DNA of 36,838 nucleotides. It comes from Acholeplasmataceae bacterium. GTDB taxonomy: Bacteria; Bacillota_I; Bacilli_A; ML615J-28; CAG-313. The position numbers and the translations under genes are program-made. Of the stretch, positions 1 through 36,838 are shown in pieces. Within the stretch, counting starts at the first letter, position 1. Every line of letters begins with the position of its first letter. The stretch lies in contig DUPC01000065.1 in NCBI GenBank assembly GCA_012838545.1, forward strand, positions 1 through 36,838. Reading direction: 5' to 3'. The notes beneath the pieces are model-generated. The model saw only the letters and a program-made list of their open reading frames with translations, ran no database searches and had not been told where the DNA came from.

Positions 1-35
1 ATGTCAAGTGTTTTCGCACATTTTTTATGATTTTT

Positions 36-64
36 TTGCACATTAACTATTAATGTGCTAAAAT
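36..64 (+). promoter_or_regulatory. Sigma-A-type promoter of the PP-loop gene with an embedded palindromic operator
   Basis: A -35 box TTGCAC (36-41) and a -10 box TAAAAT (59-64) are separated by exactly 17 bp. The spacer is filled by a perfect palindrome with 9-bp arms GCACATTAA (38-46) and TTAATGTGC (50-58) around a 3-nt centre. A further half-site GCACATT lies at 16-22, 22 bp (about two helical turns) upstream of the copy at 38-44. The placement is what a repressor operator would show. No T-run follows the palindrome on either strand, so it is not a terminator. The regulator is unknown. Confidence 0.7.
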
Positions 65-87
65 TAAGTATTGAAAGGGGCGACATC

Positions 88-1497
88 ATGTATTATTTGC
101 AATCACGTTGGAAACTAAAAGGTTCCACCCTAATTTATTACGGAATGCGTAAGGAACCATATCTATTACAAAACCAAATTAAGGTAAATAAAAAGCAAGT
201 AAAAGCACTGGCAAAACTTCCTTTAGAACCGAATAGTCTTGACTTAACTAGTTTACAACCTTTAATCAATCAGGGAATCATCGTCGAAGAAAAAGATTTG
301 CGTTCCATTCCGAAGTCGCTTGACGAAGCAATTTTTTGCCACAACTGCTCAGCCAACGATTTTATGATTCCGGGAATTGAATTTGACGAAAAAGGACTAT
401 GTCCGATGTGCGCGTCCAGTGAACGCACCAAGCACTTAAAAAGCGTTTTGCCGTTAATGGAAGAAATTCCCGTTAACCCCAAGGGACGGTTTGACGTGGC
501 GTTATTTTACACTGGGGGAAAAGACTCGACTTTTTTATTGTATTACTTAGCCAAAATCAAAAAAATGCGTGTTTTGGCTTTAACCTGGGAAATCCCTTAC
601 ATGTCGGATAGCGCAAGAGCGAGCATCCAAAATGCGAAAATAATGCTCCCTACCGTTGAATTCATAACCCGTCAAGTAGCACATCAGGATTTAGCGGCCA
701 TTTATCATAAGCTATACCAGATAAGCGAAAACACTTGTTGTTGTCCGTCGCTTGCTTATATTTTATTTTATCCGGAACTCGTTAATACAAGAGTACCGTA
801 TTTTGTGGCGGGAAATGAACCCGCGCAAATCAAAAACCTCTTTTATAACAATATGGCTCCGCCAATTGCTTATAAGTATCACCAAAGCAAAACCTTAAAG
901 TTTTTGTTGAATGTTATGCGGATAATGACTTTACGAAAACCTTTTAAGCCGGGACAATTTGAAACATTGACCACGATGAAACAATTAACGAGACCAAAAA
1001 CATTCCTGCGAAAGTTTGTTAAGTATCGCAACGAACTGTTGGAAAATGTTTGCTTAGCCATTCAGGAAGTTCCCGATTTGTTAAAACCGTTAAAACGAGC
1101 CATCAGATACTCCAGTCGGACCGGAAACATTCCCGCTTTTATCCATATTGATTTTAACGACATCAATAACGGTGTTTATGATTGGCGTGAAATCAAAGAC
1201 ACTTTAATAAAGGAAGTCGGATGGGTGGCGCCAAGTGTGGCCAATAAAGGACTTCACACCAGTTGTCAAATCGAAAAATGCAAAGAGTACAGTCAATTCA
1301 AGCGTTTTTACGAAATGAAGAGCACCATGATTCCTTTTTCCGCAATCGAACTTGCTCTTGCCACACAGTCAAAAGCATTATCTAAAGAGGAAGCCATTCA
1401 GGAAATCAAGGAAGCCATGGGCTTTTCCTTGCAAGAGGTTCCAGAATGCGCAATCATGCGGGATTATATAAATCGTTATAAGAAAAGTTCAATTTGA
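88..1497 (+). CDS. PP-loop ATPase related to N-acetyl sugar amidotransferases
   Basis: Cytosolic protein of 469 aa. The start chosen is the ATG at 88, preceded by AAAGGGG at 7-nt spacing; the frame stays open upstream to 55 but without a better site. After an ~80-residue N-terminal extension comes a zinc-ribbon-like pair CHNC ... CPMC (about residues 84-110), then the pyrophosphatase P-loop YTGGKDST (about residue 140). This layout, including the PGIEFDEKGLCPMC stretch, is that of N-acetyl sugar amidotransferases (WbpG/PseA-like), which adenylate a substrate and transfer ammonia in surface-sugar synthesis. Further Cys residues (a CCC cluster near 215, and Cys-containing segments towards the C-terminus) could bind metal. 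The extension is atypical for that family and no glycan cluster is adjacent, so another PP-loop reaction such as tRNA thiolation-like chemistry is possible. The 3' end overlaps the convergent ferredoxin gene by 22 nt. Confidence 0.7.
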   Translation: MYYLQSRWKLKGSTLIYYGMRKEPYLLQNQIKVNKKQVKALAKLPLEPNSLDLTSLQPLINQGIIVEEKDLRSIPKSLDEAIFCHNCSANDFMIPGIEFDEKGLCPMCASSERTKHLKSVLPLMEEIPVNPKGRFDVALFYTGGKDSTFLLYYLAKIKKMRVLALTWEIPYMSDSARASIQNAKIMLPTVEFITRQVAHQDLAAIYHKLYQISENTCCCPSLAYILFYPELVNTRVPYFVAGNEPAQIKNLFYNNMAPPIAYKYHQSKTLKFLLNVMRIMTLRKPFKPGQFETLTTMKQLTRPKTFLRKFVKYRNELLENVCLAIQEVPDLLKPLKRAIRYSSRTGNIPAFIHIDFNDINNGVYDWREIKDTLIKEVGWVAPSVANKGLHTSCQIEKCKEYSQFKRFYEMKSTMIPFSAIELALATQSKALSKEEAIQEIKEAMGFSLQEVPECAIMRDYINRYKKSSI

Positions 1498-2204
1498 GAA
1501 GTTTTCGTTTTTCGATTTAAGTATTTAATAAACCACCGTTTCGGTTTTATAATCAATGCTTGCGTTGGACAAGTTACAATACACTTGGTGCAACGCAGGC
1601 ATTTTTTGTTGATTTGAAAAGGCATCTGAATAGCACCGACTGGACAACTCTCAACACAAAGGTTACACTTCGTACAAAGAAAATCGTTCCATATAATTTT
1701 AACATTTGTTTGAGTGCGCCACCTTTCCCCGACGGAAGCTAGCGGATGCTTAAAACGTTTTGGTAACATACAGTTAGAATAGTTCCCTTGTTTTATCTTT
1801 TCAATCACTTTGTTTAAAGGGGTTAAATCCATTTTATAAGTATAGGGTAAGTAACTGTGACGGGCAGGGATGATGGCCCCCGCAATCACTCTAACCCCTT
1901 TTTGGTGAAAATAAGTCTCCATTTCTTTTAATACGTTCCCGGGCGAGATTTGTCCATAGGTTATATTTATTACGACATGTTTCGGAAAAAGATAAGGTAA
2001 AAATTTTCGCACCGGTAAAGGAATGTTTTGCGAGTAAACGGGAAAAGAAAGGATTAATAAATCCGCTTCAATTGTTTGAGCTACCCTTAAAACAAAAGGA
2101 TTGCTTAAATCAAGCAAAAAGCTATCTGTAAAAAAACTTTGGTAAAATTCGCTAACCTTTTTGGTTTCCCCGCTGCCGGTAAAATAACAATTGACGATTT
2201 TCAT
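1476..2204 (-). CDS. EFR1-family flavodoxin/ferredoxin protein
   Basis: A 242-aa cytosolic electron carrier. Residues 1-150 form a flavodoxin-like fold, with an FMN-phosphate-type loop YFTGSGETKKV near the N-terminus. The C-terminal third carries two complete 4Fe-4S motifs, CTKCNLCVESCP and CLRCTKCIVTCP, as in bacterial 2[4Fe-4S] ferredoxins. EFR1 proteins are common in anaerobic low-GC bacteria and are assumed to pass electrons between flavin and iron-sulfur centres; the partner is generally unknown. The start ATG follows AAGTGGG. The gene is convergent with, and overlaps by 22 nt, the PP-loop gene. It follows the SDR gene but is separated from it by a probable terminator, so it is likely transcribed on its own. 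Confidence 0.88.
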   Translation of the reverse strand: MKIVNCYFTGSGETKKVSEFYQSFFTDSFLLDLSNPFVLRVAQTIEADLLILSFPVYSQNIPLPVRKFLPYLFPKHVVINITYGQISPGNVLKEMETYFHQKGVRVIAGAIIPARHSYLPYTYKMDLTPLNKVIEKIKQGNYSNCMLPKRFKHPLASVGERWRTQTNVKIIWNDFLCTKCNLCVESCPVGAIQMPFQINKKCLRCTKCIVTCPTQALIIKPKRWFIKYLNRKTKTSQIELFL

Positions 2205-2243
2205 TTTCCCACTTCTTTCTTCAACAATAGTATATCAAATCTA

Positions 2244-2294
2244 AATTAAAATAGCGAGTAAATCGTGAAACTCCAAGGAAACGATATTACTCGC
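2244..2294 (-). terminator. Rho-independent terminator after the SDR gene
   Basis: Immediately after the SDR stop, GCGAGTAA pairs with TTACTCGC, extended through TCGT/ACGA with a small bulge. On the minus strand this is followed by a T-rich stretch (TATTTTAATTT). Confidence 0.65.
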
Positions 2295-2298
2295 ATTT

Positions 2299-3090
2299 TC
2301 ATTTTAAACGGTATTTTTTGTATACTATATTATTTAACCATCTGGGGGGAACAATTATTGCCAAGGAATAAAGCAAACGGTTTTTTAAACCGATTGGCAA
2401 AATGATTGGCGGTTTCTTTCTATTTAAAATGTTGACAATTTTTCTTGCCACCTTAATGGGTGACATCCCTTTTTGTTCCAAATCGCCCAAAACATACCCC
2501 GCATCATTAAAATCAGGATATTTTTGCGTATCAATCCAATATTCCTTTCTTTTGAAAGTAAAGTTTGTTCTTACCCCGCCGGGTAGTACACTTGTGATAA
2601 AAATCTTGAAGCGCTTTAATTCAATGGCTTGGGTTTGCAAGAATAGATTTAGGGCTGCTTTGGCGCTGGAATAGTAAGAATCATACGGTATCGGAATTAT
2701 CGAACCCATGGATCCGATACCAATGATTCTACCTCCTCCTTGGATTTTGAAAAGCGGTATCAAATACTTCATGAAAACCATTAACCCAAACAGATTAACT
2801 TGATAAAGGTAATAAACATCGGAAAAGTCCACATATTCTAAGGGTGTGGACATGCTGAAGCCGGCAGAATAAATAAAGACATCAATTCGGTGTTCAGCTT
2901 CCCATACAATACGTAGCGCTCTCCGAATTGCTTCATCGTTTACCACGTCCACGGTAATATTGATGATTTGTTCGTTATGTGCTCTGCTGCGTGAACCATT
3001 GTAAACAATATAATTTTGTTTAAGCAGTTCATGGGCAACCGCTTCGCCGATGCCGCTGGATGCACCGATAATTAAAGCAACCTTACTCAC
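2299..3090 (-). CDS. Short-chain dehydrogenase/reductase (SDR)
   Basis: NAD(P)-dependent classical SDR of 263 aa. It shows the TGxxxGIG-type cofactor loop [12 protein letters not shown] at the N-terminus, a partial NNAG equivalent (YSAGFS), and the catalytic S...YxxxK set (GSMGS ... YYSSAKAAL). A late PGGVRT motif, as in many SDRs, follows the active site. The frame is open further upstream (to 3222), but GTG at 3088-3090 is preferred. It gives a normal SDR N-terminus ([13 protein letters not shown]), has AAAGGG upstream, and overlaps the stop of the thioredoxin-domain gene, so the two are probably translationally coupled. The substrate cannot be told from sequence. Confidence 0.9.
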
Positions 3091-5050
3091 TGGCAAGCAC
3101 CCTTTCCAATTCATATAAAGTATCAATAGGCGGCAAACAATGTTTATTTTGACACAAATAAACCGTCGGTGCATTGTCAAGTTTCTCATATTGCTTTTCG
3201 GGGTCAAACGAAACAGTGACAAACGGTAATGAACTATTGTGGATTGCTTTCAAAAACGGAATAACTTCCTCAGTTGTTTTTCCGCTTAACACAGCATTGG
3301 TACCCCCATTTTCCAAATAAAGATAATTAAGAGCAAAGTAACTACCGCCTAAAAGTTGATCGAAACAAGCAGTTTGGAAAAATTTTAATGATTGAAGCGC
3401 ATATTCATAAAAATGTTTCTGATTAGTGATGTGTTTTAACCGTAACAAATTTTCAATAGCAACCGAGTTTGGAGAAGGAATGGCACCATCAGAAAACTGC
3501 TTCCTTCTTTTGATAATTGTTTCGTGGTCAATAGCGGTTTGAAAAAATCCTCCTCTTTCATAATCATAAAAACGGTTCAAAAATTCATCCATTAATTTTA
3601 CCGCTAAATCCAAATAAGCTTTTTCCAAACAAGCTTCATATAAAGCCAAAAATCCCCTAATCACATAAGCATAATCTTCATCAAAACCATTTGATACTTG
3701 ACTTCCCTTGATAAAGCAAGTATATAAGGTGTTTCCTTTTATCATTTTGTTTTGTAAAAAGGAAGCTATCTCTTTGGCATATTCTAAATATTTTTCTTCC
3801 TGAGTAACTTGATACAGCAACGCAAAAGCTGCCATAGTCAAGCCGTTATAAGAGGAAAGAATTTTTTCATCCCGAAAGGGCCGCTTTCTTTTGCTTTGGT
3901 ATCTTTTAACTTTGTCAATTTCTTCCTTTACCCAAGGTTCTGCGGGAAGAATATTTTCGCCTAGATGCAAAATGTTTTTACCCTGAAAATTCCCTTTGGG
4001 GGTCACATTAAACAGTTCCTTAAATATTTGTGATTCCTTTCCTAAAACCGAATCAAGTTCTTGTTCACTGAATAAATAAAATGCGCCTTCTTCACCCTCA
4101 CTATCCGCATCCTCCGCAGTATAATATCCGCCCCATGGACTACGCATTCTTTCGGTCAAATACGAGGAAATTTCGATGGCGGTTTGCAAAAAGAATGGTT
4201 TGCGAATCACCTTATAAGTCTCTATATAAACAATCATTAACCACGCGTTATCGTATAACATTTTTTCAAAATGGGGAACAAGCCATTTTGAATCTGTTGC
4301 ATACCGACAAAAACCATAACCGATTTGGTCGAAAATTCCCCCTTTACGCATTTTTATCAGCGTTTTTTCGACCATTTCCAAGGCTTTTCGGCTTTTTTTG
4401 ACCTGGTGATATCTTAAGAGAAACAACCAATGGTGCGGGGCGGGGAATTTTGGGCCATATTTTAAGCCACCTTCATCAAGATCAAAGTTTGACGCTAATG
4501 ATAAGAAAACCTCCTTAGGCAACCGATAATCGAAAGACTCAACCGTTTTTTCTTCCTCCAACTTTAAATACTCCGTAATCCTCAAAGCATTTTCGTTAAT
4601 TTGATTGCGATTTTTTTCCCATAATTGGTTGATTTGTTTGAGCAAATTTAAAAATAATGCTTTAGGAAAATAAGTTCCCACCCAAAAAGGTTCTTTATCA
4701 TGGTTAAGAAATACGCTTAATGGCCACCCGCCGGAACCCGTCAGGGAAATACAAGCTTCCATGTAAATAGCATCGATATCGGGGCGCTCTTCGCGGTCCA
4801 CTTTGATAGAAACAAAATGTTGGTTTAAAAATTCCGCCACTTCAATGTCTTCAAAACTTTCATGCGCTATCACGTGACACCAATGGCATGTACTGTAACC
4901 GATAGAAAGAAAAATCGGCACATCTTTTCTTTTGGCTGTTTCAAAAGCAGCTTCATTCCAAGGATACCAATTTACCGGGTTAAAAGCATGTTGCAACAGA
5001 TAAGGAGATTTTTCCTTGATTAATTCATTTGTCATATTATCGTTTTTCAC
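3083..5050 (-). CDS. yyaL: Thioredoxin-domain protein of the YyaL/DUF255 (SSP411) family
   Basis: A 655-aa protein with the family's full two-part layout. The N-terminal thioredoxin-like DUF255 domain starts [18 protein letters not shown] and holds the hallmark [14 protein letters not shown], a CxxC redox pair, plus [11 protein letters not shown]. It is followed by an (alpha/alpha)6-barrel glycosidase-like domain of the AGE type with [14 protein letters not shown] and [14 protein letters not shown]. The biochemical role of this family is not settled; a redox or sugar-related function is usually assumed. GTG at 5050 is preferred over ATG at 5035 because AAGGTG lies 7 nt before it. The gene ends inside the start of the SDR gene, so the two form an operon. 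Confidence 0.93.
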
Positions 5051-5116
5051 AATCGTTCACCTTGGCCAATAAAGTTTTCTTTATTTTGCCCCAAGAAAAG
5101 CAATACTATCAAGGAA

Positions 5117-5146
5117 ATAAAAAAAACAGGTCCTTCTGACCTGTTT
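5117..5146 (-). terminator. Rho-independent terminator after the MacB-like ABC gene
   Basis: AAACAGGTC pairs perfectly with GACCTGTTT (5124-5132 and 5138-5146) around a 5-nt loop. The minus strand then reads TTTTTTTATT, a classic intrinsic terminator just past the stop at 5161. Confidence 0.9.
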
Positions 5147-5160
5147 CCCATAGTTAATGA

Positions 5161-7545
5161 TTACTCGGTTCGTAAAGCAATTACCGGGTCTTTTTTAGCC
5201 GCAATCCGCGATGGAATGATACCTGATATTAATGTTAAACCCATGCTAATTAAAATGAGGAAAATCCCATGGAAAGTTTTTAAAGTCGCGATGTTGCTGA
5301 TGTTAACCAAATTGTTGATAATTATGTTAATCAGAATACTTAATATTAAAGTAACGCTAATACCTATGATACCCGCCACAAAACCGATTATCAACGTTTC
5401 GGCATTAAACACTCGCGAAATGTCTTTCTTCCGGGCACCAATACTGCGTAAAATACCAATTTCTTTGGTCCGTTCCAAAACAGAAATATAAGTGATAATG
5501 CCAATCATAATGGAAGATACCACCAACGAGATTGAGGTAAAGGCAATTAACACATAGCTAATTGCATTAATGGTTGTGTTGATTGATTTTACCAGCAAGT
5601 CCATGACATCGGTATAGTAAATTTTATTTTCCTGCGATTGGTTATAATTATCTAAATGTTTTTTGATAGCCGTTTTAGCTTTAAAATCAACCGGATAAAT
5701 GTTGATAGTCTTTGGAGTGCTAATTCCTCCGTGTTTACTAATCGAGTCAAAATATTGTTGTTCTTTGCGATTTTGGTCGCCTAAATATTCTTGACCGGTT
5801 AAAGGGTTTTTGGTAGGGTTTTCTTTTTGCCAATTAACAATCTCGGATTTGCCCGCTTCTTCCAAGATATAATCGGTTAAATCTTTAGTATAACCGATAG
5901 CACCGGTAATCGAGCCGGTATTGGTAATATCATTAACCCGCACAATACCCACTACCTTTAAAGTCAACCCTTTTTGATAAACATCTGCGGTTGTTACAAC
6001 ACTTGAAATTTCCAAATCGTTTTGGGCTTGCTTGTCAAATTTATTATTTCCCTCATCATAGTCATACAAATCGTCATTTAGAATCAACTTATATTCAAGG
6101 TTCAATAATTCCTCAAAAGAAAATGTATCGACCGGGGAAAAAGTATCATACAACCCAAGGCTCATCAATGTTAAATCGGTTATTTGATTATACTTATCGA
6201 CTTGGATGATTAACTCATCTTTATCTTGAGGAAGTCTGCCCGCAATCACATCATATTGGGAATTGATAAAGGTTGGATTGTCAATAATTTCTTGCCAAGT
6301 GTCGGTTCCCCCCATAGAAATCACCGATTGCATATCGCTTTGAGGGGTAATTTGAGTGTAATAAGTCTTATTATTGATAGTCTTCTCTTTAAAAACGTTC
6401 AATCGAACACCGCGGGAGTAAGTAATCCCGTTGACAAGGGATGGATCGATTTTTTCAATCACATTGGCAATATATTCATCGGTTATGTTATTGCGAATAA
6501 TGAGACCGTCTAATTTTCCCATCAATTTATTGACATATACCGTTTCCACATCGGGGTATTCCTCTATACTGGTATCCATATTTAGTTCAGCCATGCTCGC
6601 AAAATCCACCGATTCGCGACTGATGACTAAAGGATATGATGATAAGGTGTCGGCTTGCATTTTATCGACATAACTTTGAAAACCGTTGGAAAGGGCTAAA
6701 ACCAAAGCGATTCCAATAATACCAATGCTCCCCGCAAACGCCGTTAAAATAGTTCGTGCTTTTTTGGTCAAAAGGTTTTGAAAACTCAAGGCTAGAGCAG
6801 TCATAAAAGACATCGAGGTATGTTTAAACCGCTCTCCTTTGGTTTGATCTTTCTTTGTTAATTCTGATTGATAGGGGTTGGAGTCCGATATTACGACGCC
6901 GTCAAGCAAGCGGATAATTCGGGTTGCATATTGATTGGCTAAATCAGGATTATGGGTAACCATGATAACCAAACGGTCCTTGGCAATCTCTTTGAGTATT
7001 TCCATGATTTGAAGGCTTGTTTCCGAATCAAGTGCTCCCGTCGGTTCATCCGCAAGCAAAATATCCGGATCGTTAACCAAAGCCCGGGCAATCGCCACTC
7101 TTTGCATTTGTCCGCCGGAAAGTTGATTGGGAAGTTTATAAATTTGATCATGGAGACCGACTTTATTCAAAGCTTCAATCGCTCTTTTTTTCCGTTCTTC
7201 CATGGAGACGCCGGATAAAGTCAACGCCAATTCCACATTGCCTAAAACTTTCAAGTGTGGGATTAAATTATATGTTTGGAAAACAAACCCGACGGAGTGG
7301 TTGCGATATGCATCCCAATCCGCATCCTTATATTCTTTGGTTGAGCGGTTATTAATCATAATATCTCCCGCGGTATAACGGTCAAGTCCGCCAATGAGAT
7401 TTAAAAGCGTAGTTTTTCCACAACCGCTGGGACCAAGAATAGCTACAAATTCGCTTTTACGAAATTCAATGTTCACTTTCTTTAGGGCGTGAACCGTAGT
7501 TGAACCCATGTAATAATCTTTATCAATATTATTAAGTCTAAGCAT
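5161..7545 (-). CDS. MacB-type ABC transporter, ATPase fused to FtsX-like permease
   Basis: Single 794-aa half-transporter. Residues 1-225 are an LolD/MacB-type ATPase with Walker A GPSGCGKTT (38-46), Q-loop FQTYN, signature LSGGQMQR, Walker B ILLADEPTGALD and switch His MVTHN. About 40 residues later comes the first membrane segment (near 260), then a long extracellular MacB-PCD-like region (about 290-640), then three membrane helices of the FtsX domain containing ERTKEIGILRSIGA. Such proteins dimerise and are mechanotransmitters exporting peptides, lipids or lipoproteins. No membrane-fusion protein or sensor kinase adjoins it, so the substrate is unknown. The start ATG has AAGAGGAA 6 nt upstream, and a near-consensus promoter precedes it. 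It is monocistronic by its own terminator. Confidence 0.93.
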   Translation of the reverse strand: MLRLNNIDKDYYMGSTTVHALKKVNIEFRKSEFVAILGPSGCGKTTLLNLIGGLDRYTAGDIMINNRSTKEYKDADWDAYRNHSVGFVFQTYNLIPHLKVLGNVELALTLSGVSMEERKKRAIEALNKVGLHDQIYKLPNQLSGGQMQRVAIARALVNDPDILLADEPTGALDSETSLQIMEILKEIAKDRLVIMVTHNPDLANQYATRIIRLLDGVVISDSNPYQSELTKKDQTKGERFKHTSMSFMTALALSFQNLLTKKARTILTAFAGSIGIIGIALVLALSNGFQSYVDKMQADTLSSYPLVISRESVDFASMAELNMDTSIEEYPDVETVYVNKLMGKLDGLIIRNNITDEYIANVIEKIDPSLVNGITYSRGVRLNVFKEKTINNKTYYTQITPQSDMQSVISMGGTDTWQEIIDNPTFINSQYDVIAGRLPQDKDELIIQVDKYNQITDLTLMSLGLYDTFSPVDTFSFEELLNLEYKLILNDDLYDYDEGNNKFDKQAQNDLEISSVVTTADVYQKGLTLKVVGIVRVNDITNTGSITGAIGYTKDLTDYILEEAGKSEIVNWQKENPTKNPLTGQEYLGDQNRKEQQYFDSISKHGGISTPKTINIYPVDFKAKTAIKKHLDNYNQSQENKIYYTDVMDLLVKSINTTINAISYVLIAFTSISLVVSSIMIGIITYISVLERTKEIGILRSIGARKKDISRVFNAETLIIGFVAGIIGISVTLILSILINIIINNLVNISNIATLKTFHGIFLILISMGLTLISGIIPSRIAAKKDPVIALRTE

Positions 7546-7602
7546 ATCATTCCTCTTTTCTATTGCTTATCGTATTTCGTTTGTAAATTGAATAACATAT
7601 TT

Positions 7603-7631
7603 ATAATACTCCATTTTTTTCTTTCTGTCAA
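7603..7631 (-). promoter_or_regulatory. Strong sigma-A promoter of the MacB-like gene
   Basis: A consensus -35 TTGACA (7626-7631), 17-bp spacer and -10 TATTAT (7603-7608) on the minus strand, about 58 bp upstream of the ATG. Confidence 0.85.
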
Positions 7632-7691
7632 TCGAAAAGTCCAAAGAAATTTTCGAAAACCTTTATCCCTCACGCTAGAATTATTATTTCA

Positions 7692-7737
7692 CAAAAAAAT
7701 AAGTATAACCAAAGTAAAACGGTTATACTTGTTTTTT
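7692..7737 (-). terminator. Terminator after the collagen-like gene
   Basis: AAGTATAACC (7701-7710) pairs perfectly with GGTTATACTT (7721-7730) around a 10-nt loop. T-runs flank both sides, so it could work in either direction; the minus-strand run TATTTTTTTG serves the collagen-like gene. Confidence 0.9.
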
Positions 7738-7740
7738 CGT

Positions 7741-8370
7741 TTAATTTAAGGAAGAAATCGTTAAGTATTGGGTGATGCCGGTATTATTTTTGGCAAGCGT
7801 TATTCCCCCGTCAACTACCCTAAACGCGATAGTACTTGGGGCTGAAAGCGGTAAGATGATATCCATTCCGACAAAACCCGTGCGATTTAAGCTTAATAGA
7901 GGGTTGGGTACCAATTGATCAGGTATGCCATTGACATACAGTCTCATTACCGGTCGCCCACAGTTGACACACGAGATATAAAGACCGAGGGATAGCCGAT
8001 AGGCTTTTTCTTCTTCCAAGTACAATTCGGTGTTATTGCCCCCAATGGTTATTCCTTGTTCGATTAAAGCTTGATCAAATTGCAAAAAATCGTTGGGGCG
8101 GTATGTATTGGTGCTGCTTCTGATATAGGAAGCAAATAATAATTCATTTGACGATCCCGGTGGCCCCATTTCGCCTTGTGGTCCCGGTGGACCAGGCGGT
8201 CCCGTTGCCCCCTGTGGTCCCGGTGGACCTTCCACCACAACCGGCTCTTGGTTACCGGTGCAAAGGCAAAGACTTTCAATCCGCTTGGTTGGATTAGGGT
8301 TGTTTGAGGATTGGTTGGAATTATATTGACTCCGATTGGCACTGTTTCTTCTGATAAAATCACCTCCCAT
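7741..8370 (-). CDS. Short collagen-like surface protein
   Basis: A 209-aa protein in three parts. An Asn/Ser-rich N-terminus (about 1-30) is followed by a short Cys-containing link. Nine uninterrupted Gly-X-Y triplets run from GPPGPQGAT to GPPGSS (about 48-74). A ~130-aa C-terminal domain looks like a beta-sandwich trimerising head, comparable in layout to BclA-type exosporium or C1q/TNF-like heads. No signal peptide or LPXTG motif is visible, as in exosporium proteins, which reach the surface by other means; whether this organism makes spores is not shown here. The start is unusual: a near-perfect SD, GGAGGTGA, lies inside the first codons and points to an in-frame ATC six codons in, whereas the ATG at 8370 has only a weak site upstream. 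Confidence 0.75.
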   Translation of the reverse strand: MGGDFIRRNSANRSQYNSNQSSNNPNPTKRIESLCLCTGNQEPVVVEGPPGPQGATGPPGPPGPQGEMGPPGSSNELLFASYIRSSTNTYRPNDFLQFDQALIEQGITIGGNNTELYLEEEKAYRLSLGLYISCVNCGRPVMRLYVNGIPDQLVPNPLLSLNRTGFVGMDIILPLSAPSTIAFRVVDGGITLAKNNTGITQYLTISSLN

Positions 8371-8404
8371 TGGCTCGCTTCACTGTTAATATATTCCAAA
8401 AAGC

Positions 8405-8442
8405 AAAAAAATTGTGGGTATATGTAAAAACCACAATTTTTT
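8405..8442 (-). terminator. Terminator at the stop codon of the GNAT gene
   Basis: AAATTGTGG pairs with CCACAATTT around a loop of about 13 nt, flanked by A/T runs. It begins at the stop codon of the acetyltransferase and separates it from the collagen-like gene. Confidence 0.85.
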
Positions 8443-8912
8443 TAATTTTCCGGTTGTTCGCTTTCGTTTAAAGGCAAAACCATGATTTCCTCTAAATCCG
8501 CAATTTCGCCAGTCTTTTTAAAACCAAAGGATTGATATAGTTCATAAGCGATAATATTTTCCGAAACAAGGCTTAAAGGCATTAAATCAAACTTTTTTTC
8601 TTGTTTAACCTGTTTAATTAAAACCTTAAGTGCATCTTTCCCATAACCTTTGCCTTGGTGTTTGGCATCAATCATCCTGCGCCAAAGTCCAACCGTTCGT
8701 TCTTCCTCCTCCCAATCAAGCGTCATAAATCCCACCGGTTCATCGTTGTTTAGGATAACCAAAGAACGGGCATGCTCATGATATAACCCCGTTTGGGCAA
8801 GCGACATGAGATTAGATGCTACAAATTTCTCTTGTTTTTTGGTTACTTTTAGGGCGAGCACTTTTTCGAAAGTTTTTCCATTAAGTTTTTCTTTGCGTAT
8901 CAGGATATTCAC
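8442..8912 (-). CDS. GNAT-family N-acetyltransferase, spermidine/spermine acetyltransferase-like
   Basis: A 156-aa cytosolic acetyltransferase. The acetyl-CoA-binding motif A is clear (RRMIDAKHQGKGYGKDAL, about 77-94), followed by the motif-B segment LVSENIIAYELYQSFGFKKTGEI. The overall sequence resembles the BltD/PaiA-like polyamine acetyltransferases of Bacillus, but the substrate is not fixed by sequence. It starts with GTG directly after the TAG of a 38-aa membrane peptide gene and has only a weak ribosome binding site of its own, so its translation probably depends on that peptide being translated. Confidence 0.88.
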   Translation of the reverse strand: MNILIRKEKLNGKTFEKVLALKVTKKQEKFVASNLMSLAQTGLYHEHARSLVILNNDEPVGFMTLDWEEEERTVGLWRRMIDAKHQGKGYGKDALKVLIKQVKQEKKFDLMPLSLVSENIIAYELYQSFGFKKTGEIADLEEIMVLPLNESEQPEN

Positions 8913-9029
8913 CTATTGCTTATTTATAAACTTGGGGCCATTGCCTTTCATCATAAACAAGGTCGCGACAAAGAAAAGCCCAATAATTAGCAAAAGGATA
9001 ATAAGCAAAACAACTTGCATGGATATCAT
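8913..9029 (-). CDS. 38-aa single-span membrane peptide
   Basis: A short gene read just before the acetyltransferase. It begins MISMQVV, continues with about 20 hydrophobic residues (one transmembrane helix, about 6-27), and ends in a basic/polar tail MMKGNGPKFINKQ. The ATG at 9029 is preceded by GAAAGGG at 8-nt spacing, a good site. Its TAG abuts the GTG of the acetyltransferase with no gap. No family is recognised. It may be a membrane small protein or mainly a leader that couples translation. Confidence 0.65.
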   Translation of the reverse strand: MISMQVVLLIILLLIIGLFFVATLFMMKGNGPKFINKQ

Positions 9030-9073
9030 GATGATTGCCCTTTCTTTCGTTTTTTGAACCTAATCACAGTACA

Positions 9074-9079
9074 ATTATG
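9074..9079 (-). promoter_or_regulatory. Possible extended -10 promoter of the small peptide/GNAT operon
   Basis: TGGCATAAT on the minus strand fits an extended -10 element about 45 bp upstream of the ATG. No good -35 is seen at 16-18 bp. Confidence 0.35.
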
Positions 9080-9254
9080 CCACATTTGCTTGATAAACTC
9101 CTACTCCCCTTAAATAACAAACCAAAAACTTGAAACATTCTTGAGCGAGTTACGTTAAATGTTCCCTTGAATCTACTTAATGATTGTCCGTTTAAAAAAA
9201 ACGCCTTAATATTGGTAAAGCAAGTGCCATATCGGTAAGCGATTAATGCCTTGC

Positions 9255-9374
9255 TTAAGCAAAGTCATTGTATGTCGGGTAATCCAAAAACCGTTTGTTT
9301 TGACCATACTGCGTCAATTCTCCACTTTGTTTGCCGGTTTCGCTAAAATAAATTTCGACATCGTATCCATCATC
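9255..9374 (-). pseudogene. Orphan C-terminal fragment downstream of a lipoprotein gene
   Basis: Directly after the TAG of the lipoprotein gene and in the same frame, 39 codons read DDGYDVEIYFSETGKQSGEL...DYPTYNDFA before a TAA. The residue mix is protein-like, but there is no start codon or ribosome binding site. It is either a read-on extension cut off by the TAG or the tail of a deleted gene. The rest of 9030-9254 shows no gene; it contains only the possible promoter above and a small palindrome, TTGCTTAAGCAA. Confidence 0.4.
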
Positions 9375-9791
9375 CTACTTTAGTTTTTTGATTTTTACGG
9401 TTCCGGTAGCTTTTTGGCCTTTAACGATAATCTTATACACATCGGATTCACTTACTGTTACGGTAAATCGGCTGCTTTTCACATCACTGCCGGTGTAGGG
9501 ATTGCTGCCTTTTTTTCCAATAATATTAAGCGATATTTTCCCTTTTTCGTTTTCGACATCGATTAGGATACTGTCTCCCCCGTTAAGAGTAATTTTGCAA
9601 TCATTTTTGTCATTATAGCTATTTAAGGTAATTACAATTTCTCCTTTTGCTTCATTTTCCTTTATAACAATCGTTCCTAAAGAAAACTCGCAACCTGTAA
9701 GAAACAAATAAAACAAACTGATAATTAAAGCATAAATTGCTTTTGTCATCTGAAACCGTTGTTCTGCTTTTTTTACTTTGATAAAAAGCAT
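9375..9791 (-). CDS. Small secreted lipoprotein of unknown function
   Basis: A 138-aa predicted lipoprotein. A signal peptide with a long basic n-region (about 1-18), a hydrophobic core and the lipobox FLTGC (Cys 34) is followed by a beta-strand-rich domain ending in a Lys-rich tail. No family is recognised. The ATG at 9791 is chosen over the internal ATG at 9749 because GGAGG lies 7 nt before it, whereas the internal one has no site. The start overlaps the last 19 nt of the hydrolase gene, and the SD lies within that gene, so the two are co-translated. Confidence 0.75.
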   Translation of the reverse strand: MLFIKVKKAEQRFQMTKAIYALIISLFYLFLTGCEFSLGTIVIKENEAKGEIVITLNSYNDKNDCKITLNGGDSILIDVENEKGKISLNIIGKKGSNPYTGSDVKSSRFTVTVSESDVYKIIVKGQKATGTVKIKKLK

Positions 9792-10966
9792 GATAATACC
9801 TCCTCAACGAATAAATCGCGTTCATTTATCCAGGGATTATGAGCTGAGTGTTCAAACCAAATCAAACCCTTTTTAGGTGCTTCCAACAAATGGAAATATT
9901 CTTCCGCCAATGAGATCGGAGCATTTAAATCGTGTCGTCCCAGGAAAAAGTATACCGGAACATCTAGTTTGGCATAATCGCTTCTAAGATCAATATCGTA
10001 CAATTGAGGATAGACATGGTTAAAAGTATTGATGATGCCGCGGAAAAAGTTAATTTTATCCCTTAAGGAATATTCACTCGACATCAAATCCCTTATTGTA
10101 TTGTACCCCGCATTGTAAACTTGGGGATTCTTAGCCATATGGGTATTAAGATAATTTAAATAAACTGCACTTTTCCAAGTGACATTTTTGCCATAATATG
10201 GGGGTTCACCATTCTTTTGGAGTCGTTCTACTATTTTTTGATCGTCATTTTGAAGGGCAAGCTCCATGGCTTTGGCATAATCAATTTTTTCCGTTTCCAA
10301 AAAGGCCACCATTTGACCGGTACCGATAAAGGCATGATAAGATTCCGGATGTTGGTCAAGCAAAAAGATACCCAATGCGCTTCCCCATGATTCGCCCATA
10401 AGATAGATTTTTTCTTGTTTAAAGCGCATTTTTAAATATTCTGTTAAAGCGTAACCGTCTTCTAAATAGGTATCAACAGTTATTTTTGAAGTTTTTAAAG
10501 TATTGTATGACTTACCTGAACCGGGTTGGTCCCAATTTACTACCACAAAATGCTTTTCCAACTCCGCCAATTCATGACGGACCGCAGCCATTTGTGTACC
10601 GCCCGGACCTCCTGCCAAAAACAAGAGCAGCGGATTGTTTGGATTCCACCCCCGAATGCTGACCCACTGCTTGCGTCCGTTTAACCGTAAGGCTTTTAAT
10701 TCGGCGATTGCTCCTTCCACAAAATTGCCGTTTTCATCCTTGATTTGTGGGGTATGAGTCAAAAAACCGCTCACAACTATCACCCCCACATTTAATGTCA
10801 GCATTATAAAACCCAAAATCAAGGTTCTTTTTATACTTTTCAAAGCATTTAAACATGGTTTGTTACGAAGCCAAAGAATAAAACCTCTTCCACCTTGAAA
10901 AAGGATTCCCAACACTAAAAAAAGCAAAACTAACGTTAAAATAAGAAAAACGAATAAAAATAACAT
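9773..10966 (-). CDS. Membrane-anchored alpha/beta hydrolase, proline iminopeptidase family
   Basis: A 397-aa protein. Two hydrophobic segments at the N-terminus (about 1-25 and 48-70) place the catalytic domain outside the membrane or tether it there. The domain shows the oxyanion-hole motif GGPGG typical of S33 prolyl aminopeptidases, the nucleophile elbow GESWGS, the acid in GRHDLNAP and the His in FEHSAHNPW. S33 enzymes release N-terminal proline or hydrolyse related amides and esters. The membrane anchor and extra length are unusual for the cytosolic members. The SD GGGAGA sits 6 nt before the ATG. It is followed by an overlapping lipoprotein gene. Confidence 0.88.
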   Translation of the reverse strand: MLFLFVFLILTLVLLFLVLGILFQGGRGFILWLRNKPCLNALKSIKRTLILGFIMLTLNVGVIVVSGFLTHTPQIKDENGNFVEGAIAELKALRLNGRKQWVSIRGWNPNNPLLLFLAGGPGGTQMAAVRHELAELEKHFVVVNWDQPGSGKSYNTLKTSKITVDTYLEDGYALTEYLKMRFKQEKIYLMGESWGSALGIFLLDQHPESYHAFIGTGQMVAFLETEKIDYAKAMELALQNDDQKIVERLQKNGEPPYYGKNVTWKSAVYLNYLNTHMAKNPQVYNAGYNTIRDLMSSEYSLRDKINFFRGIINTFNHVYPQLYDIDLRSDYAKLDVPVYFFLGRHDLNAPISLAEEYFHLLEAPKKGLIWFEHSAHNPWINERDLFVEEVLSCFLSK

Positions 10967-11013
10967 GATTAATCTCCCAATTATTTAAAACCTAGGGGTT
11001 AATAAGGCTTAAT

Positions 11014-11577
11014 TTATTTTTGATATACGCATTCAATGACGGTTCCCCAAACCCGCAGGTCGAAGATGCGGCGGCTGATTAAGCGCAAGCTGTTTTGATA
11101 AAAGATGAGTTTCTTTTTTTTTTTAACCTTTTCGATTTCTTTCATTGGTTCCCGAAAAATAATCAGTCCCCCTTTTTTTAAGGCAATGACAAAGAAGTAA
11201 TGCCCCTTTTCAACTTCTTGATGCGTCAACTCGAAAATTGCCATATGGCAATAAATCACGTCGAACGGTTTTTGGTCTTCAATTTCCGAAAAGGTTTGGG
11301 CATAAATGACATTTGAATTTTTCTTAAGCGTTTTTTCGACAAGCCTTTAACCACCTGTTTGATTGTTCAAAACAAGTTAAATTGACAGCGGGAAGATATT
11401 CTAAAACGCTTGTGCCATTCCTCCCATTTTTTCGCCAAAAACCAAAACGTTCATTTCGCCTTCTTCTCTTAGCAGCTTTTCCCCAACCGTTTTGTAAAGT
11501 TGCTTTTTATAAAAGCGGTATTAATCCTTGCTTTCATTACTTGAAATACAGTTGGTTTTTTTATCTTCATCCTCCAT
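11014..11577 (-). pseudogene. Broken class I SAM methyltransferase gene
   Basis: Pieces of one protein appear in order but in different frames. ATG at 11577 begins MEDEDKKTN, with an in-frame TAA after 18 codons. Then YRFYKKQLYKTVGEKLL...MNVLVFGEKMGGMAQ gives a motif-I-like region. After a frameshift comes SVLEYLPAVNLTCFEQSNRW, and after another frameshift VEKTLKKNSNVIYAQTF...FDVIYCHMAIFELT (motif IV-like), then KKGGLIIFREP and the C-terminus to 11014. This is the usual order of a small Rossmann methyltransferase. At least one nonsense change and two frameshifts make it non-functional, unless they are assembly errors. Confidence 0.7.
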
Positions 11578-11585
11578 TATGCATT

Positions 11586-11647
11586 AAAAATAAAAAGCCT
11601 TATTTTCAACCCACTACTATCATAGTTCATGAATCTTTCATAAGGCT
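11586..11647 (-). terminator. Probable terminator after the histidine kinase
   Basis: AGCCTTAT (minus strand) pairs with ATAAGGCT across a long loop of about 36 nt, followed by TTTTATTTTT. It lies 22 nt after the kinase stop. Confidence 0.6.
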
Positions 11648-11668
11648 GAACAAAATCTTAAATTTACC

Positions 11669-13048
11669 TTAAATTTTCGGAATCGTTATCAAAAACGAGG
11701 TTCCGCTTGTTGTTGATTCCAAAATTAGGTCCCCGCCATGTGCTTGGGCAATTTTTTTAGCAATCGATAAGCCTAGACCGCTTCCGGAATTGCTATTTCC
11801 TTCTGCTGCATTTCGGTGGACGAAAGGTTTAAAAAGATCGTGAACCAAATTCCCAGGAATGCCCACTCCGTTATCAGAAATCTTGATTTTAACCTTTTCT
11901 TCTTCAAAAAACAGCTTAAGCGAAAACAAAGTTCCTTTCGGATTATAGCGAATCGCATTATCGATTAAATTATTGATAATCCGCTTAAATTGTCCTTCAT
12001 TTAACATGACGTAAACTTCCGCGTCCGGAATATCGAATTCGTAGGAAAATTCCGCACTTTCGAGTTGGGGAATGATTTCGCCAATTATTATACGCAAAGT
12101 CTCGCAAAGCTCGGTTTTTTGCATTTTAAGGGCAAAATCGGGGCTTTCAATTTGCGACAGTTCAAACAGTTCTCTCAACATGAAGCTGGCACGCCGGCTG
12201 TTTTGATAAATGGCATGGAGTTCCGGCATGTCGAATTTTTCCTTTAACACTTCTGCATACCCCCCAATACTGGCTAAGGGATTCTTTAAATCATGAGAAA
12301 TGTCCAAAATCAGGCGGCGCCGGTTTTCTTCGGATTGTTTTCGCAAAGTGATTTCCTCTTCAATACGGCTGGCCATATCGTTGAAAGTATCTTGCAATTC
12401 TTTAAATTCGTTTTTAAGTTGCAAATCTACCCGCGCGGAATAATCGCCTTCTCTCAAAAGCGTAGTTCCTTGGATTAGTTTCTTAAGCGGGACAGTTATT
12501 TGGGATGAGATTAACCGAGCGTAAAAATAACTGATAAAGGCCAGAAGGAGGAGGTAAAAAACCCCCACACCCAATAAAACGCTTAGCGAACGGTTATATT
12601 CACTTCGGTGAGCTTCCTCATTGTAAACCAAAGCAAAATCAAAACGTAGGGAGGTAGGAAAGGTAATGATTAACCAAAACTCGCCCGTCGGTTCATACTC
12701 GATATCATAATGATAAGGTTTGTTTTTGATGCCGGTTAAAAGCGCTGTAAATTCCTGAACTGACAACTGGCTTTTTCGGATGGTATCAATCCCAACCGAA
12801 TAAACAACCGTATAATTTTTATCGATTATTTGCACCCCACCGCCGTTGGCCACAATTTCTGAAGCATCGATATCATGATAATCAGCTTGAATGACGGAAC
12901 GGGCGGAATAACGGTTTTTGGCTAAACTCCCGGCAATCCAGTTACTGGCGACGGATAAAAGGACAAAAGCCAAAACCATAGAAATTATTGTCAAAGCAAA
13001 TGTAATCCAAAAATAACCCAAAAAGGTATTTGACAATCTTTTTCTCAT
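11669..13048 (-). CDS. Sensor histidine kinase
   Basis: A 459-aa membrane kinase. TM1 (about 13-37), an extracellular sensor region of ~120 residues, and TM2 (about 157-178) are followed by a HAMP linker (about 180-232). The dimerisation domain has the phospho-acceptor His 252 in ISHDLKNPLAS. The ATPase domain shows N-box NNLIDNAIRYNP, G1 DNGVGIP, F-box LFKPF and G2 GSGLGLSIAKK. It phosphorylates the response regulator encoded 2 nt upstream. The signal is unknown; the extracellular part has no recognised domain. The ATG follows GGAAAG at short spacing. Confidence 0.95.
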   Translation of the reverse strand: MRKRLSNTFLGYFWITFALTIISMVLAFVLLSVASNWIAGSLAKNRYSARSVIQADYHDIDASEIVANGGGVQIIDKNYTVVYSVGIDTIRKSQLSVQEFTALLTGIKNKPYHYDIEYEPTGEFWLIITFPTSLRFDFALVYNEEAHRSEYNRSLSVLLGVGVFYLLLLAFISYFYARLISSQITVPLKKLIQGTTLLREGDYSARVDLQLKNEFKELQDTFNDMASRIEEEITLRKQSEENRRRLILDISHDLKNPLASIGGYAEVLKEKFDMPELHAIYQNSRRASFMLRELFELSQIESPDFALKMQKTELCETLRIIIGEIIPQLESAEFSYEFDIPDAEVYVMLNEGQFKRIINNLIDNAIRYNPKGTLFSLKLFFEEEKVKIKISDNGVGIPGNLVHDLFKPFVHRNAAEGNSNSGSGLGLSIAKKIAQAHGGDLILESTTSGTSFLITIPKI

Positions 13049-13050
13049 GT

Positions 13051-13746
13051 TTACTTTCCTGTATAATGAATTTTATAACCAATCCCTCGAATGGTTTTTA
13101 AATATTCGGGGTTTTGCGGATCGTCCTCAATTCGACTGCGCAACCGGCTGATATGGACCATAATAGTATTGTCGTCGAACATATAATCATCCTGCCAAAT
13201 AGCATAATACAATTGCTTTTTGGTGTAAACCCGTTCGGGGTTTTCCATAAAGTGCAAAAGTAATTTATACTCTTTGGCTCCCATCTCCAAAGGTTTATCG
13301 TCTTTATACACGGTGCAAGTCGCTTTATCGATTGAAAGATGTCCATATTTGATTAAGTTTTGATTTTTAGCAGTGCGTTCTTGATATTGATTGGCTCTTC
13401 TAAGGAGGGCTCTAACGCGCGCCAAAAGTTCCGCTACCGAAAATGGTTTGGCTAGATAATCATCTGCACCAAGGCTTAATCCTAATACTTTATCCATTTC
13501 ATCGGTTCTCGAAGTTAAAAAGATTACGGGAACCGTGGAAAATTCGCGCAAAGTACGCACCAAATTAAACCCATCCATCACCGGCATCATCACATCGATA
13601 ATCGCTAACTGGACGTCTTCTTTTTTTAACAGTTCAAGCGCTTCTTTTCCGTGGGCAGCCAAAACAACCCGATAACCGTTTTCCTCAAGCGCCATTTGCA
13701 AAAGGTTTCGAATATCCCTTTCGTCATCGACAACAAGAATGTTCAT
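13051..13746 (-). CDS. OmpR/PhoB-family response regulator
   Basis: A 231-aa DNA-binding regulator. The receiver domain carries the acidic pair DD at 7-8, phospho-Asp 51 in AIIDVMMP, Thr in FLTSR and Lys in AKPF. The C-terminal winged helix ends with the usual IRGIGYKIHY. The partner kinase follows after 2 nt. The ATG is preceded by GGAAGG. Targets cannot be inferred; the adjacent genes are mostly decayed. Confidence 0.96.
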   Translation of the reverse strand: MNILVVDDERDIRNLLQMALEENGYRVVLAAHGKEALELLKKEDVQLAIIDVMMPVMDGFNLVRTLREFSTVPVIFLTSRTDEMDKVLGLSLGADDYLAKPFSVAELLARVRALLRRANQYQERTAKNQNLIKYGHLSIDKATCTVYKDDKPLEMGAKEYKLLLHFMENPERVYTKKQLYYAIWQDDYMFDDNTIMVHISRLRSRIEDDPQNPEYLKTIRGIGYKIHYTGK

Positions 13747-13796
13747 AAATTACTACCTTCCTATAACAACTATTTCCGTAAATTTTTTTCAATAGC

Positions 13797-13825
13797 ATTT
13801 TACTAAACATTGATAAGCATTACAA
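13797..13825 (-). promoter_or_regulatory. Promoter of the two-component operon
   Basis: -35 TTGTAA (13820-13825), a 17-bp spacer and -10 TAAAAT (13797-13802) on the minus strand, about 50 bp before the regulator ATG. Confidence 0.65.
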
Positions 13826-13868
13826 GAATTTTTATAATATTTTGTAAAGGTTTGGCGAAAATTAGAAA

Positions 13869-13907
13869 GGCTGTAACCCTAAGGTAAGCCCCTTAAAGGT
13901 TACAGCC
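13869..13907 (-). terminator. Hairpin terminator after the small membrane ORF
   Basis: GGCTGTAACC pairs perfectly with GGTTACAGCC, with further pairing inside. The minus strand continues TTTCTAATTTT, a moderate T-tract. Confidence 0.65.
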
Positions 13908-13916
13908 GGTAATTAC

Positions 13917-14099
13917 CTAATCATGCCTACATCGTCTGGTAAGAGCTATGATTGCGCCAATCCAGCCCACAATAAACATTATACTAAATATTACTGCAAG
14001 CACAATGCCGACGGTTGTACCTAAGCCAAAGATCAACACAATTGATAGGCCTATCGAAGCTGCAAGAATCAAAATTGCCGAAAGTAATAATAATCTTAT
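13917..14099 (-). CDS. 60-aa two-span membrane protein with an apparent non-AUG start
   Basis: The frame encodes a very hydrophobic peptide, about 60 aa, with two predicted helices (about 4-25 and 29-52) and a basic end ALTRRCRHD. A strong SD, AAAGGGGGG, stands 6 nt before an ATA (14097-14099). The frame has no ATG, GTG or TTG near the SD; an in-frame ATT (14103-14105) is the only other AUN codon. The ATG at the SD is in another frame that gives no plausible protein. A terminator follows, so the unit looks like a real gene. Either it uses AUA/AUU or its ATG start has mutated. No family is recognised. Confidence 0.5.
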   Translation of the reverse strand: MRLLLLSAILILAASIGLSIVLIFGLGTTVGIVLAVIFSIMFIVGWIGAIIALTRRCRHD

Positions 14100-14192
14100 T
14101 GCAATCCCCCCTTTCTATCATTATTACTATATTCTTTCTAAATTGAGTAGCCGATTAGATTTGCACAGGTTTTATAAACTTTTTTCCTTTCC

Positions 14193-14227
14193 AACAAAAA
14201 AGCGGTCTTTTCCCCCAAGAACCGCTT
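14193..14227 (-). terminator. Terminator after the decayed glycohydrolase gene
   Basis: AAGCGGT pairs with ACCGCTT (14200-14206 and 14221-14227), extended by CTT/AAG, followed on the minus strand by TTTTTTGTTGG. Confidence 0.8.
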
Positions 14228-14261
14228 AAATCTTATTTAATCCTGTAAACTTAAATTTTTA

Positions 14262-15142
14262 TTATTTCTTCCAATTGATATGTTTCATGGTTTTGTAAAC
14301 ACATCCGGTAAATTCAACCGTTCCCACACCAAAAATGGTGGTTTATTATTTATTGTTAAAGGATTGATACCAATAGGACGGTATATGAAAAAATCCTTTG
14401 GCCATTCCTTAAATAGAACCTACGGTTGCCCCATAAGCAAATAATTCATATCATCGTCGGATGGCATCAGGTCAAGTTTGTCGACATATTCCCTCGTGCA
14501 AAAAAAAAGCGATATTTTTGAATGATTTCTTCCGTCCGATCACTATGGTAAATATACTGATGCAACGGATAATTTCCCATCTCTTTCAAGAAAGGAATCA
14601 ATTCGTCGCTTTTGATCCACTCTACCGCTTTTCCCATTATGCAATCTGCTGCCCGGCCATACCAAGCGCCTTTGACTTTATTCAACATTTTTGCTTCGTT
14701 GTATGGGGGCATTTTTACCTCATATGGTTCACGCAAAGCCTTAATTGCTGACAATACGGATGGTTCCAAGTATGGATAATTGTTCGTTATTTTGGCATTA
14801 AGCACTTTTTCAAACAAAACGTCCGCTAATTGTTCCACTTTCACCGTTAGCGGGAATGTTGTGGTGTAACCGCCACTGTCGGTGGCTGAATAAGTAACCA
14901 TATACGGTACGACAACATCTAAATTGACAAAAAAATTGTCAAAGTAAAAATCGGTAATGGAACCGTCTTCCACATCCGTTACTGTTACCAAATCGGGTCA
15001 ATTTGGTTCAATCGAGCCCACGATAACAATCACCGGATTTTCTTGGGGAACAATTACCGATTTATTGACCGGTGTAGCATTAAAGCAACTGCTTAAAAGC
15101 AATAAACCCCAACAAAAATCAACAAAAAACTTTTCTTTTCAT
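14262..15142 (-). pseudogene. Broken Ig-like/ADP-ribosylglycohydrolase lipoprotein gene
   Basis: From ATG 15142 the pieces, in shifting frames, are as follows. First comes MKRKVFC, then after a frameshift the lipobox LLLLSSC. Next is a linker ending GSIEPN, a TGA, and PDLVTVTDVEDGSIT...YSATDSGGYTTTFPLTV, a bacterial Ig-like DUF5011-type domain. Then follow KGAWYGRAADCIMGKAVE and GNYPLHQYI, and after a frameshift the ADP-ribosylglycohydrolase metal motif MPSDDDMNYLLMG, then scraps to the final VEFTGCVYKTMKHINWKK. The family is normally longer, so the interior is deleted. When intact it would have been a surface enzyme removing ADP-ribose or a similar glycoside, an unusual location for this fold. 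A promoter and a terminator remain. Confidence 0.75.
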
Positions 15143-15309
15143 ATCCCTCATACTCTTTTTTTTTCAAACGCTTATGGGTATTACTTTCCTCTTGCAAAAA
15201 GGAAAACATAAAACCCCCTAATTTCTTGGAGAGTTCATATCGCCAGAGGAGGTTCAAATTTTTAGTAATCAATATAAACTATATTTGAAATAAAGCGTTA
15301 TCCGATTTA

Positions 15310-15338
15310 ATTATACTATAGATAATTTATCCTCACAA
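15310..15338 (-). promoter_or_regulatory. Promoter of the decayed glycohydrolase lipoprotein
   Basis: -35 TTGTGA (15333-15338), a 17-bp spacer and consensus -10 TATAAT (15310-15315) on the minus strand. The ~165-nt leader to 15142 shows no gene. Confidence 0.7.
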
Positions 15339-15382
15339 GCAACTTCATTAAATTTAGAATTGGTTTAGCGGAAGTTTGTTAT

Positions 15383-15413
15383 AAAAAAAGGGTAGCAGAA
15401 GCTACGCCTTTTT
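15383..15413 (-). terminator. Terminator after the RsgI-like lipoprotein
   Basis: A GTAGC/GCTAC stem, extended by flanking G-C and A-T pairs around a TTCT loop, is followed on the minus strand by CCCTTTTTTTATAA. Confidence 0.85.
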
Positions 15414-15425
15414 GAAATTGGGGAT

Positions 15426-16823
15426 TTACTTTTTCTTGTTTCGCCAAATTTCTTTGAGGATTTCGTTCTCTTGGCGGATTTGTTCTCTTACGGCTAGGGA
15501 ATCGGTTTTCAATTGGTCGCGAACGTTTTGGATTTCCCTTTTTAAATCATCCATAAATTCCTTAATTCGTTCACGGAACAATTCCATGATTAATTCTTCT
15601 AACTCTTCCAATTTAACGTTAATTTTTTCAAAACGCTTCCGATAATCATCGTGGATTTCGCGATAAACCTCGTTTATTATTCTATCTAAGCGATCCTGCC
15701 AATTTCCCGGGAAGCCTTCGCCTAATCGGTCCTTAAGGTTTTTTTCCAACAAGGCTTTTAACTCGTTGATTTGTTTGGTTAATTCTTGGCGCTGTAAGGT
15801 GATTTCTTTTATGCGTTCAAAAATATCTTCCAATTCTTGGGCAGTAATGTCAAATGGCCGGCGTTTTCTGATTTCTTCCGTTAATTCTTTAAGTTCTTTG
15901 TTCAATTCTTCCAAAAGTTTTTTGAGTTCTTCTAACTGCGTTTTAATTTCGGTGTTTTCCTCGCCATCTTCTTCGGTCACATCAGGAACGATTGCTTCCA
16001 ACAAGGCATTATAGTATTCTTGGTACAAATCTTTTATGTCTTGAACGGTTCCAGAGGATTGGGCCAAGATTTCTTCAAAGACTTCATCGGAGGCTGCTTG
16101 GATTTGAGTGTTGATGAATTCTTTGATTTTCAACATGTACTCGTTTTTGATATGGTCTTTTAACCTGAGATATTCTTGTCGGATTTCTTCCGAGAAAAAT
16201 TCTTTGATTTCATTTCGGTCTTCTTGAATGATGCGCAATAAATCCCGTACACTCATTTTTGCGGCTTCTTCAAAAGTAAGGCTTGAATCGATAGCTAGCA
16301 CGCAAGTGATTAGTTTTACTTTACCGACGGAGATATTATATTCTTCCGCTTTTGCTTTGATGTCTTCGGTTGCAGAAAAACTGGCTTTCAACACTTGGAC
16401 TCTGATTTTTCTTTGATTTATAAAGTCTTGCACCTTTTGTGAAACTTTTCTCTCCAAAGCTTCCGATTCGTCATTTGCCGAAGTAACGGTGGAAATAAGA
16501 ATAGCGTTTTCAACATCAAAGTTTAAGTAGCCAAAATCAAGGGCAAGTTGCAAAATAGCTTCGATTACCTCGTCAACTGTTTTTCCTTCAAAATTGGTTT
16601 CAATCAATAACCTTATTGCATCATTGTTTAAACCGTTGACTTGTACGACCATGCCGGTATCACCGGTAATTATTTCAATCGAAGGGTTGATATCGATGGT
16701 GATGTAAGCATTTTTAACATTATTCAAATCATAATCAGGGGCGGAATTTTTGTTGCAACCAACAAGCATAAACCCCAAGGTCAAGACCAATACAAACATA
16801 ATGGTATTTTTGGTTAATTTCAT
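15426..16823 (-). CDS. RsgI-like lipoprotein with a long coiled-coil tail
   Basis: A 465-aa lipoprotein with lipobox MLVGC (Cys 23). Residues ~38-215 match the extracellular middle domain of RsgI-type anti-sigma factors: YITIDINPSIEI, then repeated N-D/L-L motifs and GKVKLITCVLAIDSSLTFEEA. The Asn46-Pro47 bond corresponds to the N-P site at which the Clostridium thermocellum RsgI domain cleaves itself. The rest (~220-465) is highly charged coiled coil (EELKKLLEELNKELKELTEE). Unlike RsgI it has neither a membrane helix nor a cytosolic sigma-binding part. It follows the anti-sigma gene by 94 nt and shares its domain, so it probably acts as an extracellular partner, decoy or ligand sensor for it. 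AAAGGAGG precedes the ATG. Confidence 0.82.
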   Translation of the reverse strand: MKLTKNTIMFVLVLTLGFMLVGCNKNSAPDYDLNNVKNAYITIDINPSIEIITGDTGMVVQVNGLNNDAIRLLIETNFEGKTVDEVIEAILQLALDFGYLNFDVENAILISTVTSANDESEALERKVSQKVQDFINQRKIRVQVLKASFSATEDIKAKAEEYNISVGKVKLITCVLAIDSSLTFEEAAKMSVRDLLRIIQEDRNEIKEFFSEEIRQEYLRLKDHIKNEYMLKIKEFINTQIQAASDEVFEEILAQSSGTVQDIKDLYQEYYNALLEAIVPDVTEEDGEENTEIKTQLEELKKLLEELNKELKELTEEIRKRRPFDITAQELEDIFERIKEITLQRQELTKQINELKALLEKNLKDRLGEGFPGNWQDRLDRIINEVYREIHDDYRKRFEKINVKLEELEELIMELFRERIKEFMDDLKREIQNVRDQLKTDSLAVREQIRQENEILKEIWRNKKK

Positions 16824-16917
16824 ATTGTTTTCCTCCTTTTTTTAGTTTAAGTATTTATCAAAACTTTTCACTAGATTTAACAAGGGAAAAAGCCTTTTTT
16901 GTTAGTGCATAAGCGAA

Positions 16918-18216
16918 TTACAAATCGCTTTCTTCTAAAAAGTCGCGATAGACTTGTTCAAAGTTGAGAACAAATTCGTTTTGTCGAAAATCTTCGGATA
17001 CCAGGGCGATTTTTTCCAAATACTCTTTATATAAAAAACTGATTTTTTCGCTTGCTCCCCGATAATTGTTGTTGATCAACACATGAATCCGATTGATTAA
17101 CTTCAAGACGTCTTTTTCTGCTTTCGTGTATTTATTCGGTAAATCAATTAACCAAAAAGCATCATCGAGCACTAAGTTAAAATCGTCAATGCCGTTTTTG
17201 GCGTTTTCATGTACTTTGGCTCTGTAGGAAGCGATTTTGATTTCAAGGTTATCATTAACCATTTCGTCATAGAAAACAAAATACTCTTCATAATAAGACT
17301 CAATTGACTCAAGCAAATCCCAAAGATTGCTTACCTCGGTCGGGTTGTAATTAAATTCTGGAAAAAACCTATCGACCAAGCGAAAAAATTGTTCCGGTTT
17401 TTTAAGGGAGGACAAAATTGTTTTTAAAGTTTCCAAATGGTTTTCGACGATGGCTCTTTTCCCTTCCAAAACCTTTTGGTTGCGTTCATATTCGTTCTTC
17501 AGTTGTTTTAGGTTTTTTCGATATTGTTCCTTAAACTTTTCTACTTTGGTTTGGGCATTTTCCTTTAGGATTGCCATTAAGGCTTTATGGTCCATCGTCA
17601 AGGCTTCTTCAATTGTAAGGTTTGAGTCAGCTCCCATGACTTGATTGATTAAAACCATCTTGCCTAGGGAAATTCCTAATTCTGCAGCTTTTTCTTTCCA
17701 TTCGTCATGGCTTCTGACAATTCCCGGCCGATGTTTCTCAACCGTTTCTTTGATGCGACTGGCAATTTTTGTTTCAAGCAAATCGTTTTTGTTGATGGCA
17801 GAAACCGTCAGCTTGCTGTCTTCCGTTTGCAAGTATCCTTGTTTTTCGGCTTCATTAAGAAGAATTAATAAAGCCTCTTCAATTTTTTTATCGATTAAAT
17901 CAATGTTTTCCAATAGGAAAAAGCCATCGACATTTAAAGAGCTGACATCCGTCACTTTATCTTTATTGTTTATCTCTAGTTCAACCATGGGGTTTATTTC
18001 AATAATGACATAGGAGTTGGATACGCTTTGAAGGTTTAAAAAGGTTAATAATGAAAGTATTAACCCTATCGAAAGCATCAAAGAGTAGACTAAGCTCCTT
18101 TTAATGGATAGCTTTGGACGCATTTTTCGGTATCCAATGCTTTGGTAAATTTGGTCCTTTAGGTCAGGAACAAAGGTTTTGCTTTCCTTTACCAGTTGTT
18201 TTTTAAGATTTCTCAT
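16918..18216 (-). CDS. Membrane RsgI-like anti-sigma factor
   Basis: A 432-aa single-pass protein. A basic cytosolic segment (1-40; FVPDLKDQIYQSIGYRKMRPK), a transmembrane helix (about 42-62) and an extracellular RsgI-like domain follow. That domain begins YVIIEINPMVELEI, with the candidate self-cleavage bond Asn75-Pro76, and continues to GKMVLINQVMGADSNLTIEEA. A ~230-residue helical tail ends the protein. The short N-terminus is not the classical RsgI_N or zinc anti-sigma domain, so how it binds sigma is unclear. ATG at 18216 is chosen: it overlaps the sigma stop and gives a compact N-terminus, with GGGAG 14 nt upstream. An in-frame ATG at 18255 is possible but has a poor site. Coupled translation with the sigma factor fits a sigma/anti-sigma pair. 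Confidence 0.82.
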   Translation of the reverse strand: MRNLKKQLVKESKTFVPDLKDQIYQSIGYRKMRPKLSIKRSLVYSLMLSIGLILSLLTFLNLQSVSNSYVIIEINPMVELEINNKDKVTDVSSLNVDGFFLLENIDLIDKKIEEALLILLNEAEKQGYLQTEDSKLTVSAINKNDLLETKIASRIKETVEKHRPGIVRSHDEWKEKAAELGISLGKMVLINQVMGADSNLTIEEALTMDHKALMAILKENAQTKVEKFKEQYRKNLKQLKNEYERNQKVLEGKRAIVENHLETLKTILSSLKKPEQFFRLVDRFFPEFNYNPTEVSNLWDLLESIESYYEEYFVFYDEMVNDNLEIKIASYRAKVHENAKNGIDDFNLVLDDAFWLIDLPNKYTKAEKDVLKLINRIHVLINNNYRGASEKISFLYKEYLEKIALVSEDFRQNEFVLNFEQVYRDFLEESDL

Positions 18217-18730
18217 TTTCTTTATGCAACTCCCTTCGTAATTTTTCCAAGGCATGGTGCAATTTCCAGGTTACCCCACTAGTCGACAGATTGAACAACT
18301 TAGCAACTTCCCTTCTTTTATACTTTTCGACCACACATAACATGACAATATTAAATTCATCTTCCTCCAGGATGCGCGAAGCCAAATCAATCAGCGGGGT
18401 ATCAAGATTGGCATTGTTTTCGGGGATATCTTTGATATTCTCCACAAAACTAACCTTTTCTTTGGCTTTTTTTTGATAAAAGTTTAGCGCCAGGTTTTTG
18501 GCGATGGAACAAATCCACGCTTTAGGCGAATCCGTAAATTGGTGGATTTTTTCATAGACTTTCATATAAACTTGTTGCAGGACATCTTCTGCGTCTGTTT
18601 TATTTTTTAAAACCGAATAGATAACGTAAAAAACCAATCGATGCGTTTCTTCATATATGATGTCAAATTGGGAATCATCGCCGTTTTTTAGAGCTATCAT
18701 ACTATTCTCAAGTCGCTTTTTGTTGAACAC
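18203..18730 (-). CDS. ECF-type sigma-70 family RNA polymerase sigma factor
   Basis: A 175-aa sigma factor with region 2 (about 22-88; FYVIYSVLKNKTDAEDVLQQVYMKVY and AWICSIAKNLALNFYQ) and region 4 (about 125-170; KRREVAKLFNLSTSGVTWKLHHALEKLRREL). It lacks regions 1 and 3, as is typical of ECF sigma factors. GTG at 18730 is preferred over the in-frame ATG at 18769 because AGGAGG lies 6 nt before it. The ATG at 18769 lies inside an inverted repeat and would add a poorly conserved extension. The gene overlaps the RsgI-like anti-sigma gene, which probably holds it inactive at the membrane until extracellular cleavage. Confidence 0.92.
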   Translation of the reverse strand: MFNKKRLENSMIALKNGDDSQFDIIYEETHRLVFYVIYSVLKNKTDAEDVLQQVYMKVYEKIHQFTDSPKAWICSIAKNLALNFYQKKAKEKVSFVENIKDIPENNANLDTPLIDLASRILEEDEFNIVMLCVVEKYKRREVAKLFNLSTSGVTWKLHHALEKLRRELHKENEKS

Positions 18731-18751
18731 TTGCGTCCTCCTCAGTATGTC

Positions 18752-18795
18752 AATGATAACTCTTTTCATATATTAGACAAAAAAGAGTTATCATT
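18752..18795. repeat. 15-bp perfect inverted repeat upstream of the sigma gene
   Basis: Arms AATGATAACTCTTTT (18752-18766) and AAAAGAGTTATCATT (18781-18795) are perfect complements around 14 nt. The proximal arm is 10 nt from the AGGAGG site of the sigma gene. It could be an operator or, if transcribed, an RNA hairpin next to the ribosome binding site. No T-run follows. Confidence 0.85.
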
Positions 18796-18889
18796 TTGTT
18801 AGTATTTTTATAATTTTTTTCACAAGATTTTTCACTTAAATTATACCATTTCTTTTTGCCTTTTTTGTTTTATTCACTTTTCTTTCCCC

Positions 18890-18921
18890 AAGAAAATAGA
18901 CTTGGAAACAACTCCCAAGTC
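18890..18921 (-). terminator. Weak terminator after a decayed secreted-protein gene
   Basis: GACTTGG pairs with CCAAGTC (18899-18905 and 18915-18921), followed on the minus strand by TATTTTCTT. Confidence 0.5.
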
Positions 18922-18964
18922 CAATAATTCACTCTTTCTTATTGCATGACCAATTTTGTTGGTT

Positions 18965-19292
18965 TTATAGTTTCTGAGCATCTTCAAGCAAAACCGCACT
19001 TAGAGCGATTCTTTCTTCATTCAAGGCATAATACAACCTTACATTGATGCCTTCATGCGTTGATCCCAAATAACCCACCGCACTTATGGTAATCGTTCCT
19101 GTAGGCAATTTTTCGGTATAATTAATTTTAAGTTCATAGTTTTTGGTGTATTCTGGTTACCACGCTTGATTGAATCTTGCCATTTTCGTTCTCTCCTCCA
19201 ATATCGATTGTTTCATTCGCATTGGATACACCTCAAAGCATTCCCAAACCGAAGAAATAAACTAGTCCAAAATAAATCATTCTTTTAACCAT
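18965..19292 (-). pseudogene. Broken small secreted-protein gene
   Basis: ATG at 19292, after GGGAGGAATAGG, starts a signal-peptide-like MVKRMIYFGLVYFFGLGML. This is interrupted by TGA, then continues GVSNANETIDIGGENENGK. A frameshift follows, after which KNYELKINYTEKLPTGTITI...GSTHEGINVRLYYALNEER reads to a TAA. The second part looks like a beta-rich extracellular domain of unknown family. Two lesions in ~100 codons mark it as decayed. A TGA=Trp reading would not repair the frameshift. Confidence 0.6.
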
Positions 19293-19294
19293 TC

Positions 19295-20007
19295 CTATTC
19301 CTCCCGAAAAAAAACTTTAAATTCTTCTAAAATGGTGGTTTGAGGGAAAGCTTTATCGAAAATACGGTAAACCCTATATTGCCTGTCTTTATCATTCACC
19401 ACATATTCATCAGCCTTCAAGTAGTAAATGCGTTTTTAGTCCCCCAAAAGACCATTTTTTTCAATCTTGGAACTGGTTTTGGCAAAACTTAAGGGTGTTG
19501 AGGTCAAAAACTAAACACCCCCCTTTCTTAAGCGCTTTAAAGGCAATTCCTAATAACTTTTTTCTTTCATCTTCTCCAAGAAAGGCAAAATCGCAATAAA
19601 TAGGCAAAATCAAGTCAAATTTGCTCCAATAATCGCTATTTAAGAAATCCATGCCAAAATAGGCATTATGGGGATTTTGTCCTTTTGCATCACAATCAAG
19701 CAAGAGGAAAAATCAATTCTAATCCCAAAATACCTTTTTGGTTCTTAAATTGACATTGCCCCATTTCCGCACCCTAAATCAAGTTCTATGGAAAAGTTGT
19801 TCATGGTAAAGTTTGGCAAATCTATTCTCCTGACTTGTTTACCACCAAATGATTCCGCGTATCCTCATCCCCTTCAGGGTTCAAATGCGCTTTCAACAAA
19901 CTTTTGGAAATTTGTTCGTCATTCCCAAAGGGATGGGTGCTTAGTACAAAAAGTCTTGCTTTTTTTAATCGGTCAATAGATGTTGCGCTTTTCCTTCTAA
20001 AACTCAC
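19295..20007 (-). pseudogene. Broken class I SAM methyltransferase gene (second)
   Basis: The order of a known methyltransferase type is visible in shifted frames. The N-terminal segment is DEQISKSLLKAHLNPEGDEDTRN (positions below 20007), then the SAM-binding motif LDLGCGNGAMS, then YFGMDFLNSDYWSKFDLILPIYCDFAFL, LKKGGCLVFDLNT, and a tail YVVNDKDRQYRVYRIFDKAF...FREE ending at a TAG (19295-19297). At least three frame changes or stops interrupt it. It is a different methyltransferase from the one at 11014-11577. Confidence 0.72.
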
Positions 20008-20069
20008 CCTTTCTGTTTTTATATAGTATAAAATCCCCTATATAAATTTTATCACAACAAAAATTAAAG

Positions 20070-20100
20070 TAAAAAAAGCGCAGAATGTGTACTGCGCTTA
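20070..20100 (-). terminator. Terminator of the large carbohydrate/phosphoesterase operon
   Basis: AAGCGCAG pairs perfectly with CTGCGCTT around 8 nt, followed on the minus strand by TTTTTTTACTTT. The 129 nt between it and the last gene hold no convincing gene. Confidence 0.88.
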
Positions 20101-20229
20101 ATTTGACGTTGGAACTTGCTTCTTGGAAGGAAACTCATTTTTTTCATAATCGATAAGGTTACATTTAAAGTTTAAAGAGAAAAGGCACAAACGCCAAAAA
20201 GAAGGCATTTTAAAGTTAGGTTGATGGGC

Positions 20230-21687
20230 TTAATTTTCTTTTGGGATGAAAATATCTAGTCTAGGCGCATTGGCATGTTTTAAGTTAAAGCCTAAGGCTT
20301 CCGCCATAGCCACGCCGAAACTTGTCACCATGGTTTCTTCATCGTAATCGCCCAGTTTCTTAACGCGATAACCCCAAATGATCCCATAGATTTCCCTTGA
20401 GGTTTCATGATAAGTATCATGTTGTCCCCTCACCGCATACATTCCCGAAGGATTGGATTGACCATGAAAATGATATCGTTCGCTCGGAACAATCATTAGA
20501 TCAACATTGGCCCCCCGCCAATACCCTTTTCGAATTACTTCGTTTCGGGTAAAGACATATCCGATATATTCTTCTTTTAACAATTCTTCTTTAATGGCTT
20601 GCAATTCTTTTTCGGTTAAACTCTTTTTAAAGGTTAATTGCATTTGAAGACCAGCACTGACACCCACAACGGTTGTTTTGGAGGATGGAGAGGAGTTTTG
20701 AGGAACATATTCAAATACAAAACTGCTGTCAATTGCTTTCAATTTGTCACGTAGAGCCGGCCACTTTGAACGGGAGTACTTGCTGGTGAGACCGCCAAGC
20801 AGAGTTTCCGCTCCAAAAGGCGTCATGCCGTGGTCGGTTGTCAAAAAGAAAGTGGTTTTTTCGTAAATTCCTCTTTCTTTATAGGCATCAATCAATTCCT
20901 TAATTTTGCCATCGATGATTTCCAAAGCATTGATGACGTTTTCTATCCGCGCTTGTTCACTTGAAGCGGTACCGTAATTGTAAGCCGATTGATTATGGCC
21001 TAGGGCATCCAAATCGTCGCAATAAATCGTTAAGAAACGCGGAACATTGGCAACGGTAATATTAGTGCTTCCGCTTGTTATTTGCCCACCTTTAACAATT
21101 TTAATCGCTTGGTCAAAGCGCGCAATCGCATCCGCAACAACTCCGGTTTTTTCCGTTACATAGAGTTTGTTTAAATCGGTTTTGGACAAGACGCTCTCGC
21201 CTGGAAAATGACGTACCGAAACGACCGGGATTTTTTTCTCAACCACAACATCGTAAAGCGTCTCGGCTGCATTTTCCCTAGCTTGTTGGACTACTTTGTT
21301 TGTTGATTTATCATAATAACGGTAAACATTATGCGTTTGGGAAGAACTGGCACCCGAAATAATCATGGCTTGAACCGGGTTGGTAATCGAAGGAAACAGC
21401 GTATTTAAATTATTGAACAACACGCCTTCACTTTTTAAACTCCGCAAAGTCTGTGTTTTCCCTTTTTCAACCGCAAAATCATAATAATACCGCGCAAAGC
21501 CGTCTAAATTGATATAAACGACATAGTTATCGGTTTCCGTAAACAAGTGGGTTGGGTCTGGGTCTGGTACAACAATCGGGTCATCTTCTCCGTCATCGGG
21601 ATTAGAGGGAATATAGGGTTCATCGTCTACGCATCCCGTTATAAAGATTCCCATCATCAAAGTGATAATCAATAATAATTTTTTCAT
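20230..21687 (-). CDS. Alkaline-phosphatase-superfamily phosphodiesterase lipoprotein
   Basis: A 485-aa surface lipoprotein (lipobox FITGC, Cys 19) followed by an acidic Pro-rich linker. The catalytic domain is of the nucleotide pyrophosphatase/phosphodiesterase type. Metal and catalytic residues are in place: Asp 62 in NLDG, probable nucleophile Thr 102 in FPSITNPVQ, Asp 227 and His 231 in DDLDALGH, Asp 285/His 286 in TTDHGM, and His 423 in RGQHDTYHET. It would hydrolyse phosphodiesters or phosphomonoesters outside the cell with two zinc-type metals. It is the last gene of the operon. A paralogue's C-terminus lies at the other end of the window (YDEETMVTSFGVAMAEALG here, a similar segment there). 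A GGGAGG site precedes the ATG and can be paired with an upstream CCTCC. Confidence 0.92.
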   Translation of the reverse strand: MKKLLLIITLMMGIFITGCVDDEPYIPSNPDDGEDDPIVVPDPDPTHLFTETDNYVVYINLDGFARYYYDFAVEKGKTQTLRSLKSEGVLFNNLNTLFPSITNPVQAMIISGASSSQTHNVYRYYDKSTNKVVQQARENAAETLYDVVVEKKIPVVSVRHFPGESVLSKTDLNKLYVTEKTGVVADAIARFDQAIKIVKGGQITSGSTNITVANVPRFLTIYCDDLDALGHNQSAYNYGTASSEQARIENVINALEIIDGKIKELIDAYKERGIYEKTTFFLTTDHGMTPFGAETLLGGLTSKYSRSKWPALRDKLKAIDSSFVFEYVPQNSSPSSKTTVVGVSAGLQMQLTFKKSLTEKELQAIKEELLKEEYIGYVFTRNEVIRKGYWRGANVDLMIVPSERYHFHGQSNPSGMYAVRGQHDTYHETSREIYGIIWGYRVKKLGDYDEETMVTSFGVAMAEALGFNLKHANAPRLDIFIPKEN

Positions 21688-21690
21688 AGT

Positions 21691-21743
21691 TTCCTCCCTA
21701 AGGAGGGTTAAAGATTGCCTAAAAATTAGATAATCTTTAACCC
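21691..21743 (-). promoter_or_regulatory. Two overlapping RNA hairpins before the phosphodiesterase gene
   Basis: On the minus strand GGGTTAAAGATT and AATCTTTAACCC form a perfect 12-bp stem. Directly after it CCTCC-TTAG-GGAGG forms a small hairpin that hides the ribosome binding site. The two share cytosines, so they compete. The T-run lies on the wrong side for minus-strand termination, which argues for an attenuating or translational control element or an mRNA-stabilising stem. Confidence 0.5.
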
Positions 21744-21755
21744 GTTTTTATTATT

Positions 21756-23606
21756 TTACTCTTTTTTGGTAAAGTTGTGCATAATTAAACGACCGACGGT
21801 GTTATAACCTTGCGTTAAGTAATCTTTCGGATAAGCATTGGAAATTGGTACTTCGATGTCTACATTATTGGAGATTTCCGGAACTTCCGGTGCAAGTCCC
21901 ATCAATTTGAGAGGATGTTCGCTTGCTAATTTTTCTTGGTAGATTTCCGTCATGCCTGCGAGCGGAATATAACGCATTAAAGTTGAACCAGCTTCTGGAA
22001 TGGTATATTCAAGGCTTCTCATTGCTCCCCATTTAACGCGTTCGCCATCTACGTAGTTGGCATAAATTAAAGCAGTGCTGATAGGGGTAACAACTTCGTC
22101 ATACATTTTCAAGTAATTCGCGTTATTGGCATTATACATATCGATGGCTTTGCCTCCGCTTGCATAACCTACGATTTCGTCGTTTTCATTATAGTAAACA
22201 ATACGAGCATATAAGGCATTGACAGTTTCGCGACCGCCAAAGATTTGCATCTTTGTTTTATCCAATACGCCGTCGACATACAAATCTTCTTCGCGGTTTA
22301 AGACATTGAGGTCATATTTGTAATAACTTACCCCCTCCATATCCGCAACCGGGATTTTCATGTCAAGGTCAAATTTTTGAATTTGGAAACCGCGATCAAC
22401 GATTGAGGAGTTAACGCCGGTAAAACTTGATCCACCGCTCTTAATCGGTGCTGCACCTAATCCTTCGGCGTTGCCGGCACTTGTTGCATTAACCAAGCAT
22501 GGTTGAGGGCGAATTGGGAATACCAAAACATTTTCGGCTAAACCATAGACATCCCGGAATTTGGCAATGCTTAAATTTTCTGGTTTGTCGCCAAAAATAT
22601 TTGCTTGAACATTTTCGGCTTCAATAATTGCCCGGCCTTGTGTTCCGTCAACAATTTCGACATTTCCGCTGGTTTGCGACCATGGGAAGGAAGAAACTAG
22701 CCAAATAACTGCCGAACTTAGCGGTTGAATAATGTAATCTTGATAAATAAATGCACTGCTTCCCATGCCGAGAGGTTGTTCGAATAAGCCTTTGGATTCC
22801 AACTTAGTTTGTAGAGCTAAATTAGAGAAGACTAGCCGATGGTTTTTAAGATTGTATGGGGCATTAGTGTTATTAAATACTTCAACATAAGTATATAAGC
22901 CCATATCAACCGAAACTTCGGTTATCATTAAATCCGGTGCCCCTTCAATCACTTCCGTTGGAAGATAGCTTGGAATTTGCGTCATATCCAATCCCTTAAC
23001 GATTTCTTTCGGAATTGAAGAACCTAAAGAAGCATTGGCAACAATTTCAATGGTAAATTCTGTTTCACCAAATTCGGTGGACACTTCAAAAGTGTGAGTT
23101 CCTAGGCCAAGTTCTGCTTCGCTTAAGTAGGTGCCAAAAATAGTTAATACGCCTTCGACATATTCGTAATCTATGAATTCTTCCAATTCGGCATTATTTA
23201 ATTTTACGGTTATCGTAGTTTCATCAGCGGTTTTGATGTCAAGTTCGGCTGTTACATTGGCATCAATGGCTTTTGGTACCCAATGATACAAGGTTCTGTT
23301 TAAAACCGGTGTTAAGTCAGGTTCTTCCCATTTAGCGTATAAAACCAAATTTTTATCAACAGCAGTATCAAAGGTAAACGGTTCGTTTCCCGCTACATCG
23401 GTAAACCAACCAATGAAGATAAACCCTTCACGGGTAGGGTCGGTAGGTTGCGTTACAGTGCTACCTTTTTCAATTTGAACAGTTTCAGCGGTAGGTGCGC
23501 CATCATAGTTCAAATTATAATAAACTCTAACTTTGGTTGATGTAGGATCGCATCCTACGAGAACAAAAAAAGATACAAGTAATAATAATCCCAAAAATTT
23601 CTTCAT
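21756..23606 (-). CDS. InlB B-repeat / lamin-tail-domain lipoprotein
   Basis: A 616-aa surface lipoprotein (lipobox VLVGC, Cys 19). Domains in order are one InlB B-repeat (about 26-93; YDGAPTAETVQIEKGSTVTQP ... ILYAKW-type end), a beta-sandwich of about 85 aa resembling CBM-X2/Ig folds (about 100-190), and a lamin-tail-like domain starting GAPDLMITEV (about 225). The lamin-tail part contains YVEVFNNTNAPYNLKNHRLV. A C-terminal region of unknown fold ends it. The lamin-tail part is clearly paralogous to the lipoprotein at 26622 (GAPELMIVEV ... IKVFNNTNQDYNLKGHRVV). No catalytic motif is seen, so a binding or scaffold role for the surface phosphoesterases is likely. Confidence 0.85.
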   Translation of the reverse strand: MKKFLGLLLLVSFFVLVGCDPTSTKVRVYYNLNYDGAPTAETVQIEKGSTVTQPTDPTREGFIFIGWFTDVAGNEPFTFDTAVDKNLVLYAKWEEPDLTPVLNRTLYHWVPKAIDANVTAELDIKTADETTITVKLNNAELEEFIDYEYVEGVLTIFGTYLSEAELGLGTHTFEVSTEFGETEFTIEIVANASLGSSIPKEIVKGLDMTQIPSYLPTEVIEGAPDLMITEVSVDMGLYTYVEVFNNTNAPYNLKNHRLVFSNLALQTKLESKGLFEQPLGMGSSAFIYQDYIIQPLSSAVIWLVSSFPWSQTSGNVEIVDGTQGRAIIEAENVQANIFGDKPENLSIAKFRDVYGLAENVLVFPIRPQPCLVNATSAGNAEGLGAAPIKSGGSSFTGVNSSIVDRGFQIQKFDLDMKIPVADMEGVSYYKYDLNVLNREEDLYVDGVLDKTKMQIFGGRETVNALYARIVYYNENDEIVGYASGGKAIDMYNANNANYLKMYDEVVTPISTALIYANYVDGERVKWGAMRSLEYTIPEAGSTLMRYIPLAGMTEIYQEKLASEHPLKLMGLAPEVPEISNNVDIEVPISNAYPKDYLTQGYNTVGRLIMHNFTKKE

Positions 23607-23639
23607 AATTCTTTCCTTTCTACTTAATTTTTTTATTAA

Positions 23640-24242
23640 TCAAACATAGTCTACATCATATAGATCTAGTTTAATTACCACAGTTTTTGTCATCAAATCA
23701 TGTAACGAACGGGAATCTTCGCGAAAAAAAGCGCTGAAAAAGGAGACAATTAGGGGAATAATCAGTGCGGTCTCGACAATTCCTCTCGCCAGAAACTCCC
23801 GAAAAATCAACCTTGTGGGGGAGATTTCCTCCAAAGTTTCCAAATCCACAACCCCTATCCCCGTAACCAGTTTCCCCACTGATTGCCCGTTACCGATGAT
23901 GGCCGGAGTTAAAGAAAAATATAAAGTCTGAACAAAAATAAAGGTTAAAAATAATTTTAAATACAGTTGACCAATTAAGTCCGCAAATTGTTTTAATTTT
24001 TCGGCACTGGTAAAATCGCCGTTATTTAAACCAAGACTTGCGATAAAATCGTCAACTTCTCTAAATAAGCGCTTGGTACACAAATACCATATTACAATGA
24101 TTAATACTAAATCAATCAGGTAGGCAATCATTCGACGAATAAAATTAGCGGATTCAAACGTTAGTTTTTCGATTAAATCATCCTTGGTAAAATCGATGAT
24201 CTCTCCGTCAATGTTGCGAATTTCAGGTTCAACTTTGCTCAT
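23640..24242 (-). CDS. RDD-family membrane protein
   Basis: A 200-aa integral membrane protein. It contains the RDD signature: paired Arg (36-37) at the start of TM1 and an Asp in FIRRMIAYLIDLVLII. Three hydrophobic segments lie at about 38-56, 92-113 and 150-172, with the family's GQSVGKLVTGIGVVDL and SLHDLMTKTVVI motifs. RDD proteins have been linked to ion transport or to assisting other surface systems, but function is not settled. It lies 9 nt after the metallophosphoesterase and 33 nt before the InlB lipoprotein, so it belongs to the operon. Confidence 0.88.
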   Translation of the reverse strand: MSKVEPEIRNIDGEIIDFTKDDLIEKLTFESANFIRRMIAYLIDLVLIIVIWYLCTKRLFREVDDFIASLGLNNGDFTSAEKLKQFADLIGQLYLKLFLTFIFVQTLYFSLTPAIIGNGQSVGKLVTGIGVVDLETLEEISPTRLIFREFLARGIVETALIIPLIVSFFSAFFREDSRSLHDLMTKTVVIKLDLYDVDYV

Positions 24243-24251
24243 ATTGCTTAC

Positions 24252-26606
24252 CTATCCAAAATAATCGGTTTTTAATCCATACCCGCCCTTATTTAAATCA
24301 AAGGCATAATAGAATTCCGCTGAGGTTTTAACATACTCATGGTTTTCATTAACAAAAATATCGTAATCTTTAAAGAAAGGCGAATAGATGTTTAAGTGAA
24401 GATAGTTATTGACAAAATCGAACCCGAAAGTTCTTAAAAAGCTAGCTCCAAACAAACTTTCTTCTTCTTGGAAGTTGGTTAGGATTTGGAGTATTCTTCG
24501 GTCATTTATCCCGTCGCCATTGTCGTCGATTTCATCGATTAAATAACTCGAACCATTGATATGGCCGCTGATGACAAATTGGATATTGGGGTATTTCTTA
24601 ACCAATTCATTGTAAACAGTATTGCCGGTTACGGATCGTTTTCCTTTATTGCCCATATACTCATGGGTAGCAAGAACCACCGTTTTGTCCGGATATTGTT
24701 CCAGTATCCCTTTGGCCCAAGCAATGTCTTTACTTGATACATGAACAAAACGTGATGACGAACCCCAACCTAAATAAAGGAATAAGAATTCATGTCCGTT
24801 AACCGTGATTAAATCATAATGGCTGCGATTGTTTTCAAAAGAACCCCCATAATAAGGCAAATCCTTAAAGAGACTTTCGCCAACGTATTTATGAAAATAT
24901 TCATATGTCAAAGCATCATCCAGGGCGTTTGCTCCGTCATTTTGATAAGAGGATACTCCGCCGACATCGTGATTACCGCTAGAAACTCCCAAAGGAATAT
25001 TTTCCGCTAAAAGTGGTTCTATGACAAAGTCAATAAAATTTTCCCATTCGCCTTCAATTCCCCAAGTTTGTTGTTGAACCATATCTCCGGTATAAGCAAG
25101 GTAGGCTAAATTGTTGTTTTGATATTCGGCAATAATATATTGAACCACATTTTCCAAGCATTGCTTGGCTCTTCTGTACATAAAGGACTCGGGAGCGGAA
25201 GCGGTCAACAAGCGCACAATGTATTGAATGTCGGTCCAATGAAATATTTGGTGAGTGGTTAGAATTTTGGAATAATCCGTAAAGGCGGAGGAAATCCGGA
25301 AATAGATTTTGTTTTCTTTCTCATAGTCCGATAATCCTTGGTAATCAAAACCAAGCTGAATGGTTTCGTCTCCTATGGCAAACTTGGTTGAGACCGTTTC
25401 CCAAGTGTCTTTGGCAAAATTATAAATTTGCATAAAAGCCGTTCGACCTTGGGGAACTATGCCTGTCCAAGAAAAGAAAGTTTTAGAATCTTTTTCAACA
25501 ACAAAAGTTATTACCGGGTATTCGCAATAAGGAATCAATAAATAAGCTTCGTCCAGGGAACCGGTGAGTTCATGCAACTCGTTTGTTTTTACACCTATTT
25601 GGTCAATACCTCCATAAAGACCGTCAGTAACACCAATTTGATAAATGTCATAATTTATTTCGGTGGGGTTTACCGTAACCAAATCAAGAGTAAAGTCAAT
25701 CAATTGGGTTTTTTGATAACCGTGTTTGTTAGTCGCTTGGATTTCCAATACATGATTACCGCTTGCCCAAGCATTTTTGCTGAACAAGAGGTTGTTCGGA
25801 ATTAAGACCCCGTCCATTTTAATGGTTAACGAAGTAACCGAATCATCTTTGGCAATTTCCAGCCTTTTGGTTTCGGAAATAATTTCGCCTTCTTCAAGAT
25901 TGCATTCAACATTAACCAGACTTTCATTGGCAAAGGTAACGGCCTTGTTTTGGTATTTTACTTCAAAACTTTCTTTTAAACTATTTTCTTCAAGCAGCGC
26001 ACCATAACCATCCAATAAATCTTTGTTAACCGAAAAAGTCAATACATGCGACAAGCGGTAATTAAAGCGCATATCGGGGTTTTGGTCATTTTCGCCAAAA
26101 TTGAGGTTTTCATTGTAATACTCATCTTTGCCAAATTCATTGGACCAGATTTCCTCGTTGTTTATTTTGAGAAAAATATTGCGTAAGGTGAAAGTATTGT
26201 AATTATCGCTTGTTTTTTTCCCGCTTTTAAATTCAATGGAAAGTAAACCGTCTACAATGTTTAAGCCTAAAATTTTTACTTTATTTTGAACAAAACTGCC
26301 GAATTTTTCAGTTGAAGCCTGTAGAGGAAGAATTTTATTTTGGTTAAGGATAATCAGATTGTTGTAATCATTGTCCAAATAAAGGCTTTCATAACACAGT
26401 TCGATTTCGCCTAAAACCGTTTGATAAAGGATTACTTCCTGATTGTCGACTTCGATTTTGTCTAGTTTTTTATTGGTTGCCAGTCCCATTTGACCATTGG
26501 CATATAGAACGGTGACAGTAGTCGGCTTAACAAAGATTAAGGCAAGAATCACACCGATTACTACCACGGAAAGGAAACCGGCAATTATCAAACGTTTGTT
26601 CTTCAT
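24252..26606 (-). CDS. Membrane-anchored extracellular metallophosphoesterase
   Basis: A 784-aa protein with one N-terminal transmembrane helix (about 6-26), a ~430-residue beta-rich region with Ig-like parts, and a calcineurin-like phosphoesterase domain. Metal motifs are in order: HWTDIQY (about 456-462, the DxH variant DxQ seen in related secreted enzymes), TGDM (about 505), SGNHD (about 543), ATHEY and SGHINGS (about 679). It should hydrolyse phosphomono- or diesters outside the cell with a two-metal centre. The ATG at 26606 is chosen because GGGAG lies 5 nt before it; the GTG at 26618 overlaps that site. It lies 15 nt after the lamin-tail lipoprotein and 9 nt before the RDD gene. Confidence 0.9.
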   Translation of the reverse strand: MKNKRLIIAGFLSVVVIGVILALIFVKPTTVTVLYANGQMGLATNKKLDKIEVDNQEVILYQTVLGEIELCYESLYLDNDYNNLIILNQNKILPLQASTEKFGSFVQNKVKILGLNIVDGLLSIEFKSGKKTSDNYNTFTLRNIFLKINNEEIWSNEFGKDEYYNENLNFGENDQNPDMRFNYRLSHVLTFSVNKDLLDGYGALLEENSLKESFEVKYQNKAVTFANESLVNVECNLEEGEIISETKRLEIAKDDSVTSLTIKMDGVLIPNNLLFSKNAWASGNHVLEIQATNKHGYQKTQLIDFTLDLVTVNPTEINYDIYQIGVTDGLYGGIDQIGVKTNELHELTGSLDEAYLLIPYCEYPVITFVVEKDSKTFFSWTGIVPQGRTAFMQIYNFAKDTWETVSTKFAIGDETIQLGFDYQGLSDYEKENKIYFRISSAFTDYSKILTTHQIFHWTDIQYIVRLLTASAPESFMYRRAKQCLENVVQYIIAEYQNNNLAYLAYTGDMVQQQTWGIEGEWENFIDFVIEPLLAENIPLGVSSGNHDVGGVSSYQNDGANALDDALTYEYFHKYVGESLFKDLPYYGGSFENNRSHYDLITVNGHEFLFLYLGWGSSSRFVHVSSKDIAWAKGILEQYPDKTVVLATHEYMGNKGKRSVTGNTVYNELVKKYPNIQFVISGHINGSSYLIDEIDDNGDGINDRRILQILTNFQEEESLFGASFLRTFGFDFVNNYLHLNIYSPFFKDYDIFVNENHEYVKTSAEFYYAFDLNKGGYGLKTDYFG

Positions 26607-26621
26607 GCTTTCTCCCACATA

Positions 26622-27995
26622 TTACTTCGCAGGTTTGGTTAAATTGATTGCTTTGATAGCATTTGGACTAGCAGAGCTTAGGCGTCCTTCGCTTTCCACT
26701 TCATCAGCACGCCAATTGATAAATTCCAAGCCTAAAGCCGGGTCTGTGGTCAACTTGATGGTCTTTTGAATAAAGCGGTAATTGGTATCTTCTTCTTCCG
26801 ACAAACGCAACATTGCCAATTGGTCCGGTTCTAAATATTGTTTAAATCGGCTTAGTTCGCGAAGAGGCAATTGCCATTGCATAATTCTTTCGCCTTCAAG
26901 CGGCGGTCGGAATTGCAACCCCATGGTATTAGGCCATCCCGATACGCCTGGATTTCCGGTTGCTTTAAAATCAATATACGTTTGTCCCGGAATCATACCC
27001 GAAGCATTGATTCGGCCACAGAAATTGACTCGGACAATCGGATTAAAATATTGCCAGACGTTTTCGAAAAAATAACCATCGACAACAGTACCGTCTTGAC
27101 GGATTTCCATGACGTTGAAACATTTTTTACCGTAAACATGATCAGGGTCGGCTTGTTTTTCAGCGGACAAATCTTTATACTTATTCAACAAATCGATTGT
27201 AGCAGTTCCATTTTGATCGTTAAATTTTTGGATTTCAATCGAACGAAGCAAGGAACTGTTTAAATGGGTATAAGGTGTTCCTGCACCAGGGGTAAAGATT
27301 GGGAATAATTCGCTGGTTCCGCTTTCCGGTCTGATTCCCACAACTCCCATATTTGTTAATTCATAAATGTTATTTTTTGATTTATCGATTTTCCAAAATT
27401 CTTTAAAATCATCGATAGTTTGCGAAATGGCCCCTTTTTGTTCCGCATTATCCTTATGGATTACAGCTGCGCTAAATGGTTTATTGTAAGCGTCTGTCCC
27501 CGTTCCTACGGTCCAATAATAAGGTTTTAACCAAATCAAGGCATAAGACAAGCTCGGAATGATGAAGTCTTCATCAATCAAACCCATAAACAGATATCCA
27601 GTTACCAAGGCTTTATTGCCTTTTTTGGAATCCTCGTTTTCCCAATTTTGCCCTTGGTATGGGTTGGACAGAACAACGCGATGGCCCTTCAAATTATAAT
27701 CTTGATTGGTATTGTTGAATACTTTGATATACTCATAAGCCGACATCGTTTCATAATGAAAGTAATAGTAAGTATCCAAAACAACTTCGACAATCATTAA
27801 TTCCGGCGCGCCTTCGACAACTTGAATATCAGTGGCATCGGGCAACAACTCAGTGGAAGGTAGTTCCATCTTAAAATCATAAAGCACAACTTTATCGTCG
27901 TCTTTATCTTTGTCGTCATCGTCGTCGCCATTGCCACAGGCGCATAATACCCCAAGGAGCATTAACATAACCAAAAATAAATTAAACTTTTTCAT
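26622..27995 (-). CDS. Lamin-tail-domain lipoprotein
   Basis: A 457-aa lipoprotein (MLMLLGVLCAC, Cys 20) with an Asp/Lys-rich linker of about 15 residues that may bind cations or act as a spacer. The lamin-tail-like domain begins EGAPELMIVEV and includes YEYIKVFNNTNQDYNLKGHRVV. The C-terminal half is unlike known enzymes and carries a GRINASGMIPGQTYID-type segment shared in style with the InlB lipoprotein. Its ATG overlaps the stop of the oxidoreductase gene (ATGA), and GGAAGGA precedes it. It is probably a surface binding or scaffold protein working with the adjacent metallophosphoesterase. Confidence 0.82.
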   Translation of the reverse strand: MKKFNLFLVMLMLLGVLCACGNGDDDDDKDKDDDKVVLYDFKMELPSTELLPDATDIQVVEGAPELMIVEVVLDTYYYFHYETMSAYEYIKVFNNTNQDYNLKGHRVVLSNPYQGQNWENEDSKKGNKALVTGYLFMGLIDEDFIIPSLSYALIWLKPYYWTVGTGTDAYNKPFSAAVIHKDNAEQKGAISQTIDDFKEFWKIDKSKNNIYELTNMGVVGIRPESGTSELFPIFTPGAGTPYTHLNSSLLRSIEIQKFNDQNGTATIDLLNKYKDLSAEKQADPDHVYGKKCFNVMEIRQDGTVVDGYFFENVWQYFNPIVRVNFCGRINASGMIPGQTYIDFKATGNPGVSGWPNTMGLQFRPPLEGERIMQWQLPLRELSRFKQYLEPDQLAMLRLSEEEDTNYRFIQKTIKLTTDPALGLEFINWRADEVESEGRLSSASPNAIKAINLTKPAK

Positions 27996-29287
27996 CCTAT
28001 TTTCCTTCCTTCCGTTTTATCTCTGATCAATTGATGATATTTGGCAACATCAATCATCTTTCCGTTTTGAAGTCTTGATTCTTCCGCCGCATACGCCATG
28101 ACATGCGATTCAATGGACATCGACAGAGTCGAATCAAAAGGTTTATTGTTTAAATACGTTTCCATGAAATTAATGATAAATCCGGTATCCGCTCCGCCAT
28201 GACCGCCCGCCAAATTTTGCGGGGAAATAACCGTTTTTTCATTGGTTCCGAAATGGGTTATTTCGATTTCCTTGGTCGTTTCAATTCCCCTAATTTCCCC
28301 ATATTCGCACATAATCTTGATGGAGCGATGAATTTTATCGGTAAAAGCACTCAAGTTAAAGGTAGCGTGAATACCGCCTTCGAACTCAATAATTGTTACT
28401 TGATGATCGGCGACATCGTTATCGCAAGCAAAAACGCACCGGCCGTAATGGCTCGTTTGGAGTTCTTTTTTCAAAGTTTCCTCGGTCGATGTATCAAAAA
28501 CCACACTTCTGATTTTGCCGGAGGAATATATTTTTAAAGCTGAATATGGACAGTCTTTTTCGATGGAACAATCCGCACAACGGGGTGCCATTACATCGGG
28601 ACGATAATTCTTTTGGTTAAAGAATGTCAAACTCCCCATGGATGCAATTCTTTTGCAGTGTTTATCACCCAATAAATATAAAAGAATATCCAAATCATGG
28701 CACGATTTCGCCACAATAAACGGTGCGGATATTTGGGTGTTGCGCCAATTGCCGCGAACATAGGAATGGGCAAAATGGTAATAACCGACATTTTCATTGT
28801 GTTGAATATCGATGACATTGCCCAAGACTTTCGAATCGATTATTTCCTTGATTTTTCGAAAGAACGGAGAATGTCTTAAGACATGGCACACCGCAATCAG
28901 CTGATTCGAATGCATTGCACCGAACTCGCCGATTTCCACGGTTTCTTCTACCGACATGGCAATCGGTTTTTCCAAAATAATGTCATACCCTTTTTGAATG
29001 GCATCCATTACCGGAACGTAATGCATGTCATCCAAAGTGGCAATGATAACAATATCCGATAAACGTGGTTGTTTAATAAACTCTTCATATCCGCCAAAGA
29101 TCAAATGATTGGGAATTAGATACTTTTCTTGAAAATATTTTTGCCTTTCCGTGCGCGGTTCGGCAATCGCAACAACTTTAAATTTTCCGTGATAATTTGC
29201 TTCTAAAGCATTGATGTAAGCACCGGCTCTGGAACCCGCTCCCACAATACTGACTGTAATTAAATCTTGGGGATTAGTCATTCGCAT
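27992..29287 (-). CDS. Gfo/Idh/MocA-family NAD(P)-dependent oxidoreductase
   Basis: A 431-aa cytosolic enzyme. The Rossmann domain carries the cofactor loop VSIVGAGSRAGAYINAL, an acidic residue in AIAEP, and the family motif EKPIAMS with its catalytic-region Lys. The C-terminal alpha/beta domain contains a Cys cluster PRCADCSIEKDCPYSALKIY, seen in a subgroup of the family and possibly metal-binding. Members oxidise sugar hydroxyls or act as NAD-dependent glycosidases. Its place after the sugar-binding protein and with the GH4 gene suggests sugar processing. The ATG at 29287 and one at 29281 are both possible; the ribosome binding site is weak. Confidence 0.92.
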   Translation of the reverse strand: MRMTNPQDLITVSIVGAGSRAGAYINALEANYHGKFKVVAIAEPRTERQKYFQEKYLIPNHLIFGGYEEFIKQPRLSDIVIIATLDDMHYVPVMDAIQKGYDIILEKPIAMSVEETVEIGEFGAMHSNQLIAVCHVLRHSPFFRKIKEIIDSKVLGNVIDIQHNENVGYYHFAHSYVRGNWRNTQISAPFIVAKSCHDLDILLYLLGDKHCKRIASMGSLTFFNQKNYRPDVMAPRCADCSIEKDCPYSALKIYSSGKIRSVVFDTSTEETLKKELQTSHYGRCVFACDNDVADHQVTIIEFEGGIHATFNLSAFTDKIHRSIKIMCEYGEIRGIETTKEIEITHFGTNEKTVISPQNLAGGHGGADTGFIINFMETYLNNKPFDSTLSMSIESHVMAYAAEESRLQNGKMIDVAKYHQLIRDKTEGRKIG

Positions 29288-29292
29288 AGTAT

Positions 29293-30726
29293 CTACCAGC
29301 TATTCGATTCCAAAATGTAGGCAACACGTTCGGCGCATTCCCTCAACACTTCATCGATATCCCGGGTGCAATCATCATAATAAATACCTTTGATGTATTT
29401 AGAGAAATCATCGTCCGCAAGTGCTTTGGCGCGGCCAATCGGGATTTTTAAATCATTGGCTGGAGTCAATACCATGAGATCTATTGCCCAATCCAACAAT
29501 GGGTTAATCTTCGCATAATCAGTCCAAATTTTGGTTTGGGTAGCTGATTTGGTGGTTGCTAAGTAACCGGTTTTGGTAGAATAATAAGCTGATTGTTCCG
29601 GAGCTTGAAGCCAACGCAAGAATTCAACCGCTGCTTTAATCTTGACGTCGGATTTATTGTTAAAGACAATGATTCCGCCCCCGCTTTGGTTGGAATAAAA
29701 GTATGGATTGCGGGGATGAGGCAAGACATCAAGTTCAAACAACGGATCGTTTCCTTGTGCTACCTGACTTTCGCAGACATTTTCAAAGATTGTTTTGAGA
29801 CTGGAGGAACTGGCAAAGTACATTCCCACGGTTCCAGTGGAAAAAGCCCCTTGGATTTTGGTGCCGTGATTTGGGTCCAAAACCGGATTCAACATGCATC
29901 CTTCGACAACTAAACTACGCCAATATTCCAAAGCCCGTTTGCCGTATTCGTTGTTAATATTTTCTTTAGTAGCAGTCTCGTTGTAAATCGGCACACCTTG
30001 GGTATAGTAGGCTTCATATAAAGCCGGTCCGCCTGAAGCAAGACCGTAAATTCCTTCTTCCGGTTTGGAAGCGGCTTTCCAAAGTTGCTTGGCATACTCC
30101 CAAGTCCAAATAGAGTTTTCCTGGTCGGCTAAAATCTCGTCCACCGTTGGCACCTTCATACCGGTTGCTTCCATCATTGTGCGGTTTACTACCAAAAGAT
30201 TCGTCGCCGCAAAAAAAGGATAAGCAAGAAACTTATTGCGATACATCGCAAATTGCAAGAATCCTTCATAAATATCCCGAATTTGGTCATAAGTGAAAAT
30301 TCGACGTTGGTCGATAACATTATCGACATAGATGGAGAACGAAGAAACTCCCACCATGGCAAGTTCCGGATTCGTACCGGCAGGGATTGCGGCTTGAAGT
30401 TTGGTGTTTTGAACAATATAACCGCCTTGGAATGAAGGGATAACCTTTATGTAAGAATCAGGATAAGTAGTTCTTTGGTATTCGTTGAACATTTCAACCA
30501 TATCCGCCATAGTTGAACCATGGATATCGACCGCGGAATTGGCGGACCAAAAGTTTATTTCCACCGGTTTTTTAAAGTCGTGCTCAGTGGAAAACAAATC
30601 CCATTTCTTATCAACGTAGATTTCCCCGTTTCCTTCGTATTCTTCGTCATCGCCACCGCAGGAAACCAGAATAAATAAAGACAATAACACTAGAAAAATA
30701 AACAAATACTTCTTTTTAAAAATCAT
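29293..30726 (-). CDS. Sugar ABC transporter solute-binding lipoprotein
   Basis: A 477-aa extracellular family 1 binding protein with lipobox ILVSC (Cys 23) and a short acidic linker. The body shows usual features: VEINFWSANS near the start, SFQGGYIVQNTKLQAAIPAG, NLLVVNRTMMEATGMKVP, and ENSIWTWEYAKQLWKAA, the hinge-type segment of oligosaccharide-binding proteins. It delivers the substrate to the two permeases encoded just upstream (7-nt gap). Its ligand is probably a di- or oligosaccharide, but sequence alone does not define it. Confidence 0.93.
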   Translation of the reverse strand: MIFKKKYLFIFLVLLSLFILVSCGGDDEEYEGNGEIYVDKKWDLFSTEHDFKKPVEINFWSANSAVDIHGSTMADMVEMFNEYQRTTYPDSYIKVIPSFQGGYIVQNTKLQAAIPAGTNPELAMVGVSSFSIYVDNVIDQRRIFTYDQIRDIYEGFLQFAMYRNKFLAYPFFAATNLLVVNRTMMEATGMKVPTVDEILADQENSIWTWEYAKQLWKAASKPEEGIYGLASGGPALYEAYYTQGVPIYNETATKENINNEYGKRALEYWRSLVVEGCMLNPVLDPNHGTKIQGAFSTGTVGMYFASSSSLKTIFENVCESQVAQGNDPLFELDVLPHPRNPYFYSNQSGGGIIVFNNKSDVKIKAAVEFLRWLQAPEQSAYYSTKTGYLATTKSATQTKIWTDYAKINPLLDWAIDLMVLTPANDLKIPIGRAKALADDDFSKYIKGIYYDDCTRDIDEVLRECAERVAYILESNSW

Positions 30727-30733
30727 TTACCCG

Positions 30734-31768
30734 TTACCTCTCTTTAAACATAACTTCTTTGCTGGTGCGATTAAGTTTGTTGGCAAGTGCCTTGAAACCT
30801 CTTTTAATTAAAGACTCTTTTTCTCTCCCCGCAAACTTAATCTTCCGTCCGCCAATCATGGCGCGTTTCATTTGTTGGTTACCCAAAATATACATAATCA
30901 AAATTGGCGCAAGTTGCATAATGTTACCGGCCATTACCAAATGCCATGGCGGCAAGATTCCGTCCGCTTTTAGGAGTCCTTTTACCGCTACCGGCAAGGT
31001 TTTCAATTTTTCGCTGTTGGTCATGACCAAGACCCAATAGTAACTGTTCCAGTTGGAAATGAAAGTCAGCAAAAAATGCGTGACAAATACCGGAAAGATC
31101 ATTGGGACCATGATGCGAAGCATGATTTGGCGGTTTTTCGCTTTATCGACTAACGCCGACTCGATAATGTCCTGTGGAATGGTTTTGAAGTTATTGGTAA
31201 ACATGTAGATTCCAAACATGGAGAAAAGCGATGGCAAGATCAGACCCGTCCATGTGTCAACTAAACCTAATTTGGAATAAAAGAAATACACAGGAATCAG
31301 CGTCGCTTCTCCCGGCAACATCATTCCTAGCTGTTTCAATTGGAAGAGAAAGCGTCTGCCCTTAAATTCCATACGGGCAAAGGCATAAGCTGCAGGAACA
31401 ATAAAGAAATACTGCAAACCTAGGACTAATGCGGCGTAGGTTATGGAATTGCCGAGGTATTTGCTGAATTGGGCGCGATTCCATGCTTCCACATAGTTTT
31501 CCCAATGCCATTCGTTAACCCAAAGGCCCCCGGAGAAAAGAATCGATTCTTCATAACTCCGAACGGACATTACAAACATCCAAAGGAACGGATAAACAAA
31601 GGTCAATCCCACGCCAATAAGCAACAGGTAATTGATAATTTTCAAGCAATACTTGATGCGCTTTTTGATTTTGATTATCCGCTTTTGGCGATTGGTTAAA
31701 GTTGTAATCACCGGAGCATAGGAATGGTCTTCTTCTACGGTAACGTCAAAAACTTTTTCTAATTCCAT
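30734..31768 (-). CDS. Sugar ABC transporter permease, MalG type
   Basis: A 344-aa membrane protein with a cytosolic N-terminal extension of about 45 residues, then six predicted helices. The ATPase-docking EAA loop reads DIIESALVDKAKNRQIMLRIMVPM. The C-terminal basic tail (RAMIGGRKIKFAGREKESLIKR) is longer than usual. It follows the MalF-type permease after 12 nt with a GGGGTGA site. It pairs with the preceding permease to form the channel. Confidence 0.93.
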   Translation of the reverse strand: MELEKVFDVTVEEDHSYAPVITTLTNRQKRIIKIKKRIKYCLKIINYLLLIGVGLTFVYPFLWMFVMSVRSYEESILFSGGLWVNEWHWENYVEAWNRAQFSKYLGNSITYAALVLGLQYFFIVPAAYAFARMEFKGRRFLFQLKQLGMMLPGEATLIPVYFFYSKLGLVDTWTGLILPSLFSMFGIYMFTNNFKTIPQDIIESALVDKAKNRQIMLRIMVPMIFPVFVTHFLLTFISNWNSYYWVLVMTNSEKLKTLPVAVKGLLKADGILPPWHLVMAGNIMQLAPILIMYILGNQQMKRAMIGGRKIKFAGREKESLIKRGFKALANKLNRTSKEVMFKER

Positions 31769-31780
31769 TCTATCACCCCT

Positions 31781-33538
31781 TTAATACCTGACAATTCTTC
31801 TTAAATAACGATTATTGATAAAGGTGCAAATGGCAATCATGAGCGTTAGGATAATCGCCCCCGCCATGGCTTGCCCATAATTGAAGCCGATTCTTCCTAC
31901 CTTATATACCCAATAGCTGAGAACCATTGATGAACCCATTGGTCCGCCGTTGGTCATAATTTCGATTGGGGCAAACACCTTAAAAGAGTTAATAAATTTT
32001 GTGATAAAGACAAACGATAAGGTTGGCGCAAGCAACGGAATGGTGATGTTGAAGAAAGTCCGCGATTTCGAGGCTTTATCAAGTTTTGCGGCTTCATAGA
32101 CGTAGGCAGGAATTCCTTGCAAACCAGAAATTATGATTAAAACATAATAACCGATGTCTTTCCAAACCGTCACCAGCGATACCGAAAAGAGCGAAGTATT
32201 CTCCTGCAAGAGCCAAGCGGGTCCTTTAATATTAAAGACCGCCAAAATTTGGTTAATAATACCATTTGGATTTAACATCGCAATCCACAAAATGGAAATC
32301 GAAACGAGCGATGCGATATGAGGAGTAAAAACCATGGTTTGCGCGAGATTATGGATTTTCGTGTTTTTGGCAAGCCAAGCTGCCATCGATATCGTTACCA
32401 CGGTTAAAAGGATTACGGTGAATAAACTATAGATAACGGTATTGTAAATCGCCTTTTGGAACTCGACATCTTTGGTGAAAATTCTGATAAAGTTTTGCAA
32501 ACCAACCCACCGCGATTTCGAGAGGTTGGTAAAATTGACTCGAAACAGCGACCCTATAATCATGAAAATGAAGGGAAATAAAGTGAAGAAAACCTCCCCA
32601 AAGACCGCAGGGGCAATATAAATATAAGCAGGATTGATTTTCTTCAAAATCAACGCTTCTTTTTGGTCAATCTTTGCTCGCCTGCGCAAACAGAAATCTT
32701 CGTTAATGTACTTTTGAAGTTCCGTAAATTCTTTTCTTTCTTGGGCAGACATTTTGTTGACAACGTTTCGGGTTTCTTTGTTGATATTTCTGATCTCTTT
32801 TCGCGCTTTTCGTTTAATGATTTGCGTTTCTTTTTTGAATTGCTTTAAAGATGATCGATTAGCTTTGTCCTGTTCTTTCATTTCTTGCTTTAGAGCTTTG
32901 ATTTCGGTTGCAAGCTTAGCAATGATGGCTTTCTTTTCTGCTTTAAAAGCTTTTTTATTTACCCTAAGGGAAGATTTTTTTATTTCCTTTACTTCGTTTT
33001 GATATTGCTTTTTAATTTTGTCAATATCTTCTAAGTATTTTTGCTTTAAAGCCTTAATCGTTTCGTCGCGATGATTCAGGCGTTCAGCCATTTCTTTGTC
33101 AAAATATACTTTAAAATCTTGGTCAAACTTGGCAAGTTTGTCTTTTAACACAAGTTTGTTTGAGAAATAGGCTTGAATGTATTCGCGCCTAGCCTTTTGG
33201 TAATTGCTTTGGATTTTCTTCTTAATTAGACTAAGCGATAAATTTGCTTCTTTGAGGTCAAAATGATAGTTTTCTTTGACTTCCGCGCGCCTTCCCTTAA
33301 ATTCCATTTTTACTTTTCGAAGTTTATTGCGTGATTCGCTTCGGAAATTTTTATGCATGGCTTTTTCCCGATTTAATTCGGTGGCAAGAGGGTTGGCTTT
33401 TTCTAGAAAAATCAAGCGGAATTTGATTTTTTCTCTTATGTATTTTTTCGATGCTTCGTCAATAACGTTTAATTGAGCTAAAACCTTCTTTTGAACTTCG
33501 CGATTATAACTATTTTCGAGTTTCTCTAAAATATCCAT
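31781..33538 (-). CDS. Sugar ABC transporter permease, MalF type, with a ~300-aa coiled-coil extension
   Basis: A 585-aa protein. Residues ~300-585 are a normal MalF-type permease: INPAYIYIAPAVFGEVFFTLFPF begins TM1, six helices follow, and the EAA loop is VYEAAKLDKASKSRTFFNITIPLL. The first ~300 residues are an almost purely charged, Lys/Glu-rich, Ala/Leu-spaced helical region (KKAFKAEKKAIIAKLATEIK and similar) predicted as cytosolic coiled coil, with no signal or known domain. The family normally has at most a short tail here. The single ATG at 33538, inside the end of the ATPase gene and with GAGG upstream, leads continuously into the permease, so it is a true fusion in this sequence. Confidence 0.92.
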   Translation of the reverse strand: MDILEKLENSYNREVQKKVLAQLNVIDEASKKYIREKIKFRLIFLEKANPLATELNREKAMHKNFRSESRNKLRKVKMEFKGRRAEVKENYHFDLKEANLSLSLIKKKIQSNYQKARREYIQAYFSNKLVLKDKLAKFDQDFKVYFDKEMAERLNHRDETIKALKQKYLEDIDKIKKQYQNEVKEIKKSSLRVNKKAFKAEKKAIIAKLATEIKALKQEMKEQDKANRSSLKQFKKETQIIKRKARKEIRNINKETRNVVNKMSAQERKEFTELQKYINEDFCLRRRAKIDQKEALILKKINPAYIYIAPAVFGEVFFTLFPFIFMIIGSLFRVNFTNLSKSRWVGLQNFIRIFTKDVEFQKAIYNTVIYSLFTVILLTVVTISMAAWLAKNTKIHNLAQTMVFTPHIASLVSISILWIAMLNPNGIINQILAVFNIKGPAWLLQENTSLFSVSLVTVWKDIGYYVLIIISGLQGIPAYVYEAAKLDKASKSRTFFNITIPLLAPTLSFVFITKFINSFKVFAPIEIMTNGGPMGSSMVLSYWVYKVGRIGFNYGQAMAGAIILTLMIAICTFINNRYLRRIVRY

Positions 33539-34595
33539 ATATTTTATTTACCTCGTTTTCGTCATAAATTCTCCGCTCGTTTTCATCGAAAGCATAAACA
33601 TTTTGACGTCTCAGTACCATTCTAACCTTTTCACCTAGTTTCTTTACTTTACGGCTGGCATCCTTAATGTAAATTTTGCCGATGCCGATGTCGATATAAT
33701 ACAAAAATTCCGATCCATGATTTTCAATGGCTAAGACTGCTCCGGTTATATCGACGTCACCTTCTCTTACTGGGTGCTCTTCATCCACAAAATGAATGTT
33801 GCGTGGCCTAAAACCGATTCTCTTGCCATTATCCAAAACAATAATATTCATTCCCGGATCGCCGATGAACTGAGCCACAAAAACGCAATTAGGTTCGTCG
33901 TGGATTTCCATCGGTGTTCCCACTTGTTCTATCACACCCTCGTTCATAACCACAATGTTATCGCCCATGGTCATGGCTTCAACCTGGTCGTGGGTGACAT
34001 AAACGAAAGTCGATTTTAACTTTTCATGAATTTGAATCAACTCGGTACGCATCGATGACCTAAGTTTAGCATCCAGATTGGAAAGCGGTTCATCCATTAA
34101 GAAAACTTGGGGTTTTTTGGCTATGGCGCGGGCCAAGGCAACCCGCTGACGCTGTCCGCCGGATAAATTGGCCGGACGACGATTGGCGTATTCTTCGAGA
34201 TTAACCAATTTAAGTACTTCTTTTATACGTCTGTTGATTTCATAACTAGGCATCCGTGCATTTTTTAAGCCAAACTCAATGTTTTTCCAAACTGTCATAT
34301 GAGGATATAAAGCATAAGTTTGAAAAACCATCGCAATTCCCCGATCACCGGGGTCGATATTGGTAACATCGACATCGCCAATTTTAATGGTTCCGAGGGT
34401 TATCGATTCAAGCCCGGCAATCATCCGTAAAAGCGTGGTTTTTCCACAACCGCTCGGACCTACCAAAACGGTAAAACTGCGTTCGGGGATTGTCAAAGTG
34501 ACATTGTCTACTGCCCGTTTCCCATCCGGCAATAAGCCTTTTCGACGTGGTTCGCCATATATTTTCGTTAAATCTGTTAGTTCTATTTTCGACAT
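33510..34595 (-). CDS. Sugar ABC transporter ATPase, MalK/MsmK/UgpC type
   Basis: A 361-aa cytosolic ATPase. Walker A GPSGCGKTT (46-54), Q-loop VFQTYALYPH, signature LSGGQRQR, Walker B VFLMDEPLSNLD and switch VYVTHDQVEAM are all present. A C-terminal OB-type (TOBE) domain follows (GFRPRNIHF). A short insertion (EPRRKGLLPDGKR) sits before the first conserved aromatic contacts. ATPases of this type can serve several sugar importers. GAGGAGG lies 6 nt before the ATG. It overlaps the deacetylase gene upstream and the permease downstream, indicating strict co-translation. Confidence 0.95.
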   Translation of the reverse strand: MSKIELTDLTKIYGEPRRKGLLPDGKRAVDNVTLTIPERSFTVLVGPSGCGKTTLLRMIAGLESITLGTIKIGDVDVTNIDPGDRGIAMVFQTYALYPHMTVWKNIEFGLKNARMPSYEINRRIKEVLKLVNLEEYANRRPANLSGGQRQRVALARAIAKKPQVFLMDEPLSNLDAKLRSSMRTELIQIHEKLKSTFVYVTHDQVEAMTMGDNIVVMNEGVIEQVGTPMEIHDEPNCVFVAQFIGDPGMNIIVLDNGKRIGFRPRNIHFVDEEHPVREGDVDITGAVLAIENHGSEFLYYIDIGIGKIYIKDASRKVKKLGEKVRMVLRRQNVYAFDENERRIYDENEVNKIYGYFRETRK

Positions 34596-35335
34596 AAAGC
34601 TTCCTCCTCAAAGTCAGTAAGAATAATATCGTGATTCTGGATTATTTCCTTAATGCGACTGCTGGTTAATGCTTCGAGTTCAACCAAACGTTGGGTATTA
34701 TATGTTGAATGAAGACATAAATAATCGTCGATGTAAGCGGGATGAACCATAAGTTCGGCTATTTCCACTTTTTCCATTTCCGTTAGTTTTATTTCTAATC
34801 GTTGCAAAAGGTCATCCACAGTTTCTGGGTCGATGGCCTTAAAGCAATTTATAAAGCAGGCTTTTTTGTAGTTGGGGGTTTCCAAATCGCGAACCGGAAT
34901 ATCTTTTTCCGTCGATAGTTCGTAAACCACTTCCTTTGCCACATCATAGATTTGGTGAGCATATAAATGGCTGTCAAAATGCGTGGGTTTTTTTTGAAAA
35001 AGTTCAACAAACCGATTGTACTGAGCTAGAAATTCGCGTTTTATTTCTGCTTTTTGGAATTTTGTGACGTCGGGATTTTCCTTGGGTTTGAAAAATTCCC
35101 CATTCGATTTTACCAAACTCGGACAGTCGGTAAGAGGTTTTCCGAGCGTCATATTCAAATGTAAACCTAATTTTAAACTTGGGTATCTTTTCGATAATTT
35201 CCTAGCGTGTTTGATTTTCGGCATGGTTACCATCACGGTACTTGAAGTCACAATGCCGTTTTTATGGGCTTCGATAATTCCCTTGTTTACCCCTTTGGTA
35301 AAGCCAAAATCATCAGCATTTACAATTAACTTCAT
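34583..35335 (-). CDS. chbG: ChbG/YdjC-type carbohydrate deacetylase
   Basis: A 250-aa cytosolic enzyme of the YdjC fold. It has NADDFG (6-11), His 59 in LGLHLNMT and the set THFDSHLYAH (118-127; His 119, Asp 121, His 123, His 127), matching the metal-binding and catalytic positions of ChbG, which deacetylates N-acetylated disaccharides such as chitobiose and its 6-phosphate. In Escherichia coli chbG adjoins the GH4 enzyme chbF; here a GH4 gene lies 4 nt upstream, an analogous pair, but import is by an ABC transporter rather than a PTS. Confidence 0.9.
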   Translation of the reverse strand: MKLIVNADDFGFTKGVNKGIIEAHKNGIVTSSTVMVTMPKIKHARKLSKRYPSLKLGLHLNMTLGKPLTDCPSLVKSNGEFFKPKENPDVTKFQKAEIKREFLAQYNRFVELFQKKPTHFDSHLYAHQIYDVAKEVVYELSTEKDIPVRDLETPNYKKACFINCFKAIDPETVDDLLQRLEIKLTEMEKVEIAELMVHPAYIDDYLCLHSTYNTQRLVELEALTSSRIKEIIQNHDIILTDFEEEALCRK

Positions 35336-35339
35336 GCTA

Positions 35340-36683
35340 TCACTTCATTTCCGGCCAATAATCCCGATTTGCTACAATCAACTCATCAAGTATTTTCTTG
35401 GCAAGCGCCATGTCAACTACCGTCCGGTTTAAGGTTAACGCTTGAAGTGCTTTTAGATAACTACCTTCAAAATAAGCTTCGCAAGTTAAGCGTTCATAGG
35501 CATATTGTTGTTCAATTAGACCTTTATAATAGGTCGAAACTGGTCCGACATCAAGCGGAGTTGCCCCATTGGCGCCTAAAGTGCATAATACTTCAATAAT
35601 AGCTTCTTCCGGCAAATTGGGAATGATGCCCTTGTTTTTGACCATAACTACATAGTATCTTTCTTGATCATGGAAAATCGCCTCGGCAATCTCCACAATC
35701 ATTTCGCCATGGGCATCTTTTTTGGTTAGTTCTTTAGTAACAAAATCGTCTATTTTGGTTGTTTGATGTTGGATTACTCTTTCGCATTGTTCATAAACTC
35801 GTTTGTCTCTACCGTCCATAACCTCATTGGCCCGGGTATAAGAAGGGTCTAAGTGCTCAATCGTTTCTTTCGGCAACAAATAATACTGTAAATAGGTATT
35901 AGGTAAATAAGTTGGGTCCAGTTTCAACATCTGTTTTACCGCGCCGTAAGTCACCAGCCACGAAGGATCGCGTTGTTCTTTATCGGCCGGAGCAAAACCG
36001 TTCTTAAAAATCAATTGTTTTATTTTGGGTGTAATATCTTCGCCGTTTCGTTTATCGATTATTTTGGTAAACCAACCAAAGTGGTTTAAACCAAAGTAAT
36101 AAGGTATCATATCTTTATAATCGATATCGCCTAAGAGTCTTGCATAGGCCATCAACAAACTGATGGGTTGGTCGCAGATATTGAGAATCCGTTTATCGTC
36201 CGGGAAAGCTTGATCTAAAGCAAGGGCAACGATGGCCGCGGGATTGGTATAGTTTAAAATCCAAGCAGCGGGGCTGTCCTTTCTGATTGCTTTCACTAGG
36301 TCAATCATATCTCTTATGGAACGGAGTCCATAGGCAAAACCGCCAGGACCGCAGGTTTCCTGACCAATTACATTGTTGCGTAAAGGGATTTTCTCATCCA
36401 ACTCGCGCATTTTGAACCCACCGGTGCGAATTTGGCAAAAGACAAAATCGATATTTTTAAAGGCTTTTGTAATATCCGTTGTATAAATCAGTTCTGCTTC
36501 GGGATAATAATCTTTCAATAAGATTTGGGAGTACTGACCCATCCTTTCCAATCGTCGTTCATTATTGTCATAAAGAATTATTCTTTTTACGGGAAACGAT
36601 TCTTTCTTTTTTATCAATCCGATTAATATTCCAGGGGTATAAGTGCTTCCACCTCCGGCAATACAAATATTCACTTTTTTCAC
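35340..36683 (-). CDS. GH4-family NAD-dependent glycosidase (6-phospho-beta-glucosidase-like)
   Basis: A 447-aa cytosolic enzyme with the GH4 hallmarks. These are the NAD loop CIAGGGSTYTPGI at the N-terminus, RTGGF (86-90), GQETCGPGGF (107-116), NYTNPAAIV (144-152), Cys 170 in NICDQPIS and His 201 in GLNHFGWF. The Cys and His are the manganese ligands. GH4 enzymes oxidise C3 of the sugar, eliminate the aglycone and re-reduce; most prefer 6-phospho-sugars. The start GTG at 36683 has GGAGG 10 nt upstream. No sugar kinase or PTS lies in the window, so the substrate may be non-phosphorylated or pre-phosphorylated. Confidence 0.93.
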   Translation of the reverse strand: MKKVNICIAGGGSTYTPGILIGLIKKKESFPVKRIILYDNNERRLERMGQYSQILLKDYYPEAELIYTTDITKAFKNIDFVFCQIRTGGFKMRELDEKIPLRNNVIGQETCGPGGFAYGLRSIRDMIDLVKAIRKDSPAAWILNYTNPAAIVALALDQAFPDDKRILNICDQPISLLMAYARLLGDIDYKDMIPYYFGLNHFGWFTKIIDKRNGEDITPKIKQLIFKNGFAPADKEQRDPSWLVTYGAVKQMLKLDPTYLPNTYLQYYLLPKETIEHLDPSYTRANEVMDGRDKRVYEQCERVIQHQTTKIDDFVTKELTKKDAHGEMIVEIAEAIFHDQERYYVVMVKNKGIIPNLPEEAIIEVLCTLGANGATPLDVGPVSTYYKGLIEQQYAYERLTCEAYFEGSYLKALQALTLNRTVVDMALAKKILDELIVANRDYWPEMK

Positions 36684-36699
36684 TTCCGGTCAACCTCCA

Positions 36700-36838
36700 C
36701 TATCCGCGATTAAAAACGTCCAAAACAATTCCGTTAGCATTAGGAATGACTAAACCTAAAGCCGCCGCCATCGTGACGCCAAAATCATAATTGTAAGCTA
36801 AACCTTCATATCGGTAATTTTGTTTTATTCCTTTGCCC
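36700..36838 (-). CDS. C-terminal end of a second alkaline-phosphatase-superfamily protein (partial)
   Basis: The frame runs off the right edge. The visible 45 residues (KQNYRYEGLAYNYDFGVTMA...NGIVLDVFNRG) match the C-terminus of the phosphodiesterase lipoprotein at 20230 (YDEETMVTSFGVAMAEALGF...RLDIFIPKEN). A GGAGG site overlaps its stop region and serves the GH4 gene, so it is the preceding gene of the same operon. Only the tail is visible, so catalytic residues cannot be checked. Confidence 0.7.
   Translation of the reverse strand, partial: GKGIKQNYRYEGLAYNYDFGVTMAAALGLVIPNANGIVLDVFNRG

Follow-up and report, generated by a model that had tools for sequence, protein, structure and literature searches.

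RsgI-type sensing of force or of a ligand is known for SigI, mostly in cell-wall stress and the control of cellulosomes. The RsgI pathway runs through autocleavage, RseP, and ClpP (PMC12203970), and SigI has no region 4 (PMC6056542). RsgI9 of Clostridium thermocellum is an orphan RsgI that spans the membrane and has an intracellular domain (PMC12203970). Class II anti-sigma domains have fewer than 50 residues in two helices and wrap the sigma factor such that helix 1 lies against region 4 and helix 2 against region 2 (PMC7406223).

We analyzed a 36,838-nucleotide contig of an Acholeplasmataceae bacterium (DUPC01000065.1; the whole stretch is the window referred to below). On its minus strand, genes for an ECF sigma factor, a membrane anti-sigma factor, and a lipoprotein, here called the triad, follow one another in the order of transcription (Table 1). 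As with SigI/RsgI of Bacillus subtilis and C. thermocellum, the sigma and anti-sigma genes are adjacent, a site-2 protease is present, and the anti-sigma factor combines one transmembrane (TM) helix with a SEAL (RsgI_M) ectodomain that has an N-P bond beside the membrane. Of the traits of a canonical RsgI, the predicted protein thus has the SEAL ectodomain with its N-P bond and lacks RsgI_N and an adjacent SigI: the neighboring sigma factor is of the ECF type, with the regions 2 and 4 of which SigI lacks the latter (PMC6056542), and an additional SEAL lipoprotein stands under the same predicted promoter. Each part is known in kind, and what would be new is the combination under a common promoter. 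In a limited literature search we did not find an ECF sigma factor, SEAL anti-sigma factor, and SEAL lipoprotein on one promoter described; prior mention of ECF-SEAL pairs is possible.

Table 1. Predicted features of the triad locus (positions in the window)
Feature	Position	Strand	Evidence
ECF sigma factor	18203..18730	(-)	Sigma70_r2, sigma70-ECF; start from RBS, promoter position, and lengths in relatives
Membrane anti-sigma factor	16918..18216	(-)	RsgI_M, 83.9 bits; AlphaFold mean pLDDT 85; Foldseek match to RsgI
SEAL lipoprotein	15426..16823	(-)	RsgI_M, 95 bits; conserved C23, N46, P47; AlphaFold/Foldseek match to RsgI
Codons of predicted self-cleavage bond N75-P76, anti-sigma factor	17989..17994	(-)	Aligns to first residue of solved RsgI chains; invariant in alignments
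Codons of predicted self-cleavage bond N46-P47, lipoprotein	16683..16688	(-)	Aligns to first residue of solved RsgI chains
Predicted ECF promoter, sigma/anti-sigma genes, ACTAACAAAA-N13-TTGTCTAAT	18772..18803	(-)	Second-best match, whole genome
Predicted ECF promoter, lipoprotein gene, ACTAACAAAA-N13-TTGTTAAAT	16875..16906	(-)	Best match (0 mismatches), whole genome; same place in relatives
Perfect 15-bp inverted repeat	18752..18795	(.)	Flanks -10 element of sigma promoter

Proteins of the triad

The sigma factor matches Pfam Sigma70_r2 at 54.7 bits and exceeds the NCBIfam sigma70-ECF cut-off (66 versus 42.9 bits), with region 4 slightly under its Pfam cut-off (22.3 versus 25.7 bits). On the sigma70-ECF match and the presence of regions 2 and 4, we assign the predicted protein to the ECF class, in agreement with an initial annotation of this DNA. 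Translation probably starts at GTG 18730 behind AGGAGG rather than at ATG 18769, the start of a longer open reading frame, because ATG 18769 coincides with the transcription start expected from the promoter at 18772-18803, and because the AGGAGG before 18730 is a good ribosome-binding site and the conserved promoter ends at 18772. The anti-sigma gene begins within the 3' end of the sigma gene. Short open reading frames at 19461-20007, upstream of the sigma gene, weakly match a methyltransferase and may be what is left of a decayed gene; downstream of the triad and on its strand, 11669-13746 encode an OmpR/VanR-like pair of response regulator and histidine kinase.

In the predicted structure, the anti-sigma factor begins with some 37 cytosolic residues, followed by a single TM helix (about residues 38-62), the SEAL domain, and a helical arm. 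RsgI_M (PF23750; cut-off, 25.3 bits) matches residues 81-204 of the long open reading frame; the N-P bond is N75-P76 when the protein is read from ATG 18216. The lipoprotein has a signal peptide and an LVGC lipobox, by which it would be a bacterial lipoprotein, and no cytosolic part; its C23 is invariant in the alignment of relatives. Residues 39-172 match RsgI_M, and residues 212-464 are almost wholly helical in the AlphaFold model, a coiled-coil arm of about 250 residues. We attributed matches of this arm to coiled-coil families in Pfam and NCBIfam (ZorA, ATG14, and others) to its composition and set them aside. The lipoprotein resembles RsgI9 (PDB 8u9o) as a SEAL protein without a sigma partner gene of its own, but RsgI9 is transmembrane with an intracellular domain (PMC12203970).

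RsgI structures (8t9n, 8hdj, and 8her) were the sole significant Foldseek matches of both proteins. The anti-sigma model matched the RsgI entries 8t9n and 8hdj with E values of about 1e-5 to 1e-4; its TMt was 0.68 and 0.81 with the GGG mutant of B. subtilis RsgI and lower with other RsgI structures, and the lipoprotein model reached 0.66-0.72 against RsgI domains. In either model, the N-P bond is flanked by strands 1 and 2 of the domain, and phmmer matched both proteins to solved C. thermocellum RsgI periplasmic chains that start exactly at the P of N-P. As modeled, both domains therefore have the RsgI periplasmic fold. N-P is kept in 48 of the 48 SEAL sequences aligned, which excludes its occurrence by chance; self-cleavage at this bond in either protein would follow by homology only. 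The architecture given in the initial annotation, one RsgI-type protein with a single membrane helix and Asn75-Pro76 and a second, lipid-anchored one with Asn46-Pro47 and a coiled-coil end, thus holds, and the N-P segments do align to the RsgI middle-domain fold, the lack of which it had named as a refutation.

Its description of the cytosolic segment as novel is weakened. Pfam returned neither RsgI_N on the anti-sigma factor nor any other match to this segment, and RsgI_N (PF12791) is absent from the genome and over the cut-off in none of 60 relatives. The segment, with about 37 residues and two predicted helices ahead of the TM helix, would fit class II anti-sigma domains such as that of CnrY (PMC7406223). 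A motif in it, LKKxLxxExxxxxPDxxxxI, recurs in ECF anti-sigma factors of Clostridia and Erysipelotrichaceae that bear other ectodomains, some of them with three tandem copies; by sequence, the segment is common to a broad set of ECF anti-sigma factors and not peculiar to this locus. CnrY, to our knowledge, has no SEAL ectodomain. Four ECF anti-sigma factors (L081:2106-3797, L082:6530-8206, L090:2723-4531, and L098:4467-6134) have about three copies of the short motif before the TM helix. In three others (L058:5287-6675, L059:5262-6641, and L062:4537-5925), a lipobox-like IVIGC closes the TM helix, with an internal Met ahead of it; these could be intermediates between anti-sigma factor and lipoprotein, or genes with dual products.

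Candidate promoters

A candidate promoter, ACTRRCAAAA-N12/13-TTGTTATAT, precedes the sigma gene, and a second copy precedes the lipoprotein gene. The motif was first read by eye in these same upstream regions and scanned afterwards; genome-wide counts and a second lineage provide the independent checks. The window contains five matches versus 0.29 expected by chance, the top two being those at the sigma and lipoprotein genes. The same two sites are the best in the 1.7-Mb genome, where all others are at the level of the control; sites with three mismatches number 26 versus 23 in the control and give no sign of a wider regulon in this genome, although strict matching could underestimate a degenerate regulon.

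Among the 60 relatives, 13 of 14 exact matches lie in triad loci, at the sigma or the lipoprotein gene (reversed-pattern control, 1), with two sites per genome where the contig allows. In genomes with a match at both genes, the spacer is equal at the two: 13 in G000, G026, and G048 and 12 in G022, G028, G031, and G032. The fourteenth site (L226:4001-4793, on G032:C57) is about 20 bases before a lipoprotein gene with a trypsin/HtrA-like domain (Trypsin_2, 49 bits), inside which the contig ends; its position is consistent with an envelope-stress response. The sigma gene thus carries the predicted promoter of its own sigma factor, as in ECF-type autoregulation, and the lipoprotein is likely to be sigma dependent.

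The second lineage, family f10, has an anti-sigma factor without SEAL, and the downstream SEAL lipoprotein shares that sigma factor's other promoter, ACCAATAAAA-N12-TTGTATATT, which matches at 16-19 of 19 positions in seven of eight loci (shuffled maxima, 15-16). At loci where the lipoprotein precedes the sigma gene (L253, L296, and others), we found no separate shared promoter. The arms of the inverted repeat at the sigma promoter (18752-18766 and 18781-18795) form a dyad around the -10 element; we rejected it as a general conserved feature, since it is strong at only 3 of 18 sites (here and upstream of the sigma genes of L057 and L038).

Distribution and evolution of the triad

SEAL domains are present in 29 of the 60 relatives and in 133 of 395 genomes of the class. 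The triad, in varying organization, occurs in G000, G005, G016, G022, G026, G028, G031, G032, and G048, which belong to three families, two of them in this order, and also in other families of the class; in G001, the upstream lipoprotein belongs to another branch. In G048 (a contig of Inordinaticella fortuita; L033:6379-10090), the anti-sigma and lipoprotein genes are separated by one gene for an HTH protein and three for an ABC-2 transporter. A first sigma alignment was too diverse for scanning the collection, and a narrower one was used: the model of this sigma factor scored 211-297 bits in 10 genomes, and in no other did the score exceed 155. All nine evaluable genomes with this close-form sigma have the lipoprotein, and the tenth ends in a contig break. 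The co-occurrence in relatives that the initial annotation had proposed as a check is therefore found, and triads recur. It had also regarded ECF pairing as unusual for an RsgI-type protein, RsgI being normally paired with SigI; the sigma factor here is indeed ECF, but among the loci read, 51 SEAL proteins stand directly behind an ECF sigma versus 2 with RsgI_N, and in this class ECF pairing of SEAL anti-sigma factors is usually the rule. One RsgI with a weak RsgI_N match is directly followed by a SEAL lipoprotein (L302:3296-5176), a companion beside a more classical RsgI.

The linkage is looser in the wider set. Of 54 SEAL lipoproteins examined, 29 are encoded no more than 5 kb from an ECF sigma gene; the other 25 have no sigma of this type within that distance (one is 5.2 kb off, and some are at contig ends), and therefore the lipoprotein has uses outside the circuit. 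Some genomes without any SEAL anti-sigma factor still carry SEAL lipoproteins, SEAL lipoproteins also adjoin sigma factors whose anti-sigma factor has no SEAL, and loci with the sigma/anti-sigma pair and no adjacent lipoprotein are common. On a phylogenetic tree, the triad lipoproteins form a single supported clade (96/90), with at least three switches overall between anti-sigma and lipoprotein labels. The SEAL domain is more conserved in the lipoprotein than in the anti-sigma factor in 45 of 45 genome pairs (mean identity, 0.48 versus 0.33).

Proposed circuit and role of the lipoprotein

Domain identities, topology, the shared promoter, and co-inheritance, all deduced from sequence, make it fairly probable that the triad is a self-contained envelope-signaling circuit with the lipoprotein as the sigma factor's dedicated output. 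We read the lipoprotein as an output because it has its own upstream copy of the sigma promoter; the strongest argument that it is not a partner of the SEAL anti-sigma factor is that the f10 lipoprotein shares the sigma promoter though no SEAL anti-sigma factor is there.

The initial annotation had instead proposed a partner that exchanges SEAL halves with the anti-sigma factor or titrates its ligand, thereby setting sigma activity. The two proteins share a domain, an operon neighborhood, and co-inheritance, and sigma-driven synthesis of the lipoprotein would fit negative feedback. However, the lipoprotein stays with the sigma factor where the anti-sigma factor lacks SEAL and occurs alone in genomes without SEAL anti-sigma factors, and the pre-cleavage strands of the two proteins show no within-genome matching (p=0.71, with low power at n=10). 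We consider such a partnership unlikely; exchange gained no positive support and is not needed to explain the lipoprotein. Titration of the ligand is possible and gains no support, because the helical arms of the two proteins have no homology detectable by hhalign.

The lipoprotein might also serve signal input, binding a ligand or surface and pulling on the arm of the anti-sigma factor. Its long coiled-coil arm, the slower evolution of its SEAL domain, and the strict linkage within the close group would suit a co-sensor, but the frequency of pair-only loci and the absence of any sign of contact between lipoprotein and anti-sigma factor make this quite improbable. That the lipoprotein SEAL is just a stable, noncleaving domain reused after duplication of an anti-sigma factor is very unlikely: the label switches would allow loss of the original role, but N-P is invariant in 21 of 21 lipoproteins of the tree set and D44-I45-N46-P47-S48 is conserved across the triad group.

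For the circuit with the lipoprotein as output, force sensing, RseP cleavage, sigma binding, and noncovalent retention are taken from RsgI by homology only. The anti-sigma factor would hold the ECF sigma through its two-helix cytosolic segment, and its extracellular SEAL domain would cleave itself at N-P, the halves remaining associated. Pulling on the helical arm, or a ligand bound there, would separate the halves, and a site-2 protease would then cut the TM helix and free the sigma factor; a full-length site-2 protease, as expected for regulated intramembrane proteolysis, is encoded in the same genome (C34:12054-13589). The freed sigma factor would transcribe its own operon and, from the separate copy of its promoter, the lipoprotein gene. 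The product would be a lipid-anchored coiled-coil surface protein in which SEAL forms a cleavable noncovalent joint that only about 23 residues separate from the lipid; the distance between lipidated Cys and N-P bond is 15-28 residues in 20 of the 21 lipoproteins listed. This protein may be a protective or structural stalk or may relieve the signal by feedback; we favor the stalk, with a releasable joint at the surface.

FtsW/RodA is absent and Mur-ligase-type matches number 0-2 in the triad genomes G016, G022, G026, and G031, which by gene content seem wall-less, less certainly so for G031, which is 86% complete; both sets are present in G000, G005, G028, G032, and G048. A peptidoglycan signal would therefore not be required in all carriers. 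A bolder reading, possible though doubtful, is a closed mechanosensory loop in which the sigma factor is freed by breakage of a SEAL joint and its main product is a surface lipoprotein with the same joint, so that SEAL acts as a lipid anchor that can be released, by shedding or yielding under the same force, also where bacteria lack peptidoglycan. Eukaryotic SEA-domain surface proteins, such as mucins, have a juxtamembrane joint that is self-cleaved and held noncovalently. The SEAL lipoproteins would be alike should they indeed be cleaved, a comparison of principle only, as our tests gave no homology.

The self-cleaving SEAL domain here appears to serve ECF sigma factors across the whole class. 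It also occurs on lipoproteins, through which no signaling across the membrane is possible, and in four genomes that look wall-less, occurrences that suggest use of the joint outside anti-sigma proteolysis. With its likely promoter named, the triad is a compact three-gene system for testing what the SEAL joint senses. Other SEAL architectures include an 890-residue lipoprotein with three tandem SEAL domains (L281:3086-5758) and a 710-residue protein, with no sigma gene nearby, in which SEAL is followed by six PepSY domains (L047:5457-7589).
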